Positions 1 through 64,000 of a stretch of 64,000 nt of DNA are shown here, one piece after another. The notes beneath the pieces are model-generated. The model saw only the letters and a list, made by a program, of their open reading frames with translations, was not told where the DNA came from and made no database searches. This DNA is from Prevotella sp. Its GTDB lineage: Bacteria; Bacteroidota; Bacteroidia; Bacteroidales; Bacteroidaceae. Within the stretch, counting starts at the first letter, position 1. Every line of letters starts with the position of its first letter. A program made the translations under genes and the position numbers. The DNA lies in the NCBI GenBank assembly GCA_017470345.1, contig JAFUEP010000025.1:62001-126000 (forward strand), in the 5' to 3' direction.

Positions 1-7
1 AACGGCA

Positions 8-42
8 CTCGGCCGGTCAGAGTAATGATCCGACCGGCCGAG
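8..42 (+). terminator. Hairpin terminator at the left edge
   Basis: Perfect 11-bp inverted repeat (CTCGGCCGGTC at 8-18, GACCGGCCGAG at 32-42) with a 13-nt loop, followed on the plus strand by CGGTTTT. It probably ends a plus-strand gene lying to the left of the window. It may also limit the convergent small gene at 97-264, but the T-run favours the plus strand. Confidence 0.6.
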
Positions 43-96
43 CGGTTTTGATGGGGTGGGGCGGGGGCCACGCCCCGGGATGAGCATGACGGCGAG

Positions 97-264
97 TTAC
101 TCCTCGCAGTCGGGACTGGTGATCTTGTCGAAGTTCTCCACGTCGGTCACGTTGTTGGCAAACCAGAGCTTGAAGCCCGGACCGTCACCAGCCGCTTGTG
201 CCATATTGCTGCAAGCGGCGAGGGCCAACAAGGCCATTGTAATAACTTTTAATTTAGTATTCAT
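97..264 (-). CDS. Small putative lipoprotein (55 aa)
   Basis: Short exported protein of unknown function. The start at 264 is chosen because it gives a clean signal sequence (MNTKLKVITMALLALAACSN) and a leader of about 40 nt from the promoter at 314-344. An upstream in-frame extension would run into that promoter. The hydrophobic stretch ends in LAAC, which fits a lipobox, so the mature peptide would be a lipid-anchored chain of about 38 residues rich in G, D and N and ending SPDCEE. A second cleavage possibility is AQA|AGDG (signal peptidase I). I do not recognise a family. Confidence 0.5.
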   Translation of the reverse strand: MNTKLKVITMALLALAACSNMAQAAGDGPGFKLWFANNVTDVENFDKITSPDCEE

Positions 265-313
265 GCTGTGCGATATTATATTTTTGCGTTGTGAGTTGAC
301 GCCATATAGCATG

Positions 314-344
314 CAAATATACGTTATAATACGCACATACACAA
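314..344 (-). promoter_or_regulatory. Bacteroidetes promoter for the small lipoprotein
   Basis: On the minus strand TTG (342-344) is followed after exactly 20 bp by TATATTTG (314-321), a match to the TTTG/TAnnTTTG promoter. It points at the gene starting at 264. The remaining sequence between 345 and 522 shows no gene or repeat that I can support. Confidence 0.6.
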
Positions 345-522
345 GCGCCAAGACAATTTCGACGTTGTTTTCAGACAACTTCGTTGTTCAAAAAACGGTT
401 TCGTGGTCGGTTGTAGACGGCTTCGTGGCAGATCTATCTTTTCAATCTTTGTAAATCAGAAATGATTGTGCAAGATAGTATTGTATGGTTACCATGTAAG
501 AATAGCTTGGTATGATGAAGTT

Positions 523-575
523 ACCGCCCCCTCCTCTTCTTACTGCCAAAGGGCCGCAAGAAAGGGAGGGGGCGG
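523..575. repeat. GC-rich inverted repeat downstream of the HU-like gene
   Basis: CCGCCCCCTCC (523-533) and GGAGGGGGCGG (565-575) form an 11-bp stem around a 31-nt loop, about 20 nt past the stop of the HU-like gene. An A-run on the minus strand precedes the stem, and no U-run follows it in that direction. It could end transcription or belong to the GC-rich palindrome classes seen elsewhere in the window. Confidence 0.45.
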
Positions 576-595
576 GGGAGGGCCGTTTTTTTTTC

Positions 596-1219
596 TTATT
601 CGCTGAGCAGATAGACCTTGGCGCTGCGCCGACCCTGGGCGACGATGCCCGTCGAGGGGTCGTGGCTCAGACGGCGCAGCTCGCGCGTGGCCGTCGTGAG
701 CGACAGGCCGGTCAGGGCCGCATAGTCGGCCGTGCGCATCAGCGCGTGCTCCCTCAGGTAGTCCTTGGCCAGGCGGATGCGCTCCTCGGGCGCATACTTC
801 GAGCGCCTCAGCCGGCTGGCCTCGCCCCGCTCCAGCGAGCAGTAGCCGTCAGTCTCGGCTATCAGTTCCTTGTCGGCCCTGTAGCTCACGCCGCTGACGC
901 CGATGCTGACGACGTTGCGCTGCGACTCGCCCGTCTCGAAGGCATCCTGCTCCTTGTCGGGGCGGACGCCCAGTCGGGGCTTGAACGTGCCCAGCCCGTC
1001 AATGGTGACGCTGTAGCCGTCGGCCATCTGCAGGGCCAGCTCATGACACACGTGGGTCAGCACGCCGACGACGGCGCTGCGCTGCATGCCGCCGTGGCGG
1101 GTGCACCGCTCGACGAACTCGTCGAACCCCATGTTGCGGTAGATCTGCATTCGGTAGTAGGCCTGCGTCGTGCCCTTGCCGTGCAGGTCGGTCATCTCCT
1201 GTTTGATATACTTTGCCAT
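596..1219 (-). CDS. HU-like DNA-binding protein, Bacteroidetes long form
   Basis: Nucleoid-associated DNA-binding protein of the Bacteroidetes HU-related group. Residues 1 to about 125 match the HU fold of this group: MAKYIKQEMTDLHGKGTTQAYYR start, a YRNMGFDEFVERCTRHGGM helix, the VTIDGLGTFKPRL beta-hairpin and the KEQDAFETGES region. At 207 aa it is longer than the usual 120-160. The extra C-terminal part (about 135-207, APEERIRLAKDYLREHALMRTADYAALTGLSLTTATRELRRL) reads like a helix-turn-helix or winged-helix motif. It is monocistronic with its own promoter at 1263-1293, and three 21-bp-phased repeats lie immediately upstream. Autoregulation is an inference from that arrangement. Confidence 0.85.
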   Translation of the reverse strand: MAKYIKQEMTDLHGKGTTQAYYRMQIYRNMGFDEFVERCTRHGGMQRSAVVGVLTHVCHELALQMADGYSVTIDGLGTFKPRLGVRPDKEQDAFETGESQRNVVSIGVSGVSYRADKELIAETDGYCSLERGEASRLRRSKYAPEERIRLAKDYLREHALMRTADYAALTGLSLTTATRELRRLSHDPSTGIVAQGRRSAKVYLLSE

Positions 1220-1262
1220 TATCTTTCCTCCTCTTGTCTTTAAAGGTTAATTGAATCGCATA

Positions 1263-1293
1263 CAAAGGTACGAAAAATATCGGATAAAACAAA
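1263..1293 (-). promoter_or_regulatory. Promoter of the HU-like gene
   Basis: Minus-strand TTTG (1290-1293), 19-bp spacer and TACCTTTG (1263-1270), leaving a leader of about 35 nt before the start codon at 1219. The -33 box abuts the first arm of the repeat cluster at 1293-1373. Confidence 0.75.
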
Positions 1294-1373
1294 AATCTCA
1301 GTGTGATTTTATTTCGTCACACTGAGATTTATTAAAAACACACTGAGATTTTAATTCGTCACACTGTGATTTT
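1293..1373. repeat. Phased repeat cluster (possible operator) upstream of the HU-like promoter
   Basis: CACACTG occurs at 1318, 1339 and 1360, exactly 21 bp apart and each followed by A/TGATTTT. An inverted copy (CAGTGTG) lies at 1299-1305. The inverted copy and the first direct copy form a perfect 14-bp inverted repeat (1293-1306 and 1317-1330). A 21-bp period places the copies on the same face of the helix. The cluster adjoins the -33 box, so regulator binding there is plausible. The binding protein is unknown. Confidence 0.7.
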
Positions 1374-1432
1374 AGTTTTCCGTGCCGTATGGAATGATTG
1401 TCGGGACGGCCCGACAGACAAATGTCTCGTGC

Positions 1433-2854
1433 CTACTTTGGTGCCCTGTCGTGCCGCTGCGGCCGATGACGGCCATCATGGCGCTGGTCGGGCATCTGGT
1501 CGGGCAACTCGAGAATCTTGATGTTCTTGAAGCTGACGGCGTCGCCGTGGTCCTGCAGGAGGATGTAGCCCTCAGCCTGGTTGCCGAAGTTGGGCCAGTC
1601 GCGATATTTGCTGTAGGCCACGAGGGCGTCCCACTGCTGCGTGTTGCGCTCATATTCGAGCAGCTTCTCGCCGTTGAGCCAGTGCTCGACGTGGTTGCCG
1701 CGGACGATGACCATGGCCGTGTTGAACTTGTCGAAGACGAACGGCTTGTCTTCGCTGACGGGGATGAGGTCGTAGAGGGCCCCGAGCTTGCGGTTGCCCT
1801 TGACGCCGAGCTTGGCGTCAGGATGACGCTGGTCGTCGAGGATCTGGAACTCGCAGCCGATGGCCGAGCCGGCACCCTTGTTGAGGGTGGGGTCGACGAA
1901 GTACTTGATGCCGCTGTTGGCCCCCTCCGTGATCTTGAAGTCGACCTTGAGGATGAAGTTGCGCCAGGTGCGCGTGGTGACAATGTCGCCGCCGTTGGCG
2001 CTCTCGGCACCGTCGCTGGCGTGCACCTTCAGCTGGCCGTCGCTGACGGTCCATCCCTTCTCGGGGAAGGCGTCGAGCTTGGCGCCGCGCCATCCGTTGC
2101 TGGTCTGTCCGTCGAAGAGCAGGCGCCAGCCCTGGGCCTCCTCGGCGGGCGAGAGCGTATTGTCGACGAGGTTGACCTCGGGGGTGTGGTCGCGGTCGGG
2201 CTTCAGCAGATACTGTGCGACGTCCTGAGTGCAGATGCGCAGCTGGCGCCAGCTGACCGTCTTCTGCTCGTCAGCCTTGGCGCCCACCTGATGAACCTGC
2301 AGGGCGATGAACCCGCTGGGGCGGTAGTTGTCCCACAGACGAGCACAGGGCTGTCCGTTGACGTAGGTGCGGATCATGTTGCCGCAGCACTCGATGCGCG
2401 CCTTGTTCCACTCGTCGTGGCGGAAGGCATCCTGGGCCTGAGGATTCTTCGTCAGAGGATAGAGCCAGAGGCGGTCGGCCTCGTCGTAGACGCCGCCCGT
2501 CCAGGCGCGGTCGCTGGGATCGATCTCGAACTGGTAGCCATGGACGCGCCCGTTCTGATAGTCCTTGGTCGAGGCGCTGCGGAACTGTACGCCGGAGTTG
2601 AGGCCGTCGCTGACGCGGAACTCGAACTCGAGGATGAAGTCGCCGTAGGCTTTCTTCGTGGTGAGGAAGGAATTGGGCTGTCCTAAGACGGGTTGTCCGA
2701 CGATGGTGCCCTCCTTGACGAGGTATTTGGCTTTGCCGCCGAGCTGCTTCCAGCCGCTGAGGTTCTTGCCGTTGAACAGCGGTTCCCACTGCTGTGCATG
2801 GGTGACCAGGCTGATGGCGGCCATGAAGGATATGATTGCGATGATTCTTTTCAT
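1433..2854 (-). CDS. Secreted tandem DUF1080 protein (3-keto-disaccharide hydrolase-like)
   Basis: 473 aa. A Sec signal peptide (about 1-20, ending THAQ) precedes two DUF1080 (PF06439) jelly-roll domains. The first runs about 22-210 ([38 protein letters not shown]). The second runs about 240-455 ([42 protein letters not shown]). Members of this family hydrolyse or bind 3-keto-glycosides made by Gfo/Idh/MocA oxidoreductases. The next gene upstream is exactly such an oxidoreductase, so a periplasmic 3-keto-glycoside step is a reasonable inference; the substrate cannot be read. The Arg/His-rich tail after LELPDQ is atypical and may be a C-terminal extension. Confidence 0.85.
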
Positions 2855-2874
2855 TTTTTCTTTCTTCTTTTTTT

Positions 2875-2962
2875 TCGTTATGTCGTTATTTCGTTATAAC
2901 GATATTCCGTTATCTCGTTATAACGACATTTCGATATTTCGTTATTCCGTTATCTCGAGATA
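2875..2962. repeat. Eleven-copy 8-bp tandem repeat
   Basis: Eleven consecutive octamers with consensus TCGTTATN fill most of the gap between the oxidoreductase and the DUF1080 gene. Degenerate copies include ACGATATT, CCGTTATC and TCGAGATA. TCGTTATA followed by ACGATATT or ACGACATT gives small palindromes. No gene or clear promoter is seen in the gap. Confidence 0.85.
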
Positions 2963-2966
2963 ATGA

Positions 2967-4388
2967 TCACTTTAATTGATAAAAATCCTCCCATCCCTTG
3001 CGCGGGGGCATGCCGGTGAGCAGGGCGTTGGCGAAGGCGTTGTTGGTGAACTGCTTGGTGCGCGGGTCGAAGAAGAGCTGGGCGTTGAGGCGCTGGGCGA
3101 TGACGCCGAGGCAAAACACCTGGCTCAGGACTCCGTTGATCTCGAAGGGCGAGCGCGTCTTCTCGCGGCCCTGACAGGCCAGCAGGAAATTCTCGAAGTG
3201 GTTCGACGGGCTCTTGGGCACCTCGGGCAGCTTCGACTTGATGGCTTCGGCCTTGGCTGAGGGCAGGATGGAGAGGGTGCTACCGTGGCTGCCGCCCTTG
3301 AAGGTGAGGTCGCTGCCGTAGATGATCTTGCCGGGGTTCAGTTCGGCCACAGGCGTGTTGCCCTGGTTGGTGGCGGGGATGTCGGGGTTATACTCTGACT
3401 GGCCGTAGTTGTCGGGCAGAGGGGGCAGATTGTCGATGCCGTCGTACCAGGTGATGTCGCAGGGCGGCATGCCCTGACGGGCGCCGAAGCGGAAGAGAAT
3501 GGTCGACGAGAAGGGATAGAAGAAGTCGTTGTGGCCCTTGGCATATTTCATCGTCACCTCATAGGGCAGGCCCAGGTCGAGGAACTCGTGGACGGTGTCG
3601 AGGATATGAGCCCCCCAGTCGCCCAGGGCGCCCATGCCGAAGTCGTACCAGCAGCGCCATTCGCCCTGGTGATATTTTTCCGAGTAGTCGTGCCACTGCG
3701 CTGCGCCGAGCCAAGCATCCCAGTTCATGCCCTGCGGCATCGGGTCGGCCGTGGGGAAACGGGTGATGTTGGCATCGAACTTGTGCCATCGGCGGCTGTT
3801 GTTCATGTGGGCCGTGACGGCGGTGACGTCGCGGATGATGCCGGCCTCCTTCCATGCCTTGAACTGGAAGTAGTTGGCCTCCGAGTGGCCCTGGTTGCCC
3901 ACCTGGGTGACCACCTGCGGGTGGCGGCGGGCGCTCTCCATCATCAGCTCGGCCTCGTGGAACGTGCGGCACATGGGCTTCTCGAGGTAGATGTGCTTGC
4001 CATAGTCGAGGGCCATCATGGCGATGGGGAAGTGGATGTGGTCAGGCACGGCGGCCACGACGGCGTCGAAGTGCGAGCTGTACTTCTCGAACAGTTCGCG
4101 GAAGTCGGTGAAGCGCTTGGCCTGGGGGAAGAGGCTGCGCACCTTCTGCGTGTGGCGTCCGTCCATGTCGACATCGCAGAGGGCCACCACGTCGACCATG
4201 CCGGTGCGCACGAAGTCGTCGACGTCCTGTTCGCCGCGGTTGCCGATGCCGATGAAGGCCACTTTCACCTTGTCGCCTTTGGGGGCGGCTTTCTTCTCAG
4301 CGGCATTGATGACGTCGCTGACAGAGCCCAGCGCCAGTGCTCCGGCTGCCAGGCTCATCTCTTTGAGGAATTGTCGTCTAGTTGTCAT
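2967..4388 (-). CDS. Gfo/Idh/MocA oxidoreductase with Tat signal
   Basis: 473-aa NAD(P)-dependent sugar oxidoreductase. The N-terminus has a twin-arginine signal (MTTRRQFLKEMSLAAGALALG), so it is probably exported folded with its cofactor. The Rossmann motif is VAFIGIGNRGEQD (about 43-55), and the family EKP motif appears as HIYLEKPMCRTFHEAE. The C-terminal substrate-domain signature includes GALGDWGAHILDTVHEFL. It is followed in the same direction by the DUF1080 protein and preceded by a secreted esterase, which suggests oxidation of glycosides to 3-keto forms. Substrate and cofactor preference are not visible. Confidence 0.88.
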   Translation of the reverse strand: MTTRRQFLKEMSLAAGALALGSVSDVINAAEKKAAPKGDKVKVAFIGIGNRGEQDVDDFVRTGMVDVVALCDVDMDGRHTQKVRSLFPQAKRFTDFRELFEKYSSHFDAVVAAVPDHIHFPIAMMALDYGKHIYLEKPMCRTFHEAELMMESARRHPQVVTQVGNQGHSEANYFQFKAWKEAGIIRDVTAVTAHMNNSRRWHKFDANITRFPTADPMPQGMNWDAWLGAAQWHDYSEKYHQGEWRCWYDFGMGALGDWGAHILDTVHEFLDLGLPYEVTMKYAKGHNDFFYPFSSTILFRFGARQGMPPCDITWYDGIDNLPPLPDNYGQSEYNPDIPATNQGNTPVAELNPGKIIYGSDLTFKGGSHGSTLSILPSAKAEAIKSKLPEVPKSPSNHFENFLLACQGREKTRSPFEINGVLSQVFCLGVIAQRLNAQLFFDPRTKQFTNNAFANALLTGMPPRKGWEDFYQLK

Positions 4389-4405
4389 AAGGATTATATC
4401 AATTA

Positions 4406-5263
4406 TTACTTACTGAAATTGCGTGAAGCAAAGGGCAGGGCCATGCGGATGGCCTGATGCCAATATTCCCAGTTGTGCTGGCCGTTGCGGATGCGGAGCT
4501 CGCTCTTGATGCGCTTCTGGCGCATCAGCTTGTGGAGCTCGACGTTGAGGTCGAAGAGGAAATCGTCGTCGCCGCAGTCGATGAACCACTTGACTGTGCG
4601 GAGCCGCTCTGCGGTGGCATCGTCGGCCTGACGGACGAAGTCGAGGGCGGAGTGCTGGCGGACGGCCTGCTTGACGAGATAGACCTTGTCGTCGACACCC
4701 TCCTGGCGCCGCTGGCCTCCGTCGTCGTCGAGCCATGCGCTCATGGCATAGACGGACGAGAAGAGGTCGGTGTGGCGCTGGCCGTAGACGGTGCTGCCGC
4801 CGCCTCCCATCGAGAGGCCCATGACGGCGCGCTGGCCCTTGGCGCCGCCGGCGCGATATTTCTGTTCGGCCTGTGGCATGAGCTCCTGGAAGAAGAAGTC
4901 CTCGTAGGCCCAGCCGGGCATGTTGAAGTAGCCGTTCCACGTCTCGTATGTCTTGGGGCCGCCCGCATTGGGCATGATGATGACCATGGGACAGGCCTCG
5001 CCCGTCTCGATGAGCTCGTCGGCGACGGTCTGCATCTGACCTTTGTCGCGCCAAGCCGTGTAGTCGTCGGTGAAGCCGTGGAGCAGGTAGACCACGGGAT
5101 AGTGCTGCGTGGGATTCTGTTCGAATCCGCTGGGCAGATAGACGTTAAACTTGACCCACTCGCCGAGCACGTTGCTATGGAGGCTGTCGGTCAGGATGCG
5201 TCCGGCATGGACGCCGAGGCACAGCAGCAATGCTGCGCCCATCACGGTCATTCGGTGTTTCAT
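4406..5263 (-). CDS. Secreted esterase, alpha/beta hydrolase (PF00756-like)
   Basis: 285 aa with a signal peptide (about 1-20, ending GVHAG). It has the esterase D / CE1-type fold: YPVVYLLHGFTDDYTAW oxyanion-loop region, nucleophile elbow GLSMGGGGS, a candidate catalytic Asp in FIDCGDDDFLF and the catalytic His in GQHNWEYW. Such enzymes remove acetyl or feruloyl esters from carbohydrates, or act on small esters. It lies 17 nt upstream of the Tat oxidoreductase on the same strand, so a role in the same glycoside pathway is possible. The exact ester is unknown. Confidence 0.82.
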   Translation of the reverse strand: MKHRMTVMGAALLLCLGVHAGRILTDSLHSNVLGEWVKFNVYLPSGFEQNPTQHYPVVYLLHGFTDDYTAWRDKGQMQTVADELIETGEACPMVIIMPNAGGPKTYETWNGYFNMPGWAYEDFFFQELMPQAEQKYRAGGAKGQRAVMGLSMGGGGSTVYGQRHTDLFSSVYAMSAWLDDDGGQRRQEGVDDKVYLVKQAVRQHSALDFVRQADDATAERLRTVKWFIDCGDDDFLFDLNVELHKLMRQKRIKSELRIRNGQHNWEYWHQAIRMALPFASRNFSK

Positions 5264-5305
5264 TTCTTATTCGGTTTTTGTTATGGTCGTAAGAGGGTAG
5301 GGGCT

Positions 5306-5779
5306 TCAGAACTCCGTGAACGAGAGGGGCATGAGGTTCTTAATGCCGTCCATGACATAGATGCGGCGGAGCCCGTAGAGCAGGATGCGGATGGGCTGGC
5401 TGAAGCGAGTCTCGGTCTCAATCATGACCTGCCGACATGTGCCGCAGGGCGAGACGGGCTCCTCAGTCAGCTGGCCGTCGGTGTCGCGAGCGGCGATGGC
5501 CAGCGTCTTGACGGGCACGTCGGGATACTGGGCGCCGGCGGCGAAGATGGCTGACCGCTCAGCGCAGAGCCCGGCGGGGAAGGCCGCGTTCTCCTGATTG
5601 CAGCCGGGCAGCACCTGCCCGTTCTCGAGCAGCAGGGCTGCGCCGACGTGGAAGTGGGAGTACTTGGCATAGCTGTTGTTGGTCGACTCGATGGCTTTCT
5701 CGATGAGGAACTGCTCGTCCTGCGTGAGTTCGTCCATCTGGCACTCCTTGATCTGGATTTTCAGTTTCAGGTCCTTCAT
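5306..5779 (-). CDS. cdd: Cytidine deaminase
   Basis: 157-aa zinc-dependent deaminase of the pyrimidine salvage pathway (cytidine or deoxycytidine to uridine or deoxyuridine, cytoplasm). The zinc-site motifs are both present: CAERSA (Cys ligand plus catalytic Glu) and PCGTCRQ (two Cys ligands). The substrate-loop region FHVGAALL is also clear. The length suits the homotetrameric class. A second ATG at codon 15 (MDELTQDEQ) is an alternative start. It lies between uvrA (20 nt upstream) and the esterase (42 nt downstream) on the same strand. Confidence 0.93.
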   Translation of the reverse strand: MKDLKLKIQIKECQMDELTQDEQFLIEKAIESTNNSYAKYSHFHVGAALLLENGQVLPGCNQENAAFPAGLCAERSAIFAAGAQYPDVPVKTLAIAARDTDGQLTEEPVSPCGTCRQVMIETETRFSQPIRILLYGLRRIYVMDGIKNLMPLSFTEF

Positions 5780-5783
5780 GTCA

Positions 5784-5804
5784 GTTCATAGTTTATAGTT
5801 CATA
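5784..5804. repeat. Heptamer array between uvrA and cdd
   Basis: Three heptamers GTTCATA, GTTTATA, GTTCATA in the short uvrA-cdd gap, running into the uvrA stop. The reverse-complement unit (GAACTAT) recurs at 36331-36386 and the same unit at 43099-43126. Confidence 0.7.
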
Positions 5805-8736
5805 GTTTTTGCTTCAGGTACTGGCCGGTGATGCTTTGGGCACATTGGGCCACCTCCTCGGGGGTGCCGCATGCGACGAGCTGTCCGCCGCGGTCGCCGC
5901 CGTCAGGGCCCAGGTCGATGATGTGGTCGGCCTGTCGGATGACGTCCATGTTGTGCTCAATAATTAATATGGTGTGACCGCGCTCGATGAGGGCATTCAT
6001 CGACTGCATCAGCCGGGAGATGTCGTGGAAGTGCAGACCCGTGGTGGGCTCGTCGAAGATGAAGAGCGTGGGCTCCTGCCGCTCCTGTCCGATGAAGTAG
6101 GCCAGCTTCACGCGCTGGTTCTCACCGCCCGAGAGGGTCGACGAGCTCTGCCCGAGCTTGATATATCCCAGTCCGACATCGTAAAGCGGACGCAGGCGAT
6201 TCACGATGGTCTTCTGGCCTTCGAAGAAGTCGATGGCCTCCTCGATGGTCATGTTGAGCACGTCGTCGATGTTCTTGTCTTTATAGCGCACGTCGAGGAT
6301 GTCGTGCTTGAACCGATGGCCGTGGCAGACCTCGCACTCCAGGACGAGGTCGGCCATGAACTGCATCTCGACGGTGATGGTGCCGGCGCCCTTGCACTCG
6401 TCGCATCGTCCGCCGTCGGCATTGAATGAGAAGTATTGCGACGTGAAGCCCATTTGCTGGGCCAATGGCTGGTCGGCAAAGAGGTCGCGGATGGCGTCGT
6501 AGGCCTTGACATAGGTGGCGGGGTTCGACCGTGTCGACTTGCCGATGGGGTTCTGGTCGACGAACTCGATGTGGCGTATGGCGTCGATGTCGCCGCCCAG
6601 TCCGCTGTATTCGCCGGGCGCGTCCATCACTTCGCCCAGATGTCGCTTCAGGGCAGGATAGAGGATGCCCTTCACGAGACTTGACTTGCCTGATCCGGAG
6701 ACGCCCGTGACGACGGTCATGACGTTGAGCGGGAAGCGGACGTCGATGCCTTTCAGGTTGTTCATGCGGGCACCGCGCACTTCGATGAATCGGTTCCAGG
6801 GGCGGCGCGAGGGAGAAGCCCCCCCTACGGCCCCCGAGGGGGCTTCTATAGTGTCGAGGCCGAGAAGGTAGCGGATGGTGTAAGAGCGGGTGTCGGGGGC
6901 TGACGGGGGGACTTTTGGTAATGGTCCCTGATAGACGATCTCGCCGCCGAGGCGGCCGGCGTCGGGACCTACGTCGACGAGATAGTCGGCGGCGCGGATG
7001 ACCTCCTCGTCGTGCTCGACTACGACGACGGTGTTGCCCAGTGCCTGAAGTTCCTTGAGCACCTTGATGAGGCGGGCTGTGTCGCGTGCGTGCAGGCCGA
7101 TGCTTGGCTCATCGAGGATGTAGAGCGAACCGACCAGGCTGGAGCCGAGCGACGTGCAGAGGTTGATGCGCTGGCTCTCGCCGCCGGAGAGCGAGTTGCT
7201 CATGCGGTTGAGCGTCAGGTAGCCCAGCCCCACGTCGAGCAGGAAGGTGAGCCGTGAGCGAATCTCGGTGAGCAGGCGTCGGCCCACCTCGGCGTCGTGC
7301 TCGTCGAGCTCGAGACGTTCGAACCATTGCGCCAAGCGCGTGATGGGCATCTCGACGAGGTCGCTGATGCTGCGGCCGCCAATCTTCACGTAGTCGGCCT
7401 CTGGCTTAAGCCGGGTGCCGTGGCAGGTGGGACAGACGGTCTTGCCGCGATAGCGGCTCATCATGACGCGATACTGTATCTTGTATTGGTTCTCCTTCAC
7501 CATCTGGAAGAAGGCATCGATGCAGGGCTTTTCGTGCAGGTCCTTATGGCGGTCGCTGGGCAGTCCGTGCCACAGCTGGTCCTTCTGTCGCTGGGTGAGG
7601 TTATAGTAAGGTTCAAAGATGGGGAAGTCGTCCTTGGCGGCATGCTGGATGAACCAGTCCTTCCATTGGCCCATCTTCTCGCCGTGCCAGCAGACGACGC
7701 AGCCGTCGTAGACGGAGAGGTTGGTGTCAGGTATGACGAGATGCTCGTCGATGCCGATGATGCGTCCGAATCCCTGACATTCCGGGCAGGCACCGACGGG
7801 CGAGTTGAACGAGAAGAGCTGGTCGGTGGGCTCCTCAAACGTGATGCCGTCGGCCTCAAATCGGGTGGAGAAGTCGTAAGTCAGTCCTGACGGCATGACC
7901 ATGAGGCGCATCTGACCCTGACCTTCATAGAAGGCCGTCTCGGCAGAGTCGACAAGGCGGGCGATGGTGTCCTTCGAGTCGTCGGCAGAAAGACGGTCGA
8001 TGACGAGGTAAAGGATCGTCCCAGTGGCCCCCCCTACTGCCCCCGAGGGGGCTTCTATAGACTTGTTGGCAGAGATCTGTTCAAGATAGTCTTCGATGCG
8101 GATGATTTCGCTGCCATCATGGGCTGACACTATTGTAGCCCCCTCGGGGACCGGAGGGGGGGCTTTCCTCTCGGGGGCCGAGGGCGCTGCTGGTGCCATA
8201 ATCCTGCTGTAGCCCTGCAGGATGCATGCCTTCAGCTGTTGCTCAAGGGTGCGTCCTTCGGGGACGACGACGGGTGCCATGACGACAAACTTCGTGCCGC
8301 GCGAGAACTCCAGCATCTTCTGCACGACGTCCTCCGTCGAATGCTTCTTCACCTCCTCGCCGCTGACAGGCGAAAAGGTGTGGCCGATGCGGGCGAAAAG
8401 CAGCCGCAGGTATTCGTAGATTTCAGTCGACGTGCCGACGGTGGAGCGTGGGTTGCGGGCGATGACCTTCTGCTCGATGGCGATGGCGGGCGGAATGCCG
8501 CGTATGAAGTCGCACTCGGGTTTGTTCATTCGTCCGAGAAACTGACGGGCGTAGCTCGAGAGGCTCTCGACATAACGCCGCTGACCTTCGGCATAAAGCG
8601 TGTCGAAGGCCAGCGACGACTTGCCACTGCCGCTGACGCCGGCAATGACGATAAACTTGTTGCGGGGCAGGCGCACGTCGACATTCTTCAGATTGTTGAC
8701 GCGCGCCCCTTTGATTTCGATATAGTCTTTACTCAT
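5800..8736 (-). CDS. uvrA: Excinuclease ABC subunit A with three in-frame repeat insertions
   Basis: DNA damage-recognition ATPase of nucleotide excision repair. Both ABC cassettes are complete: Walker A GVSGSGKSS twice, signatures LSGGESQR and LSGGENQR, Walker B YILDEPSIGLH and FIFDEPTTGLH. Zinc-finger cysteines are present (CPECQGFGR, CPTCHGTR, CDECKGAG, CEVCHGHR). At 978 aa it exceeds the usual 940 or so. The excess is explained by three low-complexity peptides encoded by GC-rich palindromes: KAPPPVPEGATIVS (about 188-202), IEAPSGAVGGATG (about 226-237) and TIEAPSGAVGGASPS (about 628-642, the linker between the two halves). All catalytic motifs are intact, so the protein is expected to be functional. 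Confidence 0.97.
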   Translation of the reverse strand: MSKDYIEIKGARVNNLKNVDVRLPRNKFIVIAGVSGSGKSSLAFDTLYAEGQRRYVESLSSYARQFLGRMNKPECDFIRGIPPAIAIEQKVIARNPRSTVGTSTEIYEYLRLLFARIGHTFSPVSGEEVKKHSTEDVVQKMLEFSRGTKFVVMAPVVVPEGRTLEQQLKACILQGYSRIMAPAAPSAPERKAPPPVPEGATIVSAHDGSEIIRIEDYLEQISANKSIEAPSGAVGGATGTILYLVIDRLSADDSKDTIARLVDSAETAFYEGQGQMRLMVMPSGLTYDFSTRFEADGITFEEPTDQLFSFNSPVGACPECQGFGRIIGIDEHLVIPDTNLSVYDGCVVCWHGEKMGQWKDWFIQHAAKDDFPIFEPYYNLTQRQKDQLWHGLPSDRHKDLHEKPCIDAFFQMVKENQYKIQYRVMMSRYRGKTVCPTCHGTRLKPEADYVKIGGRSISDLVEMPITRLAQWFERLELDEHDAEVGRRLLTEIRSRLTFLLDVGLGYLTLNRMSNSLSGGESQRINLCTSLGSSLVGSLYILDEPSIGLHARDTARLIKVLKELQALGNTVVVVEHDEEVIRAADYLVDVGPDAGRLGGEIVYQGPLPKVPPSAPDTRSYTIRYLLGLDTIEAPSGAVGGASPSRRPWNRFIEVRGARMNNLKGIDVRFPLNVMTVVTGVSGSGKSSLVKGILYPALKRHLGEVMDAPGEYSGLGGDIDAIRHIEFVDQNPIGKSTRSNPATYVKAYDAIRDLFADQPLAQQMGFTSQYFSFNADGGRCDECKGAGTITVEMQFMADLVLECEVCHGHRFKHDILDVRYKDKNIDDVLNMTIEEAIDFFEGQKTIVNRLRPLYDVGLGYIKLGQSSSTLSGGENQRVKLAYFIGQERQEPTLFIFDEPTTGLHFHDISRLMQSMNALIERGHTILIIEHNMDVIRQADHIIDLGPDGGDRGGQLVACGTPEEVAQCAQSITGQYLKQKL
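6814..6854. repeat. Intragenic GC-rich palindrome A (uvrA)
   Basis: GAAGCCCCC and GGGGGCTTC arms (about 6815-6845) flank a CTACGGCC-type centre and are followed by TATAGTGTC. Read on the minus strand it encodes TIEAPSGAVGGASPS. It is nearly identical to copy B (8027-8060) and matches the reverse complement of copy C (8131-8176), including the ATAGTGTC flank. Confidence 0.8.
8027..8060. repeat. Intragenic GC-rich palindrome B (uvrA)
   Basis: Differs from copy A at only about three positions over 34 bp (CTACTGCC instead of CTACGGCC at the centre; same GGGGGCTTCTATAG tail). It encodes SIEAPSGAVGGATG in frame within UvrA. Confidence 0.8.
8131..8176. repeat. Intragenic GC-rich palindrome C (uvrA, inverted copy)
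   Basis: Inverted relative to A and B: CACTATTGTAGCCCCCTCGG and then GGAGGGGGGGCTTTC. On the uvrA coding strand it yields KAPPPVPEGATIVS. It lies about 75 bp from copy B, so B and C form a larger inverted pair inside the gene. Confidence 0.75.
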
Positions 8737-8746
8737 TAAATAAGGA

Positions 8747-10198
8747 TTACAGGCGCTTCAGCACCAACAGCAGGTGATCCCACACCATCTGGACCGTGGG
8801 GATAAGCAGTCGCTCGTCGGGCGTGTGGACATCGCGCAGGGTGGGGCCGAAGGAGATCATGTCGAGCTCGGGATAGCGCTCAGAGAAAAGACCGCACTCC
8901 AGTCCGGCGTGGATGCCGCGTACGATGGGCTCATGGCCGAACAGTTCCTTGTAGGTCTCGACGACGGTGTCGCGCAGCTTGCTTTCGGCGCGCATCTTCC
9001 ATGCGGGATAGCCGTCGCTGGAGCAGGTCTCGGCACCGGCCAGCTCGAAGGTGGCGCGGAAGGTGGCGCACATGTTGTCGAGGTTCGACATGACGTTCGA
9101 CCGCTGCGACGAGAGAATGTTGATCTCGTCCTCCGTGGTGTGTACGGCAGCGATGTTCGACGAGGTCTCGACGAGCCCGTTCAGTTCGGGGTCCTGCGTG
9201 ATGGCATAGACACCGTTGTCGACGGCCTGCAGGGCGCGGATGAAGTTAGCGGCCACCTGGGGCTCGATGACCTTCTGGGCGTCGGCGCTCTCCATGGTCC
9301 AGACCATCTGGGTGTCAGTGACGTGGAACTCGTCCTCGACCAGCGCCTGGAAAACGTTCCAGTCGGCCTTCACTTGCTCCTTCACGGCGCTGGGCACGGC
9401 GATGACGAACTCGCCGTCGCGGGGAATGGCGTTGTGCAGCTTGCCCGAGTGGAACTGAGCCAGCCGCAGACCCTCGTAGCGCGTCATCGTCTGATAGAGG
9501 AAACGGCCGAGCAGCTTGATGGCGTTGGCCCGCTTCTTGTTGATGTCGTCGCCCGAGTGACCGCCCGTCAGTCCCTTCAGCTGGGCCCGCAGGAAGAAGT
9601 AGCCCTCAGGGGCCTCTTCGCGCTTGAAGGTGAAGCGGGCCTGCGTGTTGCGGCCACCGGCACACGAGACGAACATCTCGCCCTCGTCCTCCGAGTCGAG
9701 GTTGATGAGGTAGTCGCCCGTCATGAAACCGGCCTTCATGCCCTCGGCGCCGCTGAGGCCTGTCTCCTCATCGCGGGTGAAGACGCACTCCAGCGGTCCG
9801 TGCTCAATGTCGTCGGCCTCAAGGATGGCCAGCTCAATGGCGCATCCGATGCCGTCGTCGGCGCCCAGCGTGGTGCCCTTGGCGCGCAGCCATTCCCCGT
9901 CGACGTAGGTCTGGATGGCGTCAGTGTCGAAGTTGAATTCGACGTCGACCAGTTTGTCGCACACCATGTCCATGTGGCTCTGCAGGATGACCGTCTTGCG
10001 CTGCTCATAGCCCTTGGTGGCCGGTTTGCGGATGATGACGTTGCCCGTCTCGTCGACACGTGTGTCCAGACCGTGGCTTTGGCCCCATTGTCTCAAGTAC
10101 TCAATCATCTTCTCCTCGCGCTTCGAAGGGCGTGGAATTTCGTTAATCTTTGCAAACTGCTCGAACACCGAAGCAGGTTTTAACTCGTTTTTATTCAT
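8747..10198 (-). CDS. pepD: Aminoacyl-histidine dipeptidase (PepD, M20C)
   Basis: 483-aa cytosolic di-zinc dipeptidase (Xaa-His and broad dipeptides). Metal-site motifs of M20C are present: VILQSHMDMVCDK, GTTLGADDGIGCA (bridging Asp), FTRDEETGLSGA (catalytic Glu) and a C-terminal GIHAGLECGLF. The lid domain starts near LKGLTGGHSGDDI. It is the first gene of the minus-strand run pepD-uvrA-cdd and has its own divergent promoter. The gap to uvrA is only 10 nt, so co-transcription is likely. Confidence 0.95.
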   Translation of the reverse strand: MNKNELKPASVFEQFAKINEIPRPSKREEKMIEYLRQWGQSHGLDTRVDETGNVIIRKPATKGYEQRKTVILQSHMDMVCDKLVDVEFNFDTDAIQTYVDGEWLRAKGTTLGADDGIGCAIELAILEADDIEHGPLECVFTRDEETGLSGAEGMKAGFMTGDYLINLDSEDEGEMFVSCAGGRNTQARFTFKREEAPEGYFFLRAQLKGLTGGHSGDDINKKRANAIKLLGRFLYQTMTRYEGLRLAQFHSGKLHNAIPRDGEFVIAVPSAVKEQVKADWNVFQALVEDEFHVTDTQMVWTMESADAQKVIEPQVAANFIRALQAVDNGVYAITQDPELNGLVETSSNIAAVHTTEDEINILSSQRSNVMSNLDNMCATFRATFELAGAETCSSDGYPAWKMRAESKLRDTVVETYKELFGHEPIVRGIHAGLECGLFSERYPELDMISFGPTLRDVHTPDERLLIPTVQMVWDHLLLVLKRL

Positions 10199-10238
10199 TT
10201 TTAATGTTTAAGATGTTAAGGTTTCAACATTTATTCAT

Positions 10239-10246
10239 TAACTTTG
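10239..10246 (+). promoter_or_regulatory. Promoter -7 box for the 71-aa membrane protein gene
   Basis: TAACTTTG on the plus strand, about 40 nt before the ATG at 10288. No good TTTG is seen at the -33 position. It is interleaved with a minus-strand promoter only 35 bp away. Confidence 0.6.
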
Positions 10247-10273
10247 CACCCGAAATCGGGTCGAATGACTCCG

Positions 10274-10281
10274 CAAAAGTA
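10274..10281 (-). promoter_or_regulatory. Promoter -7 box for pepD
   Basis: TACTTTTG on the minus strand fits TAnnTTTG and points to pepD, about 75 nt from its start. The -33 element is weak. The divergent arrangement with 10239-10246 means the two transcription starts nearly face each other. Confidence 0.5.
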
Positions 10282-10287
10282 ACAAAA

Positions 10288-10503
10288 ATGTTTGAATTAT
10301 CCGTCATTAGTGCGTTAATAATTGCTATCGGAGTGGCTTTTTTATGCGTAAAAGTCATTTTTCGCAAGAATGGGAGCTTCACTTCGCAGCATATCCACGA
10401 CTCTGAGGCCATGCGTGAGCGCGGCATCCACTGCGTGCTCGACCAGGATCGCGAGATGCGCCGGCGCAGCTCTCTGGCGGTAGATGAAAAGATAAAGAGA
10501 TAA
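10288..10503 (+). CDS. Small single-pass membrane protein, conserved in Bacteroidales
   Basis: 71 aa. One transmembrane helix (about 4-23, LSVISALIIAIGVAFLCVKVIF) is followed by a cytoplasmic tail with SQHIHDSEAMRERGIHCVLDQDREMRRR. The SQHI..N/D..L/MR.RGIHC pattern is one I recognise from uncharacterised Bacteroidales proteins; no function is known to me. The start is set by the promoter at 10239. It precedes the OmpH-like lipoprotein by 35 nt in what looks like an operon with the transporter and pfkA. Confidence 0.75.
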   Translation: MFELSVISALIIAIGVAFLCVKVIFRKNGSFTSQHIHDSEAMRERGIHCVLDQDREMRRRSSLAVDEKIKR

Positions 10504-10532
10504 CAGATAAAAGATAATAGATAAAATTAAAG
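10490..10532. repeat. AGATAAN heptamer array
   Basis: AGATAAA, AGATAAC, AGATAAA, AGATAAT, AGATAAA at a 7-bp period (one extra base after the first), then ATTAAAG. The array spans the stop of the 71-aa gene and ends just before the start of the OmpH-like gene, where it forms an A/T-rich leader. Confidence 0.7.
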
Positions 10533-10538
10533 ACAAAG

Positions 10539-11171
10539 ATGAAAAAGAATTTTCGTGTTCTCTCATTGATGGCCGTGGCTGCGCTCATGGCATCGTGCAA
10601 CAATCAGGCTCCCAAGATGGATGAGCCCGTGGCTAACAGCGAGGAGGCTCTCGAGGGCCTTCGCATCGCTTACATCGAGCTTGACTCGCTGACGGCTCAG
10701 TATGAGTTTGCCAAGACGACCTCTGCTGACCTGGAGAAGAAGGGCACCAACGCCCGCAACACCATCGCCCAGAAGAGCAAGCAGCTGGAGAACAACGTCA
10801 ACAACTTCCAGTCGAAGCTCCAGAACAACGGCTTCACCAGCCGCGAGCAGGCCGAGAATGCCCAGGCAGCGTTGCAGCGTGAGCAGAACAACCTCGTCGC
10901 CCTCCAACAGCGTCTGGAGAGCGAGCTGGCCAACGAGCAGGCTAAGTTCCTCGAGGCTTTCCAGGACAGCCTCGACAGCTTCCTGGCCGACTATAACAAG
11001 GACAAGCAGTACGACCTGATTCTCAATAAGGCCGCCATCCTGCATGCCTCGACGAAGTGGGACATCACGCAGGACGTCATCAACGGCATGAACAAGCGTT
11101 ACAAGAAGACCGCCGCCGTTCCTGCCAAGAAGGTTGAGCCTGCTAAGAAAGCTGCAGAGCAGAAGAAGTGA
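10539..11171 (+). CDS. OmpH/Skp-like periplasmic lipoprotein
   Basis: 210 aa. A signal sequence with lipobox LMASC (Cys about 20) is followed by an Skp/OmpH-type core: LRIAYIELDSL (beta strand), then a long alpha-helical coiled coil of A, K, E, Q and N (about 60-140), then FLADYNKDKQYDLILNKAAIL, which corresponds to the family's I..VG..gYd.Il closing motif. The C-terminus is Lys/Ala/Pro-rich (AAVPAKKVEPAKKAAEQKK). The family chaperones outer-membrane proteins in the periplasm; lipid anchoring is common among Bacteroidetes members. It is followed by the NhaD-type transporter. Confidence 0.85.
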   Translation: MKKNFRVLSLMAVAALMASCNNQAPKMDEPVANSEEALEGLRIAYIELDSLTAQYEFAKTTSADLEKKGTNARNTIAQKSKQLENNVNNFQSKLQNNGFTSREQAENAQAALQREQNNLVALQQRLESELANEQAKFLEAFQDSLDSFLADYNKDKQYDLILNKAAILHASTKWDITQDVINGMNKRYKKTAAVPAKKVEPAKKAAEQKK

Positions 11172-11196
11172 AGCTCGAAATAAAGGAGGAAGCGGA

Positions 11197-12492
11197 ATGA
11201 CACTCATCATTGTTTTGATGCTGCTCTTCAGCTATGTGCTCATCGCGACGGGCCATCTGACGGGTGTGAACAAGGCGGCCATCGCCATGTTCCTGGGCAC
11301 CATTGGATGGGTGGTCTACGTCATTTGGGGGCACGACTTCTCTGAGAGCGTCTTCCTCGAGTATGTGGGCCATGCGGCCAGCATCGTCATGTTCCTGCTG
11401 GCCACGATGAGCATCATCGAGATTCTCAACAACAACGGCTGCTTCGACTTCATCAGCGAGTGGATCCGCACCCGCAACCCGAAACGGCTGCTGTGGACCA
11501 TCACCCTGGCCACATTCCTCCTTTCCGCCAATCTCGACAATCTGACCACGACGATGCTCATGCTCATCATGATGCATCAGATCGTCAAGTCGCGGCCGCA
11601 GCGCATGCTCATCGGCTCGGCCATCGTCCTGGCGGCTACGTGCGGCGGATGCTTCACGGTCATCGGTGATCCTACGGGGCTCATCCTCTGGGATGGCGAG
11701 GCCGTCACGGCCACACATCTGTCGGCCTTTTTGGCTCTGCCCGCCATCGTAGCCTGGGTTGTTCCCACCATATTAATTAATAGGCAGCTGCCGTCGCGCC
11801 TCGACATCGAGTGGGTTGCAGCTCCCTATCGTGGCGATGACACCAGGCTGAACCGCTGGCAACGCCTGCTGATGTTCCTCGTCGGCATCGGCGGATTGTG
11901 GTTCATCCCTACGTTCCGCAACCTCACCCACCTCTCGCCCTTCCTCGGCGCGCTGTGCGTGCTGAGCGTGCTGTGGGTGGTCAACGAGGCCTTCAATCGC
12001 AAGCTCATGACCGCCGACCAGATGTCGCAGCGACGTGTGCCTCGCGTGCTGCAGTATGGCGCCATCCAGCAGATGCTCTTCGTCATGGGCATCATGCTCG
12101 GCATGGGTGTCGTCAGCGAGTCGGGCGTGCTGCGCGACGTGGCCCATTGGATAGACGCCACCATCGGCAATATCTGGGTCGTGGGCTTCCTCATGGGACT
12201 GCTTTCCAGTCTTGTCGACTCGTTTACCATTGCCATCTCCGGCATCTCCCTCTATCAAGTCGATCCGTCTTCGGCCTACCTCGCCCTTAATGGCGCCTAC
12301 TGGAAGGTCGTGGCCTATTCGACGGCCGTCGGCGGATGCCTGCTCTCCGTAGGCAGCACCAGCGGTATGGCGCTCATGCAGATGGAGCACATCCGTCTGG
12401 GCTGGTACTTCCGCAACGTGGCGCCGAAGGTCTTGATCGGCTTTCTGCTCGGTTTCGCCGTGCTCTACGCCGAAATCGCTTTTCTCTCTTAA
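11197..12492 (+). CDS. nhaD: NhaD-type sodium:proton antiporter family protein
   Basis: 431-aa polytopic inner-membrane protein with about 11-12 hydrophobic segments, of the NhaD/ArsB ion-transporter superfamily (PF03600-like). Signatures include SANLDNLTTTMLMLIMM and TCGGCFTVIGDPTGLILW, the conserved half-membrane loop of the family, and a second pseudo-repeat SSLVDSFTIAISGIS and GGCLLSVGSTSGMAL. The start at 11197 is preferred: it is an ATG preceded by AAAGGAGG, a strong Shine-Dalgarno that is unusual for this phylum, whereas an upstream TTG lies inside the previous gene. It is co-oriented with the OmpH-like gene 25 nt upstream and pfkA downstream. Confidence 0.88.
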   Translation: MTLIIVLMLLFSYVLIATGHLTGVNKAAIAMFLGTIGWVVYVIWGHDFSESVFLEYVGHAASIVMFLLATMSIIEILNNNGCFDFISEWIRTRNPKRLLWTITLATFLLSANLDNLTTTMLMLIMMHQIVKSRPQRMLIGSAIVLAATCGGCFTVIGDPTGLILWDGEAVTATHLSAFLALPAIVAWVVPTILINRQLPSRLDIEWVAAPYRGDDTRLNRWQRLLMFLVGIGGLWFIPTFRNLTHLSPFLGALCVLSVLWVVNEAFNRKLMTADQMSQRRVPRVLQYGAIQQMLFVMGIMLGMGVVSESGVLRDVAHWIDATIGNIWVVGFLMGLLSSLVDSFTIAISGISLYQVDPSSAYLALNGAYWKVVAYSTAVGGCLLSVGSTSGMALMQMEHIRLGWYFRNVAPKVLIGFLLGFAVLYAEIAFLS

Positions 12493-12496
12493 ATCA

Positions 12497-12528
12497 AACT
12501 CCTTAACTCCTAAACTTCTTGACTGCTA
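12497..12528. repeat. 8-bp tandem repeat before pfkA
   Basis: Four octamers AACTCCTT, AACTCCTA, AACTTCTT, GACTGCTA end directly at the pfkA ATG. They fill the gap between the transporter and pfkA. Confidence 0.65.
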
Positions 12529-13505
12529 TGACCAAGATTAAAACCATCGGCATACTCACCTCGGGCGGCGACGCCCCAGGTATGAACGCTGCCATCCGTG
12601 CCGTCACCCGCGCCGGCATCTACAATGGATTCAACATCAAGGGCATCTATCGTGGCTACGACGGCCTCATCAAGGGTGAGGTCAAAGCCTTCACTACAGA
12701 GAACGTCTCAGGCATCATCACCCGTGGCGGCACCATCCTCAAGACGGCCCGCTCCAAGGACTTCATGACCCCCGAGGGCATGCAGAAGGCCTACGAGACC
12801 TGCCAGCGTGAGGAGATTGACGCCCTCGTCGTCATCGGCGGTAACGGCTCGCTGACCGGTGCCCGCAACTTCGGCATGGAGTTCGACTTCCCTGTTATCG
12901 GTCTGCCCGGCACGATCGACAACGACCTCTACGGCACCGACTCGACCATCGGCTACGACACGACGATGAATACGATCATGGAGTGTGTCGACCGCATCCG
13001 CGACACGGCCAACTCCCACGAGCGTATCTTCTTCGTCGAAGTGATGGGCCGCGACGCCGGCTTCCTGGCTCAGAACTGCGCCATCGCCTGCGGTGCTGAG
13101 GCTGCCATCATCCCCGAGGAGATGATGGAGGAGGATCAGCTCGCCCAGTTCATGGGGCGCGGCATCCGCAAGTCGAAGAAGTCGTGCATCGTCATCGTCT
13201 CCGAGAGTCCCAAGTGCGGCGCCCTCTACTATGCCGACCGCGTGAAGAAGGAGTTCCCCGGATTCGACGTCCGCGTCTCCATCCTCGGCCATCTCCAGCG
13301 GGGAGGCTCGCCCTCGGCCCACGACCGCATCCTCGCCTCGCGAACGGGCGTCGGCGCCATCGAGGCCATCAAGCAGGGGCAGCGCAACGTCATGGTGGGC
13401 GTGCGCAATAACGAGGTCGTCTACGTGCCCTTCTCCGAGTGCATCCGTACCGACAAGCCCTTCGACAAGAAACTGATCAAGGTGCTCGACGAACTGAGCA
13501 TCTGA
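12528..13505 (+). CDS. pfkA: ATP-dependent 6-phosphofructokinase
   Basis: 325 aa, committed step of glycolysis (fructose-6-phosphate to fructose-1,6-bisphosphate). Motifs: ATP site [17 protein letters not shown] (N-terminal), [10 protein letters not shown], catalytic [19 protein letters not shown] (Asp of TIDND), substrate site [11 protein letters not shown] and [14 protein letters not shown] Gly before the SLTGA segment supports ATP rather than pyrophosphate use. The ATG at 12528 is taken rather than an upstream TTG at 12519. It is followed by an intrinsic terminator at 13541-13578. Confidence 0.96.
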
Positions 13506-13540
13506 TGACGTAAATCACTATTTTTAGGTATTAACGTTCA

Positions 13541-13578
13541 AAAACGGGACAGCCCTCTGTGACGTCTCGTTTTTTTTT
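13541..13578 (+). terminator. Intrinsic terminator of pfkA
   Basis: 10-bp stem AAAACGGGAC (13541-13550) and GTCTCGTTTT (13564-13573) with one G-T pair and a 13-nt loop, running into a T-tract (13570-13578). It immediately precedes the feoAB promoter. Confidence 0.75.
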
Positions 13579-13580
13579 CG

Positions 13581-13588
13581 TAATTTTG
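13581..13588 (+). promoter_or_regulatory. Promoter -7 box of feoAB
   Basis: TAATTTTG matches TAnnTTTG, 28 nt before the feoAB ATG. I see no clear Fur-type palindrome or -33 TTTG in the terminator-rich upstream sequence. Confidence 0.55.
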
Positions 13589-13615
13589 CCGTTTGAAAGA
13601 ATACGAACGGACACT

Positions 13616-16000
13616 ATGAAACTCTCCGAACTGAAGACAGGCGAACAGGGCGTCATCGTCAAGGTGCACGGCCACGGCGGTTTTCGCAAACGCATCATTG
13701 AGATGGGGTTCATCCGGGGCAAGCGCGTCGAGGTGCTCCTCAACGCTCCCCTGCAGGACCCCGTCAAGTATCGTCTTATGGGCTATGAGGTCAGCCTGCG
13801 CCATGACGAGGCGGCCCTCATCGAGGTCGTCTCAGCCGACACGGCCATCGAGCAGACACCCTATGCCGGCAGCACCGACGTCGGCACCGCCGACCATCAG
13901 ACTGACTACCTGCAGCACGAGGCCCTCCGCGGCCACCGCACCATCAGCGTCGCCCTCATCGGCAACCCCAATTGCGGCAAGACGTCGCTCTTCAACTATG
14001 CCTCGGGCGCTCATGGCCACGTGGGCAACTACTCCGGCGTCACCGTCGACTCCAGTGAGGCCCATGCCAGCTACTTCGGCTACGACTTCGAGCTGGTCGA
14101 CCTGCCCGGCACTTATTCCCTTTCGTGCTATTCGCCCGAGGAGCTCTACGTGCGCCGCCACCTGGCCGAGCAGATGCCCGATGTCGTGATCAACGTCATC
14201 GACGCCTCCAACCTCGAGCGCAACCTCTACCTGACCACCCAGCTTGTCGACATGAACCTCCGCGTCGTCTGTGCCCTCAACATGTACGACGAGTTTGAAC
14301 GGCGTGGCGATCATGTTGATTTGCAGGTGTTGTCCACTCTCTTCGGCACCCCCATGGTGCCCACGTCGTTCCGTTCGGGCATGGGCGTCAAGGACCTCTT
14401 CCGTGCCGTCATCCAGGTCTATGAAGGCACAAGCCGCCACTACCGCCATCTCCACATCAACTATGGCCACGAGATTGAGGACGGCATCCTTCACATCCAG
14501 CGCTACCTCAAGGCCGACGAGCACATCCGGCAGCGCTATTCGACCCGCTATCTCGCCCTGAAGCTGCTTGAGCACGACAACGACGTGGAGCGCTATGTCA
14601 GCCAGCATCTGGCCGATGAGCAGCGTTCGGCCGACACCCGCCAGCTCTTCGCCGTCCGCGACCGCGCCGCCTCCCGCGTCCTTGAGGAGACCGCCACTGA
14701 CGCCGAGACGGCTATCATGGACGCCAAGTACGGCTTCATCAACGGTGCCCTGCAGGAGGCCGGCTATCAGACCGGGACAAAGGAGGACACCTATCGCATG
14801 ACGCATCGCATCGACGCCGTCCTCTCCAACCGCTACCTCGGGTTCCCTATCTTCTTCCTTATCCTATTTATCATGTTCCACACGACGTTCACCCTCGGAC
14901 AGTATCCCATGGACTGGATCGAGGCCGGCGTCGAATGGCTCGGTCAGTGGGTCGGCAACGCGCTGCCCGAAGGACCGCTGCGCTCGCTGCTCGTCGACGG
15001 AGCCATCGCGGGCGTCGGCGCCGTCATCGTCTTCCTGCCGCAGATTCTCATCCTCTATTTCTTCATCTCGCTGATGGAGGACTCGGGCTATATGTCTCGT
15101 GCCGCCTTCATCATGGACCGGCTGATGCATCGCATGGGCCTTCACGGCAAGTCGTTCATTCCCCTCATCATGGGCTTCGGCTGCAACGTCCCCGCCGTCA
15201 TGGCCACCCGGACCATCGAGAGCCGCCGCTCGCGACTCATCACGATGCTCGTCCTGCCCTTCATGTCGTGCTCGGCCCGGCTGCCCATCTACATTATGAT
15301 TATCGGCATGTTCTTCGCCGTGCGCTGGCAGTCGCTCGTCATGATCTCGCTCTACGCCGTCGGCATCCTCATGGCCGTCGTCATGAGCAAGCTCTTCTCG
15401 CGCTTCCTCGTCCGTGGCGAGGACACGCCGTTCGTCATGGAGCTGCCCCCTTACCGCTGGCCCACGGCAAAGGCGATATGCCGCCACACGTGGGAGAAGG
15501 GTCGTGAATATCTCAAGAAGATGGGCGGCATCATCCTCGTGGCCTCCGTCCTGGTCTGGGCCCTCGGCTATTTCCCTCACGACGACACACTCACGCCCGA
15601 AGCCCAGCAGGAGCAGTCCTACATCGGGCGCATGGGACGCGTCGTCGAGCCCGTCTTCCGTCCTCAGGGCTTCAACTGGAAGCTCGACGTCTCGCTCATT
15701 GCCGGCGTGGGCGCCAAGGAGATCGTCGCCTCCACCATCGGTGTGCTCTACAACGCGCCGACCGACGCCGACGACGCCGAGCCGTCCGAGGGCCTGGCCG
15801 CACAGATGACTGCTGACGGCATCACCCCCGTCGTGGCCTATGCCTATCTGCTCTTTGTGCTGCTCTATTTCCCCTGCATAGCCACGATCGTGGCCATCCG
15901 CAACGAGACGGGCTCCTGGCGCTGGGCGCTGTTCGCCGCTGCCTACACCACGGCTGTGGCATGGTGCGCTTCGGCCTTGTTCAAGTTGCTCTTTGGTTAG
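13616..16000 (+). CDS. feoB: Fused FeoA-FeoB ferrous iron transporter
   Basis: 794 aa. The N-terminal FeoA (SH3-like) domain, about 1-75 (MKLSELKTGEQGVIVKV; FRKRIIEMGFIRGKRVEVLL), is fused to FeoB. The G domain has G1 GNPNCGKTSLFN (about 116), G3 DLPGTYSL and a G4-like NMYDE. The membrane part begins near 405 and contains Gate-type segments, ending with KEIVASTIGVLY and LLFVLLYFPCIATI. It imports Fe2+ across the inner membrane. This fusion is common in Bacteroidetes. The G4 Asp is present, but the K of the classical NKxD is replaced (NMYD), as is usual in FeoB. It has its own promoter and a hairpin terminator at 16005-16041. Confidence 0.96.
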   Translation: MKLSELKTGEQGVIVKVHGHGGFRKRIIEMGFIRGKRVEVLLNAPLQDPVKYRLMGYEVSLRHDEAALIEVVSADTAIEQTPYAGSTDVGTADHQTDYLQHEALRGHRTISVALIGNPNCGKTSLFNYASGAHGHVGNYSGVTVDSSEAHASYFGYDFELVDLPGTYSLSCYSPEELYVRRHLAEQMPDVVINVIDASNLERNLYLTTQLVDMNLRVVCALNMYDEFERRGDHVDLQVLSTLFGTPMVPTSFRSGMGVKDLFRAVIQVYEGTSRHYRHLHINYGHEIEDGILHIQRYLKADEHIRQRYSTRYLALKLLEHDNDVERYVSQHLADEQRSADTRQLFAVRDRAASRVLEETATDAETAIMDAKYGFINGALQEAGYQTGTKEDTYRMTHRIDAVLSNRYLGFPIFFLILFIMFHTTFTLGQYPMDWIEAGVEWLGQWVGNALPEGPLRSLLVDGAIAGVGAVIVFLPQILILYFFISLMEDSGYMSRAAFIMDRLMHRMGLHGKSFIPLIMGFGCNVPAVMATRTIESRRSRLITMLVLPFMSCSARLPIYIMIIGMFFAVRWQSLVMISLYAVGILMAVVMSKLFSRFLVRGEDTPFVMELPPYRWPTAKAICRHTWEKGREYLKKMGGIILVASVLVWALGYFPHDDTLTPEAQQEQSYIGRMGRVVEPVFRPQGFNWKLDVSLIAGVGAKEIVASTIGVLYNAPTDADDAEPSEGLAAQMTADGITPVVAYAYLLFVLLYFPCIATIVAIRNETGSWRWALFAAAYTTAVAWCASALFKLLFG

Positions 16001-16004
16001 TCTG

Positions 16005-16041
16005 TAGAACCGCTTTCCCCGTCGCGAAGCGGTCCTTTTTA
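16005..16041 (+). terminator. feoAB terminator built from two 22-bp-phased repeats
   Basis: ACCGCTT (16009-16015) and AAGCGGT (16027-16033) pair, followed by CCTTTTT. The two half-sites are the inverted and direct forms of the AAGCGGTNCTT core; their 11-bp windows start at 16005 and 16027, exactly 22 bp apart. Confidence 0.75.
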
Positions 16042-16060
16042 AAATCCATAAAAATATGGA

Positions 16061-16091
16061 TTGTGGGAACGAACGAAAAGTCGTACCTTTG
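16061..16091 (+). promoter_or_regulatory. Promoter of the first TonB-dependent receptor
   Basis: TTG (16061-16063), 20-bp spacer, TACCTTTG (16084-16091). An ATG lies only 4 nt after the box (16096) and two more lie at 16120 and 16126. Confidence 0.75.
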
Positions 16092-16125
16092 CACCATGAA
16101 ATTTCTTATAAAGTATACAATGACA

Positions 16126-18480
16126 ATGAAACCATTCATCATCTTCTGCCTGACATGCGTGTCGGCAGTGGCTTCGGCCGAAACCGTAGAACTTGGAGAT
16201 ACGTCGCGCGTGGTCGACCTCGACGAGGTCGTCGTCGTGAAGGACCTGACCCCGCTGCGCCGTCAGCCCGTCAGCAGCACCATCATCGGGGCTGAGGACA
16301 TCCGGCAGCTCGGCCTGCGCGACCTGCGCGACGTGTCGCTCTACGTCCCCAACTTCGCCATGCCTAACTACGGTTCGCGCTACACCTCGTCGATGTACGT
16401 CCGTGGCATCGGCTCGCGCGTGAACAGCCCCGCCGTGGGCATCTATATGGACGGCATACCCGTGATCAACAAGTCGATGTTCAACACTCATGTCTACGGA
16501 GTGGAGCGCGTCGACGTGATGCGCGGCGCTCAGGGCACACTCTACGGTCAGAACACCGAGGGCGGACTCATCCGCATCAATACGCGCCAGCCCCTGCGCT
16601 ATCAGGGCACCGACGTGACCCTCTCGGGCGCTACGGGCCTGTGGCGCAACGCCGAGGTGGCCCATTACGCCAAGCTCAACGAGCGGTTCGGGCTCTCCGT
16701 GGCCGGCTTCTACAACGGCCAGCAGGGCTTCTTCGAGAACCAGACGACGGGCGACCATGCCGACGAGTCCAACGAGGCCGGCGGACGACTGCGGCTGCAG
16801 TGGCAGGCGACTGACCGCCTGATGGTCGATCTCATCGGCGACTACCAGTGGGTCCGCCAAAACGGATTCCCCTACGGGGAGATGGATGCCGAGGGCCACG
16901 CCCAGGACCCCGCCACCAATCGTCAGGGCACCTACAGCCGCCACATGCTCACCACGGGCCTGGGGCTCAACTATCGTGGCGATTGGGCCGACCTGAACTA
17001 CACGGCCTCATGGCAATACCTCAACGACGACATGATGATGGACATCGACTATCGTCCGCTCGACTATATGCACCTGGATCAGGCCCAGCTGCAGAACGCC
17101 CTCACGCAGGAGCTCTCGCTGAAGAGCCGCACCGAGGGACCCTGGCGATGGACGACCGGCGCCTTCTTCTCCTATCAGGCCCTGAAGACGACGGCCCCCG
17201 TCTACTTCGACAGTGAGATGAACAACTTCCTCTCGAAGACCATCGAGGACTATGCCTACTACGGCATGCTCAACTCGATGGCCGCACGCATGGGTATGGA
17301 TGCCGCCAAGGCTCTGATTGAGCGCATGGGCGGATGCCACATCCGTCTCGACATGGAGACCATCCCCGGACTGTTCCGCACTCCGCAGAACAACTACGGC
17401 CTGTTCCATGAATCCAACATCGACATCACACCGCGACTGACGGCCACCGTCGGACTGCGCTACGACCTCAGCCAGACCTCCATCGACTATGCCACCCGCG
17501 GAGCCATGCACCTCGACGAGAGCGTCATGGGCACCACCGTCAAGGCCAACGTCGTCTCCGACCTGGCCCATAAGGAGGACAACTCCTTCGCTCAGTGGCT
17601 GCCCAAGTTCGGACTGACCTATCGCATCGGCAACAGCGGCAGCAACGTCTATGCACTCGTCTCCAAGGGCTACCGTGCCGGCGGATTCAACATCCAGATG
17701 TTCAGCGACATCCTTCAGACCGAGCTGCAGGGCATCGCCCAGAGGGCACGCGGCGACATGGAGATTGCCCACGACGCCGGCGCCTATCGCAACATCCGCG
17801 AGACCATCTCGTATAAACCCGAGGAGTCGTGGAACTACGAGTTCGGCGCCCACCTCAACCTCTTCGGCTCGAAGGTGCAGGCCGACCTGACAGGCTACTA
17901 CATGCAGATCCGCAACCAGCAGCTCTCCGTCATGGCCGGCAACTACGGGTTCGGCCGCATGATGGTCAATGCCGGACGGAGCTACAGCTGCGGCGTCGAG
18001 GCCTCATTGCGCGGACGTGCACTCGACAACCACCTGAACTGGAGCCTCAACTATGGCTACACGCGGGCCGTCTTCAAGGAATACGTCGACAGCACCACCG
18101 TCGACGGACAGACTGTCGCCCTCGACTATAAGGACAAGCGCGTACCCTTCATCCCGGAGCACACCTTCGCCGCTACGGCCGACTATCGCATCGACTTCGG
18201 CTCCCTTCTCCGTTCGCTCACCCTGGGTGCCAACCTGACGGCACAGGGCAAGACCTACTGGGACGAGGCCAACACCTCAGAGCAGAAGCTCTACGCCGTA
18301 CTCGGGGCCCACGCCGATGCCGACTTCGGACACCTCGTGGTCAGCCTCTGGGGCCGCAACCTCACCGACACGAACTACAACACCTTCGCCACGCCCAGCT
18401 CTATGGCCGGAACGCTCAACTATTATGCCCATCGGGGCAATCCCCTGCAGGTGGGCGTCGATGTCCGTTTGCACTTCTGA
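16126..18480 (+). CDS. TonB-dependent outer-membrane receptor
   Basis: 784 aa. The signal peptide MKPFIIFCLTCVSAVASA is followed by a plug domain (about 25-150: VVVVKDLTPLRRQPVSSTIIG, a TonB-box-like start; VYGVERVDVMRGAQGTLYGQNTEGGLIRINTRQP) and a 22-strand-type barrel that ends in the expected aromatic residue (VGVDVRLHF). It has no N-terminal carboxypeptidase-like (SusC) domain and no SusD partner, so it resembles small-ligand receptors (siderophore or cofactor) rather than SusC. The gene follows feoAB but has its own promoter; an iron-related ligand is only a guess. Start 16126 is chosen for leader spacing; 16096 and 16120 are alternatives. Confidence 0.9.
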   Translation: MKPFIIFCLTCVSAVASAETVELGDTSRVVDLDEVVVVKDLTPLRRQPVSSTIIGAEDIRQLGLRDLRDVSLYVPNFAMPNYGSRYTSSMYVRGIGSRVNSPAVGIYMDGIPVINKSMFNTHVYGVERVDVMRGAQGTLYGQNTEGGLIRINTRQPLRYQGTDVTLSGATGLWRNAEVAHYAKLNERFGLSVAGFYNGQQGFFENQTTGDHADESNEAGGRLRLQWQATDRLMVDLIGDYQWVRQNGFPYGEMDAEGHAQDPATNRQGTYSRHMLTTGLGLNYRGDWADLNYTASWQYLNDDMMMDIDYRPLDYMHLDQAQLQNALTQELSLKSRTEGPWRWTTGAFFSYQALKTTAPVYFDSEMNNFLSKTIEDYAYYGMLNSMAARMGMDAAKALIERMGGCHIRLDMETIPGLFRTPQNNYGLFHESNIDITPRLTATVGLRYDLSQTSIDYATRGAMHLDESVMGTTVKANVVSDLAHKEDNSFAQWLPKFGLTYRIGNSGSNVYALVSKGYRAGGFNIQMFSDILQTELQGIAQRARGDMEIAHDAGAYRNIRETISYKPEESWNYEFGAHLNLFGSKVQADLTGYYMQIRNQQLSVMAGNYGFGRMMVNAGRSYSCGVEASLRGRALDNHLNWSLNYGYTRAVFKEYVDSTTVDGQTVALDYKDKRVPFIPEHTFAATADYRIDFGSLLRSLTLGANLTAQGKTYWDEANTSEQKLYAVLGAHADADFGHLVVSLWGRNLTDTNYNTFATPSSMAGTLNYYAHRGNPLQVGVDVRLHF

Positions 18481-18503
18481 TGATGCTTTTTTCGGTCTTT
18501 TTC

Positions 18504-18534
18504 TTGCGTATATCGGCAGAATTGCTTATATTTG
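18504..18534 (+). promoter_or_regulatory. Promoter of the Ala/Lys-rich coiled-coil gene
   Basis: TTG (18504-18506), 20-bp spacer, TATATTTG (18527-18534), 41 nt upstream of the ATG at 18576. Excellent fit to the phylum consensus. Confidence 0.75.
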
Positions 18535-18575
18535 CAGGCAGAAACGTATTTATTTAACTAAAAGAACGAAAAGCA

Positions 18576-18962
18576 ATGAAGAAACTGATGATGATTGCCA
18601 TGATGACCATGGCATGCATGGGCCTTCAGGCCCAGAACACGGTGACCGTGCAGGATGCTACCAACATGACCGCCAAGGAACTGAAGGCCGCTGCCAAGGA
18701 GCAGGCCAAGAAGGAGGCAGCCGTGAAGGATTACGAGAAGGCTAAGGTCGCCATCACTAAGGCCGAGAAGGCTCAGGCCAATGCCGAGAAGGCCGCCCAG
18801 AAGGCTGCCCAGAAGGTGGAGGCTGCTCAGAAGGCTGCCGATAAGGCTGCGAGCAAGGCTCAGGACGCCGTCAAGGAGGTGGAGAAGGCCCGCGACAAGG
18901 CCAAGGCTGCTAAGGAGAAGGCCGAGAAGCTGCTCGGCACGCCGCTGGCGGAGGAAAAGTGA
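18576..18962 (+). CDS. Exported Ala/Lys-rich coiled-coil protein
   Basis: 128 aa. The signal peptide MKKLMMIAMMTMACMGLQAQ precedes a nearly uninterrupted charged helix (about 35-120) made of AEKA, QKAA and KAAD repeats, like TolA domain II or histone H1-like tails. It probably forms a periplasmic coiled coil; no catalytic motif is visible. Because of the A/K bias, database matches would be low-complexity artefacts, and I assign no function. The gene stands alone, with its own promoter and a 37-bp hairpin terminator. Confidence 0.75.
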   Translation: MKKLMMIAMMTMACMGLQAQNTVTVQDATNMTAKELKAAAKEQAKKEAAVKDYEKAKVAITKAEKAQANAEKAAQKAAQKVEAAQKAADKAASKAQDAVKEVEKARDKAKAAKEKAEKLLGTPLAEEK

Positions 18963-18970
18963 GTTTAAGG

Positions 18971-19064
18971 AAAAAGGAAAAGTGAAAAGTGAAAAATTTG
19001 CTACCGCGCTGAAATATCATTCATGCAGCGGTAGCAAATTTTTCACTTTTCACTTTTCCTTTTT
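18971..19064. terminator. Perfect 37-bp hairpin, bidirectional terminator
   Basis: Positions 18971-19007 and 19028-19064 are exact reverse complements over 37 bp with a 20-nt loop. The outer part is a GAAAAGT heptamer array and the inner part is GCTACCGC/GCGGTAGC. It sits between the convergent coiled-coil gene and pgk, giving A-run/U-run ends in both directions. Confidence 0.85.
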
Positions 19065-19073
19065 ACTTTAGGT

Positions 19074-20342
19074 TCATCCCTTGATGGCTGCCACGCCGGG
19101 GAGCACCTTGCCCTCGATGGCCTCAAGCAGAGCGCCGCCGCCCGTCGAGATGTAGCTCACCTGGTCGGCCAGGCCGAACTTGTTGACGCAGGCCACCGAG
19201 TCGCCGCCGCCGATGAGCGAGAAGGCGCCCTCCTTCGTAGCCTTGGCAATGGCCTCGCCGATAGCGCGGCTGCCAGCGGTGAAGTCGTCGCACTCGAACA
19301 CGCCGGCAGGACCGTTCCACAGGATGGTCTTGGCGCCCTCGATAGCCTTCTGGAAAGCCTTCTGGCTCTCAGGACCGGCATCGACGCCCTCGAAGCCCTC
19401 GGGCACCTTCGTGGCGGGGCAGGTGATGATCTCAGAGCCGGGCTTCACGGTCATCGTGCCGAAGTCGAGGCCGTTCGTAGCGGTGCAGTCCGTGCCGAGC
19501 ACGAGCTCCACGCCGTTCTTCTTGGCCAGCTCCTCGACGCCCAGTGCCACGTCGAGCTTGTCGAGCTCCACGATCGAGTTGCCGATCTCGCCGTCGTGAG
19601 CCTTGGCGAAGGTGTAGGTCATGCCGCCGCAGAGGATCAGACGGTCGACCTTGCCCAGCAGGTTCTCGATGATGCCGATCTTCGAGCTGACCTTCGAGCC
19701 GCCCATGATGGCGACGAAGGGGCGCTTGATGTTCGACAGCACGTTGTCGACGGCCTGCACCTCTTTCTCCATCAGCAGACCCAGCATCTTCTTGTCCTGG
19801 TCGAAGTAGTCGGCGATGACGGCCGTCGAGGCATGCTTGCGGTGAGCCGTGCCGAAGGCGTCCATCACGTAGACGTCGGCATACGAGGCCAGCGTCTTGG
19901 CGAACTCCTTCTGGCGGGCCTTCATCTCCTTCTTGGCGTCCTCGTAGGCGGGGTCGGTCTTCTCGATGCCGACGGGCTTGCCCTCCTCCTCGGGATAGTA
20001 GCGCAGGTTCTCAAGCAGCAGGGCCTCGCCCATCTTCAGGGCTGCAGCGGCCTCCTGAGCCTTTGCGCAGTCGGGAGCGAAGCTGACGGGCACGCCGAGA
20101 GCCTTCTCCACGGCCTCGCGGATCTGTCCGAGCGACAGCTTGGGGTTCACCTTGCCTTTGGGCTTGCCCATGTGGCTCATGATGATCACGGCGCCGCCGT
20201 CGCTGAGGATCTTCTTCAGCGTGGGCAGTGCACCGCGGATGCGGGTGTCGTCCGTGATCTTACCATTCTCGTCGAGGGGCACGTTGAAGTCAACGCGCAC
20301 GATTGCCTTCTTGCCGGCAAAGTTCATTTCGTTGATTGTCAT
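19074..20342 (-). CDS. pgk: Phosphoglycerate kinase
   Basis: 422 aa, cytosolic glycolytic enzyme making ATP from 1,3-bisphosphoglycerate. Motifs: [21 protein letters not shown] at the N-terminus (substrate loop), [50 protein letters not shown] and the C-terminal nucleotide loop [16 protein letters not shown] plus [19 protein letters not shown]. The length is typical (the stretch [21 protein letters not shown] is the Bacteroidetes insertion). It is single, with its own promoter. Confidence 0.97.
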
Positions 20343-20374
20343 AATCTGATTTACCTTATTGTTTATTAAATTAA

Positions 20375-20418
20375 AAAATGTAGTATCTCTGCTATCGCAT
20401 GCAAAGTTACTACATTTT
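20375..20418 (-). promoter_or_regulatory. pgk promoter with flanking inverted repeat
   Basis: TAACTTTG on the minus strand (20402-20409) lies 60 nt upstream of the pgk start. AAAATGTAGTA (20375-20385) and TACTACATTTT (20408-20418) are 11-bp inverted arms around the transcription start region and could be an operator or a 5'-leader hairpin. Confidence 0.55.
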
Positions 20419-20481
20419 CTTGGTTTTCCGACAAACGTCGGCTATTATTTAAAACTTTTTAGAACGGAAGCATCCAGTAAA

Positions 20482-20570
20482 CTTACGACACGACGTGACG
20501 GCATGCCGTCACGTCGTGGTTTCATGCCGTCACGTCGTGCCGTCATGGCGTCACGGCGTGACGAGAGTTT
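20482..20570. repeat. 89-bp dispersed repeat, copy 1
   Basis: Contains the 20-bp perfect palindrome CGTGACGGCATGCCGTCACG and further CATGCCGTCACG-type units spaced about 21-22 bp. It is about 94% identical (5 mismatches in 89 bp by eye) to the reverse complement of 52918-53006. It abuts the stop of the TonB receptor at 20582. Confidence 0.85.
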
Positions 20571-20581
20571 CAGGGAACCGT

Positions 20582-22726
20582 TCAGAACGGAAGACGCAGT
20601 CGGCCGCCGACGACGAACCAGGCGCCGGGCTGCGGCACGTTGCCGTAGTCGACGTAGGAGCGGTTGTCGAGCACGTTGTTCACCTCGGCATAGAGCGCGT
20701 AGCTGGGCCGGGCCCACTCGAGGCGCGCGTCGACGAGGGCGAAGGGCCGGTAGTCGAGGACGTCGCCGCCGAACGTGGTGTACTGGCCCGTGCGGTCCTG
20801 CCAGCGGAGGTTCAGTCCCAGCGACAGGGCCCGCCAGAGCGATGTGCTGAGGCGTGCCACGAGTTTATGGCGCAGATACTCAAGGGCATACTGCGAGACG
20901 AGTCCCTCCTCGAGGTCCTTGTCCTGCGTGATGTAGCTGTAGGACAGGTCGAGCGTCGTGTGGCGTGTGGGGAGTGCGAGGAGCTGCTTCAGGTCGAGCC
21001 CCATGGCGGCCTCCACGCCCGTGGCGTTGATGCGTGTGTGGTTGACGCTCTGCCACTTGGCCTCGTCGCCCAGGCGGGTGTCCATGATCCAGTCGATCAT
21101 GTTCCGTCCGTGGTGATGCCATAGCGTCAGCTTCGCCTGCAGGGTGGGGGAGACGTAGCGTGCGCCGGCCTCGAGGGCGTGCATCTCCTCTGGCTTCAGG
21201 TGAGGGTCGGCAGCGTAGCCCTGCAGCTTGTAATACATCTCGGTGAACGACGGCAGTCGCATCGACGAGTTATAGCCTGCGAAGAGCTTCCAGCTGTCGC
21301 CGAGGCGATAGCTCAGGTCGATGCCGGGATAGACGTGCCATCCGGCGGCGCTTTGCGAGCTCTTCATGGCGACGAAGCCCGCCGAGACGGTCAGCCGGCG
21401 GAGCAGGAGGTTGTGCTCCAGGTGGGCCGACGTGTTGGTGCGGTTGAGTCCCAGGGTGTAGTCGCGGTCGGTGCCGCTGATGTGCTGTGGCGCGAAGAGC
21501 GGTTCGCCGAGGTTGCCGCTGACGAGGTCCTCGTTGCGTATCTCGGCGCCGAAGGCGGTGCGGCCAGCAGCCCAGTCGAAGTAGCTGTTGAGGTTGACGC
21601 CGTAGACGTTACACCTATTATAATTAAACTTCATCACGTCGGGCTTGTCGCGGTAGCCCTCATAGCGGTCGCGGCTTTGGTTCCAGTAGATGGCGGGACG
21701 GAAGTGGATGGCTCCGCGCTTCGTCTCGGCCTGCAGGGCCGTGAAGAACTTCGTCGTGTGCTCATACTGTTCGTCGGCCTGCCAGCGGGGCGTGGCGTAG
21801 AACGTGCCGGAGCCCCAGCCCTTGTCGGCCAGGCCGGCATGCCACGAGAGACGGACGTTGTCGTCGTCGTAGCTGCCCTGATAGAAGGCCTTCGAGCCTG
21901 AATAGTCGGTGTTCAGGCGGCCCGCCTTCGAGCGGCTGAAGCCGTCGCTGCGCTGATAGGAGGCGCTGAGGCCGCCACCAAAGAAGCCTCCCCCAGCCCC
22001 TCCGAAGGAGGGGAGCTTGGTTGCAAAGCCTATCTTCGCATATCCGAACGACCCTACCTCACTAAATATCTCCCCTCCCTTGGGGAGGGGTCGGGGGTGG
22101 GCTTCCCCTCCCTTGGGGAGGGGCTGGGGGTGGGCCCCTGTGTTCGTCACAATATTGATGGCACCCACGAGCGACGACGTGCCATAGGCGCGTCCGGCCG
22201 GCCCCTCGAGCACCTCGATGCGTACGATGTCGCTGAGCTGGCAGGGCAGGTCCATCACGTTGTGGCCCGTCTGTGCATCACAGATGTTGATACCGTTGAG
22301 CAGGAGGGTGATTTGCTCCTGTGTGCCGCCCCGGATGGAGATGTCGGTCTGGGAGCCAAGCGCTCCCCGCTGGCGCACATCGACGCCCACGGCATACTTC
22401 AGCAAATCGTTGACACTTTGTACTGGCGCCGCCTGAATGTCCTCGCGGCTCAGTACAGTTACCATTCTCGCAGCCTGACTCTGGGTCAGGGGTGCGCGGG
22501 AGCCAGTGACGCCGACGTCGCCCAGCCATACCTCCTTGACAGCCTGGGCCGAGTCGGCACGCCACACTTCGTCGCTGATGGAGGCCGCCTTCGTAGCCGA
22601 AAGCGTAGCCACGCTCAGGACCGAGATGACCACCTCGCGTCCCAGACAAGCAAAGAGCGACCATCCCTTCCGCTTAAACTGACGGAAGACGATGACCTCG
22701 CGCTTGTTGAAAATTGGTTTGTACAT
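20582..22726 (-). CDS. TonB-dependent receptor, BtuB-like size, with in-frame repeat insertion
   Basis: 714 aa. The N-terminus MYKPIFNKREVIVFRQFKRKGWSLFACLGREVVISVLS is an extended leader typical of certain Bacteroidales receptors. The plug follows (VGVTGSRAPLTQSQAARMVTVLSREDIQAAPVQSVNDLLKY; IEVLEGPAGRAYGTSSLVGAINIVT). The barrel ends GGRLRLPF. Size and plug resemble BtuB-type cobalamin or small-ligand receptors, but the 5' leader is only about 30 nt, too short for a cobalamin riboswitch. Residues about 198-220 (AHPQPLPKGGEAHPRPLPKGGE) and about 236-247 are encoded by GC-rich repeats and look inserted at the plug-barrel junction. Confidence 0.88.
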   Translation of the reverse strand: MYKPIFNKREVIVFRQFKRKGWSLFACLGREVVISVLSVATLSATKAASISDEVWRADSAQAVKEVWLGDVGVTGSRAPLTQSQAARMVTVLSREDIQAAPVQSVNDLLKYAVGVDVRQRGALGSQTDISIRGGTQEQITLLLNGINICDAQTGHNVMDLPCQLSDIVRIEVLEGPAGRAYGTSSLVGAINIVTNTGAHPQPLPKGGEAHPRPLPKGGEIFSEVGSFGYAKIGFATKLPSFGGAGGGFFGGGLSASYQRSDGFSRSKAGRLNTDYSGSKAFYQGSYDDDNVRLSWHAGLADKGWGSGTFYATPRWQADEQYEHTTKFFTALQAETKRGAIHFRPAIYWNQSRDRYEGYRDKPDVMKFNYNRCNVYGVNLNSYFDWAAGRTAFGAEIRNEDLVSGNLGEPLFAPQHISGTDRDYTLGLNRTNTSAHLEHNLLLRRLTVSAGFVAMKSSQSAAGWHVYPGIDLSYRLGDSWKLFAGYNSSMRLPSFTEMYYKLQGYAADPHLKPEEMHALEAGARYVSPTLQAKLTLWHHHGRNMIDWIMDTRLGDEAKWQSVNHTRINATGVEAAMGLDLKQLLALPTRHTTLDLSYSYITQDKDLEEGLVSQYALEYLRHKLVARLSTSLWRALSLGLNLRWQDRTGQYTTFGGDVLDYRPFALVDARLEWARPSYALYAEVNNVLDNRSYVDYGNVPQPGAWFVVGGRLRLPF
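21987..22134. repeat. Intragenic GC-rich repeats in the TonB receptor (two direct, one inverted)
   Basis: Units at 22070-22101 and 22102-22134 are tandem copies of CTCCCTTGGGGAGGGG plus a T/C-CGGGGGTGGG tail; 21987-22020 is an inverted, more degenerate copy (CAGCCCCTCCGAAGGAGGGG). In the receptor frame they read AHPQPLPKGGE, AHPRPLPKGGE and LPSFGGAGGGFFGGG. Confidence 0.8.
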
Positions 22727-22762
22727 AATGTTAATAAAGATGTGTTTTACAAAAAAACGGTG

Positions 22763-22770
22763 CAAAGGTA
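22763..22770 (-). promoter_or_regulatory. Promoter -7 box of the second TonB receptor
   Basis: TACCTTTG on the minus strand, about 37 nt upstream of the ATG at 22726. The short leader leaves no space for a riboswitch. Confidence 0.65.
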
Positions 22771-22789
22771 CAAAAAAGTTTCCAATTCC

Positions 22790-22821
22790 TTGTGTGATGT
22801 CATGTTTTTTTAGTATCTTTG
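22790..22821 (+). promoter_or_regulatory. Promoter of rubrerythrin
   Basis: TTG (22790-22792), 21-bp spacer, TATCTTTG (22814-22821), 46 nt before the ATG at 22868. It is divergent from the receptor promoter. Confidence 0.7.
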
Positions 22822-22867
22822 CCCTCACAATAATTGTCTAATCCTAATAAATGAGTACAAAAACGTT

Positions 22868-23422
22868 ATGAAGAAAAAGTTTATCTGCGCCGTTTGTGGA
22901 TATATCTACGAAGGCGATGCTGCTCCCGAGAAGTGCCCCGTCTGCAAGGCTCCGGCCTCGAAGTTCTCTGAACTGAAGGAAGAGGGCGACGTCACTTATG
23001 CCACCGTCCACCGTCTGGGCGACGGCAAGATCGAGGGTGTGCCCGAGGACATGATTGAGGAGCTGCGCAACAACTACCGCGGTGAGTGCGGCGAGGTGGG
23101 CATGTATCTGGCCATGGCCCGTCAGGCCGACCGCGAGGGCTATCCCGAGATTGCCGAGGCCTTCAAGCGCTACGGGCTGGAGGAGGCCGTGCATGCCGCA
23201 CAGTTTGCCGAGCTGCTGGGCGAGGTCGTGTTCGACACGAAGACCAATCTGGAGAAGCGCGCCGCTGCCGAGCACGGTGCCTGCGCCGACAAGTTTGAGC
23301 TGGCCAAGCGCGCCAAGGCCATGGGCTTCGACGCCATCCACGACATGGTGCACGAGGCTGCCAAGGACGAGGCTCGCCACGGTGCCGGCTTCGCCGGGCT
23401 GCTGAAGCGCTACTTTGGGTAA
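22868..23422 (+). CDS. rbr: Rubrerythrin (rubredoxin domain first)
   Basis: 184-aa peroxide-detoxifying non-haem iron protein of the cytoplasm. The rubredoxin domain is N-terminal (residues 6-27, [20 protein letters not shown]: two CxxC pairs), followed by a ferritin-like four-helix domain with carboxylate/His iron ligands ([43 protein letters not shown]). This reversed order marks the 'reverse rubrerythrin' type of anaerobes, which acts as an NAD(P)H peroxidase. It has its own promoter, and its stop codon lies within a heptamer array. Confidence 0.95.
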
Positions 23423-23574
23423 TGTACAATGTACAATGAACAATGTACAATAAATGAAAGGAAAATCCGTTTTATCATTGTTATGGTAAAACGGATTCTT
23501 CATTATAAAGGCCTCCTTTGTGCAGCATTGTACATTCTTCATTGTACATTGTTCATTGTTCATTGTACATTGTT
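23421..23574. repeat. Paired heptamer arrays with internal hairpin
   Basis: AATGTAC-type heptamers (23421-23455) and CATTGTN heptamers (seven copies, 23526-23574) are inverted versions of one unit. Between them AATCCGTTTTA (23464-23474) and TAAAACGGATT (23487-23497) make an 11-bp hairpin. The right array is translated as the signal peptide of the next gene. Confidence 0.8.
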
Positions 23575-24889
23575 TACGGCCTGCTCGGACAACGACTCGT
23601 TCACCACGAGCCCTACGGCCACGCTCTCGTTCTCAACCGACTCGGTGCTGATGGACACCATCTTCTCCACCGTCGGGTCGCGGACCTACGACTTCTGGGT
23701 CTACAACCGCTCGCGCGACGGACTGCGGCTGAGCAGCGTCCGCCTGCGGCAGGGCAACCAGACGGGATTCCGCGTCAACGTCGACGGCTCCTATCTCGAC
23801 AATACGCTGGGCTCCGTCGTCACCGACCTCGAGGTGCGCAAGGGCGACAGCATCCGCGTCTTCGTGGAGCTGACGGCCCCTGAGAACAATCAGCCCGACC
23901 CGCAGATGATCGAGGACGACCTCCTGTTTACCCTCGAGAGCGGCCAGCAGCAGCGGGTCCATCTGCGTGGCTGGTCGTGGGATGCGCTGTTGCTGCGCGA
24001 CGTCGTCGTCAGCCATGACTCGCTGATAGAGAGCAGCAAGCCCATCGTCGTCTATGGCGGGCTGCGCATCGACTCGGCTGCCACGCTGACGCTGCGCAAC
24101 ACGACGCTCTATTTCCACGACCAGGCCGGCATCGACGTCTATGGTACGCTGCTGGCTGACGGCGCGACGCTGCGTGGCGACCGGCTGGACCACATGTTCG
24201 ACTATCTGCCCTACGACCGCGTGAGCGGCCAGTGGCGGGGCGTCACCCTCCATTCGTCGTCCTACGGCAACCAGATCATTAACACTGAGATACGCAGCGC
24301 CTGCGACGGCCTGGTGTGCGACTCGGCCGCTTTCCTCGGCCCCGACGTGCAGCGCCTCTACATGGAGCGCAGCATCATCCACAACTGCAAGGGGGCGGGC
24401 CTGCTCTCGTATAACAGCTATGTGGGTCTCTCGCGCTGTCAGTTCACCAACACGCTGGGCGACTGCGTGGCCATCATCGGCGGAGCGGCCGTCATCGACC
24501 GCTGCACGCTGGCCCAGTTCTATCCCCTGTCGGCCGACCGCGGTGCCGCCTTGCGCTTCACCAACTTTGCGGGCGACTATGCTTATCCGCTCGAGACGAT
24601 GCAAATGACGGGCTGCATCGTCACGGGCTATGCCGACGATGTCGTCATGGGCGAGACGCGCGACGACGACTCCACCACCTTATTTAATTATCACTTCGAG
24701 AATTCCCTGCTCCGTACGCCAAAGGTCGAGGACGACTCGGTCAACTTCGTCAATATCCACTGGGAGACAAAGGACGACTCCATACAGGGCAAGCAGCACT
24801 TCCGTCAGATTGACGAAGAGAACCTCATCTACGACTTCCGCCTCGACTCGCTCTCGACGGCCCACGGACTGGGCTGCTACGACGACTGA
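23483..24889 (+). CDS. Lipoprotein with probable right-handed beta-helix
   Basis: 468 aa. The signal [34 protein letters not shown] ends in a lipobox-like FTAC (Cys 34). Its hydrophobic core ([16 protein letters not shown]) is encoded by the CATTGTN heptamer array. Residues about 60-180 form a beta-rich N-terminal domain; about 210-420 show short-period beta-helix features (VYGGLRIDSAATLTLRNTTLYF, GIDVYGTLLADGATLRG, GLLSYNSYVGLSRCQFTN, GGAAVIDRCTL). It is likely a surface or periplasmic polysaccharide-binding or unknown protein. The ATG at 23483 lies inside a hairpin, so translation may be gated. No own promoter is seen, so read-through from rubrerythrin is likely. Confidence 0.75.
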   Translation: MVKRILHYKGLLCAALYILHCTLFIVHCTLFTACSDNDSFTTSPTATLSFSTDSVLMDTIFSTVGSRTYDFWVYNRSRDGLRLSSVRLRQGNQTGFRVNVDGSYLDNTLGSVVTDLEVRKGDSIRVFVELTAPENNQPDPQMIEDDLLFTLESGQQQRVHLRGWSWDALLLRDVVVSHDSLIESSKPIVVYGGLRIDSAATLTLRNTTLYFHDQAGIDVYGTLLADGATLRGDRLDHMFDYLPYDRVSGQWRGVTLHSSSYGNQIINTEIRSACDGLVCDSAAFLGPDVQRLYMERSIIHNCKGAGLLSYNSYVGLSRCQFTNTLGDCVAIIGGAAVIDRCTLAQFYPLSADRGAALRFTNFAGDYAYPLETMQMTGCIVTGYADDVVMGETRDDDSTTLFNYHFENSLLRTPKVEDDSVNFVNIHWETKDDSIQGKQHFRQIDEENLIYDFRLDSLSTAHGLGCYDD

Positions 24890-24906
24890 GACTGTGATGA
24901 TGGTTT

Positions 24907-24989
24907 AACTACGAATTATACGAATTAAACGAATTAGAAGCGTGTAGGTTGCGCGCAGCTAATTCGTTTAATTCGTATAATTCGTGGTT
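24907..24989. terminator. 31-bp hairpin, bidirectional terminator
   Basis: Arms 24907-24937 and 24959-24989 pair over 31 bp with a single G-T wobble and a 21-nt loop. Each arm is a 9-bp-period array (ACGAATTAT, ACGAATTAA, ACGAATTAG). It separates the convergent lipoprotein and S41 protease genes. Confidence 0.8.
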
Positions 24990-25018
24990 AAGAAATAATG
25001 ATAACCAAGTTGTTTTAA

Positions 25019-26056
25019 CTAATTGTTGGCAATCAGCTGGCGGGCGAACTCGATGAGCGTGTCGCGACCGCGGCGGAAGTCGTCGTCGGTCAGGTCGACG
25101 CGATAGTCGGGGGCTATGCCGAACTCCGTCGGCTGGCGCTCCGTGTCGTACATCGGCACGGCCGAGAAGCGCACCGTCCACCCGCAGGGCAGCGACGAGC
25201 TGAAGGGCATGCCGGAGCCGCCGCCCGTCTGGTCGCCAACGATCTTGACGTTGGGCAGCGACTTCATGTAGAGCGTGAACTCGTTGGCTGCGGAGAAGAC
25301 CTGGCGGTTGGTCAGCACGACGACGGGCTTCTGCCATCGGATGTTGGCCGAGGGCTCCAGATAGCGGGGCTCCATGGGCGAGAAGTCGCTGTGGCCGGTT
25401 CCCCTCTTATGTTGCCTGTAGCCGACGAGCGTCTTCTCGTTGCAGAAGCGGGCTGCCATTTTCTCGGCATTGGTTAGGTCGCCGCCGCCGTTGCCACGGA
25501 TGTCGACGATGAGTCCGCGACAGAGGATCATGTGGAGCAACGCCTCGTCGAGATTGCCCTCGCCGACGCCCTGCGTGAACGACTCGTAGCGCACGTAGCC
25601 GATGTTGTCGTCGAGGATGCAGTAGTCGATGCCTGCGGCAATCTTATAGTCGGTGCCCATATAGCGGCGCAGGAGCGTGTCGCTCACGTTGGACGGATAG
25701 TCCTCCGACCAGGCCCAGTAACGCCCGAAGTCGTGGGGCGCCGAGAGGTTGACGTGGCCGTCGCGCAGTTCGGCCAGCATATTACACAGCACCTCGAAGA
25801 GCTGTTTCTGCGACATGCCGTCGTTGACCTGTGCAGCGTAGCGTGCGTGAACCTCCTGCCAGTCGAGCCCGTAGGCGTGCTGCTTGTAGTCGAAGAAGCA
25901 GTAGTGCTCGTCGATGATGCGCCATAGGGCCTCGAGGTTGCCCTGTGGCGTGTCGTCGTATTCTTCTTCGTTGACGCAGGCCGACGTGGCGAAGCACAGC
26001 ATCAGGCAAAGCAGCCCGACGAGACGGTAGACATGGCTGATGGCAGGATGTTTCAT
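25019..26056 (-). CDS. S41-family peptidase lipoprotein
   Basis: 345 aa. The signal has lipobox TSAC (Cys about 27). The middle matches the tail-specific/IRBP-like S41 fold: DNIGYVRYESF, GLIVDIRGNGGGDLTNAEKMAARF, VVVLTNRQVFSAANEFTLYMKSL (candidate nucleophile Ser in FSAAN) and VKIVGDQTGGGSGMPFSSSL. The Lys of CtpA-type enzymes is not evident, as in the tricorn/IRBP branch. The start at 26056 overlaps the stop of the preceding gene by one base (TAATG), which points to translational coupling. Confidence 0.85.
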   Translation of the reverse strand: MKHPAISHVYRLVGLLCLMLCFATSACVNEEEYDDTPQGNLEALWRIIDEHYCFFDYKQHAYGLDWQEVHARYAAQVNDGMSQKQLFEVLCNMLAELRDGHVNLSAPHDFGRYWAWSEDYPSNVSDTLLRRYMGTDYKIAAGIDYCILDDNIGYVRYESFTQGVGEGNLDEALLHMILCRGLIVDIRGNGGGDLTNAEKMAARFCNEKTLVGYRQHKRGTGHSDFSPMEPRYLEPSANIRWQKPVVVLTNRQVFSAANEFTLYMKSLPNVKIVGDQTGGGSGMPFSSSLPCGWTVRFSAVPMYDTERQPTEFGIAPDYRVDLTDDDFRRGRDTLIEFARQLIANN

Positions 26057-26901
26057 TACTTTTGCTTGAGAGGTTTGGTGTGGGTGAGACTGCGCACGTA
26101 GCCCACCATGAAGCGATGGTGGAGCACGTGCGACTTCAGGTTGTTGACCCGCAGCTGCTGATAGTCGCCCAGGTAGCCGATGCGCAGGCTGGCGTTTCGC
26201 CACAACTTATAATCAATGGTGATCTGTTGGCGGAAGTTGGGGGCGGAGACAAAGGTGGTCGGCACTACGTTGTGGTCGTAGTTGCCGAGCGAGAAGATTT
26301 CGTAGTAGGACTGTCCGTAGTTGGGGCTGAAGGCCACCCCGACGAGTGGCAGGGCCAGTTCGTAGCGCATCTCCAGGCGACGCTTGAAGAGGTCGACGTG
26401 GGCGCGTGCTGCCGCCACGGGCATGAGGTTGAGCGCGAGGCGGGCCTGAGCCGGGTTGTTCGAATTGCTTGTGTTATAGATGAAGCCAAGGTTGCCGTTG
26501 AGCATCGCCCCGGCTTCCACATAGACGGCATTATGATAGTTGTGCCAGGTGAAAGCCTGCCAATGGCGGACGCGACCGACGAAGAACGAATAGTCGCCCT
26601 GCAGCTCGTCGCGCGAGCCTGAGCGGTCGTCGGCGGTGGATAGCGACAGCTGGTGCTGGATGAGTGTGCGCCAATTGTCGTAATCGACGTAGGAACCATA
26701 GCGCTCGGTGGTCGACAGGAAGGTGAAGCCCGTGCCGTGGAACTTCTCCTGCGACAGATAGGTGTCGAGCAGCTGGGTCGGTCCGACTCCCAGCTGATAC
26801 GACTGGCGCGTGTGCGTGGCGGGCAGCACGGGGTTGGCCCGCGCCGTCAGCGCAGTCAGGAGCACTGCGCACGTCAGGAGGCAACGCTTAGAACTCGTCA
26901 T
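26056..26901 (-). CDS. Putative outer-membrane protein, possibly DUF3316
   Basis: 281 aa with a signal peptide (about 1-22, ending TARA). The rest is rich in alternating aromatic/polar strands (YQLGVGPTQLLDTYLSQEKFHGTGFTFLSTTERYG; LEMRYELALPLVGVAFSPNYGQSYYEIF; ITIDYKLWRNASLRIGYLGDYQQLRVNNLKSHVLHHRFMVGYV). This fits a small beta-barrel and resembles Bacteroidales DUF3316 proteins. Its start overlaps the parC 3' end by 14 nt and its stop overlaps the S41 gene, so the three form one transcription unit. Function unknown. Confidence 0.7.
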   Translation of the reverse strand: MTSSKRCLLTCAVLLTALTARANPVLPATHTRQSYQLGVGPTQLLDTYLSQEKFHGTGFTFLSTTERYGSYVDYDNWRTLIQHQLSLSTADDRSGSRDELQGDYSFFVGRVRHWQAFTWHNYHNAVYVEAGAMLNGNLGFIYNTSNSNNPAQARLALNLMPVAAARAHVDLFKRRLEMRYELALPLVGVAFSPNYGQSYYEIFSLGNYDHNVVPTTFVSAPNFRQQITIDYKLWRNASLRIGYLGDYQQLRVNNLKSHVLHHRFMVGYVRSLTHTKPLKQK

Positions 26902-29677
26902 CGGAGAACAGGTTTAGCTGGCCGGTCATCTCGTCAATCACTTGCTGCTGGCTCTTGCCGGCATCGGGGTCAAGGTTCTCTGCCCCAGAAGGCGAAGCCC
27001 CGCCTGCGGCCCCCGATGGGGCTTCTGTAGTTTCAGGGTCATCGTCTGTCGTGTCCCCCTCGGGGGACGAAAGGGGAGCCTCCTCTGGGAATCTCACGGG
27101 TTCCTGCTCCTCGATGCTCTCAATCTGCCATGTGGAGATGCGTTTGCCCTTGGCCTTGAAGCCCTTGACGGCGATGAACTGCTCGGCATCGATGTCCTCA
27201 GAGCCGCGATATTCGTCGGCTCCGCCGTAGGTGACGCGGATCAGGGGATAGACCTCGTCGCTGAGCAGCACGAGCTTCGACGTCTGGTTGTCGCCCATGA
27301 AGTTCTGCTTGCGCTTGGTGGCCTCCATGAGGAATCGCTTGAGGTAGGGGTAGCCTTGGTTGTCGGCATCGAAGAGCACGGCCGTCCACACCTTGTCGGG
27401 CTGGAACTTCTCGATGCGCAGGATATTCTCCTCGTAGTGGTTGTTGGCGTCGAAGTTGGTCAGATAGAAGTCGCCGTTCCTCAGGACGACGAGAATCTGG
27501 TCGTCGTCGAAGAATTCGCCCAGCAGGCGTCCGTGGTCGTCGTAGTTCAGACGGTTGACATCGGGGTCGAACCAAACCTTGCGGCCGCCCAGCGTGGAGT
27601 GGCCCTGCGACTTGAGGGTGATGCGGTGTACGGGCTTCTTGGTCAGCAGGTTACCCTTCGAGGCGCGCCCTTTGATGATAATGTCGGCAAAGGAGCGCTC
27701 GAGGAAGATGCTGGCGCGCGGGTTCTGGGCCTGGACGGAGGCGTCGAGGGTCACCTTGATGACCTCGGCCTCGCCGTTGGGGTTGACGGTGAAGTACATC
27801 ACCTTCGAGCCCGGCGTGCCCTGCGTCAGGTCGTTCTCGCGGTCGCGCGTGATGCCCGTGATGTTGAATCGCTTGATGAAGTAGGGACCCTGGCGGCCGT
27901 CGCGATAGACCACATTATATATGGTGCGCTTGTCGTTCTTCTTGAACACGCCGAGCCACAGCACGTTCTTGCCCACGAAAAGCTTCTCGGCCACACGTAC
28001 CACTTTATATTTGCCGTCCTTATAGAAGAGGATGACGTCGTCGATGTCGGAGCAGTTGCAGACGTATTCGTCCTTCTTCAGCCCCGTGCCGATGAATCCC
28101 TCCTGGCGGTTGATGTAGAGCTTCTGGTTGGCCTCGGCCACCTTCGTGGCCTCGATGGTGTCGAAGTTGCGCAGCTCCGTGAGGCGCGGGTGGTCCTTGC
28201 CGTACTTGTCCTTGAGGAACTGGAACCAGTCGGCCGTCACCTCCGTGAGGTTGGCCAGGTCGCGCTCTATCTGGTCGATCTCGTCCTGCAGCCGCGCCAT
28301 CAGCTCGTCGGCCTTGTCCTTGTTGAACTTCAGGATGCGCTGCATCTTGATCTCGAGCAGGCGCAGGATGTCGTCCTTGGTCACCTCGCGCACCAGTTGC
28401 GGGTAGTAGGGCGTCAGGCGCTCGTCGATGTGCTCGCAGACGGCGTCGATCGTAGGGGCCTGTTCGAACTTCCTGTCTTTATAGATGCGCTCCTCGATGA
28501 AGATCTTCTCGAGCGAACAGAAGTGGAGCTGCTCCAGGAGCTCGCCGCGGCGGATCTCCAATTCCTGGCGGATGAGGTCCTTGGTGCGGTCGACGGAGTG
28601 GCGCAGCACGTCGCTGACGGTGAGGAACTGGGGCTTCTGGTCGGCAATGACGCAGCAGTTGGGCGAGATGTTGATCTCGCAGTCAGTGAAGGCATAGAGG
28701 GCGTCGATGGTCTTGTCGCTCGACACACCGGGGGCCAGGTGCACCTGGATCTCCACCTCGGCCGAGGTCAGGTCAGTGACGTTGCGGGCCTTGATCTTGC
28801 CCTTCTCGATGGCCTTGGTGATGCTTTCGCAGAGCGTGTTGACCGTCTTCGAGAAGGGCAGCTCGCGGATGACGAGCGTCTTCTGGTCGAGCTTCTCGAT
28901 CTTGGCGCGCACTTTCAGCACGCCGCCGCGCTGGCCGTCGTTATATTTCGACACGTCGATGGAGCCGCCCGTCTGGAAATCAGGGTAGAGATGGAACTCC
29001 TCGTCGTGCAGATAGCTGATGGCGGCATCGCAGATCTCGTTGAAGTTGTGGGGCAGAATCTTCGACGACAGGCCCACGGCAATGCCCTCGGCGCCCTGCG
29101 AGAGGAGCAGGGGGAACTTGACGGGCAGCGTGATAGGCTCCTTGTTGCGCCCGTCATAGGAGAGCTGCCACTCCGTCGTCTTGGGATTGAACACTGTGTC
29201 GAGGGCGAACTTCGATAGGCGGGCCTCGATGTATCGGGGCGCAGCGGCACGGTCGCCCGTGAGGATGTTGCCCCAGTTGCCCTGCGTGTCGACGAGCAGG
29301 TCCTTCTGTCCCAGTTGCACCAGGGCGTCGCCGATGGAGGCGTCGCCGTGGGGATGGAACTGCATGGTGTGGCCCACGATGTTGGCCACCTTATTATATC
29401 GTCCGTCGTCCATGCGCTTCATCGAGTGCAGGATGCGCCGCTGCACGGGCTTCAGGCCGTCCTCGATGTGGGGGACGGCGCGCTCGAGAATGACGTAGGA
29501 GGCATAGTCGAGGAACCAGTTCTGATACATGCCGCTCAGGTGGTGGACGGCTGATGCGTCGAATCGGTTGACGGGCTTGTAGTCGGAGTGCCCTTCAATG
29601 ACTCCGCCGGCCTCGTCGTTATCTGTTGTTCCTGACATTAGCTCTTCGCCAATGTCGTCTCTTATTTCATCGTCCAT
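26888..29677 (-). CDS. parC: DNA topoisomerase IV subunit A, with in-frame repeat insertions in its tail
   Basis: 929 aa, the DNA-cleaving subunit of a type IIA topoisomerase. The breakage-reunion domain is clear: LERAVPHIEDGLKPVQRRILHSM, GHTMQFHPHGDASIGDALV, and the catalytic Tyr in AAPRYIEARLSKFA. It resembles the Bacteroidetes ParC branch (MYQNWFLDYASYVILERAVP), not GyrA (no SYIDYSMSVI). Coiled coil and C-gate lie near 370-480, with a degenerate C-terminal beta-pinwheel afterwards. The tail (about 866-896) carries EEAPLSSPEGDTTDD and TTEAPSGAAGGASPS, encoded by the same palindromes as in uvrA. The start at 29677 (MDDEIRDD) follows a promoter at 29704. Confidence 0.92.
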   Translation of the reverse strand: MDDEIRDDIGEELMSGTTDNDEAGGVIEGHSDYKPVNRFDASAVHHLSGMYQNWFLDYASYVILERAVPHIEDGLKPVQRRILHSMKRMDDGRYNKVANIVGHTMQFHPHGDASIGDALVQLGQKDLLVDTQGNWGNILTGDRAAAPRYIEARLSKFALDTVFNPKTTEWQLSYDGRNKEPITLPVKFPLLLSQGAEGIAVGLSSKILPHNFNEICDAAISYLHDEEFHLYPDFQTGGSIDVSKYNDGQRGGVLKVRAKIEKLDQKTLVIRELPFSKTVNTLCESITKAIEKGKIKARNVTDLTSAEVEIQVHLAPGVSSDKTIDALYAFTDCEINISPNCCVIADQKPQFLTVSDVLRHSVDRTKDLIRQELEIRRGELLEQLHFCSLEKIFIEERIYKDRKFEQAPTIDAVCEHIDERLTPYYPQLVREVTKDDILRLLEIKMQRILKFNKDKADELMARLQDEIDQIERDLANLTEVTADWFQFLKDKYGKDHPRLTELRNFDTIEATKVAEANQKLYINRQEGFIGTGLKKDEYVCNCSDIDDVILFYKDGKYKVVRVAEKLFVGKNVLWLGVFKKNDKRTIYNVVYRDGRQGPYFIKRFNITGITRDRENDLTQGTPGSKVMYFTVNPNGEAEVIKVTLDASVQAQNPRASIFLERSFADIIIKGRASKGNLLTKKPVHRITLKSQGHSTLGGRKVWFDPDVNRLNYDDHGRLLGEFFDDDQILVVLRNGDFYLTNFDANNHYEENILRIEKFQPDKVWTAVLFDADNQGYPYLKRFLMEATKRKQNFMGDNQTSKLVLLSDEVYPLIRVTYGGADEYRGSEDIDAEQFIAVKGFKAKGKRISTWQIESIEEQEPVRFPEEAPLSSPEGDTTDDDPETTEAPSGAAGGASPSGAENLDPDAGKSQQQVIDEMTGQLNLFSDDEF
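26992..27083. repeat. Intragenic GC-rich palindromes D and E (parC)
   Basis: Copy D (26992-27033) aligns with copy A of uvrA over about 42 bp with roughly eight differences (GAAGCCCC, CCCCGATGGGGCTTCTGTAG). Copy E (27048-27083, CCCCCTCGGGGGAC and GGGGAGCC) is inverted, like copy C. D encodes TEAPSGAAGGASPS, E encodes EEAPLSSPEGDT. Confidence 0.75.
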
Positions 29678-29703
29678 TGTGCAATGGTTTTTAGTTTTGC
29701 GCA

Positions 29704-29711
29704 CAAAATTA
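29704..29711 (-). promoter_or_regulatory. Promoter -7 box of the parC operon
   Basis: TAATTTTG on the minus strand, 27 nt upstream of the parC ATG. It fits TAnnTTTG; the T-rich upstream sequence gives no unambiguous -33 box. Confidence 0.5.
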
Positions 29712-29754
29712 CAAAAAAAAATTGAAATAATGCCTTTCCTGTCAGTTTTTTTTG

Positions 29755-29762
29755 TACCTTTG
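29755..29762 (+). promoter_or_regulatory. Promoter -7 box immediately before the DUF554 gene
   Basis: TACCTTTG ends 5 nt before the ATG at 29768, so the transcript probably begins at or next to the start codon. Confidence 0.65.
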
Positions 29763-29767
29763 CGCCT

Positions 29768-30451
29768 ATGATTGGAACAATCGTCAACACAATAGCTATC
29801 ATCGTAGGCACCTTGCTGGGCAGCTTTCTGCACCGAGGCATCAGGGAGCAATACAAGACGGCCCTCTACGATGTCCTCGGACTGGCCTCGCTGGCCATCG
29901 GACTGAACGCATGCATCAGCAACCTGCCCAAGAGCCAGTATCCCGTGCTCTTCATCGTAGCCATGGCCCTGGGCACCGTCGTGGGCACGTGGCTCGACAT
30001 CGACGGACGCTTCCATCGCCTCGTCGACAGCCGTTCGAAGGGCGGCAGCCGGCTGGCCGACGGCCTCTCGACGGCCACGCTGCTCTATTGCATCGGCCCC
30101 CTGTCGATGCTGGGGCCCGTCATTGCGGCCCTGAAAGGCGACCACACGTTTCTCTTCACCAACGCGACGCTCGACTTCGTCTCGTCGACCATCTTTGCCT
30201 CGACCTACGGCCTGGGTATGCTCCTGGCCGCTCCCGTGCTGTTCCTCTGGCAGGGCATGTTCTTCATGGTGGCGCGGCTGTCGAGCCAGGCCGTCAGCGA
30301 CCAGCTCATGGCCGAACTGCTCATCGTGGGCGGACTGATGATCACGGCCAGCGGACTGAAACTTTTGGCCGTCAAGCGGTTGAAGACGCTCGACATGCTG
30401 CCGGCGCTGCTGGTGCCGATGGCGTGGTTTCTGCTGAAAAGTTTTGTCTAA
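29768..30451 (+). CDS. DUF554 family membrane protein
   Basis: 227 aa, about six or seven hydrophobic segments, matching the DUF554 (YdfK/YqgA) family. The characteristic N-terminus MIGTIVNTIAIIVGTLLG fixes the start. Further family features are LGLASLAIGLNACI, TATLLYCIGPLSMLGPVIAALKGD and ASTYGLGMLLAAPVLF. Inner-membrane protein of unknown, possibly transport, function. The promoter -7 box ends only 5 nt upstream, so the mRNA may be leaderless. It is followed by the GlsB-like gene after 18 nt. Confidence 0.88.
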   Translation: MIGTIVNTIAIIVGTLLGSFLHRGIREQYKTALYDVLGLASLAIGLNACISNLPKSQYPVLFIVAMALGTVVGTWLDIDGRFHRLVDSRSKGGSRLADGLSTATLLYCIGPLSMLGPVIAALKGDHTFLFTNATLDFVSSTIFASTYGLGMLLAAPVLFLWQGMFFMVARLSSQAVSDQLMAELLIVGGLMITASGLKLLAVKRLKTLDMLPALLVPMAWFLLKSFV

Positions 30452-30469
30452 TTTAAAATATTAAAAGTT

Positions 30470-30712
30470 ATGACAGGTATTATTGGTTCTATTATCATTG
30501 GATGTTTGGCTGGCTTCTGCGCCGGCAAGTTGATGAAGGGCGGCGGTTTCGGATTCCTGATGAATCTGCTGCTCGGACTGTTTGGCGGTGTGCTCGGAGG
30601 CTGGCTCTTCAGCATGCTCGGCATTGAGTGGGGCGGCCTGCTCGGCCAGCTCGGAACGGCCATCATCGGCGCCGTCGCCATCCTGTGGATTGCATCGCTG
30701 CTGAAGAAGTGA
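30470..30712 (+). CDS. GlsB/YeaQ/YmgE family membrane protein
   Basis: 80 aa, Gly-rich with three short transmembrane segments (GIIGSIIIGCLAGFCAGKLMKGGGFGFLMNLLLGLFGGVLGGWLF; LGTAIIGAVAILWIASLLKK). This is the compact GlsB/YeaQ/YmgE (transglycosylase-associated) family linked to envelope stress in other bacteria. It is co-transcribed with the DUF554 gene and ends in a hairpin built from 22-bp-phased repeats. Confidence 0.85.
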   Translation: MTGIIGSIIIGCLAGFCAGKLMKGGGFGFLMNLLLGLFGGVLGGWLFSMLGIEWGGLLGQLGTAIIGAVAILWIASLLKK

Positions 30713-30728
30713 TCGGCTCATGCAACTG

Positions 30729-30805
30729 TCGGACCGCAACGCTGAAAACGAAGCGGTCCTTTGACCATGTCAAAGCGGTCCTGTGTCTCAGACACAGGAC
30801 CGTTG
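30729..30805. repeat. 22-bp-phased AAGCGGTCCTT repeats, four copies
   Basis: 11-bp cores at 30729 (inverted, GGACCGC), 30751 (direct, AAGCGGTCCTT), 30773 (direct, AAGCGGTCCTG) and 30795 (inverted, AGGACCGTT), exactly 22 bp apart. The first and second pair into a hairpin. The third and fourth form the perfect stem CGGTCCTGTGTC/GACACAGGACCG. Confidence 0.8.
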
Positions 30806-31025
30806 TGTTTGTGACACAGCGTTGCTTCGTCCAGCGTCGAGTCCTCCGTCGCCGTGTGCGTCGGGGGACTTTTGCATTAGAAAGGCATGGGCTGACGTGT
30901 CCGATTGTTTAGCATCGCGTTCTGACGCTATAGGGATAAAACAAAAGCGACGAGCTTCACAGCCGGCCGCTTCTATCTTCAATAGGTATTAGTTCTTTTA
31001 AGGTAAAAAGATTGTTTTCAGGATA
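30785..31025 (-). ncRNA. Candidate non-coding RNA of unknown type
   Basis: The 437-bp gap between the GlsB-like gene and the helicase holds a strong minus-strand promoter (31032-31063) but no convincing reading frame. The transcript would start near 31025 and run to the hairpin at about 30775-30805. It contains an imperfect 12-bp hairpin (AGTCCCCCGACG against CGACGGAGGACT, about 30839-30870) and GCGTCAGAACGC. It lacks the tmRNA, RNase P and SRP motifs I know. Extent and identity are inferred. Confidence 0.3.
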
Positions 31026-31031
31026 ACGCTG

Positions 31032-31063
31032 CAAAGATAGGACTTTTTTCCAAACCGACCAAA
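31032..31063 (-). promoter_or_regulatory. Orphan promoter
   Basis: TTTG (31060-31063), 20-bp spacer, TATCTTTG (31032-31039) on the minus strand, a full consensus match. It points away from the helicase gene into a region without a coding sequence. Confidence 0.7.
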
Positions 31064-31149
31064 TGTTTTTGATACTTTTTTTCAACATTTTTAGTGTGTG
31101 GGCACACAATTTCTTGATTTGTGCTAAATTCGCACAGTTTTGTGTGTGC

Positions 31150-32868
31150 TCAGCTTCGCTTGTTAAGCTTTTTTAGTCGACGTTTGGCCTCATTTGCCTC
31201 AGGATAGAGCTCGAGAGCCTTCTCGTAGTTGCGGATGGCAGCATCGGGCATGTGCTCCTGTTCGCACTCCTTGCCGAGCAGCGTGTATTCGGCAGCCAGT
31301 CGCTTGAGGGTCTTCTCGCGCTCATGCTTCTCCTTGCGGAGCGCTTCGATCTCACGCTTCTGGCGGTTGATGATTTCGAGCTTGCGGCGGATGTAGCGTC
31401 GCACCGTGGGTTTCTCGATGTCGTAGCGGCTGTGGATTGCCTTGAAGAAGTTGTCGAGAAACAATTGGAAGTCGCCCTGGTCGAAGGCCTTGACGGCATC
31501 GTGGTATTCGCGGTCGGCGCGGCCCTCCTGCATGGCCTGCGAGATGAGCAGCTGGTCGTTGTAGCGGCGGGCGAACTGGACGACCTCGCTGCGCACGAAG
31601 ATGTCCTGCGGGCGGATGGGGGCGACGAGGGAGATGCCTTCGAGCGAGGTGCAGCGCGACAGGGCGACGTAGGTCTGGCCGCCAGCGAAGGCGCCTCCCG
31701 TGAAATCGATTCTGACCTGGCTGAACGTCAGGCCCTGGCTCTTGTGCACGGTGATGGCCCATGCCAGCCGTAGGGGGAACTGTGTGTAGGTGCCGAGCAG
31801 CTGCTCCTCGATCTTCTGCTCCTTCTCGTTGAACGTGTAGCGCATGTTTTCCCACACCTCGGGCTCGACGCTGACGTCGCGTCCGTCCTCGAGCATGACG
31901 CAGATGCTGCCTTCGTCGGCATCGATCTCTGTGATCGTGCCGAGGGTGCCGTTGACCCATCGCTTCTCCTTGTCGTTCTTGATGAAGATGACCTGGGCGC
32001 CGAGCTTGACGCGTAGCTCCATCGGCGTGGGCAGCGACGTCTCAGGGAAGTCGCCCTCGATGGCGCCATGGAAGACGGTGGGGCTGCCCTCAAGCTCTGC
32101 GAGCCGCTGCTCGTTGACGTAGTCGACGGTGTCGCGTCGTGTGGCCAGGATGATCTGAAGCTTGTCGCCCGTAGTGTCGAGGCTGGCGTTGAGGCGTGCG
32201 TTGAGCGTGGTCAGGTCGGATGGCGTGGCGGCATTCTGGCGGATGCGGTCGAGCATGGCGATGAAGCGGTCGTCGCGCTGGCGGTAGACCTTGCGCAGCT
32301 CGATGGAGACGAGCTGCATCTGCTGCCACACCTTCGCGTTGAAGAAGTAGGCCGACTGGTAGAAGGGGCGCAGCAGCTGGCGGTCCTCCTCCTTGACGAC
32401 GGGCTCAAGCTGATAGATGTCGCCCACAAGAAGGAGCTGCTTGCCGCCGAAGGGCTCGTAGGAGCGTGTGTAGATGCGCAACACCTTGTCTATGAAGTCG
32501 ATGATGTCGGCGCGCACCATCGAGATCTCGTCGATGATGATGAGCTCCACCTCGCGCAGCAGCTTGCGCTGGGCGCTGGTGTACTTGAGCGACTCCTTGA
32601 TGTGGCGGCGGTCGTAGCGCGAGTCGTTGGGCAGCAGGGGATGGAAGGGGAGGCGGAAGAAGCTGTGGAGGGTTGAGCCGCCCGCATTGATGGCCGCGAT
32701 GCCTGTGGGGGCCAGTATGACGTGCTTCTTCTTCGTGTTGGCTGCCACGTATCTGAGGAAGGTCGACTTGCCCGTGCCGGCCTTTCCCGTGAGGAAAAGC
32801 GAGCGACGGGTGAAGTTGACGATCTGCAGGGCGTCCTGCCACTCCTTGTTCTCGAGGTCCAGTTCCAT
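31150..32868 (-). CDS. Pif1/RecD2-like helicase with TPR-like tail
   Basis: 572-aa SF1B helicase. Walker A TGKAGTGKSTFLRYV (about 27-37), LAPTGIAAINAGGSTLHSFF (motif Ia), Walker B ELIIIDEISMVRADI, GDIYQLEPVV (motif III), a UvrD-type C-terminal domain with LAWAITVHKSQGLTF (motif V) and YVALSRCTSLEGI (motif VI). A Lys/Glu-rich coiled coil (about 500-530) and a TPR-like unit (PDAAIRNYEKALELYPEANEAKRRLKKL) follow. The start at 32868 is 4 nt after the PBP1A stop; longer upstream frames overlap PBP1A and look non-coding. Role in DNA repair or replication is inferred from family. Confidence 0.9.
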   Translation of the reverse strand: MELDLENKEWQDALQIVNFTRRSLFLTGKAGTGKSTFLRYVAANTKKKHVILAPTGIAAINAGGSTLHSFFRLPFHPLLPNDSRYDRRHIKESLKYTSAQRKLLREVELIIIDEISMVRADIIDFIDKVLRIYTRSYEPFGGKQLLLVGDIYQLEPVVKEEDRQLLRPFYQSAYFFNAKVWQQMQLVSIELRKVYRQRDDRFIAMLDRIRQNAATPSDLTTLNARLNASLDTTGDKLQIILATRRDTVDYVNEQRLAELEGSPTVFHGAIEGDFPETSLPTPMELRVKLGAQVIFIKNDKEKRWVNGTLGTITEIDADEGSICVMLEDGRDVSVEPEVWENMRYTFNEKEQKIEEQLLGTYTQFPLRLAWAITVHKSQGLTFSQVRIDFTGGAFAGGQTYVALSRCTSLEGISLVAPIRPQDIFVRSEVVQFARRYNDQLLISQAMQEGRADREYHDAVKAFDQGDFQLFLDNFFKAIHSRYDIEKPTVRRYIRRKLEIINRQKREIEALRKEKHEREKTLKRLAAEYTLLGKECEQEHMPDAAIRNYEKALELYPEANEAKRRLKKLNKRS

Positions 32869-32872
32869 GGCT

Positions 32873-35401
32873 TTACTCCTCCTCGGCGGGTGTGGCTTCC
32901 GTGTTCTTCGTATCGATGCTGACGGGCAGGTCGGGGATGTCAGGCTCGTCGAGGGGTGCGGTGCTCTCGCGCTCGGGATAGTTGACGGCAGCGGGGAAGT
33001 AGACGACACTGTCGTTCGACGTGGTGTCAGGCTGATAGTAGGTGTAGGTGCACTGCTTGTACATCTCGTCGGTGATGTTCGGATCGTGCGAGGGGGCGAA
33101 CTTGGCGCGATACTTCTTGAAGTGCTTGTCGGCGAGCACCTTCTCGAGGAACGCGCCGCAGATGGGCATGGCGGCACGGCTGCCCTGGCCCAGTGCGCCC
33201 GTGCGGAAGTGGATGGCGCGATACTCTCCGCCAACCCACGAGCCACAGACGAGGCGCGGGGTGACGCCCATGAACCAGGCGTCGCTGTGGTTGTTGGTCG
33301 TGCCTGTCTTGCCGCCGAAGTCGGTGTCGTCAGCAAAGGGGCGCACGAAGCGCCACAGACCCTGGCTGGTGCCGCCGGGCTCCTGCAAGCCGCCCTGCAG
33401 GAGCTGCTGCATGAAGAAGGCCGTGCGATAGCTGATGGCCTGCTCCTGTGGCTCGTCTTCGTGATAGATCTCATTGCCGTCGCGGTCGAGGATGCGGGTG
33501 ACGAGGACGGGCGCCTTCATCTTTCCGTCGTTGGCGACGGTGGCATAGGCGTTGACCAGCTCCTCCAGACAGACGTCGCCGGCTCCGAGTGCGAGCGAGG
33601 GCGTCTCCTCGAGCTTGGTGCGGATGCCCATGCGGTAGGCCGTCTTGGCCACGCGGTCGATGCCCATCTCCTGTCCGAGCTTGACGGCCACGGAGTTGAT
33701 GCTGCGTGCGAAGGCGCGCTTGAGCGTCATGTTGGCATAGGTGAAGTAGCCGTTGGCGTTGCTTGGCGACCAGTAGACCTCTTTCTTATATACAGGGCTC
33801 CATACCTTCATGCCCAGCGGCGCGTCGGTGCGTCGGTCGCAGGGCGTGAGGCCCTGGTTCATGGCCTCGGTGTAGACGAAGAGCTTGAATGTGGAGCCGG
33901 GCTGACGGGTGGCCGTCACCTTGTCATATTTCCATGTGGTGAAGTCGATGTCTCCCACCCAAGCCTTGACGTGCCGGGTGTCGGGTTCGATGGCCACGAA
34001 TCCGCAGTGGAGAAAGTGCTCCATGTAGCGGATGGAGTCGAGGGTGCTCATCTCCGTCTCATAGGGCCCGTCGTCGTAGCTGAAGAGCTTGACGTGATGC
34101 GGCTTGTTGAGGTATTTCCAGACGGAGTCGGGCTGTTCGGGGAATAGCTTGTTATAGTATTTGTAGGCCGATGTGCGCTTGGCGATGTTCTCTATGAAGT
34201 TGGGGATGTCGCGGCCGCGCTCGTCCTGCCAGGGGTTCTGGCCGGCCCAGTGTTCGTCGAACCGGCGCTGGAGGGTGCGCATCTGGTTCATGGCGGCTGC
34301 CTCGGCGTAGCGCTGCAGACGCATGTCGATAGTGGTGTAGATCTTCAGTCCGCTGGTGTAGATGTCGACGCCGTTGTCGCGACACCACTCCTTGACGTCG
34401 TTGGCGACGGCCTCGCGGAAGTAGTGGGCCTGGCCGTCGTAGGCCTTCTCGACGTAGTAGTCGAGTTCGATGGGGTTGGCCTTGAGCGTGTCGCAGGCCT
34501 GGCGTGTCAGGTGGCCGTGGGTTCGCATGTTGTCGAGCACGACGTTGCGGCGTTCGCGGCTCTGGTCGGGGTGGAGCCGGGGGTTATAGGTGGTGGTGGC
34601 CTTGAGCATGCCGACGAGAACGGCGGCCTGTTCCGGGCGCAGCTCAGCGGGCGTGATGCCGAAGTAGGTCTTGCATGCCGTCTTGATGCCGTAGGCATTC
34701 GATCCGAAGTCGACGGTGTTGGCATACATGGTGAGGATCTCCTGCTTGGTGAAGTTCCATTCGAGCTTGATGGCCGTCACCCACTCCTTGCTCTTCTGTA
34801 TCAGCAGCTTCAGTCCCGGCACGTGGCCGAGCAGCCCCGTGGAATATTCGGTGCGGACGCGGAAGAGGTTCTTGGCCAGCTGCTGGGTGATGGTGGATGC
34901 GCCTCGGGCCTCGTCGTTCATGACGTAGTCCTTGAGTGCTGCGAAGAAGGCGGTGAAGTCGATGCCGAAGTGGCGATAGAAGCGTTCGTCCTCAGTGTCG
35001 ACGAGTGCGTGCCAGAAGACGGGGTTGACCTCATCGTAGGTCACGGGCGTGCGGTTCTCGCTGAAGAACTTGCCGATCATGACGCCGTCGGCGCTGTAGA
35101 TCTCGGAGGCCTGAGCGGGCCGCGTGTTCATGATGGTCTTCATGCTGGGCGACTTGCCGAACAGTCCGAGGAAATTGACGTCGACAGCTCCCAGATAGAG
35201 GATGAAGGCGACGGCGAGCGATGCCAAGGCCGCCAGCGTCTTGACGTACCAGGGGCGTTGCCTGTACAGTCCGACATACCATCTGACGGCCTTCATGAGA
35301 GCCTTGCCGACGGGCGCCCAGAGGCGTCGGGCCGTCTGCAGGGCGCGCTCGGTGACGGTGGGCGTCAGTTGTTCTTCCTCTTCGTAGTTGTCGTTGCTCA
35401 T
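32873..35401 (-). CDS. Class A penicillin-binding protein (PBP1A)
   Basis: 842-aa bifunctional peptidoglycan synthase. A short cytoplasmic N-terminus and one transmembrane helix (about 58-78) precede the GT51 glycosyltransferase (EDERFYRHFGID, GASTITQQLAKNLF, KQEILTMYANTVDFGSNAYGI). The transpeptidase has SxxK GSTFKLF (about 503), SxN (SINS) and KTGT (FGGKTGTTNNHSD, about 695). It stands directly after miaA (TAAATG junction) and before the helicase in the long minus-strand operon. Confidence 0.96.
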   Translation of the reverse strand: MSNDNYEEEEQLTPTVTERALQTARRLWAPVGKALMKAVRWYVGLYRQRPWYVKTLAALASLAVAFILYLGAVDVNFLGLFGKSPSMKTIMNTRPAQASEIYSADGVMIGKFFSENRTPVTYDEVNPVFWHALVDTEDERFYRHFGIDFTAFFAALKDYVMNDEARGASTITQQLAKNLFRVRTEYSTGLLGHVPGLKLLIQKSKEWVTAIKLEWNFTKQEILTMYANTVDFGSNAYGIKTACKTYFGITPAELRPEQAAVLVGMLKATTTYNPRLHPDQSRERRNVVLDNMRTHGHLTRQACDTLKANPIELDYYVEKAYDGQAHYFREAVANDVKEWCRDNGVDIYTSGLKIYTTIDMRLQRYAEAAAMNQMRTLQRRFDEHWAGQNPWQDERGRDIPNFIENIAKRTSAYKYYNKLFPEQPDSVWKYLNKPHHVKLFSYDDGPYETEMSTLDSIRYMEHFLHCGFVAIEPDTRHVKAWVGDIDFTTWKYDKVTATRQPGSTFKLFVYTEAMNQGLTPCDRRTDAPLGMKVWSPVYKKEVYWSPSNANGYFTYANMTLKRAFARSINSVAVKLGQEMGIDRVAKTAYRMGIRTKLEETPSLALGAGDVCLEELVNAYATVANDGKMKAPVLVTRILDRDGNEIYHEDEPQEQAISYRTAFFMQQLLQGGLQEPGGTSQGLWRFVRPFADDTDFGGKTGTTNNHSDAWFMGVTPRLVCGSWVGGEYRAIHFRTGALGQGSRAAMPICGAFLEKVLADKHFKKYRAKFAPSHDPNITDEMYKQCTYTYYQPDTTSNDSVVYFPAAVNYPERESTAPLDEPDIPDLPVSIDTKNTEATPAEEE

Positions 35402-36295
35402 TTAGCGTTGTAGGTGGTTGATGATTTGTTGGTAGTCGCCGGGTGCGAACCAGCTGACGTCGGGGTCCTTCTTGAACCACGTCAGTTGCTTGCGGGCATA
35501 GCGGCGGGTGTTGCCTTTCATGCGCTCGACGGCTTCCTCAAGCGTCCAAGTGCCGTCGAGATAGGCGAACATCTCCTTATAGCCTACCGTGTTGAGGGCG
35601 TTCAGCTGTCGGCGGGGATAGAGCCTCCGGGCCTCGTCGAGCAATCCGTCGGCCATCATGCGGTCGACGCGCATGTTGATGCGCTCGTAGAGTTCCTCGC
35701 GGGGACGGTTGAGCGCTATCTTGACGATGCGGAAGGGCCGCTGGCGCCGCTCGTTGCGACGGAAGGAGGTGTAGGTGCGGCCCGTCATGTGGCATATCTC
35801 GAGGGCATGTACGACGCGACGCGGGTTCTGGCGGTCTACGATCTCGTAGTGTTCCGGGTCGAGCCTCCGCAGCTCTTCGACGAGGCTTTCGAGGCCTTCG
35901 TCGGCCAGTCGCTGCTTGAGCACGCGCCGGGTCTCGTCGTCGACGGTGGGTATGTCGTCAATGCCGTTGCACACGGCGTCGATGTACATCATCGAGCCGC
36001 CGGCCATCAGGGCGTAGTCGCTCTCGCGGAAGAGCTCCGGGAGCAGGCTGATGACCTGCTGCTCATAGAGCGATGCACTGTAGTAGTCGTCGAGCTGCAG
36101 CTGGCCGACGAAGTAGTGTCTGGCCTGCCGCAGCTGTTCGTCGGTGGGTGCGGCCGTCCCGATTTTCATCTCACGGTAGATCTGGCGCGAGTCGGCGTTG
36201 ATGACGGGGATGCCGAAGTGGCTTGCCAGCCGAAGGCACAGCTCGGTCTTGCCGACGGCCGTGGGGCCTGTGAGGACGATGAGGGTCTTATCCAA
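35402..36295 (-). CDS. miaA: tRNA dimethylallyltransferase
   Basis: 297 aa, prenylates A37 of tRNAs reading UNN codons. Motifs: P-loop [13 protein letters not shown] (9-18), [18 protein letters not shown] (with the catalytic Asp), [15 protein letters not shown], and [13 protein letters not shown] near the C-terminus, as in the family. Its stop codon abuts the PBP1A start (TAAATG). It lies downstream of lpxA across a heptamer array. Confidence 0.96.
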
Positions 36296-36296
36296 A

Positions 36297-36386
36297 GTGA
36301 GAGGTGAGAAGTGAGAGGTGAGAAGTCTGAGAACTATGAACTATGAACTATGAACTATGAACTCTGAACTCTGAACTCTGAACTAC
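36297..36386. repeat. Heptamer arrays between miaA and lpxA
   Basis: Two adjoining arrays, both with a 7-bp period: GTGAGAG/GTGAGAA four times (36297-36324), then eight GAACTNT units (36331-36386: GAACTAT four times, GAACTCT three times, GAACTAC). The lpxA stop codon is inside the last unit. Confidence 0.85.
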
Positions 36387-37153
36387 CTGATGACGCCTCG
36401 CTTCGATGTCTCGATGAACGAGCAGATATATTCCACCTCCTTCGAGTCGGGATACTTCTCGCGGGCCTCGGCGATGCCGTCGCGGAGGATGCCGTGGCCG
36501 TAGATGGTGCGATACGTGTCGTGGATCTGCTCGATGGTCTCGTTGGAGAATCCGCGCCGCCGCAGTCCGATGAGGTTGACGCCGGCATAGCGGATGGGCT
36601 CCTTGCCCGCGATGATGTAGGGCGGGATGTCCTGGCTGGTGCGGCTGCCGCCCTGGATCATGACGTAGCTACCGATGCGTATGAACTGATGGAAGAGCAC
36701 CTCGGCGGAGATGATGGCGCAGTCGTCGACCTCCACCTCGCCTGCGAACTTGGTGGAGTTGCCGATGATGCATCCGTTGCCGATGACGCAGTCGTGGGCG
36801 ATGTGCATGTTCTCCATGAGCAGGTTGCCCGAGCCGACGACGGTCTTGCCGCGCGAGGCGGTGCCGCGGCTGATGGTTACGTTCTCGCGGATGGAGTTGT
36901 TGTCGCCGATGATGCACAGCGTCTCCTCGCCCTGGAACTTCAGGTCCTGGGGCTTGGTGGAGATGCTGGCTCCGGGGAAGAACTCGTTGCCCGAGCCGAT
37001 GCGGGCTCCAGTGTGGATGGTGACGCTGTTGAGCAGGCGGTTGCCCGAGCCCATCTCCACGTTGGCATCAATGACGCAGAAGGGTCCGATGACGTTGTTG
37101 TCGCCCAGCTTGGCTTCAGGCGAGACGACGGCTAAGGGGTGTATCTGGTTCAT
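36383..37153 (-). CDS. lpxA: UDP-N-acetylglucosamine acyltransferase
   Basis: 256 aa, first step of lipid A synthesis (3-O-acylation of UDP-GlcNAc). N-terminal hexapeptide-repeat beta-helix (IHPLAVVSPEAKLGDNNVIGPFCVIDANVEMGSGN), catalytic-His region MENMHIAHDCVIGN, then a C-terminal helical domain (GVNLIGLRRRGFSNETIEQIHDTYRTIY). Length is typical. It follows lpxC-fabZ by 6 nt in the lpxD, lpxC-fabZ, lpxA order. Confidence 0.97.
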   Translation of the reverse strand: MNQIHPLAVVSPEAKLGDNNVIGPFCVIDANVEMGSGNRLLNSVTIHTGARIGSGNEFFPGASISTKPQDLKFQGEETLCIIGDNNSIRENVTISRGTASRGKTVVGSGNLLMENMHIAHDCVIGNGCIIGNSTKFAGEVEVDDCAIISAEVLFHQFIRIGSYVMIQGGSRTSQDIPPYIIAGKEPIRYAGVNLIGLRRRGFSNETIEQIHDTYRTIYGHGILRDGIAEAREKYPDSKEVEYICSFIETSKRGVIR

Positions 37154-37159
37154 GCTGTC

Positions 37160-38542
37160 TTATTTGTTCTTGACGATTTGGGCGGTGAAGGTGCATTCCG
37201 AGACGACGTGGTCGCCGACGAAGCAGTAGCCGTGCATCGTTGAGATGCCGTGGCGCAGGGGTGCGAGGAGCTCTACCTTGAAGAGGAGCGTGTCGCCGGG
37301 CACGACCTTCTGGCGGAACTTGACGCCGTCGATCTTCATGAAGTAGGTCGACCATCGCTCCGGCTCTTCCACCGAGTTGAGCACCAGCAGTCCGCCCACC
37401 TGGGCCATGGCCTCGATCTGCAGGACGCCGGGCATGACGGGCTCCTGGGGGAAGTGACCCTGGAAGAAGGGCTCGTTGGAGGTGATGTTCTTCACGCCGA
37501 CGATGCTCGTGGGGCCGATGGCGATGACCTTGTCGACGAGCTGCATGGGATATCGGTGGGGCAGGAGCTCACGGATGCGGTTGACGTCCATGATGGGTGC
37601 CTCGTTGGGATCGTAGAATGGTGCCTGCACCTCGTGCTTGCGGATCTCCTTGCGCATCTCGCGTGCGAAGCGGTTGTTGATAGTATGGCCTGGGCGGGTG
37701 GCTACGATGCGTCCCTTGATGGGGCGCCCGATGAGGGCCATGTCGCCGATGATGTCGAGCAGCTTGTGGCGGGTGCACTCGTTCTCCCATTGCAGGGGCT
37801 TGTGCTGTATGTAGCCCAGTTCGTTGGCGTCGCGGTGCTCCACGTGAAGCAGGTCGGCCAGCATGTCGAGGCGCTCCTGAGTGGTCTGCCGCTCATAGAT
37901 GACGATGGCGTTGTCCATGTCGCCGCCCTTGATGAGGTTGGCCTGGAGCAGGGGCTCGATGTCGCGCACGAAGACGAAGGTTCGTGCGGGTGCTATCTCG
38001 CGCTCGTAGTCGGCCGGCGATGAGAGTGTGGCAAACTGCGAGTTGATGAACTTCGACTCGAAGGAGCACATGGCCGTGATGGAGAACTCGTCGTCGGGCA
38101 GCAGCGTGATGCACGAGCCCGTCGCCTCGTCCCTGACCTCGATCTTCTTGCGGATGACGTACCAGTCCTTCGGGGCTGTCTGCTCCTCGGTGCCTATCTC
38201 GCGGATCTTCTCGACGTATTTGATGGCCGAGCCGTCGAGGATGGGGAACTCGGGGCCGTTGACCTGTATCAGACAGTTGTCGACGCCCAGGGCATAGAGG
38301 GCCGACAGGGCGTGCTCGACGGTCGAGACGCGCACCTCGCCGCGGCCCAGTACGGTGCCGCGCTGCGTGTCGACGACGTTTTCGGCCACGGCGTCGATAG
38401 TGGGCATGCCCTCCAGGTCGATGCGCTGGATCTTGTAGCCGTGGTTCTCAGGTGCGGGGTTGAACGTGACGGTCAGGCTCAGCCCCGTGTGCAGGCCCTT
38501 GCCGCAGAGCGAGAAGCTGCCTTTCAATGTCTTCTGTTTCAT
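37160..38542 (-). CDS. lpxC: Bifunctional LpxC deacetylase / FabZ dehydratase
   Basis: 460 aa. Residues 1 to about 300 are UDP-3-O-acyl-GlcNAc deacetylase (zinc enzyme): GKGLHTGLSLTVTFNPA, STVEHALSAL (zinc His), NGPEFPILDGSA and HKLLDIIGDMALIG (zinc His and Asp). Residues about 315-460 are FabZ: NRIRELLPHRYPMQLVDKV, NEPFFQGHFPQEPVMPGVLQIEAMAQ (catalytic His and Glu). The fusion couples lipid A and fatty-acid synthesis and is a Bacteroidetes/Chlorobi hallmark. It lies between lpxD and lpxA. Confidence 0.97.
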   Translation of the reverse strand: MKQKTLKGSFSLCGKGLHTGLSLTVTFNPAPENHGYKIQRIDLEGMPTIDAVAENVVDTQRGTVLGRGEVRVSTVEHALSALYALGVDNCLIQVNGPEFPILDGSAIKYVEKIREIGTEEQTAPKDWYVIRKKIEVRDEATGSCITLLPDDEFSITAMCSFESKFINSQFATLSSPADYEREIAPARTFVFVRDIEPLLQANLIKGGDMDNAIVIYERQTTQERLDMLADLLHVEHRDANELGYIQHKPLQWENECTRHKLLDIIGDMALIGRPIKGRIVATRPGHTINNRFAREMRKEIRKHEVQAPFYDPNEAPIMDVNRIRELLPHRYPMQLVDKVIAIGPTSIVGVKNITSNEPFFQGHFPQEPVMPGVLQIEAMAQVGGLLVLNSVEEPERWSTYFMKIDGVKFRQKVVPGDTLLFKVELLAPLRHGISTMHGYCFVGDHVVSECTFTAQIVKNK

Positions 38543-38564
38543 GTTATTCTGGATTTATAAGCCC

Positions 38565-39608
<1,044 letters not shown>

Positions 39609-39633
39609 TCCTAAATATGTATGATTTAGGGTG

Positions 39634-39641
39634 CAAAGATA
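39634..39641 (-). promoter_or_regulatory. Promoter -7 box of the lpxD operon
   Basis: TATCTTTG on the minus strand, 25 nt upstream of the lpxD ATG; no good -33 TTTG. It marks a transcription start within the long minus-strand run. Confidence 0.6.
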
Positions 39642-39836
39642 CGAAATAAATGCGAAACGGCGGCATACTGGCACTACTTTTTGTGTTTTTTTATTGATAA
39701 CGGGGGCTTGCGGGGGGCGAATGACACGGCTGCCGGACGCCTTTTCGAGGACTCGTTTTGTCATTATTTTTTCGAATTGTTCTGTCGATAATGACAAGTC
39801 GTTGGTTTTCAGGCGGGTAGCTGTGACGGAAAAATG

Positions 39837-39915
39837 AAGCGGTGCTTTTTGATGAGAGAAGCGGTGCTTTTCGGGTTGAGAAGCGGTGCTTTTTGGGCCG
39901 AAAAGCGGCGCTTTT
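39837..39915. repeat. 22-bp tandem repeat, four direct copies of AAGCGGTGCTTTT
   Basis: Cores start at 39837, 39859, 39881 and 39903 (the last AAGCGGCGCTTTT), exactly 22 bp apart and all in the same orientation. The rest of the 485-bp gap between the HD hydrolase and lpxD (39609-40093) shows no gene; it also holds a hairpin CCCTGCGG/CCGCAGGG (39991-40011) close to the HD gene's 3' end. Confidence 0.85.
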
Positions 39916-40093
39916 CTTTCGTCGGGAGGGGATTTGTCAATAAAAGTGACAGTGGATGCTTGGCGATTATAGATGCAAATGGGGGCGGATCCCTGCGGCT
40001 GAACCGCAGGGCACACTTAAAGCGCCGCGAAGGGCGCGGGGGGATTCGCGGGCGAGGGCGCGGCGCGATTCTCGGGGCGGGGGTGGGGGAGGG

Positions 40094-41317
40094 TCAGATG
40101 CGCTGGTAGCAGAGGTAGTACTTGCGCACTTTCTTGGAGAGGAGCTCGACGTTGAGGATCTCGGAAACCTCGGCGATGGGGCGGGTGGTGCCGTCCTTGA
40201 GGAGAATGTCGATGGAGTCGTCGTCGACGCTGTACATGTCTTTCTCGATGGGGGCTACGTAAATCATGTAGCGGGCGTCGGACTCGGGGATACCGAGGGA
40301 GCGGGCTATCTGGGCGCGGAGGTCGGCGAGGCGCTCCTCGGTGGGCGGCTGCTCGAGCACTTCGACGCGGAAGATGCGGCGGTCGAGCATGTCGGCGGCG
40401 AGGGTGGCGAGGATGACGTCGGGCGAGTGTCGCCAGGCTTTCATGGCTGACCAGATGTCGCTGTCGTCGAGCTCGCCGTAGCGGGTGAGGGCCTCGGGGT
40501 GGTCGGCGAACCACTGGCGGTCGACGTCGTTGCGCAGGAAGTAGCTGAGGGCGGGCGGGGCGAAGACGTCGTGGCCCTGGCGGGCGAGATGCTTGGCGCG
40601 CAGGAGCATGTTGACGAGCACTTTCTCGCAGGCGACGGCCGTCTTGTGCAGATAGACTTGCCAGTACATGAGGCGGCGCGTGGTGAGGTAGTTCTCGAGC
40701 GAGTAGATGCCTTTCTGCTCGACGACGAGGCGGTCGTCGACGACGTTGAGCATCTTGATGATGCGGGCGGAGCCGATGTTGCCCTCGGTGACGCCGGTGT
40801 AGAAGGAGTCGCGACGGAGGTAGTCGAGGCGGTCCATGTCGAGCTGCGAGGAGATCATCTGGTGGAGGAAGCGCTTGGGGTATTGGTCGCGGAAGATGGC
40901 GATGGCGAGGTTGAGCTGGCCGCCGCCGAGGTCGCGGTTGATCTGCTCCATCATCATGAGCGAGATGTCCTCGTGGGAGATGCCGCGGATGAGGGTGTTC
41001 TCCAGGACGTGCGAGAAGGGTCCGTGGCCGATGTCGTGCATGAGGATGGCGGCCTGGACGGCCTCGGCTTCGGCGTCGAAGATGAAGATGCCTTTCTGCT
41101 GGAGCGACTGGATGGCTTCCGACATGAGGTGGAAGGCGCCGAGCGAGTGCTGGAAACGGGTGTGGCGTGCGCCAGGGTAGACGACGTAGGCCAGCCCGAG
41201 CTGGTTGATGCGCCCGAGGCGCTGCAGGAGTGGGTGGCTGACGATGTCGTAGAGCAGTCCGCGGGGCACTTTGATGAATCCGAAGACGGGGTCGTTGATG
41301 ATCTTTGTTGAGTTCAT
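40094..41317 (-). CDS. HD-domain phosphohydrolase (dGTPase/SAMHD1-like)
   Basis: 407 aa. Metal-binding HD motifs are visible: HTRFQHSLGAFHL (first His), AILMHDIGHGPFSHVLE (HD) and the distal Asp in SSQLDMDRLDYLRRDSFYTGV. This pattern fits the SAMHD1/YpgQ-like group that hydrolyses (d)NTPs or related nucleotides. The position upstream of lpxD and downstream of purU is common in Bacteroidales. Substrate is not predictable. A long Pro/Arg-rich frame in the same stretch is a GC shadow, not a gene. Confidence 0.88.
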   Translation of the reverse strand: MNSTKIINDPVFGFIKVPRGLLYDIVSHPLLQRLGRINQLGLAYVVYPGARHTRFQHSLGAFHLMSEAIQSLQQKGIFIFDAEAEAVQAAILMHDIGHGPFSHVLENTLIRGISHEDISLMMMEQINRDLGGGQLNLAIAIFRDQYPKRFLHQMISSQLDMDRLDYLRRDSFYTGVTEGNIGSARIIKMLNVVDDRLVVEQKGIYSLENYLTTRRLMYWQVYLHKTAVACEKVLVNMLLRAKHLARQGHDVFAPPALSYFLRNDVDRQWFADHPEALTRYGELDDSDIWSAMKAWRHSPDVILATLAADMLDRRIFRVEVLEQPPTEERLADLRAQIARSLGIPESDARYMIYVAPIEKDMYSVDDDSIDILLKDGTTRPIAEVSEILNVELLSKKVRKYYLCYQRI

Positions 41318-41341
41318 TCCGTGGTGTGGGGGCGTGGGGGC

Positions 41342-42205
41342 TTAGCTGAAGATGATGGTCTTGTTCTTGTAGGTCAGGATCTTGCGCTCGATGTGCTTGG
41401 TGACGGCGCGCGAGAGGACGATCTTCTCCAGGTCGCGGCCCTTGAGGACGAGGCTGTCGGGGGTGTCCTTGTGGGTGACGCGCACGACGTCCTGCTCGAT
41501 GATGGGGCCGGCGTCGAGGTCGGTGGTGACGTAGTGGCTGGTGGCGCCGACAATCTTGACGCCGCGCTCCCAGGCCTGGTGGTAGGGGCGCGCGCCGATG
41601 AAGGCGGGCAGGAAGGAGTGGTGGATGTTGATGATGTGGTGGGGGTAGGCCTCGATCATCTCGGGGCTGATGATCTGCATGTAGCGGGCCAGTACGATGA
41701 ACGTGACGCCCTTCTGGCGGAGCAGCTCCATCTCGGCTGCCTCCACTTCGGCCTTGTTGCTGTGGTCCTTTCGGATGGACCATACGTAGTAGGGGATGTC
41801 GAACTGCTCGGCGACGTAGCGCAGGTCGTCGTGGTTGCTGATGATGCAGGGAATGTCGACGGCCCACTCGCCGGCCTTGTAGCGGGCGAGCAGGTCATAG
41901 AGGCAGTGGCTCATACGGCTGACGAAGATGGCCATGCGGGGTCTGACGTCGTTGAAGTAGAGGCTGAAGGTCATGTCGTAGCGTGGGGCGTAGAGCGTGG
42001 CGATGTACTCGCTGATCTTGTCGCGCGGGATGAGGAATGCGTCGAGCTCCCATTCTATTCGCATGAAGAAGATGCCGTCTTGGCGGTCGACGTGCTGGTC
42101 GAGGTAGACGATGTTGCCCTGGTTGTCCGTGATGAACTTCGTGATGTCGGATATGATGCCCTGCCTGTCGGGGCAGTGGAGCAGCAGGATGGCCGTCGGT
42201 TTCAT
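41342..42205 (-). CDS. purU: Formyltetrahydrofolate deformylase
   Basis: 287 aa; hydrolyses 10-formyl-THF to formate and THF, supplying formate or balancing one-carbon pools. An N-terminal ACT domain (about 1-80: AILLLHCPDRQGIISDITKFI) is followed by a formyltransferase-like domain with IISNHDDLRYVAEQF, NIHHSFLPAFIGARPYHQA and GATSHYVTTDLDAGPIIEQD (catalytic Asn/His/Asp set). The start at 42205 gives the canonical ACT start. Confidence 0.95.
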   Translation of the reverse strand: MKPTAILLLHCPDRQGIISDITKFITDNQGNIVYLDQHVDRQDGIFFMRIEWELDAFLIPRDKISEYIATLYAPRYDMTFSLYFNDVRPRMAIFVSRMSHCLYDLLARYKAGEWAVDIPCIISNHDDLRYVAEQFDIPYYVWSIRKDHSNKAEVEAAEMELLRQKGVTFIVLARYMQIISPEMIEAYPHHIINIHHSFLPAFIGARPYHQAWERGVKIVGATSHYVTTDLDAGPIIEQDVVRVTHKDTPDSLVLKGRDLEKIVLSRAVTKHIERKILTYKNKTIIFS

Positions 42206-42267
42206 GTCGTATGTGTCTCTTTTTGTCTGTGTCTGTTGTCCTGAAAATCGTGGGGGCGCCGTGGGCC

Positions 42268-43095
42268 TCAGAGTCCGTGGCGCGTGAGCTCGAGGTCCAT
42301 CTGCTGCTGCAGTTCGCGGGCCTTGTTGCCGGCCACCTCTGCGAAGTGGTCGTCCTGGGAGGCATAGATGATGCCGCGCGAGGAGTTGACCAGCAGACCG
42401 CAGTCGTCGTTCATGCCGTAGCGGCACACCTCCTCGAGCGAACCGCCCTGGGCTCCGACGCCGGGGACGAGCAGGAAGTGGCGCGGGGCCACGCGGCGCA
42501 CGTCCTCGAACATGCGGCCCTGAGTGGCGCCGACGACGTACATCATATTGTCCTCCGTCGCCCATTGCTGGCTCGTGCGCAGCACGCGCTCGAAGAGGCG
42601 TTCGCCCTGTGCATCGGCCGTCAGCTGGAAGTCATGGCTGCCCTTGTTGCTCGTCAGGGCCAGCAGGACGACCCAGCGGCCTTCATACTCGAGGAAGGGC
42701 GTCACGGAGTCCTCGCCCATGTAGGGGGCGACGGTCAGTGCGTCGACGTCGTATTCTTCGAAGAACGTGCGGGCGTACATCTTCGACGTGTTGCCGATGT
42801 CGCCTCGCTTGGCATCGGCGATGATGAGGTGGTGGGGATGGTGCTCCTTCAGATAGCGGATGGTCTTGACGAAGGTCTCCATGCCGCTGAGCCCGTAGGC
42901 TTCATAGAAGGCCAGGTTGGGCTTGTAGGCCACGCAGTAGGGGGCCGTGGCGTCGATGATGGCTCGGTTGAACTCGAAGACGGGGTCATAGAGGTCGAGC
43001 ACGCACTGGGGCATCTTGCGCGGGTCGGTGTCGAGGCCCACGCAGAGGAAGCTTCGCTTCTTCTTAATCTGTTCAATCAGTTCTTGTCGTGTCAT
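42268..43095 (-). CDS. pyrF: Orotidine 5'-phosphate decarboxylase
   Basis: 275 aa, last step of UMP synthesis. It is of the longer type 2 family: [42 protein letters not shown], catalytic [18 protein letters not shown] (D-K-x-x-D) and [15 protein letters not shown]. It follows prfA after a gap with an AGTTCAT heptamer array. Confidence 0.95.
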
Positions 43096-43098
43096 ATC

Positions 43099-43126
43099 AG
43101 TTCATAGTTCTTAGTTCATAGTTCAC
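43099..43126. repeat. AGTTCAT heptamer array between prfA and pyrF
   Basis: Four heptamers AGTTCAT, AGTTCTT, AGTTCAT, AGTTCAC at a strict 7-bp period, running into the prfA stop codon. Same unit as at 5784-5804 and the reverse complement of that at 36331-36386. Confidence 0.75.
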
Positions 43127-44232
43127 AGTTCCGTCTCCTTCATGCGCTCGGCATTCTCGGCCACGGTGAGGGCGTCGATCATGGGCTGGATGTCGCCGGC
43201 GAGGAAGCCCTGCAGGTCGTGGGTGGTGTAGCCGATGCGATGGTCGGTGACGCGGCCTTGGGGGAAATTGTAGGTGCGTATCTTGGCCGAGCGGTCGCCC
43301 GTGGAGACGAGGGTCTTGCGGCGCGAGGCGATGTCGTCGACGTACTTCTGGTGCTCCTTGTCGTAGATGAAGGTGTAGAGTCTCGAGAGGGCGCGCTCCT
43401 TGTTCTTAGGCTGGTCGCGCGTCTCGGTGCACTCGATGAGAATCTCCTCGGTCTCGCCCGTGTTGGGGTTGCGCCACATGTAGCGCAGACGGACGCCCGA
43501 CTCCACCTTGTTGACGTTCTGGCCACCGGCTCCTGAGGAGCGGAAGGTGTCCCACTTGATCTCGCCTTCGTTGATGTGGACCTCGAACTTGTCGGCCTCG
43601 GGCAGCACGGCTACGGTGGCGGCACTGGTGTGCATGCGGCCCTGAGTCTCCGTGGCTGGCACGCGCTGGACGCGGTGGACGCCTGACTCGTATTTCAGCG
43701 TGCCGTAGACATCGGCGCCTGAGACGGCGAAGTCGATCTCCTTATATCCTCCCACGGCGCCCTCAGAAACGTCGGTGACGCTGAGCTGCCAGCCCTTCGA
43801 CTCGCAGTACGACTTGTACATCTTGAACAGGTCGCCGGCAAAGAGGCAGGCCTCGTCGCCGCCAGTGCCCGCACGGATTTCCATCTGCACGTTCTTGGCG
43901 TCCTCGGGGTCTTTGGGGATGAGGGCCAGCTTGATCTCCTCCTCAATCTGCGGCTGGAGGGCCTCGTTGGCGGCGAGCTCCTCGCGGGCCATCTCCTTCA
44001 TCTCGGGGTCGTCCTCATGGGCGAGGATGTCCTTGGCCTCGCGGATGCCGTTGAGGCATGCGACGTAGCGGCGGCGGGCGTCCATGATGTCGGAGAGATC
44101 CTTGTACTCCTTGGTCAGTCGGACGAACCGCTGCTGGTCAGCGATGACGTCGGGGTCGGTGATGAGGGTCGACACCTCTTCGAAGCGGCTCTCCAGTCCG
44201 TCGAGCTTCTGTAGTATGCTGTTGTTATCCAT
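43123..44232 (-). CDS. prfA: Peptide chain release factor 1
   Basis: 369 aa, recognises UAA/UAG stop codons. The PAT-type anticodon-mimic region appears as RVPATETQGRMHTSAATV and the catalytic GGQ as FRSSGAGGQNVNKVESGVRL. The start overlaps purM by 8 nt. Presence of RF1 means UAG is a functional stop in this organism, which matters for the amber codon in the HEPN gene at 54161. Confidence 0.97.
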   Translation of the reverse strand: MDNNSILQKLDGLESRFEEVSTLITDPDVIADQQRFVRLTKEYKDLSDIMDARRRYVACLNGIREAKDILAHEDDPEMKEMAREELAANEALQPQIEEEIKLALIPKDPEDAKNVQMEIRAGTGGDEACLFAGDLFKMYKSYCESKGWQLSVTDVSEGAVGGYKEIDFAVSGADVYGTLKYESGVHRVQRVPATETQGRMHTSAATVAVLPEADKFEVHINEGEIKWDTFRSSGAGGQNVNKVESGVRLRYMWRNPNTGETEEILIECTETRDQPKNKERALSRLYTFIYDKEHQKYVDDIASRRKTLVSTGDRSAKIRTYNFPQGRVTDHRIGYTTHDLQGFLAGDIQPMIDALTVAENAERMKETEL

Positions 44233-45451
44233 AGTTGAACGTTCCGTATTCCGAGGTGATGGTCAGCGAGCGTGACCCCTCCTCGATGTGGCCGACGACC
44301 TGGGCGTCGATGTTGAAGCTGCGGCTGATCTCGATGACCTTTTCGGCCATCTCCGGGCGCACGTAGATCTCCATGCGATGGCCCATGTTGAAGACCTGGT
44401 ACATCTCGCGCCAGTCGGTGCCCGAGCAGTCGTGGATGATCTGGAACAGGGGCGGCACGGGGAACATGTTGTCCTTGATCACGCGGCAGTTGTCGCCCAC
44501 AAAGTGCAGCACCTTCGTCTGGGCACCGCCTGTGCAGTGGACCATGCCATGGATCTCTTCATGCGGCAGGGCGTCGATGATCTGCTTGATGACGGGGGCA
44601 TAGGTTCGTGTAGGCGAGAGCACAAGTTGGCCGACGGTCAGCCCGGCGCCTTCCGTCCGTCCCTCCTTCTCGTCCTGTCCGGTGCTCTGTGACATTGTCG
44701 CAGAGAACGGAACGGGATCCGTCAGCTCATATTTCCCGCTGTATACGAGCTCCTCGGGCACCTGGTGGTCGTAGCTCTCGGGATAGCGTTCGGCCAGGTA
44801 CTTGGCGAAGACGTCGTGGCGGGCGGAGGTCAGCCCGTTGCTGCCCATACCGCCGTTGTAGCGGTCCTCGTAGGTGGCCTGTCCCGTAGAAGAGAGACCG
44901 ACGATGACGTCGCCCGGACGGATGTTGGCGTTGTCGATGACGTCGCTGCGGCGCATGCGGCATGTGACGGTGGAGTCGACGATGATCGTGCGCACCAGGT
45001 CGCCCACATCGGCCGTCTCGCCGCCGGTGGGCCAAATGCCGATGCCCATGCGGCGCATGCTGGCAAGGAGGTCGTCGGTGCCCTGTATGATGGCCGATAT
45101 GACCTCGCCGGGGACGAGCAGCTTGTTGCGTCCGATGGTCGACGAAACGAGGATGTTGTCCGTCGCTCCGACGCAGAGCAGGTCGTCGGTGTTCATCACG
45201 ATGGCGTCCTGTGCGATGCCGCGCCATACGGAGAGGTCGCCCGTCTCGCGCCAGTACATGTAGGCGAGGCTTGACTTCGTGCCGGCTCCGTCGGCGTGCA
45301 TGATGTTACAATAGTTGGGGTCGCCGCCCAGGATGTCGGGCGTGATCTTGCAGAAGGCCTGCGGGAAGAGACCCTTGTCGATGTTCTTGATGGCGGCGTG
45401 GACGTCCTCCTTGGCGGCCGAGACGCCCCGCTGCATGTATCTGTTGTCCAT
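44225..45451 (-). CDS. purM: Phosphoribosylformylglycinamidine cyclo-ligase with an extended loop
   Basis: 408 aa, makes AIR in purine synthesis. Family motifs are clear: HADGAGTKSSLAY, AQDAIVMNTDDLLCVGA, MGIGIWPTGGETADVGDLV and GMVHCTGGAQTKVLHF. Between LTDPV and LVLSPTRTYAPVIK there is an extended segment (PFSATMSQSTGQDEKEGRTE, about residues 249-270) that I do not expect in close homologues. Its DNA has a small inverted repeat (CTCTG and CAGAG, about 44685-44705). The frame is intact, so the enzyme should work. Confidence 0.93.
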   Translation of the reverse strand: MDNRYMQRGVSAAKEDVHAAIKNIDKGLFPQAFCKITPDILGGDPNYCNIMHADGAGTKSSLAYMYWRETGDLSVWRGIAQDAIVMNTDDLLCVGATDNILVSSTIGRNKLLVPGEVISAIIQGTDDLLASMRRMGIGIWPTGGETADVGDLVRTIIVDSTVTCRMRRSDVIDNANIRPGDVIVGLSSTGQATYEDRYNGGMGSNGLTSARHDVFAKYLAERYPESYDHQVPEELVYSGKYELTDPVPFSATMSQSTGQDEKEGRTEGAGLTVGQLVLSPTRTYAPVIKQIIDALPHEEIHGMVHCTGGAQTKVLHFVGDNCRVIKDNMFPVPPLFQIIHDCSGTDWREMYQVFNMGHRMEIYVRPEMAEKVIEISRSFNIDAQVVGHIEEGSRSLTITSEYGTFNYG

Positions 45452-45460
45452 TATGATCGT

Positions 45461-46051
45461 TTAGAATTTCACTTCGGGAGCCTTCTCGGCACCAGCCTCG
45501 GCCTCAAACTTGGTCATCTTGTCGAATCCGAACATGCCGGCGAAGATGTTCTTCGGGAAGCGGCGGATCGTCACGTTGTAGTCCTGGACGGCCGTGTTAT
45601 ACTTGTTGCGGGCCTCGTTGATGCGATTCTCGGTGCCTTCCAACTGCACCTGCAGCTCGCGGAAGTTCTCGTTGGCCTTCAGGTCAGGATAGGCTTCGCC
45701 GACGGCGATGAGGCGTCCCAGTGCGCTGGAGAGCTCGCCCTGTGCGGCCTGGAACTGCTGCAGCTTCTCTGGCGTGAGCTCACCGGCCTCGAGGTTGATG
45801 CTCGTGGCCTTGGCGCGGGCGTTGACGACGCCCTCGAGGGTCTCCTTCTCATGGGCGGCATAGCCTTTGACCGTTTCCACGAGGTTAGGGATGAGGTCGG
45901 CCCGTCGCTGATATGCCGACTGGACGTTGGCCAGCGAGGTGGTGGCTTTCTCCTGCATCTCTACCATTGAGTTGTAGGCTCCTGTTGCCCAGCTGAACAG
46001 TCCGAGGGCAACGACGGCGATCACGATGATCGTAATCAGTGATTTCTTCAT
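45461..46051 (-). CDS. lemA: LemA family protein
   Basis: 196 aa. One N-terminal transmembrane helix (about 5-25) followed by a helical-bundle domain with the LemA signature YNSMVEMQEKATTSLANVQSAYQRRADLIPNLVETVKGYA and ENFRELQVQLEGTENRINEARNKYNTAVQDYN, ending FPKNIFAGMFGF. Envelope protein of unknown biochemical role, typically paired with a TPM-domain protein as it is here (51 nt upstream). Confidence 0.93.
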   Translation of the reverse strand: MKKSLITIIVIAVVALGLFSWATGAYNSMVEMQEKATTSLANVQSAYQRRADLIPNLVETVKGYAAHEKETLEGVVNARAKATSINLEAGELTPEKLQQFQAAQGELSSALGRLIAVGEAYPDLKANENFRELQVQLEGTENRINEARNKYNTAVQDYNVTIRRFPKNIFAGMFGFDKMTKFEAEAGAEKAPEVKF

Positions 46052-46102
46052 AAGGCTTTTACTTTTAATGGTTTATATTCGTTTTGTTTGCTTAATTCAT
46101 TA

Positions 46103-47473
46103 CTACCAGCTCGACGTCGCGCCGCCACCGCCAGAGCTGCCGCCACTGAAGCCGCCGCCAAAGCCGCCGCCACCGCCGAAGCCTCCGCCACCGAAGCCGC
46201 CGCGCGACGAGCCGCCGCCGACGTAGATGCCTGTAGACTGGGGCTGGACGTAGAAGGGGTTGGGGTAGAAGTAGTGGCTGCCGTAGTTGTCGCTGTGCCA
46301 TCCGTGGCGCTTGGCTACGAAGGCGTAGAGTCCGAGCCATCCGAGGCCCATGAGCATGTAGAGCATGAGCAGGGGGAACGACTCGTCGGTGTCGTCGGCA
46401 GTCAGTTGCATGACGGGCATCTCCTTGCCCTTGAGCAGGTTGTAGGTGGCCTCGACCATGTAGATCATGCCACTGTCGGGCATCTCGGCCTTCATCGAGG
46501 GCACGAGGTAATGCTCCTGTAGCCTGAAGCTCTCGACATCGGTCAGGTCGGCTTCGAGGGAGCGACCCGTGTGGGTGCGGAAGAGATGGTCGCCGTAGGC
46601 CAGCACCATGACCAGTCCGCGGTCGTCCTTGCCCACCTTGTAGATGTCGAAGATGTCCTGCGCGAACTGGAAGATGTCCTGTCCGGCTACGTGGTTGACG
46701 ACGATGACGGCTGACTCAATGCCTAGCGAGTCGTCCATCTCCTTCAGCCGGGCGTCGAGGCGGCTGACCGTCTCGTCGCTGATGATGCCGTCGGGGTTGG
46801 AGACGTACCGCCGGCCGTCGGTCAGGTGGGGCATGGGCACGCTCTGTGCCGTCCACTCCGTCGTGGCATCGTCTGCGACGACGACCCTCTGGGGCTCAGG
46901 CTGTTCCTCTATCGAGGCGCCGAAGGAATAGGCGAAGGCCACGACCATGGCCAGCAGTCCGCCGCCTATCAGCCATTTCCACATGCGGCTTCCCTTGGAG
47001 GGCTTCTCCGTCTTGGCCCATTCCTCGAGGAACTGTCGGCGCTCCTGCGTGTAGGCCGCCTTGTTCTTATAGTATTTCTTCTCGTACTGGCGGCGCAGCT
47101 CGCGCTTCGTGACGCTCTGCGACGTGAAGCTGCCATAGCGGGTCAGCTTGTTGGATTTGACGTCGTCCTTGTAGCTGTCCTCAAGCAGCCGGGTGACGGC
47201 GTTGTAGCGGAAGACGATGTCGAGCAGCTTCTGGCGCTTCGTCTCGAGGCGCTTCTTCTCCTCGGCATTGTTGCGGTCGGCAATGAGTCCGACGGCTACG
47301 CCGCCCACGGCGGCTATGGCGTAGCCCCAGAGGGCCGACCATGCGGTGCTGACCGTGCCGTAGTGCAGTCCGTGCTGGAAGGCAAAGACGACGCCGACGA
47401 TGGCCACCAGGGTGGCGACCATGACGCCAGTGACGCTGAAGAGCCGATGTTGCTGCTTGCTGTCGTTAGCCAT
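46103..47473 (-). CDS. TPM-domain membrane protein with Gly-rich tail
   Basis: 456 aa. Two N-terminal transmembrane segments (about 14-32 and 47-64), a basic coiled region, a third transmembrane helix (about 165-183), then a TPM_phosphatase domain (about 215-340: YVSNPDGIISDETVSRLDARLKEMDDSLGIESAVIVV, GKDDRGLVMVLAYGDHLFRTHTGRSLEADLTD). A further transmembrane helix and a tail of GGGGFGG and GGSSGGG repeats (about 420-456) follow, as in YgcG-type proteins. The N-terminal part is longer than in typical family members. Function unknown; the lemA neighbourhood is conserved. Confidence 0.85.
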   Translation of the reverse strand: MANDSKQQHRLFSVTGVMVATLVAIVGVVFAFQHGLHYGTVSTAWSALWGYAIAAVGGVAVGLIADRNNAEEKKRLETKRQKLLDIVFRYNAVTRLLEDSYKDDVKSNKLTRYGSFTSQSVTKRELRRQYEKKYYKNKAAYTQERRQFLEEWAKTEKPSKGSRMWKWLIGGGLLAMVVAFAYSFGASIEEQPEPQRVVVADDATTEWTAQSVPMPHLTDGRRYVSNPDGIISDETVSRLDARLKEMDDSLGIESAVIVVNHVAGQDIFQFAQDIFDIYKVGKDDRGLVMVLAYGDHLFRTHTGRSLEADLTDVESFRLQEHYLVPSMKAEMPDSGMIYMVEATYNLLKGKEMPVMQLTADDTDESFPLLMLYMLMGLGWLGLYAFVAKRHGWHSDNYGSHYFYPNPFYVQPQSTGIYVGGGSSRGGFGGGGFGGGGGFGGGFSGGSSGGGGATSSW

Positions 47474-47491
47474 CTGTTGCGGTTTTTGTGG

Positions 47492-48241
47492 TTAAGTCTC
47501 TTTCCCCTGCCAGAATTCCCATGAGGCGAAGGCCTGCAGCAGGAGCATCTCGAGGCCGTTCTTGACCGTGGCTCCCCGCTCGGCGCCCAGCTTCATGAAG
47601 AGGGTCTCGTCGGGATTATAGAGCAGGTCGTAGAGGATGTTGCGCTCGTCGAGGGCCTCGTAGGGCAGCTGCGGGCACTCCTCTGTGTGGGGGAACATGC
47701 CGACGGGGGTGCAGTTGACGATGACGTTGTACTCATGGACGACGTCGGGCGTGATGCTGGCATACTGGATGGTGCCCGACTTCTCGTAGCGGCTGACGTG
47801 GACACACTCCAGTCCGAGCGACTTCAGTCCGTACTCGACGGCCTTCGAGGCGCCGCCCGTGCCCAGGATGAGGGCCTTCTTGTGGTAGTCCTCGAGCATG
47901 GGCTCGATGCTCTGCGTGAATCCGATGACGTCGGAGTTGTAGCCCCTGAGACTGATCTTCTTGCCCTCATGAACCACTCGGATGACGTTGACGGCCCCGA
48001 TGGCGCGTGCCTCCGGACTGATGAAGTCGAGGAAGGGCAGCACTTTCTCCTTATAGGGGATGGTCACGTTGAGTCCCTTCAGGTTGGGATTGGAGCCGAG
48101 CACCTGCGGCAGCTCGTCGATGGAGGGTATCTCGAAGTTCAGGTACTTGGCGTTGATGCCTTCGTCGGCAAAGCGCTGGTTGTGGTAGCTGATGGAGAAG
48201 GAGTGGCCCAGGGGATAGCCAATAAGTCCGTATATATCCAT
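47492..48241 (-). CDS. aroE: Shikimate dehydrogenase
   Basis: 249 aa, NADPH-dependent reduction of 3-dehydroshikimate. Motifs: GLIGYPLGHSFSISYHN (shikimate site), GLNVTIPYKEKVLPFLD (catalytic Lys), GAVNVI, the glycine loop LILGTGGASKAVEYGLKSLG and VNCTPVGMFPHTEECP. It follows ubiE by 9 nt. Confidence 0.96.
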   Translation of the reverse strand: MDIYGLIGYPLGHSFSISYHNQRFADEGINAKYLNFEIPSIDELPQVLGSNPNLKGLNVTIPYKEKVLPFLDFISPEARAIGAVNVIRVVHEGKKISLRGYNSDVIGFTQSIEPMLEDYHKKALILGTGGASKAVEYGLKSLGLECVHVSRYEKSGTIQYASITPDVVHEYNVIVNCTPVGMFPHTEECPQLPYEALDERNILYDLLYNPDETLFMKLGAERGATVKNGLEMLLLQAFASWEFWQGKET

Positions 48242-48250
48242 TAGTCGTGT

Positions 48251-48985
48251 TTATTTGGTTGCGAAATACATAGTGCAGATGCCGAAGGTCAGACGGCGGA
48301 ACGAAGCCTCGCGGAAGCCCGCCTTGCGGAGGATGCCGACCATCTGCTCGCCTTGGGGGAAGGCCTCGATGGTCGCGGTGAGGTAGGAGTAGGCCTGATG
48401 GTCGCGCGAGATGAGGCGTCCGTAGAGGGGCAGCACCGTGTGGGAGTAGACCCAGAAGAGTTGGCGCATGGGGAAGGCCACGGGTCGGGTCAGCTCGACG
48501 ATGCTCAGGTGGCCGCCCGGGCGCAGCACGCGTTGCATCTCGCTGAGTCCGCGGTCGAGGTCGGAGAAGTTGCGGATGCCGAAGGCGGCGGTGACGGCGT
48601 CGAACGTGTCGTCGGCATAGCTCAGCGCCATGCAGTCCTCCTTCTCGAACGAGACGATGCCGTCGAGTCCCTGGAGCGCCGCTTTGTGTCGCCCGATGGA
48701 CATCATTCCCTCGCTGATGTCGGCACCTATGAGCCGCTCGGGGCGCAGCATCTGGGCGGCCATGATGGCAAAGTCGCCCGTGCCGGTGGCGATGTCGAGC
48801 ATCGTCTTCGGGCGGTAGGGCTCGAGCTGGCGGATGGCCTTGCGCCGCCATCCGCGGTCGATGTTCCACGACAGGCGGTGGTTCAGCTTGTCGTAGTTGT
48901 CGGCGATGTGGTCGAACATCTGTTCCACCTGATGCGTCTTCCCGCCGTCGGCATCGTAGGGTTTAATCTCCTCCTGTCGGTACAT
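48251..48985 (-). CDS. ubiE: Demethylmenaquinone methyltransferase
   Basis: 244 aa, SAM-dependent last step of menaquinone synthesis (MenG/UbiE). Motifs: [51 protein letters not shown] (SAM site), [35 protein letters not shown] and [22 protein letters not shown]. An anaerobic respiratory chain with menaquinone fits the lineage. It lies between purC and aroE on the same strand. Confidence 0.95.
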
Positions 48986-49009
48986 CCTGTGTCTCCGTTT
49001 TTCCGGTTC

Positions 49010-49963
49010 TCACTTTCTCAGCTCTTTCAGGCACTGGCTGACGTTGCGCTCGATGCGGGCGGCGATGTCGCCCTCCTCGGCAGCGCGGTCGAAGCGGCGT
49101 CCCGTGATGTGCTCGTAGAGCTCGATGTAGCGCTCCGAAACGCTCTCGGCATATTCGTCGGTGATCTCAGGCATCACCTGTCCGGGCTCGTTCATGAAGT
49201 TGTGCTCGATGAGCCACTGGCGCACGAACTCCTTCGACAGCTGGCGCTGGGGCTCACCCTTGCGGAGCTTCTCCTCGTAGCCGTCAGCATAGAAGTAGCG
49301 TGATGAGTCGGGCGTGTGGATCTCGTCGATGAGGTAGACCTTGCCGTCCCGCTTGCCGAACTCATACTTCGTGTCGACGAGGATGAGTCCGCGCTGGGCG
49401 GCTATCTCCTGTCCGCGCTTGAAGATCTTGCGCGTGTAGTCCTCCATGACGGCGTAGTCCTCGGCCGAGACGATGCCCTGGGCGATGATTTCCTCGCGCG
49501 AGATGTTCATGTCGTGACCCTCGTCGGCCTTCGTCGTCGGCGTGATGATGGGTTCGGGGAACCGCTCGTTCTCCTTCATGCCGTCGGGCAGCCGCACGCC
49601 GCAGAGCTCGCGGCAGCCGTTCTTGTATTCACGCCATGCCGAGCCGGTCAGGATCGAGCGGATGATCATCTCCACGCGGAAGCCCTCGCACTTCAGTCCC
49701 ACGGTGACCATGGGGTCGGGCGTGGCCAGCTTCCAGTTGGGGCAGATGTCGGCCGTGGCGTCCAGGAACTGGGCGGCGATCTGGTTGAGCACCTGGCCCT
49801 TGAAGGGTATGCCCTTGGGCAGCACCACGTCGAAGGCCGAGATGCGGTCGGTGGCTACCATGACCATGAGGTCGTCGTCGATGTTGTACACGTCGCGTAC
49901 CTTACCGTGGTACACGCTTTTCTGTCCCTCGAAGTGGAACTCAGTCTTTGTTAATGCGTTCAT
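49010..49963 (-). CDS. purC: SAICAR synthetase
   Basis: 317 aa, ATP-dependent purine-synthesis enzyme. Motifs: [98 protein letters not shown]. This is the longer form found in Bacteroidetes. Its start overlaps the phoH 3' end by 23 nt. Confidence 0.96.
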
Positions 49964-50894
49964 TGTCGTATGCTTCGTATGCGTTTACTATTCTTGTGAC
50001 GAGCTTATGCCGGACGATGTCGCTCTGCGTGAGGTTCACCACGCCGATGCCTTCCACATTATTTAATATATGCAGGGCCTCGATGAGTCCGCTGCGCTGC
50101 GAGTGGGGCAGGTCGATCTGCGACGTGTCGCCCGTGATGATCATCTTCGTGTTCCATCCCATGCGCGTCAGGAACATGCGTATCTGGGCCGGCGTCGTGT
50201 TCTGCGCCTCGTCCAGGATGACCACGGCGTCGCTCAGCGTGCGGCCGCGCATGAAGGCCAGGGGGGCAATCTGGATCTGGTGCTTCTCCATCATGTCCTG
50301 CAGCTTCACCTGCGGCAGCATGTCCTCCAGCGCGTCGTAGAGCGGCTGCAGGTAGGGGTCGATCTTGTCCTTCATGTCGCCCGGCAGGAATCCCAGCTTC
50401 TCGCCAGCCTCGACGGCGGGCCTTGAGAGGATGATCTTCTTGGCCGTCTTCTCCTTCAGGGCGCGTACGGCCAGCGCTATCGAGAGGTAGGTCTTGCCCG
50501 TGCCCGCAGGGCCCACGGCGAAGACCATGTCGTTGGCGTTGTAGGCATCGACCAGCCGCTGCTGGTTCTCCGAGCGTGCGCGGATGGGGCGGCCGCCCGT
50601 CGTGTAGCAGATGACGCCGTCGGGCACCTCGTCGCGCGTGCGCTTGCCGCCCACGATGTCGATGATGTCCTCCTCCTTCAGCGCGTTGAATCTGACAACA
50701 TGCATGCGCATCCGCTCGGCTGCCTCCTCGAATGCTGCCATCTGCTCCTCGTCGCCGAGGATGCGCAGCACGTTGTCGCGCGCCATGATGCGCAGTTTGG
50801 GGAAGAGCGCCTTGAGCATCTGCAGGTGTGAATTGCCGACGCCATAGAACACGACGGGGTCGATGTCCTCCAGTACGATATGCTTTTCTGTCAA
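49941..50894 (-). CDS. phoH: PhoH family ATPase
   Basis: 317-aa cytoplasmic P-loop protein with a small N-terminal nucleic-acid-binding region. Walker [53 protein letters not shown], Walker [24 protein letters not shown] and [16 protein letters not shown]. PhoH-like proteins are thought to act in RNA metabolism. It is the first gene of the 20-kb minus-strand run, with a good promoter at 50936-50966. Confidence 0.95.
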
Positions 50895-50935
50895 AACTTT
50901 CTCAGTAAAAATACGTATTTTGTTGAATTTGTCGG

Positions 50936-50966
50936 CAAAGTTACAAAAAGTCGGGCGAAATGCAAA
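50936..50966 (-). promoter_or_regulatory. Promoter of phoH and the downstream minus-strand run
   Basis: TTTG (50963-50966), 19-bp spacer, TAACTTTG (50936-50943), about 42 nt upstream of the phoH start. Few other internal promoters are visible before lpxD, so it may drive phoH, purC, ubiE, aroE and beyond. Confidence 0.7.
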
Positions 50967-51013
50967 AGGAAATCATGATTTTCTTATCCAAGGTCGAAAA
51001 AATCACGATTTGT

Positions 51014-51044
51014 TTTGCCGTCTCGCTGATTTGACGTAACTTTG
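51014..51044 (+). promoter_or_regulatory. Promoter of the M15-like peptidase gene
   Basis: TTTG (51014-51017), 19-bp spacer, TAACTTTG (51037-51044). It is divergent from the phoH promoter with about 50 bp between the -33 boxes. Confidence 0.7.
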
Positions 51045-51071
51045 CAGCTGAAAAAGAAAAAACAGACGATC

Positions 51072-51821
51072 TTGGCAACAAAGCGACTCAAGAACCGATA
51101 CCTGCAGACCCTGGGTATAGCCACCATCACGCTGGCACTCGTGCGCTGCGCCTTCCCCGGCGTGGCCGACGGCGGGCGCAAGCCCGTCGTCTGCGAGGTG
51201 CTCACAGGGCCGCGGGCCGTCGCTGTCAGCCATCTGCCCGACGGCGAGCTGCCTCACCGCATCTACAGCGTCCACAGCTATCGCGAGGCCTTCCCCGACA
51301 GCAACGCCGTCCAGCTCGTCGCTGCCCGGCGGTGGGGCGTCCGCCCCGTGCGCGACCGCCGTGATGCCGAGGACCGCCGCTCCGAGCTGGTCTACATGGG
51401 CGCCTCGCCCTATTATCGCGTCGACCCGCTGCAGGCCAGCATCCCCTATCTCGTGCCCCGCGCCTCGATTCTCCTGCAGGACATCGGCCAGGCCTTCTTC
51501 GACTCGCTGCAGGTGAAGGGCGTCCCCCTGCACCGCTTCATCGTCACGAGCGTGCTGCGCTCGCAGGCCGACGTCAGCCGCCTGCGCCGCTATAACCCCA
51601 ACGCCACCGAGCAGTCGTGCCATCTCTACGGCACAACCTTCGACATCGCCTACAACCGCTACGAGACGGTCAGCGACCCTGACGGCCCCCCGCGCCGCGA
51701 GGTGCGGAGCGACACCCTCAAGTTCGTCCTCAGCGAGGTGCTCCGCGACATGCGTGAGCAGGGCCGCTGCTACATCAAGTATGAGGTCAAGCAGGGGTGC
51801 TTCCACATGACCGTCAGGTGA
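51072..51821 (+). CDS. DUF5715-like, M15-type metallopeptidase candidate
   Basis: About 249 aa. No ATG is available in the right place after the promoter; TTG at 51072 (leading to ATKRLKNRYLQTLGIATITLALVRC, a signal anchor or signal peptide) is the best start, and upstream non-ATG codons from 51042 on are alternatives. The zinc-peptidase pattern HxxGxxxD occurs as CHLYGTTFDIAYNRY, with a later His in GCFHMTVR, as in D-Ala-D-Ala carboxypeptidase-like M15 proteins. RASILLQDIGQAFFDSLQVKG resembles DUF5715 proteins of Bacteroidales. A periplasmic peptidoglycan role is likely but unproven. Confidence 0.75.
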   Translation: MATKRLKNRYLQTLGIATITLALVRCAFPGVADGGRKPVVCEVLTGPRAVAVSHLPDGELPHRIYSVHSYREAFPDSNAVQLVAARRWGVRPVRDRRDAEDRRSELVYMGASPYYRVDPLQASIPYLVPRASILLQDIGQAFFDSLQVKGVPLHRFIVTSVLRSQADVSRLRRYNPNATEQSCHLYGTTFDIAYNRYETVSDPDGPPRREVRSDTLKFVLSEVLRDMREQGRCYIKYEVKQGCFHMTVR

Positions 51822-51898
51822 CACATCAACACCCTCAAAGAAACCTCACAGCATTGTCATGACACAGTGGGGCTTGTTTTGAACAAAAGCCATATAGC

Positions 51899-51945
51899 AA
51901 AGGCAACGAATCGCAGCCGAAGCGCTCGATGTCGTTGCCTTTTAT
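51899..51945. terminator. Bidirectional hairpin terminator
   Basis: AAAGGCAACGA (51899-51909) and TCGTTGCCTTT (51932-51942) form an 11-bp stem followed by TTATTTCTTT, between the convergent M15-like gene and the toxin gene. Confidence 0.75.
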
Positions 51946-51976
51946 TTCTTTACGTTAAAAATTTCGCTCTTTCCCC

Positions 51977-52282
51977 TCATTTTGCTTTCAGTTTGTTCTT
52001 CTTGTCAAACAAGTCGGAGTGAGTGCCTGTCCGCGAAAGTGAGATAATCTTGATGTCGGTGTCCTTGACGTAGATGAGCAGCCAGTTTGGAGTGATGTGG
52101 CACTCGCGGTAGCCTTCGTAGTCGCCGTGCAACTGGTGGTCGCGGTTCTTCTCTGGCAGAGGCACGTCGTCAAGCAACTTTCCGATAATCTCGTTCAGCA
52201 GACTTTCGTCCATGCCGCGCTTGCGAGCCAACTTCAGGTCGCGCAGATAACGTTTGGTGAGTTTCAACGTGAACTTTGCCAT
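51977..52282 (-). CDS. YafQ/RelE-type mRNA interferase toxin
   Basis: 101 aa. It matches the YafQ branch of RelE/ParE toxins: KLTKRYLRDLKLARKRGMD, PLPEKNRDHQLHGDYEGYRECHITPNWLLIYVKDTDIKIISLSRTGTHSDLFD. The His residues in DHQLHG, ECHI and GTHSDLF correspond to the catalytic positions of YafQ-type ribosome-dependent nucleases. It follows a small antitoxin gene by 6 nt, the usual antitoxin-toxin order. Confidence 0.9.
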   Translation of the reverse strand: MAKFTLKLTKRYLRDLKLARKRGMDESLLNEIIGKLLDDVPLPEKNRDHQLHGDYEGYRECHITPNWLLIYVKDTDIKIISLSRTGTHSDLFDKKNKLKAK

Positions 52283-52288
52283 CGTCGG

Positions 52289-52558
52289 TTATAGGTTTTT
52301 TACCAACTCAAGATATTCGTCCATCGAGCCGACCTCTATGACGTCCTTTCCCTTCCGTGCATCCTCAATGACCTTCATCGTGGCATCGTTCAGACTATCG
52401 CCCGTCTCAGGGTCGTAGAGACGAGGCTTTGCCGCACGTTTGCGCTCAATCTTCCAGCCCATCTTCTTGGCAATCGACTTGAAGAGGCTCACATCGGACT
52501 TCGGCACGGTCAGCGTGAACGTGTCAGGGCTTACCCTTGGTGTTGCTGTTCCTATCAT
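52289..52558 (-). CDS. Antitoxin partner of the YafQ-type toxin
   Basis: 89 aa. The N-terminal FTLTVPKSDVSLFKSIAKKMGW has a strand-helix layout as in ribbon-helix-helix antitoxins. The middle is basic (IERKRAAKPRLYDPETGD) and the C-terminus (DATMKVIEDARKGKDVIEVGSMDEYLELVKNL) is acidic and amphipathic, likely the toxin-binding tail. Family assignment (RelB/DinJ-like) is tentative. Promoter -7 box at 52586-52593; autoregulation is expected for the class but not visible. Confidence 0.75.
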   Translation of the reverse strand: MIGTATPRVSPDTFTLTVPKSDVSLFKSIAKKMGWKIERKRAAKPRLYDPETGDSLNDATMKVIEDARKGKDVIEVGSMDEYLELVKNL

Positions 52559-52585
52559 AATCTTCTTCGTTCTATAATCTGGCTA

Positions 52586-52593
52586 CAAAGATA
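52586..52593 (-). promoter_or_regulatory. Promoter -7 box of the toxin-antitoxin operon
   Basis: TATCTTTG on the minus strand, 27 nt before the antitoxin ATG; -33 region T-rich and not clear. Confidence 0.6.
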
Positions 52594-52647
52594 CAAAAAC
52601 TTTTTGATAAAAATCACACTTTGCCGATATCTTTTTATAACTTGGCA

Positions 52648-52737
52648 TTACATATATGTCTGCTCTTTTACTATCTTTGTAACCAAATCGGTTATTTTCT
52701 CTTCGACTTGTATTTCTTTTGGTGATTTTGAATCCAT
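52648..52737 (-). CDS. Possible 29-aa peptide or gene remnant
   Basis: Reading frame MDSKSPKEIQVEEKITDLVTKIVKEQTYM between the antitoxin promoter and the 89-bp repeat. Charged, helix-like and with normal composition, about 55 nt after a minus-strand TATCTTTG (52794-52801). It may be a small protein or the remains of an older gene. A second frame overlaps it, and support is weak. Confidence 0.2.
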   Translation of the reverse strand: MDSKSPKEIQVEEKITDLVTKIVKEQTYM

Positions 52738-52793
52738 ATTTTCAGCTTATTCTTTATTCGTATGTGAATGAATCCATTCATCCTTTTGGGGCA

Positions 52794-52801
52794 CAAAGAT
52801 A
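52794..52801 (-). promoter_or_regulatory. Possible orphan promoter -7 box
   Basis: TATCTTTG on the minus strand without a matching -33 box. The only downstream candidate is the 29-aa frame at 52648-52737. The 753-bp gap 52559-53311 holds this, two promoter-like boxes and the two repeats listed separately; no normal-length gene is seen. Confidence 0.35.
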
Positions 52802-52917
52802 GTGTTTTTATCTGAGAAGTCGGAATAATGCGTATTAAAATGTTATGAAATACTCCAAAATGCACCTTTTTCCGTTCTTCATGAACGATCTCGAGGAGTC
52901 GGACAGGCTTACGAATA

Positions 52918-53006
52918 AAACTCTCGTCACGTCGTGACGCCATGACGTCACGACGTGACGGCATGAAACCACGCCGTGACGGCATGCCGTCACGACGTGA
53001 CGTAAG
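52918..53006. repeat. 89-bp dispersed repeat, copy 2 (inverted)
   Basis: Reverse complement of the repeat at 20482-20570, with about 5 mismatches in 89 bp and the same 20-bp palindrome CGTGACGGCATGCCGTCACG. If translated it gives PSRRGFMPSRRDVMASRRDE-type frames, which are artefacts. Confidence 0.85.
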
Positions 53007-53165
53007 TTAGCGACAACGGCCTTAATCCTTATTTCTACTGCTTGATTCTATTGTTGGTTACTACTTTTATGAAAGAGGCACAGCCATACACCTATTCTTC
53101 CCCTTTCTCTTCATACTCCAACATTAGTTCGTCTGCCTAACTAATAGTTATTACGCCGTTTTGCT

Positions 53166-53233
53166 GTAGGAGGCGACGTGTCTCACGTCGCATCAATCTG
53201 CTGGATTGCGACGTGAGACACGTCGCCTCCTAC
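53166..53233. repeat. Perfect 27-bp inverted repeat
   Basis: Arms 53166-53192 and 53207-53233 are exact reverse complements around a 14-nt loop. Each arm contains the smaller palindrome GACGTGTCTCACGTC (GACGTG/CACGTC). There is no T-run; it lies 79 bp from the end of the convergent STM3941-like gene. It resembles a REP or miniature-element hairpin. Confidence 0.85.
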
Positions 53234-53311
53234 TTGTGCGCTGCAAAGAAACAAAAGATTCTTCATATATTACAGCCTTTCGTCGTGAATATCTTAAGAC
53301 GGACAATCAAG

Positions 53312-53827
53312 TTAAACCCATTTCCGTTTCAACCTTTCGTTCAGCAGGTCGCACAACTCTTGGGCCTTCATGTCTGTTCCTGTGGTGGAGATAGTCTCCT
53401 GCGCATTCACCAGCCGGAGATTCAGTTGGCGGACGCTGCGGCGGGGGGCATTGGCTTCGTCCAGCTTCTGGCGCTCCACGCTGGGCTTGTAGTGGACGGC
53501 AACGAATTCCTGTCGTCCCACTTTCACTACATTGAACAATTCTACGTCAGCAAAGCGGATGACCGCCTGCTTCATCCCCTCCATGATAACGGCCTCGTCG
53601 GTAACCGTCAGGAAGGGCTTACCGGTCAGCCGCTCCTTCAGCGAGGCATAGAGCATATAAAGGCCACCCAGACCAAAGAATGCAACACCTATCCACCCCA
53701 CAACGATATGGAATCCTTTTGTGGAGTGAATAGCCATCAAGAAGCCGGCAACTGCAAAGGCAAGACTGGTCAAGACCAGAAGCAGCATTCGCCACGAGGA
53801 GTGATAGATTCTGACGGTTTCCATCAT
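53312..53827 (-). CDS. STM3941-like membrane protein
   Basis: 171 aa. Two N-terminal transmembrane helices (about 12-33 MLLLVLTSLAFAVAGFLMAIH and 41-62 IVVGWIGVAFFGLGGLYMLYA) are followed by a PH-like beta domain (PFLTVTDEAVIMEGMKQAVIRFADVELFNVV) and a C-terminal helix (DMKAQELCDLLNERLKRKW). It resembles uncharacterised STM3941-type proteins. It follows the HEPN pseudogene by 9 nt. Confidence 0.7.
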   Translation of the reverse strand: MMETVRIYHSSWRMLLLVLTSLAFAVAGFLMAIHSTKGFHIVVGWIGVAFFGLGGLYMLYASLKERLTGKPFLTVTDEAVIMEGMKQAVIRFADVELFNVVKVGRQEFVAVHYKPSVERQKLDEANAPRRSVRQLNLRLVNAQETISTTGTDMKAQELCDLLNERLKRKWV

Positions 53828-53836
53828 ATCTTTTGA

Positions 53837-54244
53837 TTACTCTTTAAGCTGTGAAACCAATGTTTCTACAAATAATCGGGCTTGGGGCAGTAACTCGTCA
53901 ACAGTTTCAAGAGTGTGATTGACAAAGTCGTCATAGTCCCCCGTACTGCGCTTAGAGAAAAGACGGCTATAGAATCGCCCCAACTCAGGAGAGAGAAGGC
54001 CTTGCATAACAACGTGCTTACCGAGATTGAGTCGAACTCCATCGTGCGACTTTACTTCTACTCCTAATGAGACAAGCATAGCCGTAGCTGCATAATAACA
54101 GGCATAGTACATACGGTTGATGGCTGTATTGTAGAAACCGTTTTCACGATGGCTCTCCACCTAGAAGAGCATCTTTTGCGCGTTCTCTATCAGATAATGC
54201 ACGATGTCGCGACGTTGGTCGTCCGTCAATGTACGTTTGCTCAT
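53837..54244 (-). pseudogene. HEPN-domain gene interrupted by an in-frame TAG
   Basis: The ATG at 54244 overlaps the stop of the nucleotidyltransferase gene (ATGA), the usual MNT/HEPN coupling. The frame reads MSKRTLTDDQRRDIVHYLIENAQKMLF, then TAG (54161-54163), and continues without shift as VESHRENGFYNTAINRMYYACYYAATAMLVSLGVEVKSHDG to the stop at 53837. The combined product is a normal-length HEPN domain of about 135 aa, so TAG looks like a point mutation (for example from GAG). Restart at GTG 54160 would give a 107-aa protein lacking helix 1. HEPN partners are usually the RNase toxin of the pair. Confidence 0.85.
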
Positions 54245-54549
54245 AGCCTTACTCCTTCATTCTCTACGTTCAGGTAAAACGGACTAATGTGGCGCCCCCA
54301 TTCATGCTTGGGCATGATGATGGGATTGATGAGCACACCTGTCTGCAACTCTATCTGATAGAGAGGTGCGAAGATACGGTCTTCGTCACGATCGGTCACG
54401 GTTGGCTGATCAACAAGTATCAGCAGGTCAATATCTGAATCAGGCCTGGCATCACCTCTGGCTTCACTGCCGTAAAGACGTGCTTCAAGGCTCATAGGCA
54501 GCGAGTGAATTGCCTTGCTAATAGATTGCGTGATGTCTTTCCTATTCAT
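54241..54549 (-). CDS. Minimal nucleotidyltransferase (MNT) antitoxin-like
   Basis: 102 aa. The polymerase-beta-type signature G-S-x10-D-x-D is present as LYGSEARGDARPDSDIDLLILV. In HEPN/MNT modules the MNT protein neutralises the HEPN toxin, in characterised cases by AMP transfer. Its stop overlaps the HEPN start. The MNT is intact while the HEPN frame is broken. Promoter -7 box TATCTTTG at 54570-54577. Confidence 0.88.
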   Translation of the reverse strand: MNRKDITQSISKAIHSLPMSLEARLYGSEARGDARPDSDIDLLILVDQPTVTDRDEDRIFAPLYQIELQTGVLINPIIMPKHEWGRHISPFYLNVENEGVRL

Positions 54550-54569
54550 GCTATAATAGTTTTATAGTG

Positions 54570-54577
54570 CAAAGATA
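54570..54577 (-). promoter_or_regulatory. Promoter -7 box of the MNT/HEPN pair
   Basis: TATCTTTG on the minus strand, 20 nt upstream of the MNT ATG; no clear -33 TTTG. Confidence 0.55.
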
Positions 54578-54623
54578 CAACTTTATTTTGAGATTCTGAT
54601 ATAATTGGGCAATTATTTATTTG

Positions 54624-55640
54624 CTATTCGTTTTTTCTGGTTTTTACTGGTTCTACCATATATCCCTCCCGCCGCAGCAGGGCAATGAGCGATTCGCTGC
54701 CCATCAGGTGTCGGCAGCCTACGGCAACCAGACAAGAGGCGTCGGCGATATTCTTCTTAATGACAGGTATCCATTTCACATTACGGTCATACTGGATTTC
54801 GTGGTCGTTGTCGTCCTCTGATTCTGCACCGGCTACAAATCCGGCCTTATTCAAATACTTCCACAACATACAAGTGTCGTTCTGCAAATAGACATTGGCA
54901 AATTCCTCAAAATAACTGTTCAAGCTATCATTGTTAATGACGTAATGCACAATGCTATACAGGCTCTTGACCTGCTCCTTCATCGAGAGCGTGTCAATGA
55001 CTGACGTATCCAAGATCTTTGAAAAAAGCGTGTTGCCTATCTCGTCGCGCTCTTCCACATATCGTGACTCAATGCCACGCTTGATCGTTTCCTGCTTCAG
55101 TACAACGTCCAACGGGGTGCCCCGCCTCATGCCAAAAGCCATGTATAAACGCATACGCGCCAACCAGTAGCGCGGGTTCTTTTTCCAATACTCCGGATCT
55201 TTCATCTTATAGTATAGGAACTTGTTGACCTCGTTGAAATGCGCCACGGTGTCGAAGAGTGGCTTGTAGTATGTTCCCTCCGGCATCATATACTCCGCCC
55301 CAGGATGCGCTAATTTCTTCATGGTGTTCTGTACTTCGGAGAGGATAGCAGCCGAGTCGGCCTTGGAAATCTCTGTGTTCACGCCCCCTTCGAAAAACAC
55401 TGCCTTCACGTCGTTCAGCGCACCGTCCAGACCGCTGATGCCGAGTAACTCCTCGCGAGTGAATTCGTGTCCTTCGCCGTGGCAGGTGCCGAAGAGATAC
55501 GACTTCTGCTGAAGCCCGTTGCCGCTGATTTCCCAGAGCCAGCCGGGATTATTCTCTGCTGCATCCTTCGAGTCTTGTGCTGCCACCGTCACGGAGACAA
55601 GGGCCATCAATATTGTGATGATGAACGATTGTTTGATCAT
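54624..55640 (-). CDS. TraB/GumN family protein, secreted
   Basis: 338 aa. The signal peptide MIKQSFIITILMALVSVTVAAQ precedes the TraB/GumN (PF01963) core: SYLFGTCHGEGHEFTREELL (first conserved His), KAVFFEGGV (Glu) and C-terminal ASCLVAVGCRHLMGSESLIALLRREGYMVEPV (conserved G.xHL.G..g...LL...GY). The family contains metallo-hydrolase/peptidase-like domains of uncertain function. It has its own promoter at 55683. Confidence 0.85.
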   Translation of the reverse strand: MIKQSFIITILMALVSVTVAAQDSKDAAENNPGWLWEISGNGLQQKSYLFGTCHGEGHEFTREELLGISGLDGALNDVKAVFFEGGVNTEISKADSAAILSEVQNTMKKLAHPGAEYMMPEGTYYKPLFDTVAHFNEVNKFLYYKMKDPEYWKKNPRYWLARMRLYMAFGMRRGTPLDVVLKQETIKRGIESRYVEERDEIGNTLFSKILDTSVIDTLSMKEQVKSLYSIVHYVINNDSLNSYFEEFANVYLQNDTCMLWKYLNKAGFVAGAESEDDNDHEIQYDRNVKWIPVIKKNIADASCLVAVGCRHLMGSESLIALLRREGYMVEPVKTRKNE

Positions 55641-55682
55641 GTCGAGTCTGTTTATTGTTGGTTACTTTTGGGTTTGTGAGGG

Positions 55683-55690
55683 CAAAGTTA
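55683..55690 (-). promoter_or_regulatory. Promoter -7 box of the TraB/GumN gene
   Basis: TAACTTTG on the minus strand, 42 nt upstream of the ATG. Confidence 0.6.
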
Positions 55691-55817
55691 CATAAAAATC
55701 TGCATTCCACACCGCCCGTTTTAACTTAAAAAACTATAAATAAAAGTTGTTTGCTCAAAAACTATGCGGAATCTTGATTCGGTGAATACTTTTCGCAGAG
55801 TTTTGAAAAGCATTTCG

Positions 55818-55825
55818 TACCTTTG
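55818..55825 (+). promoter_or_regulatory. Plus-strand promoter -7 box of a candidate small RNA
   Basis: TACCTTTG with no coding sequence behind it on the plus strand; a perfect terminator follows about 100 nt later. The -33 box is poor. Confidence 0.45.
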
Positions 55826-55831
55826 TAAGCA

Positions 55832-55926
55832 CAAAATGCTACGGGGGGGAATTAAAAACTGAGGGAAGTGAAGGTGCTCTTAAAGTACTGATAGAAAAAA
55901 GGCCAGTGACTCAGCACTGGCCTTTT
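55832..55926 (+). ncRNA. Candidate small RNA of about 95 nt
   Basis: Bounded by TACCTTTG at 55818-55825 and the 12-bp terminator hairpin at 55897-55926. The only frame is an 8-codon MLRGGIKN near the 5' end. The 3' end overlaps the last codons of the convergent desulfidase-like gene, so it could also act in antisense to that mRNA. Identity unknown. Confidence 0.35.
55897..55926. terminator. Perfect 12-bp hairpin terminator
   Basis: AAAAGGCCAGTG (55897-55908) and CACTGGCCTTTT (55915-55926) with a 6-nt loop, A-run and T-run on the two sides, so it works in both directions. The stop codon of the minus-strand gene (55911-55913) lies in the loop. Confidence 0.85.
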
Positions 55927-57203
55927 GATGTCATGATACGAAGCACGAGGTCGTCGGTCTGGCACATGGCGTCGGCTCCGATGGCCGTCAGGTTGTGGAT
56001 GGAGCGGTCGACGCAGTCGTCGACGATGCCCTCAGACGAGCTGACGCACTTGCCCTCCATCGAGAGCAGGGCGGAGAGGACGGCGGTGGAGACGCCGCTG
56101 GTGATCTTCAGTGAGCAGGAGGGCTTGGCGCCGTCGCAGATCATGCCTGTCAGGTTGGCTATCATGTTCTTCACGGCGTGGCAGATGCGGGCGTAGTCGC
56201 CGCCCATGAGATAGGTGATGCCCACGCTGGAGCCGATGGAGGCGACGACGCATCCGCAGAGGGCCGACAGTCGTCCGAGCGACTGCTTGATGTAGATGGC
56301 CGTCAGGTGGCTGAGCATGAGGGCGCGGATGAGCTCCTCCTCCGTGTTCTCGTTCTCCTTGGCATAGACGCAGACGGGGTTGGTCGCGCAGATGCCCTGG
56401 TTGCCTGAGCCCGAGTTCGACATCACGGGAATCATCGCTCCGCCCATGCGGGCATCGCAGGCCGAGGCTGTGCGCGAGATGATGTGGCAGTAGATGCTGT
56501 CGCCGAAGATGCCTTTCGACATGGGGCGCTCGATGGTCTTGCCGAGGTTGTGGCCGTAGTTGCCCTTGAGGGCCTCGCGTGCGGCATTCATGTTGTAGGT
56601 GCGGGTCTCCTCGATGAAGCTGATCTCGTCGAGGGGTACCGTCGTGGCGAAGTCATAGACGAGCCGCAAGTTGAGCTGGATGTCGCCGTTGTCGCCCTCG
56701 CCATGGCCCTCAGCGGCTTTTCCTAAGGCGAGGGCTTCGGCCTCGGCCTGGCTGACGAAGCGTGTGTGGCCGCCAGCGATGTAGGCGGTCTGCTCGCGCT
56801 CGCCAGCCTTGGCGGTGATCTCGATGTAGAGCTTCTCGTGGTTATTCTCCTTGAGACCAATCTCGATGTGGTTCCCGGCAATGTATTGCTTGCCTTCTTC
56901 GAGGGCTTCAGGCGTCAGGTCCTTGAGCACTTCCAGCTGATATTCGCTGCGGCCGATGAGCGCGCCCAGGGCAATGGCGATGGGCAGGCCTATCATGCCC
57001 GTGCCCGGGATGCCGACGCCCATGGCGTTTTTCAGTATGTTGGCGCTCAGCCGGGCCGTGATGTGCTCAGGCCGGCAGCCGAGCATCTCGGTGGCGCGGG
57101 CCGTGCAGAGGGCCACGGCCATCGGCTCCGTGCAGCCTATGGCCGGCACCACCTCCTGATGCACCAGCGCGATGATGCGTTCGCGTGTCTGTTTGTCAAT
57201 CAT
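55911..57203 (-). CDS. L-cysteine desulfidase / UPF0597 (YhaM-like)
   Basis: 430 aa of the serine-dehydratase alpha-like family UPF0597. Conserved cysteine-containing segments suggest an Fe-S cluster: VVPAIGCTEPMAVALCTARA (N-terminal), NSGSGNQGICATNPVCVYA, LGRLSALCGCVVASIGSSVG and LTGMICDGAKPSCSLKITSGVSTA. Homologues release sulfide, ammonia and pyruvate from L-cysteine. The last codons (SKGQC) are part of the terminator hairpin. A GC-rich hairpin separates it from dsbD. Confidence 0.9.
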   Translation of the reverse strand: MIDKQTRERIIALVHQEVVPAIGCTEPMAVALCTARATEMLGCRPEHITARLSANILKNAMGVGIPGTGMIGLPIAIALGALIGRSEYQLEVLKDLTPEALEEGKQYIAGNHIEIGLKENNHEKLYIEITAKAGEREQTAYIAGGHTRFVSQAEAEALALGKAAEGHGEGDNGDIQLNLRLVYDFATTVPLDEISFIEETRTYNMNAAREALKGNYGHNLGKTIERPMSKGIFGDSIYCHIISRTASACDARMGGAMIPVMSNSGSGNQGICATNPVCVYAKENENTEEELIRALMLSHLTAIYIKQSLGRLSALCGCVVASIGSSVGITYLMGGDYARICHAVKNMIANLTGMICDGAKPSCSLKITSGVSTAVLSALLSMEGKCVSSSEGIVDDCVDRSIHNLTAIGADAMCQTDDLVLRIMTSKGQC

Positions 57204-57231
57204 AGCTTAGGGATTTGGGGTTACGGAAAGG

Positions 57232-57254
57232 GTGGGGGCTCTGTCCGCCCCCAC
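57232..57254 (-). terminator. Hairpin between dsbD and the desulfidase-like gene
   Basis: GTGGGGGC (57232-57239) and GCCCCCAC (57247-57254), loop TCTGTCC, 7 nt past the dsbD stop; on the minus strand it is followed by CCTTTCC, so termination may be partial. Confidence 0.5.
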
Positions 57255-57260
57255 GAATCT

Positions 57261-59285
57261 TTATTTCTTGTAGTTCTTCAGTCCTTTCTGCAGGAAGTCA
57301 ACATATTCGGAGATGTTCTCGTCGTAGGAACGCAGGCCGTTGAGCGGCTTGCCCTCGTTGTCGAGCAGCACGTAGTAAGGCTGCGTGTTGGCTCCGATCT
57401 TGGTGCGCTGCAGATAGCTCCACTTGTCGCCGATGGTGCGCAGCTTGCGCGTCTGTCCGTTGACATCGGTTACCTCGATGGGCTCTGGCAGCGGCGTCTT
57501 GTCGTCGACGTAGAGCGAGATGAGCACATACTTATTGTTGAGGATGTCCTGCACCTTGGCGTCAGTCCACACGGCGGCCTCCATCTTGCGGCAGTTGACG
57601 CAGCCGAAGCCAGTGAAGTCGACCATGACGGGCTTGCCCTCAGCGCGTGCGGCAGCCATGCCCAGGTCGTAGTCGGTGTACTTGGCCTCGACGGAGCCTG
57701 TGTAGAGGTTGAAGTCCTGCGTGTACATGGGCGGTGCAAAGGCTGAGATGGCCTTCAGCGGAGCGCCCCAGAGGCCCGGCACCATATAGACGGTGAAGGC
57801 CAGCGAGATGAGACCCAAGAAGAACTGGGGCACATTGGTGCGGTGATTGTCGTCGTCGTGGGGGAACTTGAGCCAGCCCAGCAGGTAGGCACCGAGCAGT
57901 CCGAAGAGGGCTATCCAGAGGCAGATGAACACCTCGCGATCAAGCAGTCGCCAGCCGTAAGCCAGGTCGGCCACGGAGAGGAACTTCAGGGCGAAGGCCA
58001 ACTCGATGAATCCCAGTACCACCTTGACGGTGTTCATCCATCCGCCCGACTTGGGAGCCGACTTGAGCAGCGAGGGGAACATGGCGAAGAGGGTGAAGGG
58101 AATGGCCAGTGCGATGGCGAATCCGAGCATGCCGACGGTGGGGGCGATGATGTCGCCCTGGGTGGAGACGGCCACGAGGAGGAATCCGATGATGGGGCCG
58201 GTGCACGAGAACGATACGAGCGTCAGGGTGAAGGCCATGAGGAAGATGGAGAGCAGACCGGTCGTGTTCTCCGACTTCTGGTCGATCTTGTTCGACCAGC
58301 TGGCGGGCAGCGTCAGCTCGAAGGCTCCGAAGAAGGAGGCGGCGAAGACGATGAGCAGCAGGGCGAAGAAGATGTTGAAGATGGCGTTCGTGGAGAGGGC
58401 GTTGAGGGCCGAGGCGCCGAAGAGCAACGTCACGGCAAGGCCCAGGACGACGTAGATGACGACGATGGAGAGGCCGTAGGTGATGGCCTCAGAGATGGCC
58501 TTCTTGCGATCCTTGTTGCGCTTGAGGAAGAAGGAGACCGTCATGGGGATGATAGGCCACACGCAGGGGGTCAGGACGGCCAGGAAACCGCCGAGCAGTC
58601 CGCTGAGGAAGATGTACCAGAGGGAGCTGTTGGCGTTAGAACCGCCCTCCTCGAAGGCTTTCAGCTCCTCGATGATGGGTGCCCAGAGGTCGTTGCCGCC
58701 GTTGTCCTTAGCCACGAGGACGACGGCCGCCGTGTCGACGGGCTCGGCCTTGACCGTGTCGGCTGCCACGGCCTCCTCAGCCACGGCCTCCTCCTTGGCG
58801 GGCACGGCCTCCTCCTCCTTCACCTCCTTGGTGGGCGACTGGCCGCTCTGCTTGAATTGCACGGTGGTGGGGGGCATGCACATCTCGTCGTTGCAGGCAC
58901 CATATTCCAGATAGCTGTCGATGTCGTACTTGGGTTTTGTGAACTTGATTTTCTGCACAAACTCGCCCTTGCCGACGAAGAATCGGAGGTTGGTGCCGAA
59001 CATCTCGTCGAACTCCTCAGTCACTTTGCCGCGAGGCGTCAGCCGGCCCACCAGCTCGGCACCCTCCATCTTGTCGACGTTGAAGGTAGCCTTCGTCGGG
59101 CCGTCGTCAGTGATGTCGGTCGAGTAGAGATGCCATCCCGGGTCGATGGTGGCCGAAAAGACAATCTCGGCCATGTCGCCTCCAAGCATGTTCAGTTTCG
59201 TACTAAAGTGGACGGGGTCGGCCATCTGGGCTTGTGCCATCAGCACGAGCAGCAGCAAGGTCATGGTTGAATAGATGCGTTTCAT
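57261..59285 (-). CDS. dsbD: Thiol:disulfide interchange protein DsbD
   Basis: 674 aa, carries reducing power from the cytosol to the periplasm. The signal MKRIYSTMTLLLLVLMAQAQ precedes an N-terminal immunoglobulin-like domain (about 20-150: FSATIDPGWHLYSTDITDDGP; EYGACNDEMCMPP), a low-complexity AEEAVAADTVKAEP linker (about 160-190), eight transmembrane segments with GFLAVLTPCVWPIIPMTVSFF and SFSCTGPIIGFLLV (redox Cys pair), and a C-terminal thioredoxin-like domain with FGCVNCRKME (CxxC, about 560). The start at 59285 is chosen for the signal peptide. Confidence 0.95.
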   Translation of the reverse strand: MKRIYSTMTLLLLVLMAQAQMADPVHFSTKLNMLGGDMAEIVFSATIDPGWHLYSTDITDDGPTKATFNVDKMEGAELVGRLTPRGKVTEEFDEMFGTNLRFFVGKGEFVQKIKFTKPKYDIDSYLEYGACNDEMCMPPTTVQFKQSGQSPTKEVKEEEAVPAKEEAVAEEAVAADTVKAEPVDTAAVVLVAKDNGGNDLWAPIIEELKAFEEGGSNANSSLWYIFLSGLLGGFLAVLTPCVWPIIPMTVSFFLKRNKDRKKAISEAITYGLSIVVIYVVLGLAVTLLFGASALNALSTNAIFNIFFALLLIVFAASFFGAFELTLPASWSNKIDQKSENTTGLLSIFLMAFTLTLVSFSCTGPIIGFLLVAVSTQGDIIAPTVGMLGFAIALAIPFTLFAMFPSLLKSAPKSGGWMNTVKVVLGFIELAFALKFLSVADLAYGWRLLDREVFICLWIALFGLLGAYLLGWLKFPHDDDNHRTNVPQFFLGLISLAFTVYMVPGLWGAPLKAISAFAPPMYTQDFNLYTGSVEAKYTDYDLGMAAARAEGKPVMVDFTGFGCVNCRKMEAAVWTDAKVQDILNNKYVLISLYVDDKTPLPEPIEVTDVNGQTRKLRTIGDKWSYLQRTKIGANTQPYYVLLDNEGKPLNGLRSYDENISEYVDFLQKGLKNYKK

Positions 59286-59333
59286 ATGCAAGTTTTTGTA
59301 ATGTGTTTTCACTCTTTGCGTCCTAAGACTCCG

Positions 59334-59341
59334 CAAAGGTA
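59334..59341 (-). promoter_or_regulatory. Promoter -7 box of dsbD
   Basis: TACCTTTG on the minus strand, 48 nt before the chosen ATG, which also argues against a start further upstream. Confidence 0.6.
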
Positions 59342-59414
59342 CAATAATTTGTTGATTTAGAAAATGATTTAAATCTTTTTAAATGATTCATTTCGCTTTT
59401 CGACAAAAAAGTAG

Positions 59415-59422
59415 TACCTTTG
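59415..59422 (+). promoter_or_regulatory. Promoter -7 box of greA
   Basis: TACCTTTG on the plus strand, 62 nt before the greA ATG; the leader ends in AAGGAG-like sequence (59468-59473). Confidence 0.6.
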
Positions 59423-59484
59423 CGCCGTTGATTCCGCTCCGTGCGGACCCGACTGCTATATATAAATAAGGAGTAAGATCGGAA

Positions 59485-59949
59485 ATGGAATATATGTCAA
59501 AGGAGGGCTACGACAAGCTCGTGGCCGAACTGCACCAGATGGAGAGCGTCGACCTGCCGCAGGTGCGCGATGCCATCGCTGAGGCCCGCGACAAGGGCGA
59601 CCTGAGCGAAAACTTCGAATATCACGCCGCCAAGCGCGAGCAGGCGCGGCTGCTGGGGCGCATCCGTTTCAAGCAGCGGGTGCTGGCCAATGCGCGCGTG
59701 CTCGACACGTCGAACCGCAATGCCGACAGCGTCCAGCTGCTCAGCCGCGTGGAGATGACCAACATGGGCAACGCCAGCCGCATGACCTACACCATCGCCA
59801 GTCCGCACGAGGCCAACCTGCGCGAGGGCAAGATCTCCATCAAGTCGCCCATCGGCCAGGCCCTGATGGGCAAGAAGGTCGGCGACGTCGTCGAGGTGCG
59901 CGTGCCGGCTGGCACGCTGAAGCTCCGCATCGACAGCATCCAGCTGTAG
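59485..59949 (+). CDS. greA: Transcription elongation factor GreA
   Basis: 154-aa RNA-polymerase secondary-channel factor that rescues backtracked complexes. N-terminal coiled coil (1 to about 75) with the catalytic tip acidic pair in ARDKGDLSENFEYHAAKREQ (Asp and Glu of GDLSEN), then an FKBP-like C-terminal domain (ISIKSPIGQALMGKKVGDVVEVRVPAGTLKLRI). Typical length. Monocistronic. Confidence 0.96.
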   Translation: MEYMSKEGYDKLVAELHQMESVDLPQVRDAIAEARDKGDLSENFEYHAAKREQARLLGRIRFKQRVLANARVLDTSNRNADSVQLLSRVEMTNMGNASRMTYTIASPHEANLREGKISIKSPIGQALMGKKVGDVVEVRVPAGTLKLRIDSIQL

Positions 59950-60062
59950 GCGGGTCGGATAAGCATCACAACACCTGTCCGAATAAATATAGGTAAAACT
60001 CGTCAGGAAACGCGGCAGAAGCGGCGACGTGAAGCGTTGTTAGCAAATTTTCACCTTTTTAA

Positions 60063-60094
60063 TTTGGCCGATTCAAATAAAAGCCGTATCTTCG
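60063..60094 (+). promoter_or_regulatory. Promoter of serC
   Basis: TTTG (60063-60066), 20-bp spacer, TATCTTCG (60087-60094; one mismatch), 50 nt before the serC start. Confidence 0.6.
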
Positions 60095-60144
60095 CGACCT
60101 AATTGCAAGTGTAACTCTTGTAACCTTATTAATATTTAACGATT

Positions 60145-61212
60145 ATGAAAAAGTACAATTTCAATGCAGGTCCCTGCATTCTCGACCGCTCGGTCATCGA
60201 AAAGACTGCTCAGGCAATCTTGGATTTTAACGGTATCGGCCTCTCACTGGCAGAAATCAGCCACCGCTCAAAGGACTTCCAGCCCGTCATCGACGAGGCT
60301 GAGGCGCTGGTGAAGGAACTGCTCGACGTGCCCGAGGGCTACTCGGTGCTCTTCCTCGGCGGCGGTGCCTCGCTTGAGTTCTGCATGATCCCCTACAACT
60401 TCCTGAAGAAGAAGGCCGCCTATCTGAACACGGGCGTCTGGGCCAAGAAGGCCATGAAGGAAGCCAAGCTGTTCGGCGAGGTGGTCGAGGTGGCTTCGTC
60501 GGCCGACGCCAACTATACGTTCATTCCCAAGGGATGGACGGTGCCCGAGGATGCTGACTATCTGCATATAACGACCAACAATACGATCTACGGAACGGAA
60601 ATCCGCGAGGACCTCGACGTGCCCGTGCGGCTGATTGCCGACATGTCGTCCGACATCTTCTCGCGTCCGATCGACGTGGCTAAGTATGACGCCATCTACG
60701 CCGGTGCACAGAAGAACCTGTCGATGGCCGGCGTGACCATCGTCATCGTCAAGAACGACGCCCTGGGACAGGTGGACCGCCAGATCCCCACCATGCTCGA
60801 CTATCGCACGCATGTCGAGAAGGGCTCGATGTTCAACACGCCTCCCGTGGTGCCCATCTACACAGCCATGGAGAACCTGCGCTGGATGAAGGCTCAGGGC
60901 GGTGTGAAAGCTATGGACAAGCTGGCCCGTCAGCGTGCAGAGATCGTCTACGGCGAGATCGACCGCAACAAGCTCTTCCGCGGCACCGTCGCTGAGGAGG
61001 ACCGCTCGGTGATGAACATCTGCTTCGTCATGAACGACGAATACAAGGAGCTGGAGAAGGACTTCCTCGACTTCGCCACGTCGAAAGGCATGGTCGGCGT
61101 CAAGGGCCATCGCTCCGTCGGCGGCTTCCGCGCCAGCTGTTACAACGCCCAGACCATCGAGGGCTGCCAGGCACTCGTGGCTTGCATGAAGGAATTCGAG
61201 GCTCAGCACTAA
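60145..61212 (+). CDS. serC: Phosphoserine aminotransferase
   Basis: 355 aa, PLP enzyme converting 3-phosphohydroxypyruvate to phosphoserine (also used in pyridoxal synthesis). Motifs: [84 protein letters not shown] (Lys of AQKN is the Schiff-base residue), and [11 protein letters not shown]. First gene of the serC-serA operon. Confidence 0.97.
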
Positions 61213-61236
61213 TTGTTTTATTAAAAGCAAAAGGAA

Positions 61237-62151
61237 ATGAAGGTACTTGTTGCAACAGAGAAACCCTTCGCAGCCGCAGCTGTCGAAGGCATCCGCAAGG
61301 AAGTGGAAGCAGCCGGACATGAGCTCGTGCTGCTCGAGAAATATGCCGAGAAGGCTCAGTTGCTCGACGCCGTGAAGGACGCCGACGCCATGATCATACG
61401 CTCCGACAAGGTGGACGCCGAGGTGCTCGACGCCGCCAAGCAGCTGAAGATCGTCGTTCGTGCAGGTGCTGGCTACGACAACATCGACCTCGCCGCTGCC
61501 ACGGCCCACAACGTCGTCGCAGAAAACACGCCCGGACAGAACTCCAATGCCGTCGCAGAGCTCGTCTTCGGACTGCTCGTCATGGCCGTGCGCAACTTCT
61601 ATAACGGCAAGAGCGGCACCGAACTGCTGGGCAAGAAGCTCGGCATCCTCGCCTTCGGCAACGTCGGTCGCAACGTCGCTCGCATCGCCAAGGGCTTCGG
61701 CATGGACGTCTATGCATACGATGCCTACTGCCCCGCTGACGTCATCGAGCAGGCCGGCGTACACGCCGTGGCCAGCCAGGACGCCCTCTTCGAGCAGTGC
61801 GACGTCGTCAGCCTCCACATCCCTGCCACGGCAGAGACCAAGCAGAGCATCAACTACGCCCTCGTCGGCAAGATGAAGAAGGGCGGCATACTGGTCAACA
61901 CGGCCCGCAAGGAAGTCATCAACGAGCCCGAACTGCTCCGCCTGATGGACGAGCGCCAGGACCTGAAGTTCGTCACCGACATCATGCCCGACGCCAACGA
62001 CGACTTCAAGAAGTTTGAGGGCCGCTACTTCTCCACGCCGAAGAAGATGGGCGCACAGACGGCTGAGGCCAACAACAACGCCGGACTGGCCGCTGCCCGC
62101 CAGATCAACGCCTTCTTCAAGGACGGCTGCACCAAGTTCAAGGTCAATTGA
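61237..62151 (+). CDS. serA: D-3-phosphoglycerate dehydrogenase
   Basis: 304 aa, NAD-dependent first step of serine synthesis. Motifs: MIIRSDKVDAEVL, VRAGAGYDNIDLAAA, ENTPGQNSNAVAEL, the NAD fold KKLGILAFGNVGRNVARIAKGFG, HIPATAETKQSINYAL and NTARKEVINEPELLR (catalytic Arg), with the C-terminal Glu/His region altered in this short form (no ACT domain). 24 nt after serC; ends in a double hairpin. Confidence 0.94.
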   Translation: MKVLVATEKPFAAAAVEGIRKEVEAAGHELVLLEKYAEKAQLLDAVKDADAMIIRSDKVDAEVLDAAKQLKIVVRAGAGYDNIDLAAATAHNVVAENTPGQNSNAVAELVFGLLVMAVRNFYNGKSGTELLGKKLGILAFGNVGRNVARIAKGFGMDVYAYDAYCPADVIEQAGVHAVASQDALFEQCDVVSLHIPATAETKQSINYALVGKMKKGGILVNTARKEVINEPELLRLMDERQDLKFVTDIMPDANDDFKKFEGRYFSTPKKMGAQTAEANNNAGLAAARQINAFFKDGCTKFKVN

Positions 62152-62163
62152 TCCGAAAAGTCA

Positions 62164-62248
62164 AAGCGGTACTTTGAATGCAGAGAAGTGCCGCTTTGAG
62201 CTACGCAAAGTACCGCTTCTCACATCGCGAAGCGGTACTTCTTTTTTT
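62164..62248 (+). terminator. Double hairpin terminator of serA from four 22-bp-phased repeats
   Basis: 11-bp cores at 62164 (direct), 62186 (inverted), 62208 (inverted) and 62230 (direct), each exactly 22 bp from the next. The first two pair (AAAGCGGTACTT with AAGTGCCGCTTT, one wobble). The last two pair (AAGTACCGCTTC with GAAGCGGTACTT) and are followed by CTTTTTTT, a textbook intrinsic terminator. Confidence 0.85.
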
Positions 62249-62279
62249 CAGACGAAGCAGGAAAAATAAGACGGAAATA

Positions 62280-62311
62280 TTTGGCCGTTACGAAGAAAAA
62301 GCGTAACTTTG
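62280..62311 (+). promoter_or_regulatory. Promoter of the DUF1015 gene
   Basis: TTTG (62280-62283), 20-bp spacer, TAACTTTG (62304-62311), 42 nt before the ATG at 62354. Confidence 0.75.
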
Positions 62312-62353
62312 CACAGTCAACAAAAATCTTAATCATTAAACAAATGTAATACT

Positions 62354-63604
62354 ATGGCAACAATCAAGCCTTTCCGTGGCATACGCCCGCCGAAAGAATT
62401 CGTAGAACAAGTGGAAAGCCGTCCCTACGACGTGCTCGACTCTGAAGAGGCACGCGCCGAAGCCGGCGACAATGAGAAGAGTCTGTATCACATCATCAAG
62501 CCTGAGATCGACTTCCCCGTCGGCACCAGCGAGTATGATCCACGCGTCTACGAGAAGGCAGCCGAGAATTTCCAGAAGTTCCAGGACAACGGATGGCTCG
62601 TCCAGGATGCGCGCGAACATTATTATATATATGCGCAGGAGATGAACGGCCACTGGCAGTACGGCCTCGTCGTCGGCGCCTGGGTCAACGACTACATGGA
62701 GGGCCGCATCAAGAAGCATGAGCTGACGCGTCGCGACAAGGAGGAGGACCGCATGAAACATGTCCGCGTGAACAACGCCAACATCGAGCCCGTCTTCTTC
62801 GCCTATCCCGACAACCGTGTGCTCGACGAGCTCATCATGCGCTATGCCGACCACGTGGAGCCCGAATACGACTTCATCGCCCCCGTCGACGGATTCGGCC
62901 ACAAGTTCTGGGTCATCAGCAACGAGAACGACATCCAGCTCATCACTGACGAATTTGCCAAGATGCCCAGCCTCTATATCGCCGACGGCCATCACCGCTC
63001 GGCCGCTGCCGCACTCGTCGGCGCTGAGAAGCAGAAGCAGAATCCCAACCATACCGGCCGCGAGGAGTATAACTACTTTATGGCCGTATGCTTCCAGGCC
63101 AGCCAGCTGACCGTCCTCGACTACAACCGCGTGGTGAAGGATCTCAACGGGCTGAGCAGCGAGGAGTTCCTCGAAGCACTGCGCAAGAACTTCACCGTCG
63201 AGGACAAGGGCACCGACATCTATAAGCCCCGCCAGCTGCATGAGTTCTCACTCTACCTCGACGGACACTGGTTCAGCCTTATTGCCAAGGAGGGAACCTA
63301 CGACAACAACGACCCCATCGGCGTGCTCGACGTCGACATCTCGAGCCGTCTCATCCTCGACGAGATACTGAAAATCGGCGACCTGCGCTCATCGAAGCGC
63401 ATCGACTTCGTCGGCGGTCTCCGCGGGCTGGGCGAGCTGAAGCGCCGCGTCGACAGCGGCGAGATGCGGGCCGCACTGGCCCTCTATCCCGTCTCGATGC
63501 AGCAGATCATGAACATCGCCGACAGCGGCAAGATCATGCCGCCCAAGGCCACGTGGTTCGAGCCGAAGCTGCGCTCGGGTCTCGTCATTCACAAGCTGGC
63601 ATGA
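62354..63604 (+). CDS. DUF1015 family protein
   Basis: 416 aa, full-length match to DUF1015 (PF06245): IKPFRGIRPP at the N-terminus, PYDVLDSEEARAEAGDNEKSLYHIIKPEIDFP, HELTRRDKEEDRMKHV, LYIADGHHRSAAAAL (conserved GHHR) and GVLDVDISSRLILDEIL. Usually found beside serine-biosynthesis genes, as here after serC-serA, so a link to serine metabolism is inferred. Biochemical function unknown. The stop overlaps the next start (ATGA). Confidence 0.92.
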   Translation: MATIKPFRGIRPPKEFVEQVESRPYDVLDSEEARAEAGDNEKSLYHIIKPEIDFPVGTSEYDPRVYEKAAENFQKFQDNGWLVQDAREHYYIYAQEMNGHWQYGLVVGAWVNDYMEGRIKKHELTRRDKEEDRMKHVRVNNANIEPVFFAYPDNRVLDELIMRYADHVEPEYDFIAPVDGFGHKFWVISNENDIQLITDEFAKMPSLYIADGHHRSAAAALVGAEKQKQNPNHTGREEYNYFMAVCFQASQLTVLDYNRVVKDLNGLSSEEFLEALRKNFTVEDKGTDIYKPRQLHEFSLYLDGHWFSLIAKEGTYDNNDPIGVLDVDISSRLILDEILKIGDLRSSKRIDFVGGLRGLGELKRRVDSGEMRAALALYPVSMQQIMNIADSGKIMPPKATWFEPKLRSGLVIHKLA

Positions 63605-64000
63605 TCGACGAATATAAGACGATAACGACGACTATAGGCGAGGGATTTTACTCCGAAAAGCGGAGTAAATTCCTCGCTTTTGCCCATCATGTAGAGACCG
63701 TCGACGAGGTGAAGGACCTCATCGCGCAGTATCGCAAGAAGTATTATGACGCCCGCCATGTCTGCTATGCCTACATGCTCGGAGCCGGACGCGACGAATT
63801 TCGGGCCAACGACGACGGCGAGCCCTCGTCGACGGCAGGCAAGCCCATCCTGGGACAGATCAATTCCAATGAGCTGACAGACGTGCTGATCGTCGTCGTC
63901 CGCTACTATGGCGGCGTCAACCTGGGCACCAGCGGGCTCATCGTGGCCTATCGCGAGGCGGCAGCCGATGCCATCGCCCATGCGACCATCGAGACGCGAC
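63601..64000 (+). CDS. yigZ: YigZ/IMPACT family protein (3' truncated by the window)
   Basis: First 133 residues of a UPF0029 protein: MIDEYKTITTTIGEGFYSEKRSKFLAFAHHV, KYYDARHVCYAYMLGAGRDEFRANDDGEPSSTAGKPILGQINSNELTDVLIVVVRYYGGVNLGTSGLIVAYREAA. The DDGEPSGTAG-like and VVRYFGG..LG..GL motifs are both visible (here PSSTAG and VVRYYGG). The ATG overlaps the DUF1015 stop by four bases (ATGA), indicating coupling. The gene runs off the right end. Confidence 0.93.
   Translation, partial: MIDEYKTITTTIGEGFYSEKRSKFLAFAHHVETVDEVKDLIAQYRKKYYDARHVCYAYMLGAGRDEFRANDDGEPSSTAGKPILGQINSNELTDVLIVVVRYYGGVNLGTSGLIVAYREAAADAIAHATIETR

Follow-up and report, generated by a model that had tools for sequence, protein, structure and literature searches.

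REPINs and BIMEs consist of two inverted hairpin repeats around a short spacer; they are essentially extragenic and are tied to REP-associated tyrosine transposases (RAYTs). Palindromic repeats in frame in housekeeping genes are reportedly a unique but recurrent feature of Rickettsia, as the title of a 2002 paper by Ogata is said to put it. According to the available parts of PMC10969869 and PMC3767692, the Rickettsia palindromic elements (RPE) are repeats of 100 to 150 bp that lie in frame in unrelated genes of intracellular alphaproteobacteria; nearly half of the copies in R. conorii are genic, and the carriers tabulated for R. japonica include an excinuclease ABC gene. GTAG/CGTC REPs are described in sections of PMC3733652 as hairpins of 20 to 40 nt that are often inverted dimers, mostly intergenic and partly inside ORFs. 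The intragenic copies, a minority of the REPs in several species, make "REP-decorated" proteins; more than half of these inserts are dimers or groups encoding 20 to 30 amino acids, and double insertions are present in uvrA of Opitutus terrae and of Thioalkalivibrio (PMC3733652, same sections). The paper lists the phylum Bacteroidetes as having CGTC repeats, and the word Prevotella is absent from its text. Like the repeat described below, nematomorph mitochondrial palindromes are inverted repeats inside coding sequence; they differ in that both arms encode conserved native residues, and excerpts of PMC6649704 do not describe them as dispersed. Ribosome bypass is reported in the same excerpts for mitochondrial elements of Magnusiomyces.

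The window analyzed in this study is a stretch of 64,000 nucleotides from a Prevotella sp. genome (G000, 61.6% complete). A 22-base core of the repeat, allowing up to 3 mismatches, matches the window four times, where 0.01 matches are expected; the fourth match, at 27009-27030, belongs to a second carrier gene. The features are as follows.

5800..8736, minus strand: uvrA, 978 amino acids, carrier of two units (NCBIfam TIGR00630, 1058 bits; best PDB match 2r6f)
6814..6855, minus strand: arm A, a right, sense arm of the AAG type; encodes TIEAPSGAVGGAS
6856..6889, minus strand: native UvrA residues SYTIRYLLGL, enclosed by the two arms of the first unit; orthologues also show S[YH]T..YL
6890..6915, minus strand: putative decayed left arm, the partner of A, assigned by eye from the sequence and the orthologue alignment; encodes PPSAPDT
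8027..8060, minus strand: arm B, the right, sense arm of the second unit, AAG type; SIEAPSGAVGGA
8061..8129, minus strand: stretch from B to C, 69 nt, including native UvrA residues EIIRIEDYLE
8130..8165, plus strand: arm C, the left, antisense arm of the second unit; KAPPPVPEGATI
about 8166..8191, plus strand: tandem decayed left arm adjoining C, assigned by eye; APAAPSAPER (inverted repeat I5)
26997..27080, minus strand: another unit, within the C-terminal tail of a topoisomerase IV/gyrase A-like gene and in its frame; EAPLSSPEGDTTDDDPETTEAPSGAAGGASPS

The 978-residue frame of uvrA (5800-8736, minus strand) reads through A, B, and C without a break, as the preliminary description had it, and the near identity of the copies that it claimed is borne out: arms A (6814-6855) and B (8027-8060) are identical at 33 of 34 bases, and the C stretch (8126-8173) is 85% identical to A in reverse complement over 48 bases. 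The three independent insertions proposed there are instead two units. One has B and C as its convergent arms, on either side of native UvrA residues, in agreement with the inverted pair already recognized within the gene; the other consists of A and its putative decayed partner near 6890-6915. The partial topoisomerase IV/gyrase A-like protein scores 699 bits with NF009397, below the cut-off of 780.

The arms had also been taken as additions to UvrA, and its orthologues mostly lack them. In a protein alignment of the best-scoring 30 of 95 matched genomes, insert A occurs in 1 of 30 proteins; 2 of the 30 have clear B/C-type arms, as does G058, which lies outside this set. At the DNA level (14 of the 30 genomes), arm A is a net insertion of 24 nt relative to 13 other uvrA genes. 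A proline-rich, GC-rich stretch in the B/C loop of UvrA from G050 may be a decayed arm. Orthologues without the insert were also found by eye for a TypA-like site (L137), for MetH-like sites (L131, L145, and L289), and for a GlnA-like, i.e., glutamine-synthetase-like, site (L100). Another repeat in the UvrA loop, that of G020, was considered as a comparable family and rejected, as it has only 3 places in the genome at up to 3 mismatches.

A full unit is approximately 90 nt long and takes the form of two facing hairpin arms of approximately 35 nt each around a spacer, roughly AGCCCCCCTTTCRGCCCCCGAGGGGGCTACTATAG, spacer, CTATAGAAGCCCCCTCGGGGGCCGTAGGGGGGGCTTC. The spacer is mostly 9 to 27 nt (range, -6 to 102). 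Units most often consist of a convergent arm pair (68 of 106 when genic, 22 of 48 otherwise), which, as in B/C, is the common architecture in the window's own genome; single arms are also found alone. The repeat thus has the 20 to 40 nt stem-loop in many copies of REPs and the inverted hairpin pair with a short spacer of REPINs/REPtrons and BIMEs. Compared with MITEs, which have terminal inverted repeats and a target-site duplication, the unit has inverted arms, and no target duplication is evident by eye in the aligned sites and units, whose boundaries are fuzzy. The gap between arms is divisible by three in all 69 genic pairs and also in 20 of 23 other pairs, so this trait is largely the family's own and says little about coding at a given site. 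When a full unit (L002) is translated in six frames, one frame per orientation is free of stops and the other four contain them; the palindrome is therefore readable in both orientations, as suggested earlier, in a single frame each and not in the remaining four. These stops imply that filtering against truncation explains most of the frame bias, and an explanation by selection on peptide quality was dropped; a binomial p value computed for the bias assumes a null of 1/2, which does not suit full units, and is given no weight. Substitutions counted by index modulo 3 (0/1/2) are 56/126/142 in sense arms, 184/126/207 in antisense arms, and 58/53/67 outside genes, with arm subtypes confounding the comparison.

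This GC-rich hairpin repeat is dispersed genome-wide in some Prevotella-type gut bacteria. The further genomic copies that the preliminary description expected are numerous: a 17-base core with up to 2 mismatches finds 25 arms in G000 (BLAST at E values up to 10 returns 41 rows, the weakest of which are chance), and a 99%-complete relative, G058, has 70 arms in 53 units, with 0 matches for the reversed pattern in both genomes. Of 90 genomes of the same genus, the own genome included, 14 have the repeat, as against 0 of 59 genomes from other families of the order; the counts per genome are complete, and the reversed pattern gives 0 in this survey too. A scan of named records yielded at least 110 loci, and the 80 titles listed all name Prevotella, Prevotellaceae, or Bacteroidaceae, several of them with a ruminant gut. 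Viral contigs contain 0 exact matches.

Genic units were identified by an in-house codon-usage score, for which these same loci served as the training set, and both the total of 212 units and that of 115 site clusters are somewhat inflated, with some arm pairs split over two loci. After removal of 6 units at locus edges, 146 of the remaining 206 units run through genes in a stop-free frame, 22 lie at gene ends, and 38 are other units; 246 of 250 arms of genic units share one register. An earlier, narrower count (10 edge units dropped, 154 left) gave 106 genic units and 172 of 176 arms in one register, and 21 of 22 sites in the own genome are in frame. In G058, by eye, 33 or 34 of the 53 units are genic and 19 or 20 are outside genes, which indicates that genes are not favored over what their share of the genome would give. 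The host genes are functionally unrelated and include, besides uvrA, those for LeuS, ArgS, GltX, PurL, and MurA.

The repeat is thus a dispersed palindrome in frame within unrelated ORFs, as are the RPE. The likeness to Rickettsia drawn in the preliminary description is apt for the mode of working; the RPE differ in length, host, and phylum, and no membership is claimed (PMC10969869 and PMC3767692, in the parts available). The uvrA insertions of Opitutus terrae and Thioalkalivibrio are a closer precedent, as far as the accessible text of PMC3733652 describes them. The Prevotella repeat resembles the GTAG/CGTC REPs of that text in hairpin size, dimer arrangement, and presence inside ORFs, whereas most of the copies found are genic, the commonest genic arm has no GTAG/CGTC tag, and no RAYT association was found. 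Since coding REPs are already known, including in uvrA (PMC3733652, in part), it represents a further family with an unusually large intragenic share; among the CC-licensed PMC papers listed for the subject, none names such a repeat in Prevotella.

How the arms spread can be approached from two sides, and a trans-acting single-strand (HUH/Y1) transposase is, tentatively, one of the two routes. Its specific form, in which a dedicated RAYT moves GTAG-tagged REP arms as inverted pairs, is possible but doubtful. It fits the predominance of convergent pairs, the TAG-type arm (31 of 51 arms outside genes), in which GTAG stands directly 5' of a C5-TC-G5 stem (GTAG-CCCCC), and the RAYTs over the cut-off in carriers G034 and G007. 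However, the 95 genomes searched include 9 carriers, of which only these 2 have such a RAYT; non-carriers G011, G028, and G041 also have one over the cut-off, and the RAYT of G034 is flanked by hairpins of its own that differ from the repeat. No arm was found at 8 Y1/RAYT loci (5 from carriers; 2.4 to 5 kb scanned each), and these draft genomes gave no clear link between a RAYT and the repeat, by flanking or by co-occurrence. The distribution of Y1_Tnp (101 of 149 genomes) shows no visible correspondence with that of the repeat, and the commonest genic sense arm (99 of 131), of the AAG type, has GAAG, not GTAG. Copying of arms between sites by hairpin-driven template switching, slippage, or ectopic conversion, with no transposase involved, is the other, similarly tentative candidate: at one TypA-like site, L133 and L190 have similar spacers but swapped arm types, arms flank native residues in UvrA and GltB-like genes, and tandem SGAVGGAS expansions are seen. 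On the other hand, unrelated genes contain full units whose arm types come in the same order, which looks like the copying of whole units.

Retention of the insert as a linker or mRNA structure helpful to its host protein appears improbable. Among the alignments listed, several loci or genomes share a site (four TypA-like loci, two PyrG-like loci, and three genomes for UvrA B/C), but the hosts are functionally unrelated, the PyrG-like inserts drift in sequence, and 76 of the 90 same-genus genomes have no match. It is still harder to believe that the inserts escape translation through ribosome bypass or RNA removal. The predicted mRNA hairpins are strong (-74 kcal/mol, z = -6.1 for the uvrA B-C stretch; z = -4.6 for full unit L011, and only -1.3 for arm A alone), and bypassed palindromes exist elsewhere (PMC6649704, excerpts); yet bypass or removal needs no stop-free, in-register inserts, and these are kept. 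An artefact of assembly or binning, or chance GC-rich similarity, can practically be dismissed: most of the listed records are MAGs, and G000 and others are drafts, but several different MAG series carry the repeat, the reversed-pattern control gives 0 matches, and chance would yield 0.01 in the window.

The repeat is most probably a non-autonomous REP/RPE-like hairpin element that has spread in some Prevotella and is tolerated in genes. Its dispersal and patchiness are observed and point to spread by copying. A genic landing would survive if it adds a net length divisible by three, if it is read in the one frame open in its orientation, and if it falls in a variable loop, where the alignment places it in UvrA and where we infer it for other hosts; openness in one frame per orientation would account for this tolerance. 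To judge from frame and length, the insert would be translated as a linker of small residues (APPSAPEGATI...TIEAPSGAVGGAS) and would then drift. Lone arms and arms flanking native residues suggest that arms can move or convert separately. It is conceivable, though tentative, that coding sequence is a main habitat in some Prevotella, with arms or pairs moving or converting between loops of essential proteins and leaving native residues between them, and that variable loops take up any dispersed genome repeat (palindromes here; 7- and 9-base arrays in other species). A gut genus with most of the copies found in coding frames and with insert-free sister species offers a natural series of loop insertions at known sites, in which the movement of such repeats and a possible lengthening of proteins through selfish DNA become testable. 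Annotators should be aware that the small-residue inserts of these proteins are repeat-derived.

The arms around native residues in UvrA and GltB-like genes and the arm-type exchange at the TypA-like site speak against a simple one-step insertion of 90 nt.

The uvrA gene in the window carries three arms of a GC-rich hairpin repeat, located where the preliminary description had placed them, and the 22-base core of the repeat has four matches in the window against 0.01 expected from shuffling. The features are as follows.

5800 to 8736, minus strand: uvrA, 978 aa, carrying arms A, B, and C
6814 to 6855: arm A, inside uvrA
8027 to 8060: arm B, inside uvrA
8126 to 8173: arm C, inverted, inside uvrA
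27009 to 27030: fourth core copy, in the reading frame of a topoisomerase IV/gyrase A-like gene (C-terminal tail)

By eye, a decayed left partner of arm A is located near 6890 to 6915, and a second decayed left arm adjoins arm C; the arms are therefore counted as two units, not as the three insertions originally proposed. The full unit is a convergent pair, with CTACTATAG or a similar sequence at the end of the left arm and CTATAGAAGCCCCCTCGGGGGC at the start of the right arm. In an initial classification, 68 of 106 genic units were convergent pairs, and a diverged partner is present beside many seemingly single arms. The arm-to-arm distance is divisible by three in all 69 genic pairs; as 20 of 23 other pairs show this too, such spacing is largely a trait of the family. 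The two arm versions differ in the bases directly before the stem: the genic right arm is mostly of the AAG type (99 of 131 sense arms), and arms outside genes are mostly of the TAG type, with GTAG directly before the stem (31 of 51). The computed RNA folds of the B-C stretch (−74 kcal/mol, z = −6.1) and of a full unit in locus L011 (−60.5 kcal/mol, z = −4.6) are stable, and that of arm A alone is unexceptional (z = −1.3).

The window's own genome (G000) is a 2.67-Mb draft that is 61.6% complete. It contains 25 matches to the 17-base core with at most two mismatches (reversed control, 0), and a BLAST search with arm A returned 41 rows at E ≤ 10, ending in a few chance matches. Many further copies are present, so the lack of them, which the preliminary description had named as evidence against insertion, did not arise. 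Of 22 sites inspected, 21 follow the usual register within a long ORF, including two C-terminal sites, in MurA and GltX; GltX has a second site inside the gene, and the remaining site is outside an ORF, apparently just upstream of a gene start. The host proteins scoring above their family cut-offs are ArgS, GltX, PurL, MurA, UvrA, a GltD-like protein, a GH92 enzyme, an M6 protease, and a 2-oxoacid oxidoreductase. LeuS, a partial protein, falls below its cut-off (538 versus 548 bits), as do ParC-like, ABC-F, KdtA-like, and other matches, and 2 of the 19 host proteins searched had no family match at 1e-10.

All fetched loci together contain 344 arms in 212 units, totals that are slightly inflated because some pairs are divided between two loci. 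Six units too close to a locus edge were left out; of the 206 classified, 146 are stop-free through one coding frame, 22 extend into a gene across one of its ends, and the other 38 do neither, genic calls being made with a codon-usage score devised for this analysis. In the 146 genic units, which form 115 site clusters, 246 of 250 arms are in one register per orientation, and the four exceptions are confined to L179 and L170, two loci of the same gene; 33 of 34 arms in gene-end units share this register. Six-frame translation of one full natural unit (L002) gave a single stop-free frame per orientation, and these are the two frames used; the register therefore likely reflects filtering against truncation rather than choice of a special peptide. 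The near-complete genome G058 has 70 arms in 53 units. By eye, 32 or 33 of these units keep the usual register inside genes or at their ends, 1 is genic with a different register, and 19 or 20 lie outside genes. Genes usually occupy about nine tenths of a bacterial genome, so the repeat has no preference for genes beyond their usual share; its unusual feature is the lack of exclusion from them.

Comparison of orthologues revealed occupied and empty sites. Thirty UvrA proteins were aligned, the best-scoring ones from 95 genomes. Only that of the window contains insert A, and clear B/C-type arms are present in those of G000 and G034. The B/C architecture is also present in the UvrA of G058, which is not among the 30, and a proline-rich stretch at this place in the UvrA of G050 may be a decayed arm. 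Arm A is a 24-nt net gain relative to 13 other uvrA genes in the DNA alignment. Against the solved UvrA structure 2r6f, insert A is opposite a gap, and residues 181 to 243 of the window's UvrA (63 residues) are opposite 23 unmatched residues; the sequences match well to either side. Other genes, whose names (and that of the GltB-like genes below) we presume from protein sequences rather than from a family search, provide further cases. A TypA-like gene carries the element in L123, L133, L180, and L190 and lacks it in L137, and a glutamine-synthetase-like gene carries it in L068 and L271 and lacks it in L100. In a MetH-like gene, a single-arm insert at one site is present in L131 and absent from L145 and L289, and a single-arm insert at another site is present in L145 and absent from L131. 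A PyrG-like gene carries the element in both L139 and L297.

Within the genus, 14 of 90 genomes (a number that includes G000) contain a 20-base pattern with one mismatch allowed; its counts are 55 in G058, 44 in G034, and 27 in G071 but just 1 to 4 in each of seven carriers. The pattern is absent from all 59 genomes that represent other families of the order; the same inserts across distant genera, the other outcome held to speak against insertion, were thus not encountered. The scan of named genomes gave at least 110 loci, and the 80 listed are all from Prevotella, Prevotellaceae, or Bacteroidaceae records, several with titles naming the ruminant gut. Viral contigs gave no exact match to the repeat.

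That the repeat is an in-frame dispersed element is well supported, and its mechanism of movement is uncertain. Native residues lie between the arms in UvrA and in GltB-like genes, and at the TypA-like site loci with a similar spacer have their arm types swapped. Such cases suggest that each arm can be moved or converted independently. No target duplication was seen by eye. Y1_Tnp domains are present in 101 of 149 genomes, and RAYT matches above the cut-off in 12 of 95, including carriers (G034 and G007) and same-genus non-carriers (G011, G028, and G041). No arm was found at eight Y1/RAYT loci scanned, five of them from carriers. The draft state of the genomes weakens these negative results. 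Long inverted hairpins of a separate kind, CAGGCGAATTGCAAATTCGCCTG (L313, 1366 to 1423, 1988 to 2045, and 2630 to 2683), flank the RAYT gene of G034, which together with them is a TIRtron-like element. Locus L056 (G000:C35:31819-32103) encodes a RAYT/Y1-like domain (59 bits, below the RAYT cut-off) within a 1202-aa open frame, and frames of 1133 to 1270 aa with such a domain are present in other genomes too.

Intragenic REPs are established, with single and double insertions in ORFs of several species, including uvrA of Opitutus terrae and Thioalkalivibrio (PMC3733652); that paper also places CGTC repeats in the phylum Bacteroidetes. Rickettsia elements likewise insert in ORFs, according to two reports (PMC10969869, PMC3767692). 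In a 2025 survey, REPs are by definition repeats that seldom overlap coding regions (PMC12306157). The Prevotella element works alike, but we do not assign it to these known families: its tag is inconsistent, most of its copies lie inside genes, and the search for a RAYT partner yielded none.

Different repeats occupy the same UvrA loops in other genomes of the genus (L205, L206, L211, L214, and L216; by eye, L203 and L212). In 30 uvrA genes, six of seven stretches of 7- or 9-base self-repetition are in the two variable loops, a raw count without correction for the loops' share of the gene. In an RND-type gene (L160), a coding loop contains a TTCACTTTTCACTC array. The window also contains heptamer arrays of AGTTCAT and AATGTAC, some as inverted pairs (5783 to 5810, 23421 to 23571, 36331 to 36377, and 43092 to 43131); two 91-nt CGTGACG-rich palindromic stretches, 95% mutually complementary and 32 kb apart (20480 to 20570 and 52918 to 53008); dispersed AGAAGCGGTGCTTTTT hairpin-like repeats (16006 to 16040, 39836 to 39916, and 62163 to 62243); and tandem CACACTGAGATTT 21-mers and a TCGTTATAACGA palindrome cluster (1292 to 1372 and 2875 to 2966). 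A second UvrA paralogue, 46% identical, is encoded in the same genome (G000:C41:202194-204401).
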